Source: Longimicrobium sp. (GTDB lineage Bacteria; Gemmatimonadota; Gemmatimonadetes; Longimicrobiales; Longimicrobiaceae). From it: a stretch of 47,365 nucleotides of DNA. Made by a program: the position numbers and the translations under genes. Position 1 is the first letter of the stretch. The number at the start of each line of letters is the position of its first letter. The stretch spans positions 1 through 47,365 of the forward strand of contig DASVWD010000019.1 in assembly GCA_036389795.1 (NCBI GenBank). Reading direction: 5' to 3'. The notes under the pieces are model-generated. The model worked only from the letters and a program-made list of their open reading frames with translations. It was not told where the DNA came from and made no database searches. Positions 1 to 47,365 of this stretch are shown here, one piece after another.

Positions 1-54
1 CTACGCGCGGATGGACTCGTACGATGAGCCAGAGGAATCGCTGATTACGATCAC
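1..54 (-). pseudogene. Remnant of a PIN-domain (DUF3368-type) toxin start
   Basis: The frame opens with GTG that overlaps the TGA stop of the upstream UPF0175 gene (GTGA) and reads V-I-V-I-S-D-S-S before ending after 17 codons in TAG at positions 1-3. DUF3368 PIN toxins usually follow a UPF0175 antitoxin and start with a very similar I-V-x-S-D-T-S segment holding the first catalytic aspartate. The early stop means the toxin is truncated or frameshifted. Only the edge of the locus is visible, so this is inference from gene order and eight residues. Confidence 0.35.
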
Positions 55-239
55 AGCCGGCCGAGCTCACGGAGCGTCGCAAGATCCTGCTCGAAATCCG
101 AAACGTCGTAGTTCAGCGGGATGCCGCGGCCGGCGAGGAGATGTTGAAACTGCACTCGCCCCATCTCCGCGAGCCGCGCCGCCTGTGCAAGGGTCAGCTC
201 TTCACGCTGGTAAAGCAGAACCGCGGCTTCGAGACTCAT
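51..239 (-). CDS. UPF0175-family antitoxin-like protein, short form
   Basis: A 62-residue protein with the C-terminal helix-turn-helix-like part of the UPF0175 family: an E-A-A-V-L-L-Y segment, then L-A-Q-A-A-R-L-A-E-M, then G-I-P-L-N-Y and a D-x-E-x-D-L-A-T-L tail. Family members are antitoxins that usually pair with a DUF3368 PIN toxin. The ATG at 239 has an AGAGAGG ribosome site a few bases upstream. The usual family length is about 80-90 residues; here the N-terminal 20 or so are absent, although the frame stays open upstream. With the broken toxin next to it, this looks like a decaying pair. Family call fairly sure, function uncertain. Confidence 0.65.
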   Translation of the reverse strand: MSLEAAVLLYQREELTLAQAARLAEMGRVQFQHLLAGRGIPLNYDVSDFEQDLATLRELGRL

Positions 240-852
240 GTAACCTCTCTGGTTCCCAACGCAAGAGCCGTGGCAGCTCGTCGCGCGCAGCGCCGGAGTC
301 CCTCCCCTGAAGTTCGGGGGAGGGACAGGCGCGCCAGGCGCCAGGGCGGGGGCTGCCCGCCGCCGCGCCGAAGCCGGTCGAAGCGGCAGACCCCGTCCCC
401 ACCCGTCGCGCGCAGCCCCGTGCGCGAGGTCGCTGAGCCACTGACGGTGTTCCAGGGACCGCAGGCCGAATTCGACACGGGTGAGCCTTGACCCGAGACA
501 TAGTTGCGGCTCCTTGGGGCACGAGGCGTCGTCAGGCGAGTGCTGGTGGATGCGATACGTGTCCGCCGGCGCTCTTCCGCGAGGGAGAAAGTGGACTTGC
601 ACGGCTCGAGTGCGCCGACGAGTTGTCGCGGCGGGACGATGGGAGCGACAGATATAGCCGCTGGCGTGATGGGGGCGCCTTGGAGCCGAAAAAATTTCCT
701 TTACTCCCACTCCACCAGTTGCGTACCTTGTCCAGCTGCGAGCTGCCGGTTCACCGGTGCGTTGAAATCCACGGAGCGGTTCGGTCGGCGTGGTTCTGCA
801 CGTACCGGAAAATTCATGTGTCAACACACCGTTCATTCCATCGAGGTGCTCA
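240..852. other. 613-bp gap without a convincing gene
   Basis: Open frames exist on both strands but are products of high GC: none has a recognisable domain or good ribosome site. The left part holds one copy of the dispersed hairpin repeat (279-390). The right part, about 640-850, is less GC-rich and probably contains the promoter of the AAA+ gene, but no clear -35/-10 pair could be singled out. Confidence 0.5.
279..390 (+). repeat. Dispersed ~105-bp hairpin repeat, copy 1
   Basis: This segment recurs at 12297-12404 in inverted orientation and at 27616-27722 in direct orientation. Its core is a perfect stem, GTCCCTCCCC pairing with GGGGAGGGAC around a short TGAAGTTC-type loop (about 299-327), followed by GGCGCGCCAGGCGCC, a G-rich run, and a CCGCCGCGCCGAAGCCGGTCG-like end. 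All three copies are intergenic. Confidence 0.85.
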
Positions 853-3603
853 ATGGACTCCGCTCCCGCCAGAAATGAGACGAAGAAGAACTCGGCGTTC
901 GTTCCCGGGGTCCTCGTGCTGGGGGACGTGCAGGTGGACGTGGTGGTCGCACCCCTCCCCCTGAAGTACCGTCCCCGCCCCGCTGGGGGCGAAAAGGCCG
1001 AGACGGCCGGGCCCGCATCCGGCGGTGCGGATGTGCGGCCGAGAAGTGGCCCGGAGGGGGAAGGTGCAGCCCTCGCCGCCCCGGCCGCGCCCGCGGGGAC
1101 CGGCGACGCTGCCGACGCCGGGGGGGCCGGCGCCGCGTACGGGGGCGAAGCTGCGCAGGCGGGCGTGGCTGGCGCGGCCTCCGACACCGCGGCCGGCCAC
1201 GGGGGGGCGCGCCGGCACAACTGGCAGAAGGCGCCGCAATACTGGGTGTTCCGCCGTCCCGGTGGAGCCTGGCTGCTGTGCAAGGTGGTGAGGGCCGCGG
1301 TCGGCCCGGGGATCCAGGTCAAGACGGCGGGCGAGGCCGAAGGGGAAGACTATCCGAAGCAGCTGACTGCGTCTTGCCCGGTGTCGCTCGCCACGCTGCG
1401 CGCATTCCCCCTGAAGGTGTCGAAAGAGCCGAAGGAGGACGACCCGCTGGCGTATCGGATCGCGGGCGATTCGCTCAGCGGCTGGCTTCGCCACATGCTC
1501 CCCGGGCCGCCGGTGGGCGACAGGACCGACGAGTTCGACCGGGCGATGCGCGAGCACCTGAAGAAGCTCTCCTCCGACCCGTCGCGCCCAGTGGCCGACC
1601 TGCTGGTACTGCACGACCACAACAACGGCTTCCGCGACATTCCCACGGAGGAGTCGGTCGCTCCGTTCGTGGACCCCGAGCTCTTCCCCGGGTCCGCAGG
1701 AGGCCGCCGCGGGGTGATCCTGCTCCACAGCGACGCTCCGCTCGCGGAGGGACCGCTCTGGAAGTTCCTCTTCGACGATCACCCGGCCTACCGCGACCGA
1801 CTGGTGGTGGTGGTGAACGCCGAGGACCTGCGGACCTGGGGCGTCACGCTGGTGGACGACATCTCGCTCGAGCGGACGGTGGCTGACTTCATGTACAACC
1901 TGGAGCGCGCGGGGCCGCGCGGGCCGCTGGCGAAGCTCGCGCAGTGCCGCTGCGTGGTGGTGCGGTCGCAGCTGGGCCTGATCGTCCTCTTCCGCCACCC
2001 GGCGGTGGGCACGAGCCGGGTGAACATCTCCTTCCTTCCGTTCGCGATCACCGGACCCGGCTCCGACCCCGGCCGCTACGGCAAGATGGTGGGCTACTCG
2101 GTGGTCCTGGTTGCGGCGCTCGCGAAGGGGATCTGCTGGGCGTTGTCGCGCTCCGTCGACGACTCAGCGGAGTTCGAGCGCAGGCTGGACGCGGGGATCA
2201 GGTTCGGGGCGCACCTAGGACTGGCGCTCAGCGAGGAGCACCTGCGGAAGGGGTTCATCCAGATCAGGCCCGGCGATCCGCTCCCGGAGGAAAAGGAGCT
2301 CGACCCGTACGGCGCTCTCTTCAAAGAGATAGGCCCCACGCTCTCGGCCACGGCGGAGAGCGGCGTTCCGCCCACCCCGGCGGCGAAGGGGAAGGATGCG
2401 GGCCGCAAGGAATGGGACAAGGACTTCCGCATCGCCTCGGTCGACTTTGATCCGCAAACGCTGGGGGGGATGGAAGCGTGGAGCCGCGTGCAGGTGCTCC
2501 CCGGGCTGGCCGGCTGGGGCACCGTCGAGGCAGCGGCCATCGACGTGGTGAGGTACGGGCTCAAAGAGGTGGTTGCCATGGCGGCGGGCCTCGCCTCGTC
2601 GCGGCGGGAGAGCGCGGGGAACGGCACCGAGCCCGCCCCCTCACCCCGTCCCGGGCTGGACCAGCCGGACTGGGCTCTCCCGGACCGGCTCCCGTTTCCG
2701 TTCGCCACCATCGGCAAGCTGACGCTGGTGGACCGCGACGAGATCGACAGTTTCTCGCACGTCGAGAGACTGGTCCTGAAATATCTCAGGGACAACAACT
2801 GGAAGCGTCCGCTCTCCATCGCGGTCTTCGGCCCGCCAGGATCGGGAAAGTCCTTCACGGTCAAGCAGATCATGAAGAACGCCCTGGGCAGCGAGGAACT
2901 GGAGCCGCTCGAGTTCAACCTCTCGCAGTTCCAGGTCCTGGACGACCTCTCCGACGCGTTTCACCAGGTGCAGGACCGAGCTCTCGCCATGAAGGGAGCG
3001 CCGCTGGTCTTCTTCGACGAGTTCGACACCACCTTCGGAGGGGAGCCGCTGGGCTGGCTCAAGTACTTCCTGGCGCCGATGCAGGACGGCACCTTCCGCG
3101 GCAGGCATCACATCTTCCGGGTCCCCCGGGCCATCTTCGTCTTCGCGGGCGGGATCTGCCACACCTTCCACCACTTCTACGGGATCCAGCGGGAGAGGAA
3201 GGAGTTCCGTGATGCCAAGGGCCCTGATTTCGTGAGTCGGCTGCGCGGACATCTGGACATCCCGGGAATCAACGGCGAGCACGGGGTGAGCGAGCTGCTG
3301 ACCGTCCGCCGCGCTATCCTGTTGCGCGTGTTCCTGGAGGATATCTGCCCCGCGATCATCGACCCGCACACGAAGAGGGCAAACATCGATACCGGCGTGG
3401 TGCGCGCGTTCCTGCTCACCCGCAAGTACGAGCACGGGGTCCGCTCCATGGAGGCGATCGTGCAGATGGCCACCGTCTCACTCTCGCGGCGGAAGTTCCA
3501 GCGCTCCTCGGTTCCCGCGGCCCCCCAGCTCGCCATGCACGTGGATGCGGAGGAGTTCCTGCAGTACCTGGACGACCCGAATCCGGAGAGCACCTGGGAC
3601 TGA
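853..3603 (+). CDS. Large AAA+ ATPase with ribokinase-like N-terminal region
   Basis: A 916-residue protein. The C-terminal third is an AAA+ ATPase: Walker A G-P-P-G-S-G-K-S at about 660-667 and Walker B P-L-V-F-F-D-E-F-D at about 717-725, followed by an arginine-rich lid region. The first ~460 residues look like a PfkB/ribokinase-type Rossmann fold: V-L-V-L-G-D-V-Q-V-D near the start, a G-G-A motif near residue 137, a V-V-V-V-N-A-E-D-L-R strand, and a late G-x-x-V-G-Y-S helix. A low-complexity Gly/Ala/Glu stretch (about 45-115) separates the first strand from the rest. ATG at 853 was chosen because GAGGTG lies five bases upstream. No partner gene follows; a 165-bp gap leads to unrelated genes. 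Possible roles in defence or signalling are guesses; only the domain types are visible. Confidence 0.7.
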   Translation: MDSAPARNETKKNSAFVPGVLVLGDVQVDVVVAPLPLKYRPRPAGGEKAETAGPASGGADVRPRSGPEGEGAALAAPAAPAGTGDAADAGGAGAAYGGEAAQAGVAGAASDTAAGHGGARRHNWQKAPQYWVFRRPGGAWLLCKVVRAAVGPGIQVKTAGEAEGEDYPKQLTASCPVSLATLRAFPLKVSKEPKEDDPLAYRIAGDSLSGWLRHMLPGPPVGDRTDEFDRAMREHLKKLSSDPSRPVADLLVLHDHNNGFRDIPTEESVAPFVDPELFPGSAGGRRGVILLHSDAPLAEGPLWKFLFDDHPAYRDRLVVVVNAEDLRTWGVTLVDDISLERTVADFMYNLERAGPRGPLAKLAQCRCVVVRSQLGLIVLFRHPAVGTSRVNISFLPFAITGPGSDPGRYGKMVGYSVVLVAALAKGICWALSRSVDDSAEFERRLDAGIRFGAHLGLALSEEHLRKGFIQIRPGDPLPEEKELDPYGALFKEIGPTLSATAESGVPPTPAAKGKDAGRKEWDKDFRIASVDFDPQTLGGMEAWSRVQVLPGLAGWGTVEAAAIDVVRYGLKEVVAMAAGLASSRRESAGNGTEPAPSPRPGLDQPDWALPDRLPFPFATIGKLTLVDRDEIDSFSHVERLVLKYLRDNNWKRPLSIAVFGPPGSGKSFTVKQIMKNALGSEELEPLEFNLSQFQVLDDLSDAFHQVQDRALAMKGAPLVFFDEFDTTFGGEPLGWLKYFLAPMQDGTFRGRHHIFRVPRAIFVFAGGICHTFHHFYGIQRERKEFRDAKGPDFVSRLRGHLDIPGINGEHGVSELLTVRRAILLRVFLEDICPAIIDPHTKRANIDTGVVRAFLLTRKYEHGVRSMEAIVQMATVSLSRRKFQRSSVPAAPQLAMHVDAEEFLQYLDDPNPESTWD

Positions 3604-3686
3604 CCCTCGCGGGCACCGGAATGGGGTGAACCGCGACGGCTGTGCGACTCCGTGTCCGCCGGCGACTTCTTCCGCGCCCGCCGCAG

Positions 3687-3716
3687 TTGCCGGCGGGCGC
3701 GAACCTCGTCTATCAT
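3687..3716 (+). promoter_or_regulatory. Sigma70-type promoter for the CMD-SDR operon
   Basis: TTGCCG at 3687-3692, an 18-base spacer, then TATCAT at 3711-3716. The next start codon is at 3769, leaving an untranslated leader of about 45 bases. Confidence 0.5.
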
Positions 3717-3768
3717 TGCGCCGGATCGACCCGCTCGCCCGGTACACCGCCGCCCGTAGAGGACACCG

Positions 3769-4332
3769 ATGGCCCGCATCTCCCCGCTCGACTACGCCGA
3801 CATGCCGCCCGAGGCGCGCGCGGCGCACGACGAGCACCTGAAGACGGCGCGCATCACCAACATGAAGCGCACGCTCCTGCGCTCGGTGCCCGCATTCCAG
3901 GCGCTGATGACGTGGTATCCGCTGCGCGACACCGTGCAGCCCTTCCTGGGCGAGCGGCTCACCACGCTCTTCGCGCACGCCGTCTCGTCCGAGACCGACT
4001 GCCTGATCTGCTCCACCTTCTTCCGCCGCATCCTCATCGACTCGGGCGAGGATCCCGACCGGCTGGAGCTGGACGAGCGCGAGGCGGCGGTGGTCGAGAT
4101 CGGCCGGCGCCTGGCGGTCACGCCGCACCGGGTGCCGGACGAGCTGTACGAGCGCGTGGCCGCGTACTTCTCCGACGAGCAGATGGTGGCGCTCGCGGCG
4201 TTCGGCGCGCTGATGGTGGCGACGAACGTCTTCAACAACTCGCTGGGGGTGCCGCTGGACGACTACCTGCAGCCGTACCGGCGGCAGCCGGCGCTCGCCG
4301 GGGCGGGGGAGGGGAGCGCCGCGCATGGGTGA
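3769..4332 (+). CDS. Carboxymuconolactone decarboxylase (AhpD-like) family protein
   Basis: A 187-residue all-helical protein with the CMD/AhpD core D-C-L-I-C-S-T-F-F: the two cysteines are at 78 and 81. AhpD-type thiol peroxidases carry a histidine four residues after the second cysteine as proton relay; here that position (85) is phenylalanine, so peroxidase chemistry of the AhpD kind may be altered. Length fits the family. The gene overlaps the next start by 8 bases (GCGCATGGGTGA), so it is translationally coupled to the SDR gene. This pairing suggests a joint redox task, but the substrate cannot be told. Other readings are a decarboxylase-like or purely structural CMD protein. Confidence 0.7.
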   Translation: MARISPLDYADMPPEARAAHDEHLKTARITNMKRTLLRSVPAFQALMTWYPLRDTVQPFLGERLTTLFAHAVSSETDCLICSTFFRRILIDSGEDPDRLELDEREAAVVEIGRRLAVTPHRVPDELYERVAAYFSDEQMVALAAFGALMVATNVFNNSLGVPLDDYLQPYRRQPALAGAGEGSAAHG

Positions 4333-5128
4333 GTTTACCGGAAAGGTCGCCTTCGTCACCGGCGCGGCGCACGGGCAGGGGCGGGCGGCGGCGCTCGCGC
4401 TGGCCAGGGCGGGCGCCTCGGTCGCGGCGTTCGACGTGGCGCGGCCGCTGGCGTACCCGGGCTACGGGATGGGGACCGGCGCGGACCTGGAGTCGCTGGT
4501 GGCGGAGTGCGAGGCCGCCGGGAGCGCGTGCCTGGCCTTCGCGGGCGACGTGCGCGACGACGTGGCGGTCACGCGCGCGGTGGACGGCACGGTGGAGCGC
4601 TTCGGCCGCATCGACGTCCTCTTCAACAACGCCGGCATCTGCGCCTACGGCCTGGCGCACGAGCTGACGGAGGAGGAGTGGGACGCGATGCTCGACATCA
4701 ACCTCAAGGGCCCCTGGCTGGTGGCGCGCCGCGTGATCCCGGTGATGATCCGCCAGAAGTCGGGCGTGATCATCAACAACTCGTCGGTGGCGGGCTTGCG
4801 CGGGATGAACCGGCTCAGCCACTACGCGGCGTCGAAGTGGGGGCTGGTGGGGCTCACCAAGTCGTGGGCGATCGAGCTGGCGCCGCACGGCATCCGCGTG
4901 GTGTCGCTGCACCCCACCGGCGTCAACACGCCGATGAACGACGGCCTGGCCGCGCTGGAGGGGAAGACGCCCGAGGAGATCGCCGAGGCCAGTGCCGGCA
5001 ACCTCCTCCCCGTCCCCTGGATCGAGCCCGAGGACGTGGCCGAGGCGGTCCTCTACCTCGCGTCGGACCGGGCGCGCTTCGTCACCGGGGCTGGGCTGGT
5101 GCTGGATGCGGGGTTGCTGACGAGGTAA
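4325..5128 (+). CDS. SDR oxidoreductase, mycofactocin-coupled type
   Basis: A 267-residue short-chain dehydrogenase. T-G-A-A-H-G-Q-G (12-19) binds the dinucleotide; N-N-A-G is at 101-104; the catalytic set is Ser153/154, Tyr167 and Lys171 (Y-A-A-S-K). The H-P-T-G-V-N-T-P-M block at 196-204 and the insert after the second strand (about 40-58) are typical of the mycofactocin-dependent SDR subfamily, whose members hold NAD(H) without exchanging it and pass electrons to mycofactocin. No mycofactocin biosynthesis gene is in the window. The start overlaps the CMD gene. Family call is firm; the subfamily assignment rests on remembered signature residues. Confidence 0.8.
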   Translation: MGEFTGKVAFVTGAAHGQGRAAALALARAGASVAAFDVARPLAYPGYGMGTGADLESLVAECEAAGSACLAFAGDVRDDVAVTRAVDGTVERFGRIDVLFNNAGICAYGLAHELTEEEWDAMLDINLKGPWLVARRVIPVMIRQKSGVIINNSSVAGLRGMNRLSHYAASKWGLVGLTKSWAIELAPHGIRVVSLHPTGVNTPMNDGLAALEGKTPEEIAEASAGNLLPVPWIEPEDVAEAVLYLASDRARFVTGAGLVLDAGLLTR

Positions 5129-5326
5129 AACGACATCTGTGCATTCAGACGATTCTGCGGCGCTTCGCGGCGAGCAGTCCGCGAAGTGAAGCTCAGAAGA
5201 GCGCGTGTTCCGGTCTTACCTGGTTCCAGAATTGCGTCCGATCATCGGCTTGCCGTCCCGCATGAGTCGATTTCCGTCGTCCAAAGCGTGATCCCTCCGT
5301 TCAGAACTCAGGTATGGGAGGTACAC

Positions 5327-5968
5327 ATGCGTTCGCTCGTCCTCTGCGGTCTTCTGGCCTTGCTGGTCGCATGCTCCACTTCTGGCCGACCTTACGAGCC
5401 CACCGGCGGATCGGCTCCTCGGCCGGTGGCGCTGGCCGTTTCTCCCCACGAACCGGATGAGCCGATGAAGCTTCCGAGCTACATCAGGTTCACCGATCTC
5501 CAGTACGCACTCACCAAGCCCTTCAAGTTCCGCTTTCGCGGCACTCCCCACGTCGTAACTGTGCCTTCCGGCTTTGTGACGGATTTCGCGAGCATTCCAG
5601 CGCCCTTCAAACCGATATTTTCTCGTGACCCGCACGACCTTCCCGCCGTTATTCACGATTACCTCTACTGGAGGCAATCGTGCAAACGAGACCAGGCCGA
5701 TACGCTGTTCCGCATCGGGTTGCGGGACATGGGGATATCGGGTCTAAAGGCAGACGCCATGTATCGGGCGGTCAGAATTGCGGGTGGGAGTGCGTGGAAA
5801 GCCAACGAAAATGACCGAGCCGCCGGGCTCCCGCGCGTAATTCCGGATGCTTACCTGAACGTTCCCGTGACGACGTGGAAGAAGTATCGGGCGGAACTGC
5901 GACGGCTTCAGGTTGCGCTGGATCCTCCAGATGCGGAACCGCCGCAATACTGCAGCCTATCCATGTGA
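5327..5968 (+). CDS. DUF1353 lipoprotein
   Basis: A 213-residue protein. The ATG at 5327 follows GGGAGG and begins a lipoprotein signal: charged start, hydrophobic core, then L-V-A-C at residues ~13-16, so Cys16 should be lipidated. The mature part carries DUF1353 signatures: V-P-x-G-F-V-T-D-F-A-S-I-P and a downstream A-V-I-H-D-Y-L-Y block. DUF1353 occurs in phages and bacteria and has no firm function; a peptidase-like role has been suggested for the conserved D and H-D residues. Base composition is lower in GC than the neighbours, which suggests acquisition. No operon partner. Confidence 0.75.
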   Translation: MRSLVLCGLLALLVACSTSGRPYEPTGGSAPRPVALAVSPHEPDEPMKLPSYIRFTDLQYALTKPFKFRFRGTPHVVTVPSGFVTDFASIPAPFKPIFSRDPHDLPAVIHDYLYWRQSCKRDQADTLFRIGLRDMGISGLKADAMYRAVRIAGGSAWKANENDRAAGLPRVIPDAYLNVPVTTWKKYRAELRRLQVALDPPDAEPPQYCSLSM

Positions 5969-6071
5969 CTTGACGACTGTCCCGGCGCCGGGCCGATGCC
6001 GACGCCGGGCTTCTCGCCCGCTGAGGTGGGCGCGGGGGACTGCCCCGGCTTATTCCGCGGGAGAATTCCAG

Positions 6072-6827
6072 GTGCGCATCGCCGCGATCTACGACATCCA
6101 CGGCAACCTCCCCGCGCTGGAGGCGGTGCTCGGCGAGGTCCGCGCGGCCGGAGCCGGCCTGGTGGTGGTGGGCGGCGACGTGGCGGCCGGCCCCCTGCCG
6201 CGCGAGACCATCGAGCGGCTGGCGGAACTCCCGGCGCCCGCGCGGTTCGTGCGCGGCAACGCGGACCGCATGCTGGTGGAGTGCTATGACGGCATGCCGC
6301 TGAGCCCGCGCCTGCCGCCGCACGTCCGCGAGGTGATGGAGTGGGCCGCGGGCCGGCTCGACCGTGCGCACCGCGACTTCCTGGCCGGCTTCGAGGAGAC
6401 GGTCGATGCCGAGGCCGACGGGGTGGGCGGCGTGCTGTTCTGCCACGGATCGCCGCGCAGCGACGAGGAGATCATCACCGAGGCCACGCCCGACGAGCGG
6501 GTGCGCGCGATGGTGGCGGGGGTGAGCCGGCGCGTGGTGGTCTGCGGCCACACGCACATGCAGTTCGACCGCGTGGTGGACGGCGTGCGCGTGGTGAACG
6601 CGGGAAGCGTGGGGATGCCGTTCGGCGAGCCGGGTGCGTACTGGGCGCTGCTCGGCCCCGGCGTGGAGCTGCGGCGGACGGACTACGACCTGCGCCATGC
6701 GGCCGACCTGATCCGGGCGAGCGCCTACCCGCAGGCCGCCGACTTCGCGGACAACAACGTGCTGCACCCGCCGTCAGCCGCAGAGGCGCTCGCGCTTTTC
6801 GAAGGCGCGGCTTCCAACAATGCTTGA
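6072..6827 (+). CDS. Calcineurin-like metallophosphoesterase (YfcE/ApaH-type)
   Basis: A 251-residue phosphodiesterase-like enzyme with the full set of metal ligands: D-I-H (8-10), G-G-D (34-36), G-N-A-D (62-65), C-H-G (124-126) and G-H-T-H (159-162). The late N-A-G-S-V-G-M-P block is typical of the YfcE-like subgroup that places an Asn-Ala-Gly-Ser motif near the active site. Start is GTG at 6072, with GGGAG about ten bases upstream; the longer frame upstream has no family match. No signal peptide, so cytoplasmic. Substrate unknown (phosphodiesters or nucleotides are usual). Confidence 0.85.
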   Translation: MRIAAIYDIHGNLPALEAVLGEVRAAGAGLVVVGGDVAAGPLPRETIERLAELPAPARFVRGNADRMLVECYDGMPLSPRLPPHVREVMEWAAGRLDRAHRDFLAGFEETVDAEADGVGGVLFCHGSPRSDEEIITEATPDERVRAMVAGVSRRVVVCGHTHMQFDRVVDGVRVVNAGSVGMPFGEPGAYWALLGPGVELRRTDYDLRHAADLIRASAYPQAADFADNNVLHPPSAAEALALFEGAASNNA

Positions 6828-6902
6828 TGTGGGCCGCCGACGCATTAGCCTGCGGACGATTCGGATAGGTTTCCGCCCGCCGACCTTCTTCCCCCTCCCG
6901 CC

Positions 6903-7276
6903 ATGCGCCGCATCGTCCTCCCCGCGCTCCTGCTGGTGCTCGGCGTCGCCGCATTCGCCTGCACGCGGCGGCCGACCTACGACGACCCCGCCCGGCCGAT
7001 CGACGTCCGCCCCGGCGCGGAGTTCGACCTGGCGCTCCGGTCCAACCAGAGCACGGGCTATCGCTGGTGCTGGTCGATTCCGCGGCGCTGGGCCCGCTGC
7101 GTCCGGTCGGCTCCAGCTACCGCATGCGGGGCACAGCCGACGGCGCGGGCGGTACCGAGCGCTGGACCTTCCGCACGGACGGCCCGGGCAACGGCGTGAT
7201 CTCGCTGGTCTACGTCGGCCCGGGGGAGAAGGAGGCGCCGAAGGACACCACCCGTTTCCGGGTAAGGGTCCGCTGA
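6903..7276 (+). pseudogene. Chagasin-family (I42) protease inhibitor, frameshifted lipoprotein
   Basis: The ATG at 6903 opens a lipoprotein signal ending A-A-F-A-C. Residues D-V-R-P-G-A-E-F-D-L-A-L then S-N-Q-S-T-G-Y-R-W match the first conserved loop of chagasin-like inhibitors of cysteine proteases. Right after the tryptophan codon (7065-7067) the frame is lost; the rest of the domain, V-L-V-D-S-A-A-L ... G-A-G-G-T-E-R-W-T-F ... L-V-Y, continues in another frame from 7067 to the stop at 7276. A single missing G in CTGGGTGCTGG-like sequence would restore the gene. No slippery heptamer is present, so programmed shifting is unlikely. It may be a true mutation or an assembly error. Confidence 0.75.
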
Positions 7277-7326
7277 GTTGGTGCGTGATACGCAACTGAA
7301 GCGTGGACCACAACTAATTTGCTAAA

Positions 7327-8292
7327 GTGCAACCATCCGAACGTTGGTCGTCGCCTCCAGTCGAGAACGATATTCCCGTGCGACGTGGTCTCCGGGACAA
7401 ACTCTTGTACTTTTGGAGGACAACGTTCGACGATCTATTCGAGATTCTAAATAGTGCTGAAGGAATTGAAAGTCTTCTTGGGATAGGTACTGCTAGCGCG
7501 ATATCCTCGCGACTGGCGCGGGGAGAAGTCATGCTCCATCAGGAATTGCCCTTTAACATCCAATTAGCAGTATCAGAGGTGCTAGACGACTACTGGGCCT
7601 CATATCTGTGTTTGCTTAACGGCTTCACAAAGCAATCACAGCAGTTGCTTCGCAATACCCTTGAATTGGTCATTCAGATGTTCTATTTGGCTGAACTGTA
7701 CCAAACCTCCGGCCTCTCACGCGACGGTTGGACAGACGCAACGAGGGGAATAGAACGCATCCCTGACAAGCTCAAGTCAGTCAAAAACTCGTTAGAAGCT
7801 ATCCAGAAGGGCACGACCTCGCGTTTGAGTCATCTTTATGATAGCCTCTGCATGTCGACTCATTCGCACAAGAGGCGAATGGCAGCCCTCCGGATGCCGC
7901 GGATGATGAGGGCTGGTGATATGCCATCCTTCGAGCCAGCTGAAATTCTATATTCAAGAGCACTTTTCTTTTCAGTGCTGGAGTTGGAACTTCGCTTGAT
8001 GCGATCGATCATTACTACTTGGAGCGAGGATTACTGGCACGCGCAGGTAAAAGGAGTGTTCGACAAGATGCTCCATCTCATCTCCAAATACGAGCGCGTA
8101 ATCGTCCTTTTCCACAAAGGATACTTGATTCACCGTGAATACGCTAAACTATCGGATGGAAACCAGATACTGTACTCAATCAAGCTGAATGGTGAAGGGG
8201 AATTTCCTAGCCGGAAGCGGTTAATCACGAATGCGCAAGCTAAAGAATTGCGTCGGTACATCGAAATCCGGTTGTTGCAGGATAGGACATAA
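7327..8292 (+). CDS. Unknown helical protein, lower GC than its surroundings
   Basis: A 321-residue mostly helical protein starting from GTG at 7327; no strong ribosome site. I do not recognise a family. A segment reading [15 protein letters not shown] followed 80 residues later by a [14 protein letters not shown] motif resembles HEPN-like or abortive-infection-type helical proteins, where R-x4-6-H motifs matter, but this is only a resemblance. Codon use is clearly more AT-rich than in flanking genes, with A/T-ending codons common, which points to horizontal transfer. It stands alone on its strand between the inhibitor remnant and the mutase gene. Confidence 0.6.
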
Positions 8293-8388
8293 CTGATTCA
8301 CCAGCTGCCCCGACGAGTGCACTGTTTCGAGCGCCGATGGATGCCTTGTGCCTCCGTCGGCGTTATCTTTGCCCCGCTCCGGACGGGG

Positions 8389-8427
8389 CGTACTTCCGTA
8401 CTCTCGTACTTCCGTACTTTCGTACTG
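8389..8427 (+). repeat. Heptamer-type repeat array (GTACTTC class)
   Basis: About five units of a 7-8-base GTACTTC/CGTACTC motif run directly up to the mutase start codon, with three bases between array and ATG. They replace any normal ribosome site there. Same style as the arrays at 13803, 16171 and 36973. Confidence 0.75.
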
Positions 8428-8429
8428 CG

Positions 8430-10124
<1,695 letters not shown>

Positions 10125-10152
10125 CCCGCTGCTACGGCGACGGTAGGATCAA

Positions 10153-10185
10153 GCGAGGGTGCTCCGGCCGCCGGAGCACCCTCGC
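10153..10185. terminator. Bidirectional hairpin terminator
   Basis: A perfect 15-bp stem, GCGAGGGTGCTCCGG with its complement, and a 3-base loop. It sits between the convergent mutase and LamG-like genes, so it can serve both. There is no long T run. Confidence 0.8.
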
Positions 10186-10197
10186 CTGCTCCTGGCG

Positions 10198-10857
10198 TCA
10201 GCGCGCGGCGGCGATGCGCAGGCTGGTGAGCCAGACCTGGATGTTCTGGTCCAGCAGCGTGGGGTCTTCCACGCCGGCGAAGTGCACCCGCAGCCGGTCG
10301 CTCGGGCGCGGGGCCAGGTCGGGGACGTCGAGCACGGGCCGCCCGTTCACCCACACCCGCGTGCGGCTCCCTTCGACCATGATCGCGCAGTGGTTGACCC
10401 GCTCCTCCGTGGTGCCGCCCAGCCCCTCGATCTCGTCCAGCTCCGCCACCCGGTCCTCTTCGCCGCCGCTGGAGACGGTGACGGTGTGCGGGCCGCAGTA
10501 GACCGATCCGTTCTCCACGTCCCCGCCCCCGAGCGAGGTGATCCCCACCTGGTTGACGCCGGGGATGAAGAAGTCGAACTCGATGGTGTAGCGCTCCGGC
10601 AGCCGCTCGGGGAGGACGATCTCGAAGCTCGACGGGGTGCGCGCGTGCAGGAACGCGCGCCCGTCGCGCGCCTGCAGGCCGATGCGGGGCGAGACGCTGC
10701 GCAGGCGCCGGAAGACGGTGTCTCGCGGCGCGGCGAAGTCTTCCTGGAAGATCACCCGCGCCCCGGGGACGAACGCCTCCTGCGCGCGGGCCGGGGCGGG
10801 GAGGAGGAGGAGGAAGGCGGGGACGGCGAGGCAGAAGACGCGGACACTGCGGATCAT
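10198..10857 (-). CDS. Secreted LamG/DUF1080-like beta-sandwich protein
   Basis: A 219-residue exported protein. The signal peptide (about 1-25) ends A-R-A-Q. The mature part reads as a concanavalin-like beta-sandwich: I-F-Q-E-D-F near its start, a Y-T-I-E-F-D-F-F-I-P strand, a V-E-G-S-R-T-R-V-W-V-N-G-R-P-V-L-D-V strand pair, and a final L-T-S-L-R-I strand, the pattern of DUF1080/LamG laminin-type folds that bind or cleave sugars. No catalytic residues can be assigned. ATG at 10857 has GGAG eight bases upstream. Acts in the periplasm or on the surface; likely monocistronic. Confidence 0.65.
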   Translation of the reverse strand: MIRSVRVFCLAVPAFLLLLPAPARAQEAFVPGARVIFQEDFAAPRDTVFRRLRSVSPRIGLQARDGRAFLHARTPSSFEIVLPERLPERYTIEFDFFIPGVNQVGITSLGGGDVENGSVYCGPHTVTVSSGGEEDRVAELDEIEGLGGTTEERVNHCAIMVEGSRTRVWVNGRPVLDVPDLAPRPSDRLRVHFAGVEDPTLLDQNIQVWLTSLRIAAAR

Positions 10858-11005
10858 CGGGGAACTCCGGGATGCTGGGACGGGAGGGGAGGGAAACGTG
10901 TGAAGCTGCCGATGCGTGGCACCACGCTCGCCCCGCGGCGGCCCGGTGTCAAGCGGGAGCCCGGCGCCGCGGGACCGGCGGAGCCGCGCCTCCGAGCGAA
11001 ACGAA

Positions 11006-11038
11006 CCGGGAGGGCCTCCCCGCGGGAGGCCCTCCCGG
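11006..11038. terminator. Hairpin terminator downstream of the cupin gene
   Basis: CCGGGAGGGCCTCCC pairs with GGGAGGCCCTCCCGG over a 3-base loop, about 90 bases past the stop of the minus-strand cupin gene. Confidence 0.75.
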
Positions 11039-11126
11039 CCGTGCGCACGAGCGGTGTGGTGCCCTGGCCCGCCGGCCCCGCCGCCGCGCGTCGCCTGCAC
11101 GCCGGCGGACGCGCCCCGGTGAGACA

Positions 11127-11495
11127 CTACCTGGCGTAGTGGGCGGCGCCGAGGAAGTGGAGCGAGACGTACGGCTCGTCACCCACCACCCAGCTGTCGT
11201 GCGGGATCGGCGGGATGTAGAACAGCTCGCCCGCGCGCAGCTCGGCGGCGCGGCCGTCGTCGAACGCCGCGGCGGCCGTGCCGGAGAGCACCATCCCCAC
11301 GTGCTCCACGGTGCAGCGCGCCTGCCCCACCTGCGGCCCCACGTGCTCGGACCACTTCCATCCCGGCTCGTAGGTGGCCCGGCCGATGGTGAGGCCTCCG
11401 AGGCTCACCAGCTCGAACTTCCCCTTCTCCATCAGGCGCACCTCGTCGGGTGCGTCGAAGCGCTTGAGCACGACGTCGAGCGGCGGTGTGGTCAT
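11127..11495 (-). CDS. Small cupin-domain protein
   Basis: A 122-residue single-domain cupin. The first cupin motif is built around W-S-E-H-V-G and E-H-V-G-M-V-L-S-G; the second around A-G-E-L-F-Y-I-P-P-I-P-H-D-S-W-V-V, with histidines that can bind a metal. Length is normal for a stand-alone cupin of unknown substrate. No signal peptide. It is followed by a strong hairpin and preceded by an independently started YdeI/OmdA-like gene on the same strand. The family covers many functions, so only the fold can be called. Confidence 0.8.
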   Translation of the reverse strand: MTTPPLDVVLKRFDAPDEVRLMEKGKFELVSLGGLTIGRATYEPGWKWSEHVGPQVGQARCTVEHVGMVLSGTAAAAFDDGRAAELRAGELFYIPPIPHDSWVVGDEPYVSLHFLGAAHYAR

Positions 11496-11562
11496 TTACG
11501 CTCCCGTTCCGCGGTGGGCATTATCTCGAAATGCAGGGCTCGAGCGGTACGCGAAAGACGGA

Positions 11563-12171
11563 TCAGGTCTTCAGGTACTTCCAGTTGCGCACCTTCCCCT
11601 CGGCCATCCACTCGACGGCCTGCGCCAGCCGCTTCTGCCGCGTGGCCTCGCTCTTGGCCTCGGTGATCCAGTCCACGTACTCCCGCCGGTTGCTGGGGCT
11701 GAAGCGCTCGAAGGTGGCGCGCGCCTGCTCGTTTTCCTCCAGCGCCGCCGCCAGGTCGCCGGGGACCTCCGCCTCGGGCCTGGGCTCCTTCGGCTTGCTG
11801 CGCGTCGGCGACTTCACCCCCTCGTCGTTGAGCCGCTTCGCCTCGCGCACGTAGCCGACGAGCGTCTCCCGCGGCGGCAGGTCGTCGACCGACGTGATGC
11901 GGCCGAACTGGCCCATGGCGTCCTCGCCGCTCCCGCCGTCGCCGCCCACGATCAGCGAGCCCTTCCAGAAGCCGAAGGCGCAGTGCTGCTTGAACGAGGC
12001 CATGCTGCACAGGATCCCCTTGTAGTCGAAGTGGGGGAAGCTCCACTTCATGGTCTCCTGGGCCTCGGGGCAGCCCTCGTGCACCACCTCGCGCAGGTAG
12101 TCCAGGATCGGCTTCGCGAAGTCGGCGGAGTTGTCGATGTAGGCGTCGATGCGCGGGTCTCTCGTGCCCAT
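11563..12171 (-). CDS. DUF1801 plus YdeI/OmdA-domain protein
   Basis: A 202-residue cytoplasmic protein. Residues about 1-115 match DUF1801-like proteins: D-P-R-I-D-A-Y-I-D, K-W-S-F-P-H-F-D-Y-K-G-I-L and an F-G-F-W-K-G core. The C-terminal 65 residues match the OmdA (bacteriocin-protection, YdeI) domain: L-E-E-N-E-Q-A-R-A-T-F, S-P-S-N-R-R-E-Y-V-D-W-I-T-E-A-K, then R-Q-K-R-L-A-Q-A-V-E-W-M-A-E-G. ATG at 12171 was preferred over one 60 bases upstream because GGAGG lies five bases before it. No exact biochemical role is established for this family; links to stress or bacteriocin resistance come from relatives. Confidence 0.85.
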   Translation of the reverse strand: MGTRDPRIDAYIDNSADFAKPILDYLREVVHEGCPEAQETMKWSFPHFDYKGILCSMASFKQHCAFGFWKGSLIVGGDGGSGEDAMGQFGRITSVDDLPPRETLVGYVREAKRLNDEGVKSPTRSKPKEPRPEAEVPGDLAAALEENEQARATFERFSPSNRREYVDWITEAKSEATRQKRLAQAVEWMAEGKVRNWKYLKT

Positions 12172-12296
12172 CTCGTCCTCCGTGCTGGGAGCGGTGGGGG
12201 TCGGAACGCCGAGCGGAAGATCGGCTCCCAATCTGCGCGGCGCGCCCCCGTCCGCACAACTCTGGACGTAGGGAGGGGAACTGCATGACTCCGGAC

Positions 12297-12404
12297 CGCT
12301 TCGACCGGCTCCGGCGCGGCGGCCGGAGCCCCCGCCCTAGCGCCTGGCGCGCCTGTCCCTCCCCCGAACTTCAGGGGAGGGACTTCGGCGCTGCGCGCGA
12401 CGAG
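12297..12404 (-). repeat. Dispersed ~105-bp hairpin repeat, copy 2 (inverted)
   Basis: The reverse complement matches 279-390 almost base for base, including the GTCCCTCCCC stem, the GGCGCGCCAGGCGC block and the CCGGTCGAAGCGG end. It fills much of the gap between the YdeI/OmdA-like gene and the acyltransferase gene. Confidence 0.85.
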
Positions 12405-12463
12405 CGGCAGGAGGGCCAGCACGTGAAGGGAAGATGGTGCTCGACTCGGCTCTCGACGCACGC

Positions 12464-13777
12464 TCAGACGCGCACTTCCTCCCACAGCGCGTGCAGGCGC
12501 TCGGCGAGCGAACGCTGGCGCTGGCGCAGCTCGGCGAGCGTGTCGCGGCGGCGGGTGCGCAGGAGGAAGCGCCGGGCCTCGGCCACCGCGCGGGCCCAGC
12601 CCTCGAGCACGTGCACCGTCACCAGCCCCACCAGCGGCAGCGCCACCAGCGCCGCCAGGGCGGGGAGCACGCCGAAGCGCCGGCCGACCAGCACCACCAC
12701 CGCCACGGTCCACAGCACGTGCACCAGGGCGCCCACCAGCAGCTTGAAGGTGCCGCGCACGTCGCGCGGCGGGCGGGCGCGCGCCTCGGCCATCCCGGTG
12801 AGCCGGTAGGGGAGGAAGTAGACCAGGATCCCCAGCGCGGCCACCGGCGCCTCCAGGAGGAAGAACACCAGCTCGCGCAGCGTCCACACCACCGCGCCCG
12901 GCGTGCGCGGGGCCGCCTTCAGCTCGTCGGGGCGCAGCCCCAGCACGCGCAGCACGCGCGCGTGCGCCGCCACCTCGCGCGCCACCCGGTTCCACTCCGC
13001 GCGGTTCTCGGCGCGCAGCCGCGCCAGCCCCTCGGCGGCCTCGCCCAGCCGCTCCACGCGGTCGGCGGGGTCGCGGCTCACCGGCCGCTCGGCCGCGTAC
13101 ACCGCCTCGGCCGTCTCCACCAGCGGCGCGTCCTCCCAGCGCTCCAGGTTCAGCGTCACCTCGCGTAAGCCCTGGTCGATGCGGCGCGTCAGCTCGCGCA
13201 CCGCCTCCCAGTTCTCGGGCACCGCGGCGGCCAGGTCGCCCCACTCCACGGGGTCGCCCACCACGGCCATCGCCTCGGAGCGGAAGTGCTCCTTGTCGCG
13301 GAAGGAGAGGCCGACGGGGACGAGGGGGAAGGCGCCGCCGGTGAGCCGCGCCGCGCCCAGCGCGATGCGGGCGGCGCCGGTCTTGAGCGGCACCAGGGCG
13401 GGCTCGTTGTGGCTCATCCCCTCGGGGAAGATCCCCACCGCGGCGCCCTCGGCCAGCGCGGCCCACACGGCGCGGAAGGTGTCCTCGTTCTGCCCCATCG
13501 CCCCCGGGTCGTCCTGCTTGCGGTAGACGGGGATGGCGCCCGCCGCCTTCACCAGCACCCCGATGCCGGGCTGCTTGAAGAGCGGCGCCTTGGCCAGGAA
13601 GCGCACCGGCCGCCGGGCCACGGCCACCACCGCCGCCGGGTCGAGCAGCGAGTTGGGGTGGTTGGCCACCAGCAGCACGGGCCCGGTCCGCGGCACCGGC
13701 TCGCCGGCCAGGGTGAGCCGGTAGAAGAGCCGCAGCGCGAACCGGGCGAGGGGGGAGAAGAGGGGGAGCAGCCACAC
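12464..13777 (-). CDS. PlsC-domain glycerolipid acyltransferase
   Basis: A 437-residue acyltransferase. The N-terminal half holds the PlsC domain: N-H-P-N-S-L-L-D-P at 39-47, then G-A-I-P-V-Y-R-K near 80-87 and F-P-E-G at 117-120. The spacing is H-x5-D rather than the common H-x4-D, as in yeast SCT1/GPT2-like glycerol-3-phosphate/DHAP acyltransferases, so that subgroup is a better guess than plain LPA acyltransferase. The C-terminal half is a linker plus two or three membrane helices (about 310-400). Start is GTG at 13777 without an obvious ribosome site; a heptamer repeat pair lies just upstream. Role: phospholipid synthesis at the inner membrane. Confidence 0.85.
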   Translation of the reverse strand: MWLLPLFSPLARFALRLFYRLTLAGEPVPRTGPVLLVANHPNSLLDPAAVVAVARRPVRFLAKAPLFKQPGIGVLVKAAGAIPVYRKQDDPGAMGQNEDTFRAVWAALAEGAAVGIFPEGMSHNEPALVPLKTGAARIALGAARLTGGAFPLVPVGLSFRDKEHFRSEAMAVVGDPVEWGDLAAAVPENWEAVRELTRRIDQGLREVTLNLERWEDAPLVETAEAVYAAERPVSRDPADRVERLGEAAEGLARLRAENRAEWNRVAREVAAHARVLRVLGLRPDELKAAPRTPGAVVWTLRELVFFLLEAPVAALGILVYFLPYRLTGMAEARARPPRDVRGTFKLLVGALVHVLWTVAVVVLVGRRFGVLPALAALVALPLVGLVTVHVLEGWARAVAEARRFLLRTRRRDTLAELRQRQRSLAERLHALWEEVRV

Positions 13778-13802
13778 GGGAAGGGCGGGGGATCGAAGAT
13801 AG

Positions 13803-13888
13803 TCCTGAGTGCTGAGTGCTAAGTGCTGAGTTGCCGGATTGTATCACCTGTGCAGTTCAGCACTTCGCACTTCGCACTTCGCACTTAC
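13803..13888. repeat. Inverted pair of heptamer arrays (AGTGCTG / CACTTCG)
   Basis: Left arm 13803-13832 repeats GTGCTGA/GTGCTAA with a 7-base period; right arm 13856-13888 repeats CACTTCG three times with the same period. The arms are roughly complementary across a 23-base spacer, so the transcript could fold. The right arm abuts the stop codon of the minus-strand gene at 13889. Confidence 0.8.
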
Positions 13889-14638
13889 TCAGCCGTTGAC
13901 GGTCACGATCAGCACCGGCCGCCCGCCCTCGGTGGCGTTGCGCAGGCGCAGGAAGGTGGTGCCCAGGCGCCGCTCGTACGCCGGAGCGCGGCCCGCGAAG
14001 GCAAGATAGCCCCCCGACGGCCGCGCCGGGAGCGCCGGCACGGGCTCCCCGTGGATGGTGATCGCGGGCGACGGCTCGCGCCGGAAGTGGATCTCGTCCA
14101 GCAGCGTGCGCACGGCCGGCTGGTCCGCCTCGGGGACGGCGGCGCGCAGGAAGCGCTCGACCAGGCTCCGCGCGAACAGCGTCTCGGTGGAGTGGTCGAT
14201 GAAGTCGCGCGCCACCACCAGCTCCATCTCGCGCACCGTGCCCCGGTAGCCGACCGTCACCGTGAGCCGCGGCGCGCGCCGGCGGTAGTAGTCGCCCCGC
14301 GGGCGGTAGAGCACGATGCGGTCGGCGGCCCGCACGCGGTCCGGGCCGGCGGGGTGCAGGTCGTAGTGGACGCGGAGGCCCCACAGCCCCTCGCTGTCCG
14401 CCTCCTCGGCGCCGACCTGGGCCGCCGCCGGGGAGGCGGCGGCCAGCAGGCAGGCGGCCACCAGCGGGAGCAGGCGGGCGCCGCGGCGCGCCCACCTGCG
14501 CGAGACGCCGCCGACGTAGGCGCCGCGGAACGGGAACGGGTGATTGCCGCCGCCCCACGTGTTCCCGGCCCAGACCGGCTGCGAAGGCAACGCCAGCACC
14601 CAGGCGGCTACGACGAGCAGCAGGCGGTTGGCGCGCAT
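13889..14638 (-). CDS. Exported protein of unknown function
   Basis: A 249-residue protein I do not recognise. The N-terminus is a normal signal peptide ending V-W-A. A second hydrophobic stretch, R-R-G-A-R-L-L-P-L-V-A-A-C-L-L-A followed by A-S-P-A-A-A-Q, sits at about 50-74 and looks like another signal peptide. No alternative ATG, GTG or TTG was seen next to it. The mature part is rich in beta-strand-type sequence (R-A-A-D-R-I-V-L-Y-R-P-R-G-D-Y-Y-R-R-R, L-T-V-T-V-G-Y-R-G). It may be a fusion of signal and gene, or the real start may be internal and unusual. Confidence 0.6.
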   Translation of the reverse strand: MRANRLLLVVAAWVLALPSQPVWAGNTWGGGNHPFPFRGAYVGGVSRRWARRGARLLPLVAACLLAAASPAAAQVGAEEADSEGLWGLRVHYDLHPAGPDRVRAADRIVLYRPRGDYYRRRAPRLTVTVGYRGTVREMELVVARDFIDHSTETLFARSLVERFLRAAVPEADQPAVRTLLDEIHFRREPSPAITIHGEPVPALPARPSGGYLAFAGRAPAYERRLGTTFLRLRNATEGGRPVLIVTVNG

Positions 14639-14868
14639 TTCGAAAGCTCCGTTTCGTCCTCAGGTAGACCCGGGGCGTCGGGAGCGTCGTCTGGTCTTGA
14701 CCTCTTCCGGTGAAACTACGTACGCCCGCGGGCGAGAACAAGTTACGGATTTTCCGCCCGGTAGTTTCGGGGAGCTGACGGCCGAAACGACTCACCCGTT
14801 GCTCCGTCGCGCCTCGACATGCCCTGGCGCGGCCGCAGGTGGCCCTCACCCGCCGCCTTGGAGCGGCA

Positions 14869-14906
14869 ACCCTCTCCCAACTTCAGGACCCAACTTCAGG
14901 AGAGGG
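14869..14906. repeat. Short intergenic hairpin with doubled loop
   Basis: ACCCTCTCC and GGAGAGGGT enclose two copies of a CAACTTCAGGA-like word. It resembles the GGGAGGG hairpin of the larger dispersed repeat and may be a second repeat family, but only one copy was found here. Confidence 0.45.
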
Positions 14907-15026
14907 TGGACTCGACGGTACGGTGCGAGGAACGATCGAGGTTGCGCGGTTGAAGCCTCGCGGGGTTTGCGAGGCCTTTCCGTGGTTCCAGCGAGTGTCT
15001 TCAGGCACTCGCGCCCCGGCCGTGAG

Positions 15027-15064
15027 TTGAGCGCGCGTGCCGTCCGGTGCTACACTTCGGTGTA
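15027..15064 (+). promoter_or_regulatory. Promoter with overlapping TACAC-N4-GTGTA palindrome
   Basis: TTGAGC at 15027-15032, an 18-base spacer, and TACACT at 15051-15056 form a good promoter. The palindrome TACAC-TTCG-GTGTA (15051-15064) covers the -10 box. The same palindrome with another centre is found upstream of lexA at 26023-26036, so this may be a LexA operator. The hydrolase start follows 32 bases later. Confidence 0.55.
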
Positions 15065-15095
15065 TCTGATCATCGGAAGGAAACCGGAGAAGTCA

Positions 15096-16145
15096 GTGGA
15101 CGCAGCGGCGCGGCGCGTGGAGGACGGGCGGAACGACGAAAGGGCGGGGGAGGCGTTCCGGCCGGGCCCCTTCCGCCCGGCGTGGTGGCTGCCGGGGCCG
15201 CACGCGCAGACGATCGCGGGGAAGTACCTGCGCCCGCGCACCGGCGTGCGCTACCGCCGCGAGCGGGTCGACACGCCGGACGGCGACTTCCTGGACCTGG
15301 ACTGGGCCTCCGTCGCGGGCCGCTCCGACCTGCCGGACGACGCGCCGCTCGCGGTGGTCGTCCACGGGCTGGAGGGGAGCTCCGGCTCGGCGTACGTGCT
15401 GGAGGCGTGCCGGATGCTGCACGACCGCGGCATCCGCTCGGTGGCGATGAACTTCCGCTCGTGCAGCGGCGAGCCCAACCGCACCGCGCGCATGTACCAC
15501 GCCGGCGAGACGGGCGACCTGTCGCTGGTGCTGGACCTGGCGTCCAGGCGCTGGCCGGCCGCGGCGCTGGGAGCGGTCGGCTTCTCGCTGGGCGCCAACG
15601 TGCTGCTCAAGTACCTGGGCGAGCGCGGCGAGCGGGCGAAGCTCCGCGCCGCGGCGGCGGTCTCCATCCCCTTCGACCTGAACGCGGGCGCGCTCAAGCT
15701 CGACGCCTCGCTCATGGGGCGGATCTACGTGGGGATCTTCGTCCGCTCGCTCAAGCGCAAGTTCCTGGCGAAGCGCGAGCTGGTCGGCGAGCGCTGCGAC
15801 GAGCGGGCGGTGCTCGCGGCGCGCAGCTTCCGCGAGTTCGACGACGCGGCCACGGCGCGGCTGCACGGCTTCCGCGACGTGGACGACTACTACTCCACGC
15901 AGAGCTCGCGGCACTTCATCGCCGGGATCCGCCGCCCCACGCTGCTGGTGCACGCCGTCGACGACCCGTTCGTGGACGAGCACGCCATCCCCCGCGACGC
16001 CGTGCGCGCCAACCCGCACCTGACCCCCGCCTTCACCCCGCACGGCGGCCACGTCGGCTTCATCGCCGGCCCGCCGTGGGCGCCCGGGTTCTGGGCCGAG
16101 CGCGAGGCCGCGCGCTTCCTGGCCTCGCGCCTGGGGACGGGGTGA
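15096..16145 (+). CDS. Alpha/beta hydrolase of the YheT/ABHD1-3 family
   Basis: A 349-residue hydrolase. P-x-W-W-L-P-G-P-H-A-Q-T-I at about 28-40 is the family's N-terminal signature; V-V-V-H-G-L-E-G-S-S-G-S forms the oxyanion region; the nucleophile is Ser164 in G-F-S-L-G-A-N-V; the acid is in V-D-D-P-F and the base is the second histidine of H-G-G-H-V-G-F. Family members are esterases or lipases on lipids or unknown esters. GTG at 15096 was chosen for its GGAG site and because upstream residues do not belong to the family. Possibly under LexA control through the palindrome over its -10 box. Ends just before a repeat pair. Confidence 0.88.
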   Translation: MDAAARRVEDGRNDERAGEAFRPGPFRPAWWLPGPHAQTIAGKYLRPRTGVRYRRERVDTPDGDFLDLDWASVAGRSDLPDDAPLAVVVHGLEGSSGSAYVLEACRMLHDRGIRSVAMNFRSCSGEPNRTARMYHAGETGDLSLVLDLASRRWPAAALGAVGFSLGANVLLKYLGERGERAKLRAAAAVSIPFDLNAGALKLDASLMGRIYVGIFVRSLKRKFLAKRELVGERCDERAVLAARSFREFDDAATARLHGFRDVDDYYSTQSSRHFIAGIRRPTLLVHAVDDPFVDEHAIPRDAVRANPHLTPAFTPHGGHVGFIAGPPWAPGFWAEREAARFLASRLGTG

Positions 16146-16170
16146 TGCGGCACGCGCTTCGCGATCTTCC

Positions 16171-16302
16171 GGGGTACGAAGTACGGGGTACGAGGTACGG
16201 AACTGCGTGGAGCACAGAAGTGCGAGGCTGGTCCGGGGAGCCGTTCCGTCCCGTACCTTCGTACTCCGCACTAACGCACTAACGCACTAAGCACTCAGGA
16301 CT
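16171..16302. repeat. Pair of heptamer arrays (GGTACGA / CGCACTAA)
   Basis: Left arm 16171-16207 repeats GGTACGA/AGTACGG with 7-base period. Right arm 16252-16302 repeats CGTACTC, then CGCACTAA three times. The GTAC cores of the two arms are complementary across about 45 bases. The right arm ends seven bases before the next start codon. Confidence 0.8.
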
Positions 16303-16308
16303 GCATAG

Positions 16309-17163
16309 ATGACCGAGACGATCACCGCCGCCGAGTTCAAGGCGACTGTCGGCAAGACGGTGGAGGAGCGCTTCGCGCACCGGCTCACGCTGAACGTGCC
16401 CAGCCGCCACAACCCCCGGGTGGCCAGGCTCATCGAGCGCATCAACGCCGACGACGAGCTGTACGCCACCTGGCTGGCGGCCAACGTCAACGCCGTGGAG
16501 CGGCTGGGGATGACCGACCACGGGCCGGTGCACGTGAAGATCGTGATGAACATCGCCAGCAAACTGCTGCGCCTGCTCACCGAGCACGGCGTGGAGCCGG
16601 CGGTGACCACCAACTACGGGATGGGGGTGGAGGAGGCCGAGGTGGTGGTGCTGCTCGCCTCGCTCCTGCACGACGTGGGGATGTCCATCCACCGCAAGGA
16701 CCACGAGGGGTTCTCGTTGTTCGTGGCGCAGCCCAAGGTGCGCGAGCTGCTGGACGGGATCTACGACGTCCGCACGGCCACCATCCTGCGCGCCGAGATC
16801 CTGCACGCCATCATCGGCCACCGCTCGGGGGGCAAGCCGCTCACGCTGGAGGCCGGCATCGTGCGCGTGGCCGACGCGCTCGACATGGCCAAGGGGCGCT
16901 CGCGCATCTCCATGGAGGTGGAGGGCACCATGAGCATCCACTCCATCAGCGCCGCGGCCATCGAGGCGGTGCACCTGGAGAAGGGCGAGGAGAAGCCCGT
17001 GCGCATCCGGGTGGAGATGTCGAACTCGGCCGGCGTCTTCCAGCTCGACCAGCTCTTCCGCGAGAAGCTCTCCGGCAGCGGTTTGGAGCCCTACGTCGAG
17101 GTGGAGGCCCTGATCGACGGCGAGGCCGAGAAGCGCCTGGTCACCAGCGCGTACCGGATCTAG
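16309..17163 (+). CDS. HD-domain metal-dependent phosphohydrolase
   Basis: A 284-residue cytoplasmic protein. The HD core is seen as T-D-H-G-P-V-H near residues 66-72, then L-L-H-D-V-G-M-S-I-H-R with the H121-D122 pair, H-A-I-I-G-H-R, and a later V-A-D-A-L-D-M motif that supplies the last metal ligand. A C-terminal alpha/beta part (about 200-284) is unassigned. Such proteins usually hydrolyse nucleotides or cyclic nucleotides; the substrate is not visible. The start codon lies just behind a heptamer array, and a hairpin terminator follows. Confidence 0.85.
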   Translation: MTETITAAEFKATVGKTVEERFAHRLTLNVPSRHNPRVARLIERINADDELYATWLAANVNAVERLGMTDHGPVHVKIVMNIASKLLRLLTEHGVEPAVTTNYGMGVEEAEVVVLLASLLHDVGMSIHRKDHEGFSLFVAQPKVRELLDGIYDVRTATILRAEILHAIIGHRSGGKPLTLEAGIVRVADALDMAKGRSRISMEVEGTMSIHSISAAAIEAVHLEKGEEKPVRIRVEMSNSAGVFQLDQLFREKLSGSGLEPYVEVEALIDGEAEKRLVTSAYRI

Positions 17164-17174
17164 CGGCTTCGAAA

Positions 17175-17206
17175 GAGGGGCGGGCGCCGCTCGGTGCCCG
17201 CCCCTC
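17175..17206. terminator. Hairpin terminator between convergent genes
   Basis: GAGGGGCGGGC pairs with GCCCGCCCCTC around a 10-base loop, between the HD gene and the minus-strand CHAP gene, so it can end both. Confidence 0.75.
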
Positions 17207-17217
17207 CTGCACGTGGG

Positions 17218-18366
17218 TCAGCGGAAGTGGATGAAGTTGTTTACCGTCGAGGCGAGAATCTTCCGGCTCGTGTAGGCTTCGGCAGCGTAGTTGTACTCTT
17301 CGATGGTGATGTAGCCGCCACCGTGAACGGCCGCAACGTATGCGACGTGGCTGAAATAGTTGTTCGACGGTGCCGCATTCCAGTGAGCGATTGCTCCAGG
17401 CTTTGCGACGGTGTTGACGGTCAGGCCCGCTGCGCGCGCGGTGTCGGCCCACATGTAAGCGTGACCGAAATGCCGGTTGCGGTACATGTTGTGGAATTCG
17501 GTTCCGTCCTGGTTCAATCGGAACGCGGCGAAGGACGTGCACTGCCGATAGTAGTAGCGCCATGCCAGATCGTATGCGCTCGACGGGTAGGCCGAGACGG
17601 ACTTGTACGGGTAGTCGTCTCCGCGTACACACGAGTACGAGCCAGGCTGAAGAATCCCTTTGACGGCGTAGACGTTGTAGTCCGTGGAGTTGCTGGTCAT
17701 CTCGCTCCACTCGCGGCAATGCGAGTCCATGGTGGTCGCCTCTGCCAGCCCCAGCGATCCGCCGTGGAATGTGACCCACTTCACAGTGCCCCCGGCTTCG
17801 AGGAGCGTACCGGCGCGCCGCAGCGGGAACGGCTGGGCAGCCGGGCCGGTCGGAAGAGCAGCGAGGTCGGCATCGGCGACCGTCACGATGCGGCCCCAGT
17901 CGCCGCCGAACATCGTGTTGTACGTCGCCTGGTCGGGAATGCCCGACTTGACGCAGCCTACGATGACCCAGACCGTTCCGCTCGTGCTCGTCTTCACCGG
18001 CTGGTCGCCAAACATCCAGACCCGCCCGTGTGGGCGCCGGGTCTCCACACCGGCCGAGGGAAGCGTGCGCTGCGTCCACGGCGGCAGCGCGTTTACCTCG
18101 CGCACCACTCGGTCGCGGCCGCCCGTACACGCGCGCAGCGTCTGCGGGTCCGGTATGCCGTAGAGCACGCGCCCGTACGACAGGAAGACGGTGGGTGTGC
18201 CCTGCTGGCGGATGAATTCGCCGTCCACCGGCTCGGTGGGCGGGGTATAGACGGCGGCGGGCTCAAGGCCCTCCGGAGCGATGGGCGAGCGGCCCTCGTC
18301 CGAGCATGCGCCCAGGATTCCGAGCGTGAGCACTGCCAGGGGAACGACTTTGCGGATGTGCTGCAT
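17218..18366 (-). CDS. CHAP-domain lipoprotein (putative cell-wall amidase/peptidase)
   Basis: A 382-residue lipoprotein with lipobox L-G-A-C at about 18-21. Two copies of a G-I-P-D-x-x-T-type motif (Y-G-I-P-D-P-Q-T-L near 70 and S-G-I-P-D-Q-A-T-Y near 140) form a repeat often seen in secreted proteins. The C-terminal 130 residues are a CHAP domain: Y-R-Q-C-T-S-F-A-A-F carries the nucleophile cysteine, P-G-A-I-A-H-W precedes the histidine in Y-F-S-H-V-A-Y-V, and I-E-E-Y-N-Y supplies the third residue. CHAP enzymes cut peptidoglycan peptide or amide bonds. GC is lower than in neighbours. GAGG lies before the ATG at 18366. Target, self or rival cells, unknown. Confidence 0.85.
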   Translation of the reverse strand: MQHIRKVVPLAVLTLGILGACSDEGRSPIAPEGLEPAAVYTPPTEPVDGEFIRQQGTPTVFLSYGRVLYGIPDPQTLRACTGGRDRVVREVNALPPWTQRTLPSAGVETRRPHGRVWMFGDQPVKTSTSGTVWVIVGCVKSGIPDQATYNTMFGGDWGRIVTVADADLAALPTGPAAQPFPLRRAGTLLEAGGTVKWVTFHGGSLGLAEATTMDSHCREWSEMTSNSTDYNVYAVKGILQPGSYSCVRGDDYPYKSVSAYPSSAYDLAWRYYYRQCTSFAAFRLNQDGTEFHNMYRNRHFGHAYMWADTARAAGLTVNTVAKPGAIAHWNAAPSNNYFSHVAYVAAVHGGGYITIEEYNYAAEAYTSRKILASTVNNFIHFR

Positions 18367-18517
18367 GGAGAGAGACCTCGTGCAGTACGTAAGTGCAACG
18401 TGCTCAAAGAGTTACATCGTACGATGAGCGGGCCCGGAACGTAACGAAGATGCATGTCTTCGTCAAGTGACGGCGGAATACGTGCGACGATCGGTAGCGG
18501 AGGGGCAATTCCGGTAG

Positions 18518-18967
18518 ATGAAGATCGTCTCAGGCGGGCAGACGGGGGTGGACCGGGCGGCGCTGGACGTAGCGCTGGAGTTGGGGATCGAGTGCGGCGG
18601 GTGGTGCCCGGCCGGGCGGTGGGCGGAGGACGGGCCGATCGCCGCGCGCTACCCGCTCGCCGAGACGCCGTCGGACGACCCCGCCCAGCGCACGGAGTGG
18701 AACGTGCGCGACTCCGACGGCACGCTCCTCCTCACCGCGGCCGCCGCCAGCCCGGGGACAGGGCTGACGAAGGAGGCCGCCCGCCGGCTGGGGCGGCCGG
18801 TCTACACCTGGGCCGCCACCTCGCCGGCCGACGTGGACGCGTTCCGGCGTTGGCTCCAGGTCTGCCGCATCCGCACGCTGAACGTCGCCGGACCCCGCGA
18901 GAGCGAGGCGCCGGGGATCTACGCCGCGGCCCGGGACCTCCTGCGCGAGCTGCTGGAATCAACGTGA
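18518..18967 (+). CDS. SLOG-fold putative molybdenum-carrier-like protein
   Basis: A 149-residue protein starting S-G-G-Q-T-G-V-D-R-A-A-L-D and continuing G-G-W-C-P-A-G-R-W-A-E-D-G-P-I, the hallmark of the 'putative molybdenum carrier' family, a Rossmann-type SLOG fold that binds nucleotides. R-T-x-W-N-V-x-D-S-D-G-T-L and P-G-T-G-L-T follow as expected. Family members have been crystallised without a settled role. A link to molybdenum cofactor is historical; no such genes are near. Single gene, 65 bases before the next on the same strand. Confidence 0.8.
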   Translation: MKIVSGGQTGVDRAALDVALELGIECGGWCPAGRWAEDGPIAARYPLAETPSDDPAQRTEWNVRDSDGTLLLTAAAASPGTGLTKEAARRLGRPVYTWAATSPADVDAFRRWLQVCRIRTLNVAGPRESEAPGIYAAARDLLRELLEST

Positions 18968-19032
18968 GATGATCGTCTTCATCCCGTTCGACCGCAACAC
19001 GTTGGCGATTTTCACCTGATCTGCGGAGTGCG

Positions 19033-19875
19033 ATGCGGATTCTCGTTACCGGAGGTGGGGGACTGCTCGGCGGCGCGCTCCTTCGCGGCGCGCCGGAGGG
19101 CGTGGAGGTGCACGCGACCCGGCGCACCTCGCCGGTGGTGGGCGCGCGGGCGCACGCGGTCGAGCTGTCGAACGAGGCGGCGGTGGAGGCGCTGTTCGAC
19201 TGGGTGCGCCCGGAGGTGGTGATCCACACGGCGTACGGCAAGGAGGACCCGGCGCGCGACATCGTCCAGGCCACGCGCAGCGTGGCGCAGGCGTGCCGGC
19301 GGCGCGGGGCGGCGCTGGTGCACGTCAGCACCGACGTGGTGTTCGACGGCGAGCGCGCGCCCTACGCCGAGTCCGACCCGCCCGCGCCGGTGACCGCGTA
19401 CGGCCGCTGGAAGGCCGAGGCGGAGCGCCTGGTCCGCGGGATCGCGCCGGACGCCGCCATCGTGCGCACGTCGCTGATCGTCCGGACGGACGAGCGCGAT
19501 CCCGCGGCCGAGCCGCTCCGAGCGGGGACGCTCCCGCCCGCCTTCGTGGACGAGCTGCGGTGCGCCGTCGCGGACCAGGACCTGGCGGCGCAGCTGTGGG
19601 AGCTCGCGCTCCTGCCGCGGCCGCGCACGTCCGGCGTCTGGCACCTGGCGGGGCCGGAGGCGCTCAGCCGCTACGCGCTGGCCGTGCTCCTGGCGCTGCG
19701 GCACGGGGCCGACCCGCGCGCGGTGCGGCCGGGGCTGAACCGCGCCTTCACGCCTCGGCGCCCGCGCGACCTGCGCCTGCTCACCACCCGCGCCGACCGC
19801 GAGCTGCGCACCCGCGCCCGGCCGATCAGCGAGGTTCTCGCCCCGTCCGGCGCACCGGCTGCGGGCGGCCCGTAG
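19033..19875 (+). CDS. RmlD-like NAD(P)-dependent reductase
   Basis: A 280-residue extended SDR of the dTDP-4-dehydrorhamnose reductase (RmlD) type. The nucleotide site is I-L-V-T-G-G-G-G-L-L-G-G (3-14). H-V-S-T-D-V-V-F-D-G (97-106) is strongly typical of RmlD, and the catalytic pair Tyr123-Lys127 lies in Y-G-R-W-K. No other rhamnose genes are next to it, so it may act on another sugar nucleotide or serve as a general reductase. The last 40 residues are basic and poorly conserved. A terminator hairpin follows at once. Confidence 0.82.
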   Translation: MRILVTGGGGLLGGALLRGAPEGVEVHATRRTSPVVGARAHAVELSNEAAVEALFDWVRPEVVIHTAYGKEDPARDIVQATRSVAQACRRRGAALVHVSTDVVFDGERAPYAESDPPAPVTAYGRWKAEAERLVRGIAPDAAIVRTSLIVRTDERDPAAEPLRAGTLPPAFVDELRCAVADQDLAAQLWELALLPRPRTSGVWHLAGPEALSRYALAVLLALRHGADPRAVRPGLNRAFTPRRPRDLRLLTTRADRELRTRARPISEVLAPSGAPAAGGP

Positions 19876-19886
19876 CGGAAACGAGG

Positions 19887-19910
19887 GAGGGCGCCCACCC
19901 GGGCGCCCTC
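19887..19910. terminator. Hairpin terminator between convergent genes
   Basis: GAGGGCGCCC and GGGCGCCCTC pair around ACCC, between the RmlD-like gene and the end of the GlnRS gene. Confidence 0.75.
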
Positions 19911-19944
19911 GCGACTTCCATCCCGGATCGGCAGCGGCCGTGGC

Positions 19945-22347
19945 TCAGCCGCCCAGCCGCCGCTCCAGCAGCTCCTTCACCGTCTCGGGGTTGGCCCTGC
20001 CGCCGGTCTGCCGCATCACCTGGCCCATGAAGAAGCCCAGCAGCCCCGTCTTCCCGCCGCGGTACTCCTCGGCCTTGGCGGCGTTGGCGGCGACCACCGC
20101 GTCCACCACGGGGGCCAGGGCCTCGGGGTCGCTCACCTGGCGCAGCCCCAGCTTCTCCACCCACTCGCGCGGGTGGCCGCCGCCGTCCACCATCTTCGCC
20201 AGCACCTGGCGGGCGCCGGTGACGGAGAGCGTCCCGTCCTCCACCAGCGCCACCAGCTCGCCCAGCTCGCGCCCGCTGAAGGGGAGGTTCTCGATGGTGC
20301 GGCCGCCGATCTCGCGCGGCAGCTCGTGGATCACCCAGTTGGCCGCGCCCTTCGCGCTCGCCCCGCCCTCCAGCGCGCCCTCGAACGCCATCGCCGTCGC
20401 CAGGTCGCGCGTGAGCATCTCCGCGTCCTCCGGGGCGAGCCCCAGCTCCGACGCGTAGCGGCCGCGCCGCTCCTCGAGCTCCGGCGTGCGGTGCGGCTCC
20501 ACGGCGGGGGCCTGCGAGCGCGGCTCGGGTGCCTCCGCCGGCGCGGCCTTCTTCTTTTTCCGCTCTCCCGCGGCGGCGGGAGCGTGGGACGGCGCGGGGC
20601 GCAGCGTCACCCCGAAGGTGTCGCGCAGGGCCACGGTGCGGTTGAAGACCAGCGCGTCGGGGGTGGACTCGACGATGTCCGAGCAGAAGTAGCCGAGCCG
20701 CTCGAACTGGTAGCGGCTCCCGGGCGGGTCGCTCCGGACGCCCGGCTCGACCACCGCGCCCCGGACGACCGTGAGCGAGGCGGGGTTCAGGTAGTCCTTG
20801 AAGTCGCCCTCCGCCATCTCGGGCTCGGGGATGGTGAAGAGGCGGTCGTAGAGCCGCACCTCGCACGGCACCGCGTGCTCGGCCGAGACCCACTGGATCG
20901 TCCCCCGCACCGTGCGCCCGTCGGGCGTGGTCCCCCCGCGCGTGGCCGGGTCGTACGTGCAGCGCAACTCGACGACTTCGCCCGATTCGTCTTTGATGAC
21001 CTCCTCGCAGCGGATCACGTAGGCGTAGCGCAGCCGCACCTCGGCGCCGGGCGAGAGGCGGTGGAAGCCCTTCGGCGGGTCCTCCATGAAGTCGTCGCGG
21101 TCGATGTAGACCACGCGCGAGAACGGGAGCGGGCGCGAGCCCTCGTTGGGCACGTCGTGCGGCCAGTAGGGCGCGTCCAGCTCCTCGGTCCGACCCTCGG
21201 GGTAGTTGGCGAGCACCACGCGCAGCGGCTTCAGCACGCAGAGCACGCGCGGCGAGCGGGTGTTGAGGTCCTCGCGGATGGCGTGCTCCAGCTTGGCGAG
21301 GTCGATGCGCGTGTTCGCCTTGGTGACGCCCATGCGCTCCCAGAAGGCGCGGATCGCCTCGGGCGTGACGCCGCGCCGCCTGAGCCCGGCCAGGGTAGGC
21401 AGGCGCGGATCGTCCCAGCCGCTCACGAACCCGCCGTTCACCAGCTCCAGCACCTTGCGCTTGCTGGTGACCGTGTAGTCCAGCTCGCCCCGCGCGAACT
21501 CGTACTGGCGCGGGCGCGCGGGCGTCCGCCCCCGCGAGCGCTCGAAGTCCTGCCAGTGCTCCACCACCCAGTCGTAGAGCGGCCGGTTGTTCTCGAACTC
21601 CAGCGAGCAGAGCGAGTGGGTGATCCCCTCGATGGCGTCCTCGATCGGGTGCGCGTAGTCGTACAGCGGGTAGATGCACCACTTGTCGCCGGTGCGGTAG
21701 TGGTGCGCGTGGCGGATGCGGTAGAGGACGGGGTCGCGCAGCACCATGTTGCGCGCGGCCAGGTCGATCTTCGCGCGCAGCACGTGCTCGCCGTCGCCGA
21801 ACTCGCCCGCGCGCATGCGGCGGAAGAGGTCCAGGCTCTCCTCCGGCGCGCGGTCGCGGAAGCGGGTGGGGCGCCCCGGCTCGGTCACCGTGCCGCGCGC
21901 CTCGCGGATCTCCTCTTCGCTCGACGAGTCCACGTACGCCAGGCCCCGCTGGACGAGGAACTCGGCGTACCGGTACATCTCCTCGAAGTAGTCGGCCGCG
22001 AAGTACAGGTGCTCGCCCCAGTCGAAGCCCAGCCACCGGATCACGTCGATGATGGACTCGACGTAGTGGATGTCCTCGGTCTCGGGGTTGGTGTCGTCGA
22101 AGCGCAGGTGGAAGCGCCCGCCGGTCTCCGCCGCGATCCCCCAGTTGAGCCCGATGGCCTTGGCGTGGCCGACGTGCAGGTAGCCGTTGGGCTCCGGCGG
22201 GAAGCGGGTGACGATGGTGTCGTGCTTCCCCGCGCGCAGGTCTTCGGCGACGATGGCGCGGATGAAGTCCAGGCCCTCGCGCGCGGCGAACGCCTCCGCC
22301 GCCGCGCGGCCCTCGGTCTCGGTGCTGGTGGTGTCCACGGTCGACAA
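19945..22347 (-). CDS. glnS: Glutaminyl-tRNA synthetase with C-terminal YqeY-like domain
   Basis: An 800-residue enzyme that charges tRNA-Gln. Catalytic signatures: P-P-E-P-N-G-Y-L-H-V-G-H (50-61, HIGH motif), R-F-D-D-T-N-P, and a KMSKS-like T-S-K-R-K. The beta-barrel anticodon domains follow to about 560. After a charged linker with many Lys and Pro (about 575-640), the last 150 residues match the GatB/YqeY tRNA-binding tail (A-N-W-V-I-H-E-L, L-V-A-L-V-E-D-G-T-L-S, M-x-Q-T-G-G-R-A-N-P). Deinococcus GlnRS has the same addition. The start is probably TTG at 22347; GTG at 22338 is the alternative. No ATG fits, and the ribosome site is weak, hinting at low expression or an unseen start. Confidence 0.93.
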   Translation of the reverse strand: MSTVDTTSTETEGRAAAEAFAAREGLDFIRAIVAEDLRAGKHDTIVTRFPPEPNGYLHVGHAKAIGLNWGIAAETGGRFHLRFDDTNPETEDIHYVESIIDVIRWLGFDWGEHLYFAADYFEEMYRYAEFLVQRGLAYVDSSSEEEIREARGTVTEPGRPTRFRDRAPEESLDLFRRMRAGEFGDGEHVLRAKIDLAARNMVLRDPVLYRIRHAHHYRTGDKWCIYPLYDYAHPIEDAIEGITHSLCSLEFENNRPLYDWVVEHWQDFERSRGRTPARPRQYEFARGELDYTVTSKRKVLELVNGGFVSGWDDPRLPTLAGLRRRGVTPEAIRAFWERMGVTKANTRIDLAKLEHAIREDLNTRSPRVLCVLKPLRVVLANYPEGRTEELDAPYWPHDVPNEGSRPLPFSRVVYIDRDDFMEDPPKGFHRLSPGAEVRLRYAYVIRCEEVIKDESGEVVELRCTYDPATRGGTTPDGRTVRGTIQWVSAEHAVPCEVRLYDRLFTIPEPEMAEGDFKDYLNPASLTVVRGAVVEPGVRSDPPGSRYQFERLGYFCSDIVESTPDALVFNRTVALRDTFGVTLRPAPSHAPAAAGERKKKKAAPAEAPEPRSQAPAVEPHRTPELEERRGRYASELGLAPEDAEMLTRDLATAMAFEGALEGGASAKGAANWVIHELPREIGGRTIENLPFSGRELGELVALVEDGTLSVTGARQVLAKMVDGGGHPREWVEKLGLRQVSDPEALAPVVDAVVAANAAKAEEYRGGKTGLLGFFMGQVMRQTGGRANPETVKELLERRLGG

Positions 22348-22649
22348 TGCTCTATGGTGCGCGGGGCGGAGTCCGCCCGTTCCCCGGAAATCGCGAAAGA
22401 TCCGTAGAATAGCCGGTTTGCGGTGGATCTACAACGTGGCGGGCGTGGGCGGCTGATCGAGCGTATCACGTCAGGCGTAGACCCCCTGGCGTGGAGATTG
22501 TCGAACGTTGCGCACGCATTCAGCCTTTCTCCGAGTAAAATGTCGATTGACATGTATAAGTAGGGGTAATCTGCGTGTGGGATCTGGCTCGCGGTGAAGC
22601 CTGATTGCTTGGGGGCGACAGAACGGTCCATCGCAACGTGTGAGGCATC
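22348..22649. other. 302-bp divergent gap
   Basis: Lies between glnS and a lipoprotein gene. It is AT-richer around 22530-22570 and holds TTGACA at 22547-22552 followed by TGTATAAGTA, so a rightward promoter is likely, but no -10 at ideal spacing was found. No gene or RNA recognised. Confidence 0.45.
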
Positions 22650-23591
22650 ATGCCCGGGAGAGCGACGTCACGGACTTCGCGGCCCTGGCGGCCGGAGCTT
22701 CTGTGGAGCGCGGTCGTGGTGGGAACCATCGGCGTCGCCGCGTGCGACCGCGGGCCGCAGAGTCCGGAGCCGCTCTATCCCGGCGACGTGCGCGCGTACG
22801 TCGTCCCGCAGCTCGCCGCGGAGCTCGATGCGGACGGCCGCTTCAACCTGCCGGCGCCCCCCGCCGAGGCGTACCCCCAGATCACGGCCGAGCAGGCGAA
22901 AGAAATCGCCGTGGCCTGGGTGCACACCTTCGCGAAGTACTTCCACGAGTACCTGGAAGAGCGTCATGGCCGCCGGATCGACCTCAACTCGTTGAAGATC
23001 GGCTCTCCTGTCTACTATGCCGCCACCCCCTACACGGCCGTGCCCCCGGACGTGCACCCCGGGCTCCGCAACGTGTTCGGTCCGCGCTACATCCTCTACA
23101 TGGTCTCGCCGGACGGGATCCCGGTGATGGAGATCTCGGTGGCGGCCTACACCGGTGCCTGGGTGGAGGGCAAAGAGCTGCGTTTTCCCTCGCGGTACGG
23201 GGACGACGTTCTTCCGACCCCCATTCCGGTCGGCCGCGGCTTCACGATGCCCGTGTCTCCGGAACGTGCGGTCCAGATTGCCGCCAACGCCTCGGGTGCG
23301 CGGGCGGCCCTCGTTCCCGATCTCCTGCTTCCGGGTCGCCACTACGATGCGGTGTTCTCCCGCTGGAAGGTGACCCTGGACCGCCCGGTCACCGTCCGTA
23401 CGGCCGCAAGGGGTGCCGGACGCGTCGTCCGTGAGCTGTACGTCGGGCTCTACGGCCAGGTGTTCACCCCCGCCGAGGTCCAGCCGCAGGAAGAAGTGTT
23501 CTATGAGCCTTTCCTCGGCCGGGAGGTCCGGCTCGGGGTGCGCGGCGGACGGCCCGTCGCCTTCGAGCCGGCCACCGTTTCGGCGCAGTGA
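22650..23591 (+). CDS. Lipoprotein of unknown function
   Basis: A 313-residue protein. A basic start is followed by a hydrophobic helix (about 17-31) and the lipobox V-A-A-C, so it is likely anchored in the outer membrane. The mature part has no family I recognise; it includes T-A-E-Q-A-K-E-I-A-V-A-W-V-H-T-F (helical) and a region rich in aromatic strands (V-F-G-P-R-Y-I-L-Y-M-V-S-P-D-G-I-P-V-M-E-I), which hints at a PepSY- or cystatin-like fold, though weakly. It is followed after 6 bases by another lipoprotein gene, so the two form an operon. Confidence 0.7.
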   Translation: MPGRATSRTSRPWRPELLWSAVVVGTIGVAACDRGPQSPEPLYPGDVRAYVVPQLAAELDADGRFNLPAPPAEAYPQITAEQAKEIAVAWVHTFAKYFHEYLEERHGRRIDLNSLKIGSPVYYAATPYTAVPPDVHPGLRNVFGPRYILYMVSPDGIPVMEISVAAYTGAWVEGKELRFPSRYGDDVLPTPIPVGRGFTMPVSPERAVQIAANASGARAALVPDLLLPGRHYDAVFSRWKVTLDRPVTVRTAARGAGRVVRELYVGLYGQVFTPAEVQPQEEVFYEPFLGREVRLGVRGGRPVAFEPATVSAQ

Positions 23592-23597
23592 GGAATC

Positions 23598-24317
23598 ATG
23601 CGCAATCGTACCACAGCCATCCTCGTTGCGGGTTGTGCGATCGTCTTCCTCCCCGCCTGTCATGACGACGGTTTGGGACTGCACGGCTGCCCGACGGAAT
23701 ACGACCAGGGCTGGCGATTCCTCCAGTTCGAGCTGCAGCATACCGATCCCTCGACATGTCCGGTCTATCTTTCGTCCCCCGGCGTCACTCGTACCGCCGG
23801 AGGTGTGATCGTCGATCCGTCGCCGCGCGACGCGGACGTCGGCACGCTGCAGATCAACGATTCCCGTGGCATTGGCGTGCAAACAGCTGTAGGCGACTTT
23901 CAGGACGCCGGAAACGGCACCTGGGAAGCACGCCTCACGCTCAGCTACTCCGCGGGACGGGTAGACCTGAAGCCGGACAAGGCGACCTTCCTGGCCTGGC
24001 TGAGGTCGAACGTGCTGGCCGCGGCCGACATGACGATCACGTACACGGACCAGGTACGAGTGACCATCGGTGGGCCGGGGACGGTGCTGAGCGGCAGCAC
24101 CGCCACCTGGACGGCGGACGTGACCGCGGGGGAGCCGCCTTTTACCTACCGCTGGTACAGGGACTGGGAGCTGGTGGGCACCGAGGCGGCCTACAGCGAG
24201 GAGGTCGGCGGCGAGGGGAGGGTCGAGCTGCGCCTCGACGTCTACGACTCCCGGGGAGAGGCAACTTCCCTGTCGAAGAGCGTGTACGTCACGGGATGCC
24301 AGCAGGTCATCTGCTGA
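23598..24317 (+). CDS. Lipoprotein with Ig/PKD-like C-terminal domain
   Basis: A 239-residue protein with lipobox L-P-A-C at about 18-21. From about 150 on it reads as an Ig/PKD-type sandwich: V-T-I-G-G-P-G-T-V-L-S-G-S-T-A-T-W-T-A-D-V, then P-P-F-T-Y-R-W-Y-R-D and R-L-D-V-Y-D-S-R-G-E. Such domains bind partners or sugars at the surface. The extreme C-terminus, T-G-C-Q-Q-V-I-C, has two cysteines that could form a disulfide. Function unknown. Its start is 7 bases after the previous stop, in the same operon. Confidence 0.7.
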   Translation: MRNRTTAILVAGCAIVFLPACHDDGLGLHGCPTEYDQGWRFLQFELQHTDPSTCPVYLSSPGVTRTAGGVIVDPSPRDADVGTLQINDSRGIGVQTAVGDFQDAGNGTWEARLTLSYSAGRVDLKPDKATFLAWLRSNVLAAADMTITYTDQVRVTIGGPGTVLSGSTATWTADVTAGEPPFTYRWYRDWELVGTEAAYSEEVGGEGRVELRLDVYDSRGEATSLSKSVYVTGCQQVIC

Positions 24318-24497
24318 GGATTCGCAGCCGCCGTAGCAGAGCCCAGGCGGGGCCGGGAAGATCCGGTCCCGCTTCTCTATCTGTTCAGGACGCGCGGCAC
24401 GGGGGTGACAGAGGACGCTTCGGGGGATAGCTTTTCAGGTTCTACAAGCTCTCAACCGCGCCGGCAGGCGCTTCGCCGACAAGAGGATCACTCCAGG

Positions 24498-25943
24498 ATG
24501 GCCGACCAGGTCCGCGTCCGCTTCGCACCGAGCCCCACGGGCTACCTGCACGTGGGGGGCGCCCGCACGGCGCTCTTCAACTGGCTCTTCGCCCGCAGGG
24601 AGGGGGGCGTCTTCGTGCTGCGCATCGAGGACACCGACCGCGAGCGGAGCACCGAGGAGTCGACGCGGACGATCCTGGAGGGGATGACCTGGCTCGGCCT
24701 GAGCTGGGACGAGGGGCCCTTCTTCCAGACCGCCGGCTTCGAGCGCCACAGGGCCGACGCCGAGCGGCTGCTGGCCGAGGGGAAGGCGTACCGCTGCTTC
24801 TGCACTCCCGAGGAGCTGGAGGCCAAGCGCCAGGCCGCCGGCGTGGAGTACCGCTACGACCGCGCCTGCCGCGCGGTCCCGCGCGAGGAGAGCGACGCCC
24901 GCGCCGCCGCCGGCGAGCCGTTCACCGTGCGCTTCCGCGTCCCCGAGGGCGCCACGGAGTGGAACGACGAGGTGTACGGGCCGATCCGCTTCGACAACGA
25001 GAGCATCGACGACCTGGTGATCCTGCGCTCCGACGGCACCCCGATCTACAACCTGGCGGTGGTGTCGGACGACATCGACATGCGCATCACCCACGTGGTG
25101 CGCGGCGAGGACCACGTGGCCAACACGCCCAAGCAGATCCTCCTCTACCAGGCCTTGGGCGCGCAGGTGCCCACCTTCGCGCACCTGCCGATGATCCTGG
25201 GCGACGACGGGAAGAAGCTCTCCAAGCGCAGGAACGCCGTGGCCGTGGGCGACTACGCCGGCCAGGGGGTCCTCCCCGAGGCGCTGGTCAACTTCCTGGC
25301 GCTCCTGGGGTGGAACCCCGGCGGCGACCGCGAGCTGATGAGCGTGGACGAGATGGTGGAGCTCTTCTCGCTGGAGCGCATCAACAAGAAGGGCGCGGTC
25401 TTCGACCTGGAGAAGCTCTTCTGGATGAACGGGCAGTACATCATGAACAGGCCCGCCGCGGAGCTGGTGCCTCTGGTGGGCGAGCAGCTGGTGCGGCTGG
25501 GACTGATGGAGCCGGGCGAGGTGGAGGAGCGGCGCGCCTGGCTGGAGGCCGTGATCGAGATGTTCAAGCCCCGCGCGCGCACCACCGTCGAGATCGCCGA
25601 GAAGGCGAGGATCTTCTTCGACGTGGAGCTGGAGTACGAGCCCGACGCGGTGGCGAAGCACTGGAAAGACGCGGGGGAGACCGGCGCGCGGCTCCTGGCG
25701 GTGCGCGAGGCGCTGGCCGGGGTGGAGCCGTGGGAGCCGGCGGCGATCGAGGGCGCGCTACGGGCGGCGGCCGAGCGCGTCGGCGCGGGGTTCGGCAAGG
25801 TGGCGCAGCCGCTCCGGATCGCCCTCACCGGGAGCGCCGCGAGCCCCGGGATCGACGCGGTGGTGGCGGCGCTGGGGCGCGAGCGGACGCTCAGGCGGAT
25901 CGACGCGGCGCGGGAGCGGCTGGGCGCGGCGCAGGGTGTTTAG
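24498..25943 (+). CDS. gltX: Glutamyl-tRNA synthetase
   Basis: A 481-residue class I synthetase. A-P-S-P-T-G-Y-L-H-V-G-G-A-R-T at 10-24 holds the HIGH motif, and K-K-L-S-K-R-R near 240 is the KMSKS loop. L-R-I-E-D-T-D-R-E-R and G-E-D-H-V-A-N-T are also typical. The C-terminal anticodon-binding helical part ends with G-S-A-A-S-P-G-I. Length is normal for bacterial GltX. ATG at 24498 has CAGGA just upstream; the longer open frame carries no family residues. It charges tRNA-Glu and so also feeds tetrapyrrole synthesis. With GlnRS in the same genome, it is expected to be discriminating. Confidence 0.96.
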   Translation: MADQVRVRFAPSPTGYLHVGGARTALFNWLFARREGGVFVLRIEDTDRERSTEESTRTILEGMTWLGLSWDEGPFFQTAGFERHRADAERLLAEGKAYRCFCTPEELEAKRQAAGVEYRYDRACRAVPREESDARAAAGEPFTVRFRVPEGATEWNDEVYGPIRFDNESIDDLVILRSDGTPIYNLAVVSDDIDMRITHVVRGEDHVANTPKQILLYQALGAQVPTFAHLPMILGDDGKKLSKRRNAVAVGDYAGQGVLPEALVNFLALLGWNPGGDRELMSVDEMVELFSLERINKKGAVFDLEKLFWMNGQYIMNRPAAELVPLVGEQLVRLGLMEPGEVEERRAWLEAVIEMFKPRARTTVEIAEKARIFFDVELEYEPDAVAKHWKDAGETGARLLAVREALAGVEPWEPAAIEGALRAAAERVGAGFGKVAQPLRIALTGSAASPGIDAVVAALGRERTLRRIDAARERLGAAQGV

Positions 25944-25950
25944 GAAATCG

Positions 25951-25979
25951 TTGACAATCCTTGGGCACGCGCCTAAGTT
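25951..25979 (+). promoter_or_regulatory. Candidate lexA promoter
   Basis: A perfect TTGACA at 25951-25956 is followed after 17 bases by TAAGTT (25974-25979). The -10 fits only in part (T, A, final T). It would give a leader of about 220 bases that includes the palindrome at 26023. Confidence 0.45.
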
Positions 25980-26022
25980 GCGATACGACGCCGGATAGCG
26001 CGGAAACACACCGGTCTTCTGC

Positions 26023-26036
26023 TACACGGATGTGTA
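26023..26036 (+). promoter_or_regulatory. TACAC-N4-GTGTA palindrome upstream of lexA (candidate SOS box)
   Basis: Perfect 5-bp arms around GGAT. The only other exact copy seen is at 15051-15064. LexA genes are usually self-repressed, and the 5-N4-5 layout is like that of Gram-positive and Fibrobacter LexA boxes. The lexA start is 169 bases downstream, rather far, so a second promoter near the palindrome may exist. Confidence 0.45.
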
Positions 26037-26204
26037 CCACCGGCGCCCCCTGGGTGGTGGATGGGGTTGGTGAGGAGGAAGAGGGGGTGCGCACCACTGC
26101 GTATCTCTTCTCTTCCATTCCTGCGCATTTCACGCGGACGGCGCTCGCCGCTTCGCATCTTCTGCCGGTAAAATTCCTCGTCCAGCGGGTCAAAGGAGGC
26201 AGCC

Positions 26205-26843
26205 ATGCCCGAGCCGTTGACCAAGATCGAGCGCAGGATTCTCAACTACCTCGTCGACTACCTCCGCGAGAACACGTACCAGCCGAGCATCCGCGAGATC
26301 GGCAAGCGCTTCGGCATCAAGTCCACCAAGACGGTCTCGGAGCACCTCCAGTCGCTGGCCGACAAGGGCCACATCGAGCGCGACGCCTCGCGCTCGCGGG
26401 GGGTGAAGATCATCGGGATGAACCTGTACCCGCAGGTGCTCTCGGTGCCGCTCTACGGGACGATCTCGGCCGGCACGCCGGCGCTGGTGCGCGAGAACGT
26501 GGCCGAGAGCTACGAGATCGACCGCAAGCTGGTGCCCTCGGCCGACGCCTTCTTCCTGCGGGTGAGCGGCGACAGCATGGAGGGCGTGGGCATCCAGGAC
26601 GGCGACCTGGTGGCCGTGGAGCCCGTGGACCAGGACGAGGTGAAGGCCGGCGACATCGTGGCCGCGCGCATCGACGGCGAGGGGACGGTGAAGCGCTACT
26701 TCGAGAAGGACGACCAGGTGATCCTGGAGCCGGCCAACCCGAACTACCCGCCGATCCTGGTGAAGGAGCACGAGGACTTCTCGCTGCTGGGCCGCGTCAC
26801 CGGCCTCTTCCGCCACGTCGACCGCGAGCCGGTCGAGTCGTAG
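26205..26843 (+). CDS. lexA: LexA repressor
   Basis: A 212-residue SOS repressor. The N-terminal winged helix (about 1-70) has P-S-I-R-E-I-G-K-R-F-G-I-K-S-T-K-T-V-S-E-H-L as DNA-reading region. The cleavage site is Ala89-Gly90 in I-S-A-G-T-P, and the self-cleavage pair is Ser124 (S-G-D-S-M-E-G) with Lys163 (T-V-K-R-Y-F). All key residues are present, so it should be RecA-responsive. AAAGGAGG lies eight bases before the ATG. A terminator follows at 26886. recA is not in the window. Confidence 0.96.
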   Translation: MPEPLTKIERRILNYLVDYLRENTYQPSIREIGKRFGIKSTKTVSEHLQSLADKGHIERDASRSRGVKIIGMNLYPQVLSVPLYGTISAGTPALVRENVAESYEIDRKLVPSADAFFLRVSGDSMEGVGIQDGDLVAVEPVDQDEVKAGDIVAARIDGEGTVKRYFEKDDQVILEPANPNYPPILVKEHEDFSLLGRVTGLFRHVDREPVES

Positions 26844-26885
26844 GACCGGCCGACCCGGCTGCGGCCCGCAGGACTTTCCGCGCAG

Positions 26886-26913
26886 GACCCTCTCCCGGCC
26901 ACGGGGGAGGGTC
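26886..26913 (+). terminator. Rho-independent terminator of lexA
   Basis: GACCCTCTCCC pairs with GGGGGAGGGTC, then TTCGCGTTTTCG follows. Confidence 0.75.
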
Positions 26914-26998
26914 TTCGCGTTTTCGCGGGTGGCGTGGGAGCGTGGCGGGCTGCTATCGTGGGCGCGCCTTGCCGAGCGCGCTCCCCCGCGATTGGTTC

Positions 26999-27101
26999 GT
27001 AGGGGCGAGCCTGCGAGTCCGAGGACAGGTGGTTTCGGCGCAAGTGGCTGCCGCGAACGCATGAACCGGCATCCCCCGGGCGAGGCAGGCCTCGCCCCTA
27101 C
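26999..27101. repeat. Small element with 16-bp inverted ends (MITE-like)
   Basis: The left end GTAGGGGCGAG-CCTG and the right end CAGGCCTCGCCCCTAC are complementary except for one base. The right end also forms its own GGGCGAGGC/GCCTCGCCC palindrome. The element sits directly before tadA and may supply its 5' end. No coding capacity. Confidence 0.55.
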
Positions 27102-27108
27102 GGTGATC

Positions 27109-27612
27109 ATGATGACCGAAGAGGCGCAGGACGAGCACTGGATGCGGCTGGCGCTGGAGGAGGCGCGCGCGGCCGAGGCGCTGGGCGAGGTGCCGGTGGG
27201 GGCGGTGATCGTCCGCGGCGGCGAGCTGGTGTCGCGCGGGCACAACCTGACGCACACGCTGCAGGACCCCAGCGCCCACGCCGAGATGGTGGCCATCCGC
27301 CGCGCCGCGCAGGCGATCGGGCACTGGCGGCTGCTGGACTGCGCGCTCTACGTCACGCTGGAGCCGTGCGCCATGTGCTCGGGCGCCATCGTGCTCGCGC
27401 GCGTCCCGCGGCTGGTGTACGCGGCCGCCGACCCCAAGGCGGGGATGTCGGGGTCGCTGGAGAACCTGGTGCAGTACCCGAAGCTCAACCACCGCGTCGA
27501 GCTGACGGCGGGCGTCCTCGCCGAGGAGGCGGGCGAGATGCTGCGCGCCTTCTTCCGCGCCCGCCGCCGCAGCCAGGTCAACCCGCAGGACACGGCCGAC
27601 CCGCCGTCGTAA
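27109..27612 (+). CDS. tadA: tRNA-specific adenosine deaminase
   Basis: A 167-residue deaminase that makes inosine at the wobble position of tRNA-Arg. Zinc ligands and the proton shuttle are clear: H57-A-E59 in S-A-H-A-E-M and C87/C90 in [16 protein letters not shown] and H-W-R-L-L-D are also family residues. The start is one of two adjacent ATG codons (27109 or 27112); the frame is open further up through the repeat element, but those residues are not conserved. The C-terminus (Q-V-N-P-Q-D-T-A-D) is a variable tail. Confidence 0.94.
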
Positions 27613-27615
27613 GCC

Positions 27616-27722
27616 GCGCGAAGCGCCGGAAGTCCCTCCCCTGGAGCTCGGGGGGAGGGACAGGCGCGCCAGGCGCCGGGGCGGGGGCCTCGCCGCCGCG
27701 CCGGAGCCGTCGAAGCAGCTCC
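27616..27722 (+). repeat. Dispersed ~105-bp hairpin repeat, copy 3
   Basis: Same order of blocks as copy 1: AAGTCCCTCCCC stem with GGGGAGGGAC, GGCGCGCCAGGCGCC, a G-rich run, and a CCGCCGCGCCGGAGCCG end. The loop differs (TGGAGCTC), but the stem is kept. Located between tadA and the pyr promoter. Confidence 0.85.
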
Positions 27723-27755
27723 GCACTCTCCCCGGCGTGCACCGCGTTCGCTTCG

Positions 27756-27784
27756 TTGACACCCCACCGCCCCCAGGATACCTT
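27756..27784 (+). promoter_or_regulatory. Promoter of the pyr operon
   Basis: TTGACA at 27756-27761, 17 bases, then TACCTT at 27779-27784. The pyrR start is at 27825, leaving a leader of only about 35 bases. That is too short for a classical PyrR attenuator, so control by attenuation upstream of pyrR seems unlikely. Confidence 0.5.
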
Positions 27785-27824
27785 TCCCCAACCCCTTGGG
27801 CATCCGCGCACCCACCCCCCCTAC

Positions 27825-28373
27825 ATGAACGACAACCGCCGCTCCATCATGGACCCGCCCGCGGTGGAGCGGGCGCTCTCGCGCATGGCGGAAGAGATCC
27901 TCCGCCTGGCGGGCGGCACCGAGAGCCTGGTCCTGGTGGGGATCCACCGCCGCGGCGTGGAGCTGGCCGAGCGCATCTCCGACGCGGTCGAGGCGCTGGA
28001 CGGCCGCCCCGTTCCCACCGGCTCGCTCGACATCACCCTCTACCGCGACGACCTGATGGTGGTGGGCCCCCGCCCGGTCATCGGCCCCACGCGGCTCCCC
28101 GGGAGCGGGATCGACGAGCGGGTGGTGGTGATCGTGGACGACGTGCTCTACACGGGGCGCACCGTGCGCGCGGCGCTCGACGAGCTGGCCGACTTCGGCC
28201 GGCCGCGGCGGACGCTGCTGGCCGTCCTGGTCGACCGCGGGGGGCGCGAGCTGCCGATCTGCGCGGACGTGGTGGGCGAGCGGGTGGAGGTGCCGGATGG
28301 AGGGCGGGTGGAGGTGCTGGTGCCGGAGATCGACGGCCGGCTGGGGGTGGAGCTGGTGCACGGGGAGGCGTGA
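27825..28373 (+). CDS. pyrR: PyrR, pyrimidine operon regulator / uracil phosphoribosyltransferase
   Basis: A 182-residue phosphoribosyltransferase. [12 protein letters not shown] (102-113) is the PRPP-binding loop, G-I-H-R-R-G is the N-terminal loop, and [10 protein letters not shown] is a strong PyrR signature. In Firmicutes PyrR binds leader RNA; here the leader is short, so regulation by RNA is unproven and UPRTase activity may be the main role. First gene of the operon; its TGA overlaps the pyrB start (TGATG). The region before the ATG is C-rich and has no clear ribosome site. Confidence 0.94.
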
Positions 28374-29353
28374 TGGCGCAGGCCGAGGTCGCCGCCCCCT
28401 CCTTCGGCAAGGACCTGGTGGGGCTGGAGGAGCTCACCCGCGAGCAGATCCAGGCCATCCTCGACACCGCCGAGCACTTCAAGGAGATCTCCGTCCGCCC
28501 GGTGCGCAAGGTGCCGGCGCTGCGCGGGCGCACCATCGTCAACGCCTTCTTCGAGAACTCCACCCGCACCCGCGTCTCCTTCGAGTTCGCCGAGAAGCGC
28601 ATGGGGGCCGACACGGTGAGCATCTCCACCACCGGCTCCAGCGTGCAGAAGGGCGAGACGCTGGTGGACACGGCGCGCAACCTGGAGGCGATGGGGATCG
28701 ACATGGTCGTCATCCGCCACTCCTCCTCGGGCTCGGCGCGCTTCCTGGCGGAGCGCATCCCCTCCAGCGTGATCAACGCGGGCGACGGCAAGCACGAGCA
28801 CCCCACGCAGGGCCTGCTGGACCTCCTCACCATCCGCGACCACAGGGGGAAGATCGAGGGCCTCAGGGTCTGCATCTGCGGCGACGTGCTGCACTCGCGG
28901 GTGGCCCGCTCCAACCTGCACGGGCTCAAGCGCCTGGGCGCCGAGGTGGCCGTCTGCGGCCCGCTCACGCTGATGCCGCCCAGCGTGCACGAGCTGGGGG
29001 TGACCGTCTTCCGGCGCATCGAGGAGGCGATCGAGTGGGCGGACGTGCTGAACGTCCTGCGCCTGCAGCTGGAGCGGATGAAGGCGGGCTTCGTCCCCTC
29101 CCTGCGCGAGTACAACCGCGTCTTCGGGGTGAGCCGCGAGCGGATCGAGCGGGCGCCGCGCGAGCTGCTGGTGCTGCACCCGGGGCCGATGAACCGCGGG
29201 GTGGAGATCGACAGCGACGTGGCCGACGGGCCGCACTCGGTGATCCTGCAGCAGGTGACCAACGGCGTGGCGGTGCGCATGGCCGTGCTCTACCTCCTCT
29301 CCGGCGGCCAGCCCGAGCAGGCCGCGGACGTCAAGCGGGGAGGCGAGGCGTGA
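28373..29353 (+). CDS. pyrB: Aspartate carbamoyltransferase catalytic subunit
   Basis: A 326-residue enzyme that makes N-carbamoyl-aspartate, step two of pyrimidine synthesis. The carbamoyl phosphate site is S-T-R-T-R (63-67); Q-K-G-E near 92-95, H-P-T-Q at 143-146 and the late H-P-G-P-M-N-R block are all present. It overlaps pyrR by one base and pyrC by four (GTGA), so the three are coupled. No pyrI regulatory chain follows, as in the class found with pyrR-pyrC in many bacteria, where PyrB and PyrC can form one complex. Confidence 0.96.
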
Positions 29354-30663
29354 GGCCGGTGCTGGTGCGCGGCGGCCGGGTGGTGGACCCGTCGCAGGGG
29401 CTGGACGCGGTGCTCGACCTGGCCCTCGTCGACGGCAGGGTGGCCGAGCTGGGCGAGTCGCTCGCGGCGCCGGACGGCGCGGAGGTGATCGACGCGTCCG
29501 GGATCGTGGTCGCCCCGGGGCTGATCGACGTGCACGTGCATCTCCGCGAGCCGGGGCAGGAGCACAAGGAGACGATCGCCAGCGGGGCGCTGGCCGCGGC
29601 GGCCGGGGGCTTCGCCGCGGTGGTGGCGATGCCGAACACCGACCCCGTGATCGACTCGCCCGCCGCCGTGGGCTTCGTCCGCGCGCAGGGCGAGCTGGTG
29701 CGCGAGAAGGCGCGCGGGGCGCGGGTCTACCCCAGCGGGTGCATCACCCTGGGCCAGCGGGGCGAGCAGCTCACCGAGTTCGGCGAGCTGGTGGAGGCGG
29801 GGGCCGTCTGCGTGACCGACGACGGGAAGCCGGTCACCCACGCCGGCATCATGCGCATGGCGCTGGAGTACGCGCAGAGCTTCGACCTCCCCGTGGCCGT
29901 GCACGCGGAGGAGCCGACGCTCTCGCGCGGGGGGTCGATGAACGAGGGGATCATCGCCAGCCGCCTGGGGCTCACCGGGATCCCCAACGCGAGCGAGGAC
30001 GTGATGATCGCCCGCGACCTGCTGCTGGCGGAGCTGACCGGCGGGCGGCTGCACGTGCAGCACGTGGCCACGCGGGGCGGCGTGGAGCTGATCCGCGCGG
30101 CGAAGGCGAAGGGGGTGCGCGTCAGCGCCGAGGCCACGCCGCACCACTTCACGCTCACCGACGCCGCGGTCGGCTGGTACGACACCAGCGCCAAGATGAA
30201 CCCGCCGCTGCGCTCGGAGGCCGACCGCGACGCGGTGCGCCAGGGGGTGGCCGACGGCACGCTGGACGTGATCGCCACCGACCACGCGCCGCACCACTAC
30301 GACGAGAAGGAGCAGGCGTTCGAGGACGCGCCCTTCGGCATCGTGGGGCTGGAGACGGCGCTGGGGCTGGCCTTCACCGAGCTGGTGGCGACGGGGCTCC
30401 TGGACCTCTCCGCCCTGGTCGACCGGATGAGCTGCGCCCCCGCGCGGGCGCTCCGGCTCGACCGCTTCGGGCTGGGCACGCTCCGCGTGGGCGCCAAGGC
30501 CGACGTGACCCTGATGGACCCCCTCTCCGAGTGGACCGTGGACGTGAAGAAGTTCCTCTCCAGGAGCCGCAACACCCCCTTCGACGGGCGCAGGCTGCGC
30601 TGCCGCGCCGTGCGGACGATCGTCGCCGGGCGCACCGTGTGGTCGGCGGAGGCGGGCCGGTGA
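29350..30663 (+). CDS. pyrC: Dihydroorotase, class I
   Basis: A 437-residue amidohydrolase closing the ring to dihydroorotate. Metal ligands: [10 protein letters not shown] (60-69), later [10 protein letters not shown] and A-T-D-H-A-P-H-H. The carboxylated lysine expected in some class I enzymes is not obvious; the T-D-D-G-K-P-V region fits the aspartate-using Aquifex-type class. Start is GTG at 29350, overlapping the pyrB stop. Its own stop overlaps the next GTG (30660). Confidence 0.95.
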
Positions 30664-31760
30664 GCGGGCTCGCGCTCTCCCGTCCTCCCGCGCCGATGCG
30701 GGACCCGCGCTCGTTCTGCGGCGCGCCGGGCTGGCCCCTGGTGCGCGACCTGGCCGACGGGCGCGACGTGGTGGCCTGCTACCTGGTGCACGAGAAGCAC
30801 CGCAAGGAGACCAAGGCCGCCAAGCCCTACCTGCACCTGGTCCTCGGCGACCGCACGGGGACGGTGGAGGCCAAGGTGTGGGACTTCGCCGAGCGCTACG
30901 ACGCCCTCTTCGGCGCCGAGGACGTGGTGGGCGTCCGCGGGCGGACGAGCCTGTACAACGGCAGGGTGGAGATCAGCGTCACCGCGCTCGAGCCGCTCGA
31001 GATCGGCGACGACGACCTGGAGCTCTTCCTCCCCGCCAGTCCGCGCGACCGGGGGGTGATGGGGAAGGAGCTGGACCTGCTGGTGGACACCGTGGCCGAT
31101 CCCGCGCTCCGGACGCTGCTCCTGCGCTGCGTGGGGCGCAAGAGCACGCTGGGGCGGCAGTTCCGGCTGCACCCGGCGGCCAAGCGCAACCACCACGCGT
31201 ACCTGGGCGGGCTGCTGGAGCACTCGCTCTCCGTCGCCAAGGCGGCCGACCGGCTGTGCGCGCACTACCAGGCGCAGGGGGCGCGGCTCGACCGCGACCT
31301 GCTGCTCGCCGGCGCGCTCCTGCACGACATCGGCAAGGTGCGCGAGCTCTCCGCGCGGCGCACCTTCGGCTACACCGACGAGGGGCACCTGCTGGGGCAC
31401 ATCGTGCTGGGGATCCAGGTCGTGGCGCGCGAGGCCGAGGGGGTCCCCGGGCTCGCCCCCGAGCGGCTGCTGCACCTGCAGCACCTGGTCGCCAGCCACC
31501 AGGGGCGCCACGAGTGGGCGAGCCCCAAGGTGCCGCAGACGCTGGAGGCGCTCATCCTCCACTACGCCGACGACTTGGACAGCAAGCTGAACCCGGCCAT
31601 CGCCCTCCTGTCCGGCGTGGAGGAGGGCGGGTGGAGCGGGTACGACCGCCACCTGGACCGCGCGCTCTTCCAGCCGCCCGCCTTCCCCAAGAACGCGGCG
31701 GTGGAGCCCGTCCCCGCGGCGGAGGTGGTGGAGGTGGTGCTCGACATGTTCCGCGGCTGA
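30660..31760 (+). CDS. YhaM-like 3'-5' exoribonuclease (OB fold plus HD domain)
   Basis: A 366-residue protein. Residues about 25-115 form an OB fold (V-A-C-Y-L-V-H-E-K, K-P-Y-L-H-L-V-L-G-D-R-T-G-T-V-E-A-K-V-W). The HD domain has N-H-H-A-Y-L-G-G-L-L-E-H (177-188), L-L-H-D-I-G-K (221-227), and a late H-Y-A-D-D-L-D-S-K. This order is that of Bacillus YhaM, an RNA or DNA exonuclease. GTG at 30660 overlaps the pyrC stop, so it is the fourth gene of the pyr operon. An ATG 36 bases downstream is an alternative start. Its tie to pyrimidine supply may be nucleotide salvage. Confidence 0.85.
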   Translation: MSGLALSRPPAPMRDPRSFCGAPGWPLVRDLADGRDVVACYLVHEKHRKETKAAKPYLHLVLGDRTGTVEAKVWDFAERYDALFGAEDVVGVRGRTSLYNGRVEISVTALEPLEIGDDDLELFLPASPRDRGVMGKELDLLVDTVADPALRTLLLRCVGRKSTLGRQFRLHPAAKRNHHAYLGGLLEHSLSVAKAADRLCAHYQAQGARLDRDLLLAGALLHDIGKVRELSARRTFGYTDEGHLLGHIVLGIQVVAREAEGVPGLAPERLLHLQHLVASHQGRHEWASPKVPQTLEALILHYADDLDSKLNPAIALLSGVEEGGWSGYDRHLDRALFQPPAFPKNAAVEPVPAAEVVEVVLDMFRG

Positions 31761-31794
31761 GCCAGGCCGCTCCTCAACCCGAAGGACGCCAGGA

Positions 31795-33054
31795 ATGACT
31801 CCCAGGAACGACGCCGGCCCGCAGGCCGGCTCCGACGTCGAAGAGCTGATCCGCCAGCGCGAGCAGCTGCGCACCTGGATCGCCAAGCTGGACGAGGTGG
31901 GCACCGGCGCCCCCAGCCGCGTGGCCGAGCGCGTCCGCGCCGACTACCAGGAGCGCCTGACGCGGGTGACCGGGGAGCTGGGCGCGCACCGCGAGGAGAT
32001 CGAGCGCGACCTGGAAGCCGTGCGCGGCGCGCTCTCCGCGGCCGAGGAGCGCCGCGCGCAGGCCGCCGAGGCGCTGGAGGAACAGCGGCTCCGCCACCTG
32101 ATCGGCGAGCTGGACGAGGCCGCCTGGGAGCAGGCGCGCCCCCGGCTGGAGTCCGACGTCGGCGCCGCCGACGACGAGCTGGCCCGCGCGCGCGGCGAGG
32201 TGGAGCGCCTCTCCGGCCTGGCCGCCGAGATCGCCGGCCCCGAGCCCGCGGCGGCGGAGCTCGAGGCCGAGCCGGAGATCGGGGACGGGTACGGGGCCGC
32301 GGCCGCGGTGGAGCCGGGGCTCGTGGGCGGCTTCGCTCCCGAGCCGGAGGCCGGGTTCGGGGGCGCCGCCGAGGACGAGTACGAGCCGGTGATCGAGTTC
32401 GCGGGCGACGTGGAGGGCGGGGTGGGGGAGACCGCCAGGGCCGAGGGTGGAGCGCCCGCGGCGGAAGCGGGGACGGGGGCGGAGGTCCCGTCGGGCGAGG
32501 ACCTGGCGGCGTGGATCAGCGAGGTGGAGGCCGAGGTCGGCTTCGTGGAGACGGGCCCCGCGCCCGCGGCGGGCGCGCCGGCCGAGGACGGGTGGGACCC
32601 GCTGGCCAACGAGTTCGGCGGCGCGCCGGCCTCGCCGCAGACGCAGCCGGGCGACGCGGCCGACGAGCTGCCGTGGCTGGACGCCGCCGGGAGCGGGGGC
32701 GGGGCGGGGTGGGCTGCGGCCCCCGCGGAGGGCGGCGACGAGCTGGCGTTCCTGAAGGACCTGGAGGAGGACGTCGCCCCCGCCGACGCGGCCGCCGGCG
32801 GCGAGCTGGAGGCCGACGATCTGGCGTTCCTGGAGGAGCTGGACCGCGCCATCTCCGGCGGCGCCCAGCGGCCGGCCGCCCCTGCGCCCGCCGAGCCCGC
32901 CGCCGAGTTCACCGGCGGCTCGGGCGACGGCTTCAGCCCCGCGGGCGCCGCGCCCACGAAGGGCAAGAGCGGCGAGGCGCTGCTCTGCAAGGAGTGCGGC
33001 GCCATCAACGAGCCCCAGGCCTGGTACTGCGAGATCTGCGGGAGCGAGCTGTAG
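31795..33054 (+). CDS. Coiled-coil, acidic low-complexity protein with C-terminal zinc ribbon
   Basis: A 419-residue protein that I cannot assign to a named family. Residues about 13-150 are a long heptad-type coiled coil rich in Glu, Arg and Leu. The middle (about 150-385) is an acidic Ala/Gly/Glu/Pro-rich stretch with repeated short motifs such as E-L-x-W-L-D, E-L-A-F-L-K-D-L-E-E-D and D-L-A-F-L-E-E-L-D. The last 25 residues are a zinc ribbon, C-K-E-C-G-x-x-N-x-x-x-x-x-x-Y-C-E-I-C-G. It follows the nuclease gene after 34 bases and is likely cotranscribed. It could be an adaptor joining proteins through the short acidic motifs. Confidence 0.7.
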   Translation: MTPRNDAGPQAGSDVEELIRQREQLRTWIAKLDEVGTGAPSRVAERVRADYQERLTRVTGELGAHREEIERDLEAVRGALSAAEERRAQAAEALEEQRLRHLIGELDEAAWEQARPRLESDVGAADDELARARGEVERLSGLAAEIAGPEPAAAELEAEPEIGDGYGAAAAVEPGLVGGFAPEPEAGFGGAAEDEYEPVIEFAGDVEGGVGETARAEGGAPAAEAGTGAEVPSGEDLAAWISEVEAEVGFVETGPAPAAGAPAEDGWDPLANEFGGAPASPQTQPGDAADELPWLDAAGSGGGAGWAAAPAEGGDELAFLKDLEEDVAPADAAAGGELEADDLAFLEELDRAISGGAQRPAAPAPAEPAAEFTGGSGDGFSPAGAAPTKGKSGEALLCKECGAINEPQAWYCEICGSEL

Positions 33055-33444
33055 AGAGCCGCGGGGGACGGAGTACAGGGGACAGCCGGCCCCTCTTCCG
33101 CGGACGCGGGGGAGGGGCCGGCTCGTCGTTCCCCAGGTACTCCGATGCGGAACGCTCCGCCGCGGCCCGCGCGCCGCATCTCCCGGCGCGCGAAGGCCGC
33201 TGCATCCTCCCCGGGCCGCTCCTCCGCGACGCGAAGCTTGCCGTGCGGCGGTCGTGGGGCCAACGTGTGCAGGCTCGCCGAAGACGGCCGCCGGGGACCT
33301 TTCCGGCGGCCGGCCCGCTTCGGGGTGCACGGGCCGTCTCCGCGCGCCTTCCGGCCCACCCCACCCGGCCTCCTGCGCGCCGCCCCTCGTCCGGGGACCA
33401 TCCCGCTCCCCGAATGATCCCTTTCACCCGAAGGAGGATCGCCC
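33055..33444. other. 390-bp gap after the pyr operon
   Basis: Contains a long terminator hairpin (33084-33123) and then GC-rich DNA without a recognisable gene. The last 30 bases hold AAGGAGG, the ribosome site of the next gene. Confidence 0.55.
33084..33123 (+). terminator. Terminator of the pyr operon
   Basis: AGCCGGCCCCTC pairs with GAGGGGCCGGCT around a 16-base loop, followed by CGTCGTT. Confidence 0.7.
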
Positions 33445-33942
33445 ATGAAAGCCCTGGTCTTCACCGCCGCCCTCGTGCTCGCCGCCGGAACCGCCGCGGC
33501 GCAGGTCGCCCCCGCCGCCAACACCGGCGCGCCCGAGGCGCACGCGATCGTGGCCACTCCGGCGAGCATCCAGTGGGCCCCCGCGCCGCCGAGCCTCCCG
33601 CCCGGGGCCAGGATGGCGCTGCTGGAGGGCGATCCCTCGCAGCCGGGGCCGTTCACCCTCCGCATCTGGCTCCCCGACGGCTACCGCATCGCGCCGCACG
33701 TGCACCCCGGGAACGAGCGCGTCACCGTCATCTCCGGCACCTTCCAGGTGGGGATGGGCACCACGTTCGACGAGTCGAAGCTGGCCGACCTCCCGGCGGG
33801 CACCTACGCGTCGATGGCGCCGGGCACTGCGCACTTCGCCCGCGCCAGGGGCGAGACTGTGGTGCAGCTCAACAACGTCGGCCCCTGGGCGCTCACCTAC
33901 GTGAACCCGGCCGACGATCCGCGGAACGCGCCACGCAACTGA
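33445..33942 (+). CDS. Secreted cupin protein
   Basis: A 165-residue exported protein. The signal peptide ends A-A-A-Q at about residue 20. The rest is one cupin: R-I-A-P-H-V-H-P-G-N-E-R-V-T-V-I-S-G-T holds two histidines and the glutamate of motif 1, and M-A-P-G-T-A-H-F-A the histidine of motif 2, so a metal site is expected. AAGGAGG stands eight bases before the ATG. A hairpin follows at 33971. Periplasmic location; substrate unknown. Confidence 0.82.
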   Translation: MKALVFTAALVLAAGTAAAQVAPAANTGAPEAHAIVATPASIQWAPAPPSLPPGARMALLEGDPSQPGPFTLRIWLPDGYRIAPHVHPGNERVTVISGTFQVGMGTTFDESKLADLPAGTYASMAPGTAHFARARGETVVQLNNVGPWALTYVNPADDPRNAPRN

Positions 33943-33970
33943 GTCCGTCGGCCGAGCGGACGCGGCAAGA

Positions 33971-33997
33971 AGGGCCGGGCGAAGCGCGCCCGGCCCT
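33971..33997 (+). terminator. Hairpin terminator
   Basis: AGGGCCGGGC and GCCCGGCCCT pair over a 7-base loop, 28 bases past the cupin stop, with TTTC at its end. Confidence 0.75.
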
Positions 33998-34105
33998 TTC
34001 GCACGCTCGGAAATCTCGCCTCCCCGCTGGCCGGGAGGCGGGCCGCCGCCGTAGGTTGGGCGCGACTCCCGCGTTCCCGCGTTCCGCCTCCGGCCCACGC
34101 GCAGG

Positions 34106-35785
34106 ATGGTGACGGCGCAACCCTCTGGTTCCAGCTCCGGGCGCGGTCCCGGCCTCGACGTGCTGGTCGTCGGCGCGGGGCCGACGGGGCTGGCGCTCGC
34201 GGCCCAGCTCCGGCGGTTCGGCGCGCGCTTCCGCATCGTCGACCGCGTGACCGACCGCACGAACGAGTCGCGCGCGCTCGCGGTGCAGGCGCGCACGCTG
34301 GAACTGCTGCAGAGCCTCGGCCTGGGCGACACGCTCGCCGCGCGCGGGACGCCGGGGTCGCGCGCCCGCATCCACTTCGACGGGCGCTTGGCGGCGGAGA
34401 TCCGGCTGGGCGGCTTCGCGGCGAAGAACACGCGCTACCCCTTCGTCCTCTTCATCTCCCAGGCCGAGACGGAGGCCGTGCTCATCGACCACCTCACGGC
34501 GGAAGGGATCGTCATCGAGCGCGGCGTGGAGCTGGTCGAGCTCGAGGACGGGGGAGACGAGGTGCGCTGCGTGCTGCGCCACGGCGACGGGCGCGAGGAG
34601 CGGATCGCGGCGGCGTACCTGGCCGGCTGCGATGGCGCGCACAGCACGGTGCGCAAGAAGACGGGCATTCCGTACGAGGGCGACCGCTATCCGCAGGAGT
34701 TCGCGCTCGGCGACGTGGAGGCGGACGGGCCGCTCGAGCCGGGGGTAATCCACGCCTTCTCGCGCGACGGGGGGATCGCGATGCTCTTCCCGCTCGGCCA
34801 TCCGCGCGGCTGGCGGGTGATCGGGATGCGGCCGCCGGGCGCCGCCGCGGACGCGGACGCGCCGGATCCCCCCGACCTCACGCTCGACGAGCTGCAGGCG
34901 ATCGTCGACCGGGCGACCGGGGGCGGGGTGCGGCTGCGCGACCCGGCGTGGATGACGGAGTTCCGGCTCCACCACCGGCAGGCGGCGCGCTACCGGGCGG
35001 GGCGCGTCTTCCTGGCCGGCGACGCGGCGCACATCCACAGCCCGGTCGGCGGGCAGGGGATGAACACCGGCGTGCAGGACGCGTGGAACCTGGGGTGGAA
35101 GCTGGCGCTGGTGGCGCGCGGCGCGGCGGACGCGCGCCTGGTCGACTCGTACCAGGCGGAGCGCTGGCCGGTGGGGCGCTTCCTCCTGCGCAACACCGAC
35201 CGGGCCTTCGGCTTCGTGGCGCGGTTAAACACGTCGGGGGGACTCGCCGCCTGGTTCCGGCGGACGGTGGTGGCGCGGGTGATCCGGTGGGCTGGGTCGT
35301 CGGCGCGGCTGCGGGCGTACGCCTTCCGCTTCGTGTCGCAGCTCGCGATTCGCTACCGGCGCAGCCCCGCCGTCGCCGAGGGGGGGCCTCGCCTGCGCGC
35401 CGGCCCGCGCGCCGGCGACCGGCTCCCCGACGCTCCCGTGACGCGTGACGGCCGCGCCACCTTCCTCCAGGCGGAGCTCGCCGGCCCGCGGCTCCACCTC
35501 CTCCTCTGCGGCCCCGTCGCTGCCTGGGATTCGCAGCGCTTGGCCGACCTCACCGCGCGCCACGGTAACCTGCTGGCCGTGCGACATCTGACGAGGAGTC
35601 CCACGGCAGGCGCGCTGGTGGACGCCGGCGGCGATGTGCTCGCGATGCTCGGGGTGAAGGACACCGCGCAGTACCTCGTCCGCCCCGACGGCTACATCGC
35701 CTATCGCTGCGCGGGGACCGATTTCACGGGCGTGGTGGAATACCTGGCGGAGTGGTTCCCGCCCGCGTCGGACAGAAGTGCTTAG
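34106..35785 (+). CDS. FAD-dependent aromatic-type monooxygenase
   Basis: A 559-residue flavoprotein of the PheA/TfdB (PHBH) class. FAD site: V-V-G-A-G-P-T-G at 21-28; the second nucleotide motif is G-C-D-G-A-H-S-T-V-R near 172; the third is L-A-G-D-A-A-H-I-H-S-P-V-G-G-Q-G-M-N near 305. The C-terminal part (about 430-559) is the thioredoxin-like domain of this class. Such enzymes hydroxylate phenols or polyketides with NADPH and oxygen. Neighbours offer no pathway. A truncated antitoxin gene lies just beyond the stop on the other strand. Confidence 0.9.
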   Translation: MVTAQPSGSSSGRGPGLDVLVVGAGPTGLALAAQLRRFGARFRIVDRVTDRTNESRALAVQARTLELLQSLGLGDTLAARGTPGSRARIHFDGRLAAEIRLGGFAAKNTRYPFVLFISQAETEAVLIDHLTAEGIVIERGVELVELEDGGDEVRCVLRHGDGREERIAAAYLAGCDGAHSTVRKKTGIPYEGDRYPQEFALGDVEADGPLEPGVIHAFSRDGGIAMLFPLGHPRGWRVIGMRPPGAAADADAPDPPDLTLDELQAIVDRATGGGVRLRDPAWMTEFRLHHRQAARYRAGRVFLAGDAAHIHSPVGGQGMNTGVQDAWNLGWKLALVARGAADARLVDSYQAERWPVGRFLLRNTDRAFGFVARLNTSGGLAAWFRRTVVARVIRWAGSSARLRAYAFRFVSQLAIRYRRSPAVAEGGPRLRAGPRAGDRLPDAPVTRDGRATFLQAELAGPRLHLLLCGPVAAWDSQRLADLTARHGNLLAVRHLTRSPTAGALVDAGGDVLAMLGVKDTAQYLVRPDGYIAYRCAGTDFTGVVEYLAEWFPPASDRSA

Positions 35786-35797
35786 GTGCGGCGCGCT

Positions 35798-35956
35798 TTA
35801 GACGGGCGGCTTGGGCCGGCATGGGCCTGCATCCTCGCGAGGAGGGGCCAGTGGGGAAGGGAGGATGGTGATGCGCGCCGGTACTTGTTCGCCGCGCAGG
35901 TAAGCACCTGCTTCCTTGATGCTTTCGACAAGCTCTTCGAACAGGTCTTCCTTCAT
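35798..35956 (-). pseudogene. Truncated NadS/HigA-type antitoxin
   Basis: A 52-residue frame starting M-K-E-D-L-F-E-E-L-V-E-S-I-K-E-A-G-A-Y-L and R-G-E-Q-V-P-A-R, the typical N-terminus of NadS-like XRE antitoxins. The helix-turn-helix that should follow is missing; instead there is a Pro/Arg-rich tail and a stop. The RelE-type toxin expected upstream is absent; an SDR gene ends 48 bases before the start. Base composition is less GC-rich than around. Likely a leftover of a toxin-antitoxin pair. Confidence 0.6.
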
Positions 35957-36003
35957 GGTTCTCTTGACCGAGGTGGTCCACAAGGACGCCAGTTGAGATA
36001 AAA

Positions 36004-36945
36004 TCATGCTGGAGGACGATGTACGCCAGAGATCGTCCAGCGCAGGCCGGTCTTCGGCGGGCCGTGGGGGGAGCCGCCGAAGTGCTCCTCGAAGTGCCTG
36101 CCCAGGTCCGGGCGCGAGCCGTCGACGTCGGTGAAGCCGTACTCGCGCGCCAGGCCCCACGAGCTGTACAGGCCGCCCGACTTCTCCAGCACCCGCGGGT
36201 CCGCGGCCAGCGCGGCCACCGCCCGGCCGACGAAGAAGGGCGTCTCGGAGGCCAGGAAGGCGGGGTCCTTCTTCGCCCCCTCGCGCCAGTTCTCCTCCGT
36301 CACGCCGAAGAGGTCGAGCGCGTACTCGGTGCGCATGTAGCCGGGGGTGAGTGCCACGGCCGCCACCCCGCGCGGGCGCAGCTCCTCCGCCATCGCCCAG
36401 GCCAGGCGGGACACGGTGACCTTCACCAGGTCGTAGAAGAGGGTGCCGCGGTAGTCGAGCGTGTCGCCGTCGCCGATCTCCACGATCAGCCCGCGGCCGG
36501 CCTCGACCATCAGCGGCGCGGCGTGGCGGCTGGCGATCACGTGCGTCTGGATCCCCTGCCGCAGCGCCTGGAACCCCAGGTCCAGCGAGAGCTGCCAGAA
36601 CGGCTTCCACTCGTGGACGACGCCCTCGGAGATGTCGTTGACCAGCACGTCCAGCCGCCCCTGCTCGCGCCGCACGCGGTCGAACAGCGCCGCCACCTCC
36701 TCCTCCACCAGGTGGTCGACGCGGACGGGGATGCCTTCGCCGCCGCGCGCGGCGACCATCTCCGCCGTCTCCTCGATCGTCTCCGGGCGGCCGGCGTAGA
36801 CGCCCGCGGCCGGCGGGCTCCCGCGCACGCTGCGCCCGGTGCAGTAGACGGTGGCGCCCGCCTCGCCCAGCATGCAGGCGATCCCCCGGCCGGCCCCGCG
36901 CGTGGCGCCGGCGACGACGGCGACCTGTCCCTCCAGTGGCCGCAT
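36004..36945 (-). CDS. SDR-family oxidoreductase, paralogue A
   Basis: A 313-residue short-chain dehydrogenase. G-A-T-R-G-A-G at 13-19 is the cofactor loop. Tyr171-x3-Lys175 is present (F-Y-D-L-V-K), but the serine usually 13 residues earlier appears to be Gly/Asp (E-I-G-D-G-D), and N-N-A-G is N-D-I-S. The C-terminal E-Y-G-F-T-D-V-D-G-x-R-P segment is shared with its neighbour. GGGAGGAGAGG lies before the ATG. It is the second of two tandem minus-strand SDRs, about 55% alike by eye in the first 100 residues. Activity may be reduced. Confidence 0.82.
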   Translation of the reverse strand: MRPLEGQVAVVAGATRGAGRGIACMLGEAGATVYCTGRSVRGSPPAAGVYAGRPETIEETAEMVAARGGEGIPVRVDHLVEEEVAALFDRVRREQGRLDVLVNDISEGVVHEWKPFWQLSLDLGFQALRQGIQTHVIASRHAAPLMVEAGRGLIVEIGDGDTLDYRGTLFYDLVKVTVSRLAWAMAEELRPRGVAAVALTPGYMRTEYALDLFGVTEENWREGAKKDPAFLASETPFFVGRAVAALAADPRVLEKSGGLYSSWGLAREYGFTDVDGSRPDLGRHFEEHFGGSPHGPPKTGLRWTISGVHRPPA

Positions 36946-36972
36946 CCTCTCCTCCCCGGGTCGGTCAAACCC

Positions 36973-37065
36973 AAGTGCTTAGTGTTTTAGTGCTTAGTCC
37001 TTAGTGCAAAGGTCGAGGATCGCTCCGAGGCCACTCAGCACTAAGGACTAAGGACTAACACACTG
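36973..37065. repeat. Inverted pair of heptamer arrays (AGTGCTT / ACTAAGG)
   Basis: Left arm 36973-37012 repeats AGTGCTT/AGTCCTT with 7-8-base period; right arm 37031-37065 repeats ACTAAGG/ACTAACA. The arms are complementary and flank an 18-base spacer, between the two SDR genes. Confidence 0.8.
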
Positions 37066-37073
37066 CCGTGCCG

Positions 37074-38153
37074 CTACCGGAGCTGCTCGAAGCGCTGGTA
37101 GAAGTCCGCCGCCAGGCGCTTCGGGTCGCCGTAGACCAGCTCCAGCATCGAGAGCTCCTGCCGGAGCCAGCGCGGCGGGTCGCCGTTGGCCGAGAGCCGG
37201 GCGCGCAGCGTGTGACTCGCCGGATCTTCCTCGACGACGGCCGCGGGGTCGAGCCCGTGCTTCTCGAACTCCTTCCGCACGCGGGCCGCGATCTTTCCCC
37301 ACCGCTCCTCGAGGGTGGGCGCCATGAAGCGCTCCCAGTGCGGCCGCGCGCCGTCCACGTCGGTGAAGCCGTACTCCTCGGCCAGCTCCCACGACTTGAG
37401 CGTCGTCCCCGTCTTCAGCATCACCCGCCGGTCGGCGGCGAGCGCGGCCACGGCGCGGCCCACGTAGAAGGGCGTCTCGCTGCTGGCGAAGTAGGGGTCC
37501 TTCGCCACCGCGTCGCGCCAGTTCTCCTCGGTGACGCCCCAGTGCTCCAGCACCGCCTCCGAGCGCAGGTACCCGGGGGTGACGGCGACGACCGCCACGT
37601 CGTGCGGGCGCAGCTCGGGCGCCAGCAGCTCGGCCATGCGCATCACCGACTGCTTCTCGAGGCCGTGGAAGAAGCTCATCGCGCCGAGGTCGGTGATCCC
37701 GGCCACGAGCCCGCCGCCCCCGCCGTCCAGCATGAGCGGGAGGGCGGCGTGGGTGGTGATGAGGTGCGAGTGCACCCCGCGCTCGATCAGCTGCAGGCCC
37801 CTGTCGAGCGACTGCTTCCAGAACGGCTTGCTCCAGTCCGCCAGGTCGTCGCCGTTGACGTTGTTGACCAGCACGTCCAGGCGCCCCTGCTCCCGCGCGA
37901 CGCGGTCGAACAGCGCGCGCACCTGCTCGCGGTCGGTGTGGTCCGTCCGCGCGGCGATGCCGGTGCCGCCGTGGCTCGTCACCATCTCCGCCGTGTCGTC
38001 GATCGTCTCCGGCCGCCCCGACGTCGCCCCCCGCACGCTGCGCCCGGTGCAGTAGACCGTCGCCCCCGCCTCGCCCAGCATGCACGCGATCCCGCGCCCC
38101 GCCCCCCGCGTCGCCCCCGCGACCACGGCGACCCTGCCCTCCAGCGCTCCCAT
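37074..38153 (-). CDS. SDR-family protein, paralogue B, catalytic tyrosine lost
   Basis: A 359-residue protein. The first 50 residues are nearly the same as in paralogue A, with the G-A-T-R-G-A-G loop at 13-19 and N-N-V-N in place of N-N-A-G. Where Tyr-x3-Lys is expected it reads H163-G-L-E-K167 (S-F-F-H-G-L-E-K), so the catalytic tyrosine is missing. A C-terminal extension of about 80 residues (R-V-R-K-E-F-E-K-H-G and a tail rich in Arg/Leu) is absent in A. AGGAGG precedes the ATG. Divergent from the tetR gene, which likely regulates it. Possibly a cofactor-binding protein rather than an enzyme. Confidence 0.8.
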   Translation of the reverse strand: MGALEGRVAVVAGATRGAGRGIACMLGEAGATVYCTGRSVRGATSGRPETIDDTAEMVTSHGGTGIAARTDHTDREQVRALFDRVAREQGRLDVLVNNVNGDDLADWSKPFWKQSLDRGLQLIERGVHSHLITTHAALPLMLDGGGGGLVAGITDLGAMSFFHGLEKQSVMRMAELLAPELRPHDVAVVAVTPGYLRSEAVLEHWGVTEENWRDAVAKDPYFASSETPFYVGRAVAALAADRRVMLKTGTTLKSWELAEEYGFTDVDGARPHWERFMAPTLEERWGKIAARVRKEFEKHGLDPAAVVEEDPASHTLRARLSANGDPPRWLRQELSMLELVYGDPKRLAADFYQRFEQLR

Positions 38154-38370
38154 CGGCCACCTCCTGCTCGCGTTTTGTCCGAACCCTCACCGGCCTTCTC
38201 AAGGGCCGTCATTCTGAGGCCCGACCACACCGAACCAGCGTCCGCTCGAGTGGTCGCAGGGCCGAAGAATCTACCCACCCTGCCACGTGGGTTGGGCGCG
38301 GTAGCGGCGCAGATCCCACCTCCCTCCAACGCCCATTCTCATCTCCCTGGCATCCGCGTTTCGCCGCGTG

Positions 38371-38407
38371 TATACTAAACGGAGATTTAGGATGCGAAAC
38401 TAAATCT
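38371..38407. promoter_or_regulatory. TetR operator with overlapping promoters
   Basis: A perfect inverted repeat, AGATTTAG-N9-CTAAATCT, spans 38383-38407. TATACT at 38371-38376 is a likely -10 for the tetR gene. On the other strand TTGACG (38425-38420) and TAGTTT (38402-38397) are spaced by 17 bases and overlap the operator, giving a candidate promoter for the SDR genes. Confidence 0.65.
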
Positions 38408-38430
38408 TCATTCACCTTACGTCAAGGGTC

Positions 38431-39036
38431 ATGGCTCCACGGGCGAGGAAGGCGACGGACGAGGACGTCTTCTGCGCGGTGATCCAGGCCATCTCGCGCC
38501 TGGGCCCGCAGCGGATGACGCTGGGCGACGTCGCGCGGGAGGTGGGGGTGACGGCGGGGGCGCTGGTGCAGCGCTTCGGGTCGAAGCGCGACCTGCTCCT
38601 GGCGGCGATCCGCCATTACAACGTGACGCCGGGGGAGCACTTCACGGGGTTCCGCACAGCGCACCGGTCGCCGCTGGACGCGCTCTTCGGGTACGGCGCC
38701 CACGCCGCGCGCGCGTTCGGCACGCCCGAGGAGCTGGCCAACCAGCTCGCCATGCTGCAGCTCGACGTGACCGACCCCGACTTCCGCGCCGAGGCCGTGC
38801 GCTTCTTCCAGGCGGAGCGCGAGCTGTTCCGGGGGTGGCTGCGCGAGGCGGTGGAGGCGGGGGAACTGGCGCCGGAGGCCGACCCGGAGCGCCTGGCCGC
38901 GGCGATCCAGTCGATGTTCAACGGAGGCCGCTTCCTCTGGGTGCTGCTGGAGGACCGCACCCCGGAGGACGCCGCGCGCCAGGAGCTGGAGACGCTGCTC
39001 GCGCCGTACCGGCGGGCGCCCTCCCGGCCGCGGTGA
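38431..39036 (+). CDS. TetR-family transcriptional regulator
   Basis: A 201-residue repressor. The N-terminal helix-turn-helix is seen as M-T-L-G-D-V-A-R-E-V-G-V-T-A-G-A-L-V-Q-R-F-G-S-K-R-D-L in two parts (about 29-56). The rest is the helical ligand-binding domain with a late F-N-G-G-R-F-L-W segment. It is transcribed away from the two SDR genes, with a perfect inverted repeat between, the usual layout for self-control and control of the divergent genes. The inducer is probably a substrate of those proteins. The gap to the hydrolase remnant is 19 bases, tail to tail. Confidence 0.9.
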   Translation: MAPRARKATDEDVFCAVIQAISRLGPQRMTLGDVAREVGVTAGALVQRFGSKRDLLLAAIRHYNVTPGEHFTGFRTAHRSPLDALFGYGAHAARAFGTPEELANQLAMLQLDVTDPDFRAEAVRFFQAERELFRGWLREAVEAGELAPEADPERLAAAIQSMFNGGRFLWVLLEDRTPEDAARQELETLLAPYRRAPSRPR

Positions 39037-39055
39037 GCCTCGCGCGGAGCGCGCG

Positions 39056-39412
39056 CTACCGCCGCAGGCGCACGGCCAGCCAGTCGGCCAGCGGCCCGAG
39101 CACTTCCGCCGGCACCAGGAAGGAGGGGAGGGCGCCGTAGCGCCGGGGGTTCCCCGTCCGGGTCCCGCAGGAAGACGTGGTTGAAGCCCTCGAACACCCG
39201 CACGGTGACGTCCGGGTTGCCGGCGGCGCGGAAGGCCGCGGCGAGCTTCTCGGCGTCGCCCGGCGGCACGTTGCGGTCCGTGGTGCCCTGGAGGATCAGG
39301 ACCGGCACGCGCCTGACCCGCCGTGCCGTCCGGAGCGGGTCGTAGGCGAGGAAGAAGCGCTCTCACGGCCGCGCCGCCGCCAGCGCGGGCCAGCTCCCGC
39401 AGCTGCCGCGGT
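39056..39412 (-). pseudogene. Remnant of an alpha/beta hydrolase
   Basis: The 3' end of a dienelactone-hydrolase-like gene read on the minus strand. V-P-V-L-I-L-Q-G-T-T-D-R-N-V-P (acid region) and F-E-G-F-N-H-V-F-L (base histidine) are intact, then the frame changes in a G run near 39150; L-P-S-F-L-V-P-A-E-V-L-G-P-L continues in another frame to the stop at 39056. Upstream, a second change occurs near 39362, where TGA interrupts E-R-F-F-L-A-Y-D-P-L. The nucleophile half is missing. Two shifts plus truncation make it a pseudogene. Confidence 0.7.
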
Positions 39413-39417
39413 GACGC

Positions 39418-39633
39418 TCACTCCCCGTCTGCAGAACTGGCCGAGTCGAGCTTCTCTGGAGGTTCCGTAGCGCGGACGAGCCGATCCTTATGCTGCTGCT
39501 GCCGCTCGATATAGTAGTTGACCAGCGCGTAGGGATCGTGTCCGAACCGGGCTGAGATCCGGTGCCGGGCCGAGCGTACTTCCGCGATCACCTCTTCACT
39601 TTCGTCACGCACTGGCTCAGGCGCCGGGTTCAT
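39418..39633 (-). CDS. Small partner of PIN protein (putative antitoxin)
   Basis: A 71-residue acidic/basic protein. It begins M-N-P-A-P-E-P-V-R-D-E-S and has a helical middle, V-R-S-A-R-H-R-I-S-A-R-F-G-H-D-P-Y-A-L, of the kind found in small antitoxin-like proteins. It overlaps the PIN gene end by 17 bases. GGGAGG stands five bases before the ATG at 39633; another ATG at 39636 is too close. Order is toxin first, antitoxin second, the reverse of vapBC. Function inferred from the pairing only. Confidence 0.65.
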   Translation of the reverse strand: MNPAPEPVRDESEEVIAEVRSARHRISARFGHDPYALVNYYIERQQQHKDRLVRATEPPEKLDSASSADGE

Positions 39634-40108
39634 CATTGCCTCCCAACAACTCCAGAGGAGTGACGATCGCTGGAACGTACAGCCCCAGCAGCGTGTTGAC
39701 GCGACGAATATGCCCGAACTTGTTCGCGTTTGCCAAATGCAGGCAGTTCCAGGTTACCAGGAACTCGCATTTGTGGTAAGAGGCGAGCGCCAGATGCAAC
39801 GCGTCGCCTCGAGGATCGGCAGGCATCAGGCGGTGCTGAAAGTATGCGTCGACGATCTCAGCAATCGCCGGAGTGATTTCCAGCAGCGGAAGTGCGCTCA
39901 TCATGGCAAGACAATCCGCTTTGCTGGGATAGTCACCTTCGGTCAGCTCATCGAGCACCGCGTCGGACGTGACCAGGGTGTACCGGTCTCCTGCCTCCAT
40001 CCACCAGCGCCGCGTCCACTCCCGCTGCACACGTACGACGTCCCCGGTACGAGTTGTGTGATAGAAGCTCGGGATCGTGGTCTCCACGTACACAGACGGC
40101 TTATCCAT
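39617..40108 (-). CDS. PIN-domain protein (VapC-like toxin)
   Basis: A 163-residue PIN nuclease-type protein. It starts S-V-Y-V-E-T-T-I-P-S-F-Y, where glutamate takes the place of the usual first aspartate, as in one VapC subgroup. Other acid residues are in V-L-D-E-L-T-E and D-A-L-H-L-A-L-A, then F-L-V-T-W-N-C-x-H-L-A-N. Probably a tRNA- or mRNA-cleaving toxin. The ATG at 40108 is preferred over one 45 bases upstream, as the added residues are not part of the domain. The small gene after it, overlapping its end, should be the antitoxin. GC is lower than average here. Confidence 0.85.
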   Translation of the reverse strand: MDKPSVYVETTIPSFYHTTRTGDVVRVQREWTRRWWMEAGDRYTLVTSDAVLDELTEGDYPSKADCLAMMSALPLLEITPAIAEIVDAYFQHRLMPADPRGDALHLALASYHKCEFLVTWNCLHLANANKFGHIRRVNTLLGLYVPAIVTPLELLGGNDEPGA

Positions 40109-40175
40109 GCGGCGAACCTGAACACGGCTTAGTGGGGCACGGATAGCAGCCAAGCCAGACGGCCGCAGATGGCGA

Positions 40176-40826
40176 TCAGGAGCGTATCGTACGCACGTAG
40201 ACGGCTACCTGCCAGAGCAGCGTGGCGCGGTGGGACCGCTGCTCGAAGCCGTGGCCGTGCAGCAGCGCATCGACCGTGCGGCTCGGGTGGAGGTACACGC
40301 GGAAGGGGCAGCGGCGGACGCGGAAGGAGAGGTTGGCGGCCGCCAGCGCCGCGCGGTCCCACCACGTCTCGCGCGGATAGGCCAGCCCCACCAGCTCGCG
40401 CGCGTGCCGGGCCGCGGTGGACAGCAGCCGCTCCACCTCCGGATAGCAGCAGATCACGCGGTCCAGGGTGACGATCTCCGCCGTGGGGAGCTGCTCGTCC
40501 ATCGCCGCCGCGTCCCCCTGGAGAAACGTGGTCCGCTGCTGATGGCCCTGCCGCTCGGCCTCTTCCCGGGCCGCGCCCAGGTAGGCGGGGGAGAGGTCCA
40601 CCTGCGTGGCATGCTCCAGGCCCGCCTTCAGCAGCTCGTGGCCGATCGCGCCCACGCCGCCGCCGATGTCCAGCAGCGTCTTGCCGGCGACGCCCTCGGC
40701 CAGGATCGCCTCCAGCAGCAGGCGCGTGGTCGGCAGCGGGCCGCGGCGGCGGTAGCGGCGCAGGTTCCGCGCGGCGAGGCGCGGGTTGAACTCCCGCTCG
40801 TACGCTTCCAGGCAGCAGCACGTCAT
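40176..40826 (-). CDS. Class I SAM-dependent methyltransferase
   Basis: A 216-residue methyltransferase. The SAM loop is T-L-L-D-I-G-G-G-V-G-A-I-G (about 50-62), then Q-V-D-L-S-P-A-Y (motif 2) and F-L-Q-G-D-A-A (motif 3). C-C-Y-P-E-V and Y-P-R-E-T-W-W-D-R resemble magnesium-protoporphyrin O-methyltransferase-like proteins, but no chlorophyll genes are seen. Begins M-T-C-C-C-L-E, with three cysteines in a row. Substrate unknown. Confidence 0.85.
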   Translation of the reverse strand: MTCCCLEAYEREFNPRLAARNLRRYRRRGPLPTTRLLLEAILAEGVAGKTLLDIGGGVGAIGHELLKAGLEHATQVDLSPAYLGAAREEAERQGHQQRTTFLQGDAAAMDEQLPTAEIVTLDRVICCYPEVERLLSTAARHARELVGLAYPRETWWDRAALAAANLSFRVRRCPFRVYLHPSRTVDALLHGHGFEQRSHRATLLWQVAVYVRTIRS

Positions 40827-40919
40827 TCGGTGCTCCGCTCGAGGAATTTCCTGGTCTGCCGTGAGCCGGCCATGGTATGTTACCCTGATCCGTGCTTCGC
40901 TTCCAGCAGAGGAGGAGTC

Positions 40920-41141
40920 ATGACCGACGGCAACGCAAGGCTGACCGGGTGGGGACCGATCATCGCGGTCCTCCTGGCGTTCGCGCTGGGGCTGGGTCTT
41001 CTGATGGGTCTGCTCGGCGCGGTGCTGGGGCTCCCGTCCGCGCCAGCCGGGGCGGGCGTGGGCGCGAGCGTCGGGCTCCTCGCGGCCACGCTGATCTCGC
41101 GGCGGAGGGCTGCGCTCCGGAAGCAGGCCGATACCGAGTAG
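40920..41141 (+). CDS. Small membrane protein
   Basis: A 73-residue protein with two membrane helices: I-I-A-V-L-L-A-F-A-L-G-L-G-L-L-M-G-L-L (about 14-33) and a Gly/Ala-rich second one (about 42-60). The tail, S-R-R-R-A-A-L-R-K, is basic, so both ends are probably in the cytoplasm. AGAGGAGGAG is a strong ribosome site before ATG 40920. Stands alone between convergent copB-like and divergent methyltransferase genes. No family recognised. Confidence 0.7.
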   Translation: MTDGNARLTGWGPIIAVLLAFALGLGLLMGLLGAVLGLPSAPAGAGVGASVGLLAATLISRRRAALRKQADTE

Positions 41142-41183
41142 CGGTGCTCTACCCGCGAGGGCAACGGGCGCGGAGCACGGGAC

Positions 41184-43346
41184 TCACAGCCGCGCCCGCC
41201 GCAGGAGCTGTGCGTTGATCGCCACGATCACCGTGCTGAGCGACATCAGCACGGCGCCGACGGCGGGGGAGAGGACCAGGCCCCAGCGCGACGCCACGCC
41301 CGCCGCCAGCGGGATCGCGACGATGTTGTAGCCGGCCGCCCACCACAGGTTCTGCACCATCTTGCGGTAGGTGGCCTTCGACAGCTCCACGATGCGCGGC
41401 ACGTCGCGCGGGTCGCTCCGCACCAGCACCACGTCGCCCGCCTCCACCGCCACGTCGGTCCCCGCGCCGATCGCCACGCCCACGTCGGCGGTGAGCAGGG
41501 CGGGGGCGTCGTTCACCCCGTCGCCCACCATCGCCACGCGCTTCCCGCGCGCCTGGATCTCGCGGATTTTGTCGGCCTTGTCGCCCGGGAGCACCTCGGC
41601 GAAGACGGTGTCGATCCCCAGCTCGCGCGCTACCGAGTCCGCCACGGCTCGCGAGTCGCCGGTGAGCATCACCACCTCGATCCCGTTCTCGTGCAGCCGC
41701 CGCACCGCCTCGGCAGACTCGGGGCGCACCGCATCGGCGGTGGCGAAGGCGGCCAGGACGCGGCCCCCCTCCACCAGGAAGACCGCCGAGCGTCCAGCCT
41801 CGGCGGCGCGAGCCGCCGCCTGCGCGAGCAGGGGAGGCGGCTCGATCCCCTCCCGCCGCAGCAGGTTCGGCCCGCCCACCAGCAGCTCGCGCCCGTCCAC
41901 CCGCGCCCGCGCGCCGTGGCCGGGGATCGCCTCGAAGCCGTCCGACGCGGGGACGGCGAGGCCGCGCTCCTCCGCGCTCTTCACGATGGCGCGCGCCACC
42001 GGGTGCTCGGAGTCGCGCTCCACGGCCGCCGCCAGCCGCAGCGCATCGCCTTCGGGCAGGCCGTCCGCGGCGACGGCGACCACGCGGTGCTCGCCCAGGG
42101 TGAGGGTGCCCGTCTTGTCGAAGACGACGGCCTGGAGGCTCCGCGCCTCCTCCAGCCCGCGGCGGTTGCGCACCAGCAGCCCGCCGCGCGCGCCCAGCGT
42201 GGTCGAGATCGCCACCACGAGGGGGACGGCCAGCCCCAGCGCGTGCGGGCAGGCGATCACCAGCACGGTGACCATGCGCTCCACGGCGAAGGCGGGGTTG
42301 GCGCGCAGCAGCAGCCAGGCGGCGAGCGTCACCGCTCCGGCCGCGATGGCCACGATGGTGAGGAAGAGCGCCGCGCGGTCCGCCAGCGCCTGGGCGCGCG
42401 AGCGCGAGGTCTGCGCCTGCTCCACCAGGCGCATGATCCCCGCGAGCGTGGTGCGCTCGCCCGTCCCCGTCACCTCCACGCGCAGCGAGCCCTCGCCGTT
42501 CACCGTCCCGGCGATCACCCGCTCGCCCGGCGATTTACGCACCGGCCGCGACTCGCCGGTGATCATCGCCTCGTTCACCGAGCTCTCGCCCGAGGCCACC
42601 GTCCCGTCGGCGGGGACGCCCGCGCCGGGGCGCACCAGCACCACGTCGCCTTCCTTCAACTCCGAGATGGGCACCTCCTCGGTGCGGCCGCCCGCCACGC
42701 GGACGGCGGTGTCGGGGAGCAGCTTCGCCAGCTCGTGGAGCGCGCCCTGGGCCTGGGAGATGGAGCGCATCTCGATCCAGTGGCCCAGCACCATGATGGT
42801 GACCAGCGTCGCCAGCTCTTCCCACAGCGGCATCCCGGGGAATCCCAGCGTCACCGCCGCGCTGAACACGAAGGCGACGGTGATGGCCAGCGAGATCAGC
42901 GTCATCATCCCCGGCAGCCGGTCCTTCAGCTCGTGGACGGCGCCCCGGAGGAAGACGACCCCGCCGTAGAGGAAGACGGCCGTGCCGAAGACGGGCGGGA
43001 TCCACTCCGAGCCGGGGAAGCGCGGCGGCATCCACCCGGTGAGCCGCATCAGCATGTGCCCCCACACCACGGTGGGGATGGTCAGCAGGAGGGTGATCCA
43101 GAACCTGTCCCGGAACATCTCCACGCTGTGCCCGGCGTGCTTGTCGTGCCCGCCGTGCCCCGCGTGCGCGCCGTGGCCGCCGTGCGCGTCGTGCGCGGTC
43201 TCGAGACGATGGCCGGCGTGTCCGGCGTGCTCCATCCGCGGCCCCGGCAGGTGCCCGCCCTCGTGCGGGACCTCGGGGTGCTCCGGGTAGCCGGGCTCGA
43301 CGGGCGGCTCGGGCTTGCCGTGGTGGTGATGATGATGATTATCCAT
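41184..43346 (-). CDS. Copper-type P1B ATPase (CopB-like) with His-rich N-terminus
   Basis: A 720-residue metal pump. The first ~75 residues are rich in His and Gly: six histidines in a row at 4-9, then repeats of H-A-G-H and H-G-G-H, a likely metal-binding tail. Helices follow; the metal-site helix has A-C-P-H-A-L (CPH, near residue 366), typical of CopB (P1B-3) pumps for Cu or Ag. The phosphorylation site is D-K-T-G-T-L-T (about 410), with T-G-E-S in the actuator domain, H-P-V-A-R in the nucleotide domain and G-D-G-V-N-D-A-P-A late. The start ATG overlaps the RES toxin stop by one base (TGATG), so it is in the same operon. No copper regulator is near. Confidence 0.94.
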   Translation of the reverse strand: MDNHHHHHHGKPEPPVEPGYPEHPEVPHEGGHLPGPRMEHAGHAGHRLETAHDAHGGHGAHAGHGGHDKHAGHSVEMFRDRFWITLLLTIPTVVWGHMLMRLTGWMPPRFPGSEWIPPVFGTAVFLYGGVVFLRGAVHELKDRLPGMMTLISLAITVAFVFSAAVTLGFPGMPLWEELATLVTIMVLGHWIEMRSISQAQGALHELAKLLPDTAVRVAGGRTEEVPISELKEGDVVLVRPGAGVPADGTVASGESSVNEAMITGESRPVRKSPGERVIAGTVNGEGSLRVEVTGTGERTTLAGIMRLVEQAQTSRSRAQALADRAALFLTIVAIAAGAVTLAAWLLLRANPAFAVERMVTVLVIACPHALGLAVPLVVAISTTLGARGGLLVRNRRGLEEARSLQAVVFDKTGTLTLGEHRVVAVAADGLPEGDALRLAAAVERDSEHPVARAIVKSAEERGLAVPASDGFEAIPGHGARARVDGRELLVGGPNLLRREGIEPPPLLAQAAARAAEAGRSAVFLVEGGRVLAAFATADAVRPESAEAVRRLHENGIEVVMLTGDSRAVADSVARELGIDTVFAEVLPGDKADKIREIQARGKRVAMVGDGVNDAPALLTADVGVAIGAGTDVAVEAGDVVLVRSDPRDVPRIVELSKATYRKMVQNLWWAAGYNIVAIPLAAGVASRWGLVLSPAVGAVLMSLSTVIVAINAQLLRRARL

Positions 43347-43798
43347 CAGCGGCCAGGACGGAGTCTGGGGTCGAACTGGAACGGCTGCCGGTCGACGATC
43401 CGTACTGTCACGGCGAGGGGATGCATCGGGTCGATCAGCACGTTCGTGCTTTCGGGCAGAACCGCGCAAGGGACGGCGAGAGCGAGGCTGCGCACCTGGT
43501 CGAGCCACTGGTCGCCGATCGCGCGCGTATAGCCGATGTCGGTCTTCCAGCCGTCCTTGAGCAGAGCGGGATCGAGGCGCTCGATGTCGTGCTCCTCGAT
43601 GGACAGCTTGTAGGCGACGTAGTCGCGCGGAAGCGGGCCGGTGATGTGCACCAGGCACTCGGCCAGGCAGACTGCGAGAGACTCGGAGGCGTAAACGAGC
43701 GGGCGGCCCGGGGAATTCCACCGGCCGCCCGCGATCCTCGCCCCCTCGCCCGTGAGCGGCGGATAGCGCCCGCTGGCCAGGCGCCAGACGTACGTCAC
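43346..43798 (-). CDS. RES-domain toxin
   Basis: A 150-residue RES protein. V-W-R-L-A, G-G-R-W-N-S-P-G-R-P-L-V-Y-A-S-E-S-L-A-V-C-L-A-E and later D-Q-W-L have the family's R-x-S-E core. RES toxins break down NAD+ and are held off by Xre partners such as MbcA. Start is GTG at 43798, overlapping the Xre stop (GTGA). The stop overlaps the next gene's ATG. Length is normal. Middle gene of the operon xre-res-copB. Confidence 0.9.
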   Translation of the reverse strand: MTYVWRLASGRYPPLTGEGARIAGGRWNSPGRPLVYASESLAVCLAECLVHITGPLPRDYVAYKLSIEEHDIERLDPALLKDGWKTDIGYTRAIGDQWLDQVRSLALAVPCAVLPESTNVLIDPMHPLAVTVRIVDRQPFQFDPRLRPGR

Positions 43799-44220
43799 TC
43801 GTACACGCCGTGCTCGATGCGGACAAGCACGGTCTCGACCAGCTGCGCCCCGCTTCCGGTACGGAGGAGACGAAGCGGGACTTCGTGGTCCAGGGCGGGG
43901 TTGCGGGTCAGCAGCCAGTCACGCGCTACATCGGGGTCACCGAAAACCCGCTGGGCGAGAACGAAGATCGCGGCCATCCGCGCGACGCGGTCGGACTGCT
44001 CCGGTGTGAGCGTCTGGACGTTGCGCAGGCTCGTGAGGGTCCGCCGCGGGATCACCTCCGACAGGTCCGCGTCGGACAGCCCGCTGAAGTGCTTGAGCTG
44101 GCGGATCGCCCCACGGGGAAGCCCCCGCTCGATCCGCTGCACGAACGACGGCCCGGTGCGGATCTCGTCTCCCAGCACGGCGGTGCCGCCGAGGGCGTTC
44201 GCGGTCTCGTACCATTCCAT
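43795..44220 (-). CDS. Xre/MbcA/ParS-type antitoxin
   Basis: A 141-residue antitoxin. The N-terminal half has a Xre-type helical DNA-binding region (L-K-H-F-S-G-L-S-D-A-D-L-S-E-V-I-P-R-R-T-L); the C-terminal half has the MbcA/ParS toxin-binding domain (A-Q-R-V-F-G-D-P-D-V-A-R-D-W-L, then N-P-A-L, P-L-R-L-L-R-T, and V-L-V-R-I-E-H-G-V-Y). ATG at 44220 has GAGGAGGAAGG before it; an upstream ATG at 44250 lacks one. The gene starts the operon with RES and a copper pump. Self-control through the operator at 44258 is likely. Confidence 0.9.
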   Translation of the reverse strand: MEWYETANALGGTAVLGDEIRTGPSFVQRIERGLPRGAIRQLKHFSGLSDADLSEVIPRRTLTSLRNVQTLTPEQSDRVARMAAIFVLAQRVFGDPDVARDWLLTRNPALDHEVPLRLLRTGSGAQLVETVLVRIEHGVYE

Positions 44221-44251
44221 GGCCTTCCTCCTCTGCGGCAAGTCTGCCATC

Positions 44252-44280
44252 AATTTGTGGCAGAGATGCCAGAAAGTCAA
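44252..44280 (-). promoter_or_regulatory. Xre operon promoter with operator
   Basis: On the minus strand TTGACT (44280-44275), 17 bases, then CAAATT (44257-44252). The spacer contains a perfect inverted repeat TGGCA-N4-TGCCA (44258-44271), well placed for repression by the Xre protein. A third TGGCA half-site follows downstream at about 44245-44249. Confidence 0.6.
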
Positions 44281-44861
44281 ACGGTGCGTTGCGTTCGACC
44301 GCTCGTCGTCGCTTCCACCGCCTCGCGCAGCTCGCGGAAGAGGCGGGCGAAGTCGTCGGGACGGTAGTTGGCGTTGAGGCCGCTGGGGTTGGGGAGGATC
44401 CACACCCGCGCGCCGCCGACCGTCTCGTCCTGCGGCCCGGGCGCGGCGCCCGCGCGGCCGAACGCCGTGCGGTACGCGCCCATCCCCAGCACCGCCAGCC
44501 AGCGCGGGGCGAAGCGCCGCGCCTTCTCCTCCAGCAGCCGCCCGCCCTCGGCCAGCTCCTCGCGCGAGAGCTCGGCCGCGGCGGCGGTGGCGCGCGCCGC
44601 CACGTTGGTGATGCCGCACCCGTAGCGGAGCAGCTCCCGCTCCTCCCAGGGCGAGAGGACGCGGGGCGTGAAGCCGCCCGCGTGCAGCGCCTTCCAGAAG
44701 CGGTTCCCCGGCCGCGCGAAGTGGTGCCCCACGGCGGCGGTGTAGAGCCCCGGGTTGATCCCGCAGAAGAGCACGTCCAGCCCCGGCGCGATCACGTCCG
44801 GCACCGTCCGCCCCTCGGCGGCGGCGATCTCTTCGCGCGTGGGCCGGCGCGGGCGCTCCAT
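44277..44861 (-). CDS. Mug/TDG-type DNA glycosylase
   Basis: A 194-residue uracil/thymine-mismatch glycosylase. L-F-C-G-I-N-P-G-L-Y-T-A (31-42) is the active-site motif, with Asn36 as the water-binding residue, and L-P-N-P-S-G-L-N-A is the DNA-intercalating loop of this family. R-F-W-K-A-L-H-A-G-G and G-I-T-N-V also match. It removes uracil or thymine opposite guanine. ATG at 44861 was chosen; the frame remains open upstream. Start region lies near the padR gene, divergent. Not obviously LexA-linked. Confidence 0.92.
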   Translation of the reverse strand: MERPRRPTREEIAAAEGRTVPDVIAPGLDVLFCGINPGLYTAAVGHHFARPGNRFWKALHAGGFTPRVLSPWEERELLRYGCGITNVAARATAAAAELSREELAEGGRLLEEKARRFAPRWLAVLGMGAYRTAFGRAGAAPGPQDETVGGARVWILPNPSGLNANYRPDDFARLFRELREAVEATTSGRTQRTV

Positions 44862-45125
44862 CCCCGTCCCCACGCCTACGCGCGCCGCCGCGACGACCAG
44901 GGGACGGCCGTGGGGACGAGCAGGGCGATGGAGCGGGTCGGCGGCACTGCATCCTCCACGGGAGCGGCGGAGCGGCGGTTTCCGGAGCAACGTAACACGG
45001 CGCGGGGGAAAGCGCCCGTCTCCAGGCGCTCCCGCGCGTCGGAAGCGAAGACCCTTGCGCGGCGCGCCGGACGCGCGCACCTTGCTCCATGTAACATTTC
45101 CGGGGAACGATTCGGGGGAGAAGAG

Positions 45126-45458
45126 ATGGCCCGCGAGGATCTGCAGCTGCTGCAAGGGACGCTCGACGTGCTGGTGCTGAAGACCCTCTCCTGGGGCCCA
45201 CGCCACGGGTACGAGATCGCCCAGTGGATCAAGCGCACCACCGACGCCGAGCTCCAGGTGGAGGACCGCGCCCTCTACGTCTCGCTGCACCGCATGGAGG
45301 AGCGGGGGTGGCTCGCGTGCGAGTGGGGGCTGACGGAGAACAACCGCAAGGCCAGGTACTACCGGCTGACCGACGAGGGGAGGAGGCAGCTCGCCGTGAA
45401 GGCGGACACGTGGTCGCGCTACGCGGCCGCCGTCTTCAAGGTGCTTCGGACCGCCTGA
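45126..45458 (+). CDS. PadR-family transcriptional regulator
   Basis: A 110-residue winged-helix regulator: [14 protein letters not shown] at the start, G-Y-E-I-A-Q-W-I in the recognition region, and [13 protein letters not shown] plus [10 protein letters not shown] in the wing. It belongs to the short PadR group coupled to ADOP permeases, which are common in Acidobacteria and Gemmatimonadota. GGGGGAGAAG precedes the ATG. The permease gene starts 20 bases after its stop, so the two form an operon. It likely controls that permease. Confidence 0.92.
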
Positions 45459-45478
45459 ACGACACGGGAGGCACACCG

Positions 45479-47365
45479 ATGGCGCGCAGTTCCGGGATCC
45501 GCAGGCTGTTCCGGCTCCCCGCGTCCGAGGCGCGGGTGCCGGGCGAGGTGGAGGACGAGATCGCGTTCCACCTGGAGGAGCGCGCGCGCGAGCTGGCGGC
45601 GGGGGGGATGGACCCCGCGGCGGCGCGCGCGCAGGCGCTGAGGGAGTTCGGCGACGTGGCCGCGGCCCGGGCCGAGCTGGAGGAGATCGGCCGCAGGCGG
45701 GTGCGCCAGGAGAGCCGCGCGAGCTGGTGGAGCGACCTGCGGCAGGACCTGCGCTACGGGGTGCGGTCCGCGCTGCGCGCGCCGCTCTTCTCGCTGCTCG
45801 CCGTGCTCACGCTCGCCCTGGGGATCGGCGCCAACGCCGCCGTGTTCGGCGTGGTGAAGTCGGTGCTGCTGGACGCGCTCCCCTACCGCGACGCGGGCCG
45901 ACTGGCGCGCGTGTACGGGCGCCTCCTGGACGGCTCGCAGGAGCGCGGGGCCCTGAGCGCCGGGACCATCGACGACCTCGCCCGGCGGCAGCGGTCGTTC
46001 GCGAGCCTGGCCGCGTTCATGTCGGCGCCGCAGGACGGCGTCTACGGCGACGAGGACGGGCCGCGCGTGGCCCGCATCGCGTGGGTGGAGCCGGGGCTCT
46101 TCCGCACGCTCGGCGTGTCTCCCCCGCTGGGGCGCGCCCTGGTCGCCGAGGACGCCGCGTCCGACACGGCGCGCGTGGTGGTGCTGGCCCACGCCGCCTG
46201 GCAGCGCCTGCTGGGGGGCGATCCCGGGGTGCTGGGCCGCGAGGTGCGCGTCAACGGGATCCCCCGCACGGTGGTGGGCGTGCTCCCGGCCGGCTTCGTG
46301 GGGCCCATGGGCGAGGCGGACTTCTTCTTCCCGATGGACCTGGGCCCCTCCCTGCGCAACCCGGTGAGCGCGCGGCGCCAGCACTGGCTGGGCCTGGTGG
46401 GCCGGCTGAAGCCGGGCGTCGCCCACCGGGCGGCGGCGCGCGAGGTGGCGGCCATCGGCGCCCAGCTGGCGCGCGAGCACCCCGACGACAACGGGAGCAT
46501 CGGCGTCGTGGCCATGCCGCTGCGCGACGCCATGATGGGCGACGCGCGCACCCCGCTGCTGATGCTGATGGGGAGCGCGGCCCTGGTGCTCCTCATCGCC
46601 TGCGCCAACCTGGCCGGCGCGCTCCTTTCACGTAACCTTGCCCGCCGCAAGGAGTTCGCGGTGCGCGTGGCGCTGGGCGCCGGGCGCGGGCGGCTGGTGC
46701 GGCAGCTCCTCGCCGAGAGCGTCTGCCTGGCGGCGGCCGGCGGGGCGGCCGGGCTCGCGCTGGCGGTGCTGGGGCTGGCCGTGCTGCGCGACCTGGCGCC
46801 GCCGGCGCTCCCCGACTACGCGGAGCTGTCGCTGGACCGCGGGGCGGTGCTCGTCACGGCGCTCCTCGCGCTCTGCACCGGGATCGCCTTCGGCGTGGCG
46901 CCGGCGCTCTCGGTGGGGCGCACGGACCCGCAGGACACGCTGCGCGAGGAGACGCGCGGGGCCAGCGAGGGCCGCCGCTCGAGCCGCCTGCGCGGCCTCC
47001 TGGTGGCGGCGCAGATCGCGCTCTGCGTCAGCCTGCTCACCGGCGCGGGGCTGCTGGCGCGGAGCCTCTGGGCCATGACCCGCACGCCGCTCGGCTTCGA
47101 CGCAGACGGCGTGCTGACGGTCTCCGTCCAGCTCCCCGGGGGCGGCTATCCGACGCAGGAGGCGCTGGTCCGCTTCCACGACCGGTTCGCCGAGCGCCTG
47201 CGCGGCCTCCCGGGGGTGAGCGCAGTCGCGAGCGCCACCATGCCCCCCACGGCGGTCAAGAGCAGCATGGGGTTCACCATCGCGGGGGCGCCGCCGCCGC
47301 CCGCCGACCAGCAGCCGTTCGTCCTGTACGCCGGCGTCTCGGACGACTACTTCCGCGCGCTCCGC
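45479..47365 (+). CDS. ADOP-family ABC transporter permease (3' end outside window)
   Basis: At least 629 residues, open to the window edge. An N-terminal part (about 1-75) has [10 protein letters not shown] and R-E-F-G-D, the 'acidobacterial duplicated orphan permease' leader. Then comes the first helix [14 protein letters not shown] and a periplasmic MacB-type domain ([17 protein letters not shown]). Further helices include I-A-C-A-N-L-A-G and [14 protein letters not shown], both FtsX/MacB signatures; a second MacB-type domain starts near 545. No ATP-binding gene is next to it, as usual for ADOPs. Substrate unknown. Confidence 0.92.

Follow-up and report, generated by a model that had tools for sequence, protein, structure and literature searches.

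A gene near the start of a 47,365-nucleotide stretch of Longimicrobium sp. DNA (the window) encodes a protein in which a ribokinase-fold domain lacking the PfkB GxGD motif is joined to a complete AAA+ module, and it belongs to a family of more than 260 relatives in genomes of many phyla, whose members usually end in a RyR domain and in part adjoin SLOG or TrkA_N-RyR genes. The family membership and the folds of the window protein are well supported. The best explanation available, which is offered tentatively, is that the protein is a AAA+ switch gated by an ADP-ribose-type nucleotide, under the control of a degenerate ribokinase-fold sensor and derived from a conflict-like signalling module, possibly one for stress or antiviral responses.

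The open reading frame runs from an ATG at 853 to a stop codon at 3601-3603 and specifies 916 residues; an upstream GTG at 790 is a possible alternative start, and the sequence GAGGTG fits the ATG at 853 (Table 1). It is coding and not a chance frame because its GC content by codon position is 0.70/0.48/0.89 and it has homologues down to E 1e-95. The window apparently opens at the edge of its contig (C19 from base 1), so the upstream context of the gene amounts to 852 bp. A UPF0175-type putative antitoxin gene lies within it, in agreement with the earlier note, made from the sequence alone, which had placed the gene beside toxin-antitoxin remains. It is listed here as a neighbour of the 853-3603 gene, to which a functional tie would be putative; a toxin encoded with it would have to be outside the window. 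Elsewhere in the window, a reverse-strand frame at ~43795-44230 resembles an Xre/ParS (DUF2384)-type antitoxin by eye, a heavy-metal P-type ATPase at 41184-43826 (-) has a very His-rich N-terminal region (HHHHHH and repeated HAGH), and two similar SDR-type genes lie in tandem at 36004-38153 (-), a likely duplication.

Table 1. Features of the pseudo-ribokinase-AAA+ gene and its neighbour in the window.
Feature	Coordinates	Strand	Basis
Gene, pseudo-ribokinase-AAA+ protein, 916 aa	853..3603	+	Homologues, coding periodicity
Candidate Shine-Dalgarno GAGGTG just 5' of ATG 853	843..848	+	Sequence, inference
Ribokinase/PfkB-fold domain, residues 17-506	901..2370	+	AF2 model, VIA Z up to 19.8, Foldseek HldA/ribokinase
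Disordered Ala/Gly-rich insert, residues 45-122	985..1218	+	pLDDT ~30, alignment gaps, GC by codon position
Probable PfkB GxGD site, residues 410-418 GKMVGYSVV	2080..2106	+	Catalytic Asp absent (Y415)
Partly disordered linker, residues 507-611	2371..2685	+	AF2 model
AAA+ module, residues 612-910	2686..3582	+	PF00004, ClpA D2 Z 16.1 over 618-910, Foldseek sigma54 activators and ClpB
Walker A, residues 660-667 GPPGSGKS	2830..2853	+	G660, P662, G665, K666 and S667 invariant in 57 members
Walker B, residues 718-725 LVFFDEFD	3004..3027	+	D722, E723, F724 and D725 invariant in 57 members
Probable arginine finger R796 (DFVSRLRG)	3238..3240	+	Invariant in 57 members
UPF0175-type putative antitoxin, 62 aa, by contig edge	54..239	-	PF03683 E 7e-19, model positions 20-75 of 75

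The AF2 model of the window protein, built on 57 family sequences (mean pLDDT 77, pTM 0.80), gives the N-terminal domain a ribokinase fold. The fold matches returned by VIA were filled by ribokinases, with no other fold type in the list (Giardia ribokinase, Z 19.8 over 291 residues at 4.2 A; pseudouridine kinases, Z 19.1-19.8; LacC, Z 18.9), and Foldseek matched HldA and ribokinase. The earlier note had read this region as a sugar-kinase-type Rossmann part with a low-complexity insert, and both descriptions agree with the model, in which the fold is kinase-like and the Ala/Gly-rich insert is disordered (pLDDT about 30); the insert also has weak codon periodicity and falls in alignment gaps, being missing from the family consensus. 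Pfam picks up only the AAA part of the protein, with no sequence match to PfkB (PF00294), and since the profile-profile comparison of the N-domain with PfkB proteins of the same genome was weak, the assignment of the kinase fold rests on structure. The domain therefore shares with ribokinase and pseudouridine kinase of the PfkB family a fold (Z 19-20), but the protein differs from these kinases in lacking the PF00294 match and the GxGD motif and in being fused to a AAA+ module. All family members lack the motif where it would be expected; at position 415, where the equivalent helix begins, the counts give Y, L, I, T, S, N, M or F and neither D nor E. We infer from the family-wide absence of GxGD and the non-acidic position 415 that phosphorylation has been lost, and the domain is probably a non-catalytic, ligand-binding sensor. 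The window protein has itself diverged, as the Thr in place of E400, a residue near the GxGD site conserved in 55/57 members, is a sign; it also departs at the conserved sensor position W339, which is Leu.

The remainder of the protein is the full AAA+ module that the earlier note had described, with PF00004 above cut-off and a VIA match to ClpA D2; the nearest Foldseek matches were sigma54 activators and ClpB. Walker A, Walker B and the probable arginine finger, a role which we take R796 to have from general AAA+ knowledge, are all kept and are invariant in the 57 members, and ATP hydrolysis by the module is expected on the strength of this invariance. For the STAND NTPases the matches were sub-threshold (PF25199, E 0.003), and the general AAA model scored higher. 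PADLOC, NCBIfam and PHROGs gave only weak P-loop cross-matches for the window protein, and the PADLOC 2.0 defence models had no match in two homologues or in the SLOG and TrkA partners tested.

A search of reference genomes with the single protein returned nothing, while a three-row alignment (A1) retrieved 266 relatives, of which 80 loci were kept; two plasmid relatives and a contig that is listed as viral but looks plasmid-like were found besides. Bacillota, Chloroflexota, Acidobacteriota, Planctomycetota, Verrucomicrobiota, Bacteroidota, Myxococcota and archaea are represented among the kept loci. The combination of domains, which had been called unusual, is thus that of a whole family and not unique to the window. 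The distribution is patchy: no full-length counterpart was present among 60 close relatives or 120 genomes drawn from the phylum, and a phage collection contained no match. Parts of the family are surely already in databases as 'RyR domain-containing protein'. A literature search found no description of the pseudo-ribokinase-AAA+-RyR architecture or of its SLOG/TrkA-RyR neighbourhood, an earlier account being possible, and no experiment on any family member.

The usual architecture is [pseudo-PfkB]-[AAA+]-[RyR], with a C-terminal RyR domain in 73/83 homologues. Pfam PF02026 (RyR) was detected in 46/57 homologues scanned, and the family profile matched animal RyR R12 domains at E 2e-29, so the suggested comparison with RyR-associated AAA proteins proved apt. 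The window protein itself has no PF02026 match and only a 13-residue tail after the AAA core. No RyR domain was found elsewhere in its own genome, a result that is weak evidence as control genomes in the same search gave no signal. The window protein clusters with two other RyR-less proteins, one from Prosthecobacter (L067) and one from a contig in IMG/VR (L085), and the support for this branch, 99/75, is only moderate. RyR-lessness also appears elsewhere in the family tree, and two further RyR-less homologues (L012 and L014) run off their contigs. Among near-identical archaeal orthologues, one of the pair L024 and L029 has RyR and the other ends right after the AAA core, suggesting recent RyR loss or a frameshift. 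Directly upstream of the Prosthecobacter relative is a 1213-aa KaiC-like ATPase (L067:5004-8645). The IMG/VR contig is listed as viral and L085 was considered as a phage-borne copy, which was rejected because the contig (L085:1-20906) looks plasmid-like; relaxase-, TraG/VirD4 coupling-protein-, ParB- and ArdC-like proteins are seen by eye and it is probably a plasmid or conjugative element. A second mobile relative, the PF02026 protein WP_264051538.1 of Methylobacterium plasmid pA, has the same pseudo-PfkB and AAA+ core (tblastn pieces average 38% identity) and, unlike the window protein, ends in RyR (E 1e-14); it lies near a SIR2-TPR gene, whose 2082-aa product (L002:1774-8022) is encoded amid transposase genes.

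Phage RyR-domain proteins (RyDEP) bind or cleave 2'/3'cADPR via H75, W78, H100 and D117 (2026 preprint, PMC13232231), and the equivalent residues are kept in family RyR domains in 56/59, 52/59, 35/59 and 37/59 cases, respectively. The homologues of the window protein share with RyDEP the RyR domain and most ligand residues; however, RyDEP serves the phage in counter-defence, as an enzyme or sponge, whereas in the bacterial proteins the domain is joined to pseudokinase and AAA+ modules. The catalytic Asp (the D117 equivalent) is often missing in Clostridial members, which would fit sensing over cleavage.

Gene neighbourhoods were compared over 77 loci with enough flank. In 23/77 of them a gene for a ~190-aa SLOG protein adjoins the family gene and shares its strand; most often it comes right downstream, usually within ~25 nt (median distance 5 nt). 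A TM-TrkA_N-RyR gene adjoins in 17 loci (in L054, Pfam TrkA_N E 3e-18 and RyR E 3e-13). Furthermore, DUF4062-motif STAND-type proteins are concentrated near the family gene, with nine within 6 kb and one farther away (DUF4062 E 1.5e-12 in the L064 neighbour). About two thirds of loci, Clostridia included, have neither a SLOG nor a TrkA-RyR neighbour. The TM-TrkA_N-RyR protein of L054 (7672-9504) and its relatives resemble RCK-gated channels, although by eye they seem to lack the canonical TVGYG filter. Four loci have the SLOG partner in fusion with membrane segments (L037:4157-6391, L049:12432-14165, L053:11751-13682 and L080:501-2378), and among the three scanned SLATT (PF18181) scored above cut-off in L037 and below cut-off in L049 and L080; SMODS/SLOG-associated SLATT 2TM effectors are thus represented as a SLOG fusion in a relative's locus (L037), whereas no SLATT effector gene was seen in the window. 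Two SLOG-like copies appear ahead of the membrane part of the L037 fusion. In Heliobacteriaceae (L081:1186-3942), SLOG stands in place of RyR at the C-terminus of a pseudo-PfkB-AAA protein, a fusion that directly links the SLOG and pseudo-PfkB-AAA partners.

SLOG domains are predicted or known sensors or processors of ADP-ribose signals (PMC9503650). The model of the SLOG partner (pLDDT 90) matches YpsA at Z 17.5, DprA at ~12, TRPM2 at ~8 and the SLOG of ThsA with 3'cADPR at 6.9. It shares the general fold of the Thoeris ThsA SLOG, a cADPR sensor (7uxs; Foldseek E 3e-4), but fits YpsA far better; YpsA is not known as a defence protein. Binding of an ADP-ribose-type ligand by the family is predicted from RyR and SLOG homology. 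A mechanism can be proposed in which the RyR domain would sense a nucleotide of the ADP-ribose type (an isomer of cADPR or a related molecule), perhaps with help from the pseudo-ribokinase domain, while SLOG might make, process or trim, or read the signal. The natural ligands of ribokinase are ribose and ADP, which together resemble ADP-ribose, and for this reason the pseudo-ribokinase domain is a possible co-sensor. Ligand binding would switch the AAA+ ring so that a partner is remodelled, and membrane proteins (TM-TrkA_N-RyR and SLOG-SLATT) could deliver the output as growth arrest or an abortive-infection-like defence. For the window protein and its RyR-less branch, the pseudo-ribokinase domain would be the sole sensor.

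The RyR sensor and the partners have either been lost from the window copy or were never part of it. Neither a SLOG nor a TM-TrkA_N-RyR partner was found in the window or in genome searches, and no Thoeris pair (TIR ThsB and SIR2-SLOG ThsA) was seen around the gene among the window ORFs. A SLOG match on contig C276 was rejected as a missing partner because it looks like a more distant SLOG protein, as was a TrkA match on C191 that looks like an ordinary TrkA ion channel. The earlier claim of a gene without partners is true of this copy but not of other genomes, which often have the SLOG and TrkA_N-RyR genes, and its standing alone in the window has to be read against just 852 bp of upstream sequence. 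Because RyR and partners are absent, the case for nucleotide signalling is weakest for the window gene. Its product could be a solo sensor-ATPase that relies on the pseudo-ribokinase by itself or could act with partners encoded at unlinked sites, or the gene could be in decay. Given the missing RyR and partners, E400T, W339L and the large insert, the protein may drift or do something else.

The nucleotide-gated switch has to be weighed against a housekeeping or metabolic regulator, in which the ribokinase fold would detect a sugar or nucleoside metabolite, and the AAA+ module would serve as chaperone, enzyme activase or transcription-type ATPase with no link to defence. The best fold matches, pseudouridine kinase and ribokinase, would suit such a protein, as would the Foldseek proximity of its AAA part to sigma54 activators and ClpB and the many Clostridia and Pelosinus that carry the gene without SLOG or TrkA-RyR partners. 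The patchy distribution speaks against it, as does the recurrence of SLOG, RyR-TrkA and DUF4062-STAND partners across phyla, the only neighbours to recur so widely; no constant housekeeping or metabolic neighbour was found across genera, and flanking genes are otherwise common only to close species. A regulator of this kind is considered rather unlikely. That the domain is instead a working kinase for nucleosides or sugars, its active site divergent and its C-terminal partner the AAA+ module, is highly improbable: the full ribokinase fold and the good conservation of G24-D25 (D in 56/57) and of G137 in the GG motif are in its favour, but no member has GxGD at the expected place, the residues counted where the equivalent helix starts include none that is acidic, and the window protein has Thr for the nearby E400.

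For the window copy specifically, a horizontally acquired relic that has shed RyR and partners and is drifting would account for the position at a contig edge by a short UPF0175 gene, the low-complexity insert, the changes at positions that other members conserve (E400T, for example) and the failure to find partners. Its frame of 916 codons is nevertheless intact with strong third-position GC, all AAA+ motifs are kept, and its grouping with RyR-less L067 and L085 (99/75) implies that proteins without RyR may persist stably; decay is considered improbable. Returning to the nucleotide-gated switch, the earlier suggestion of a protein that senses a nucleotide or sugar and drives a conformational output, for example in defence, survives as a sensor-plus-AAA+ reading, while defence is suggested only by the family's neighbours. 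A bolder proposal is doubtful at present: an undescribed immune system of bacteria and archaea that makes or reads ADP-ribose-type signals, built from the pseudo-ribokinase-AAA+-RyR proteins together with their SLOG and RyR-TrkA_N membrane partners, and with the pseudo-ribokinase as receptor in the RyR-less branch.

Phages use RyR-domain proteins against cADPR signals (PMC13232231). The present family, spread over many phyla and present in archaea too, combines RyR with a conserved AAA+ motor and a sensor that is probably a dead kinase. SLOG joins them in a subset, and both RyR and SLOG are folds of which some members bind cADPR. The window gene is a natural RyR-minus variant with which the role of the pseudokinase could be isolated.
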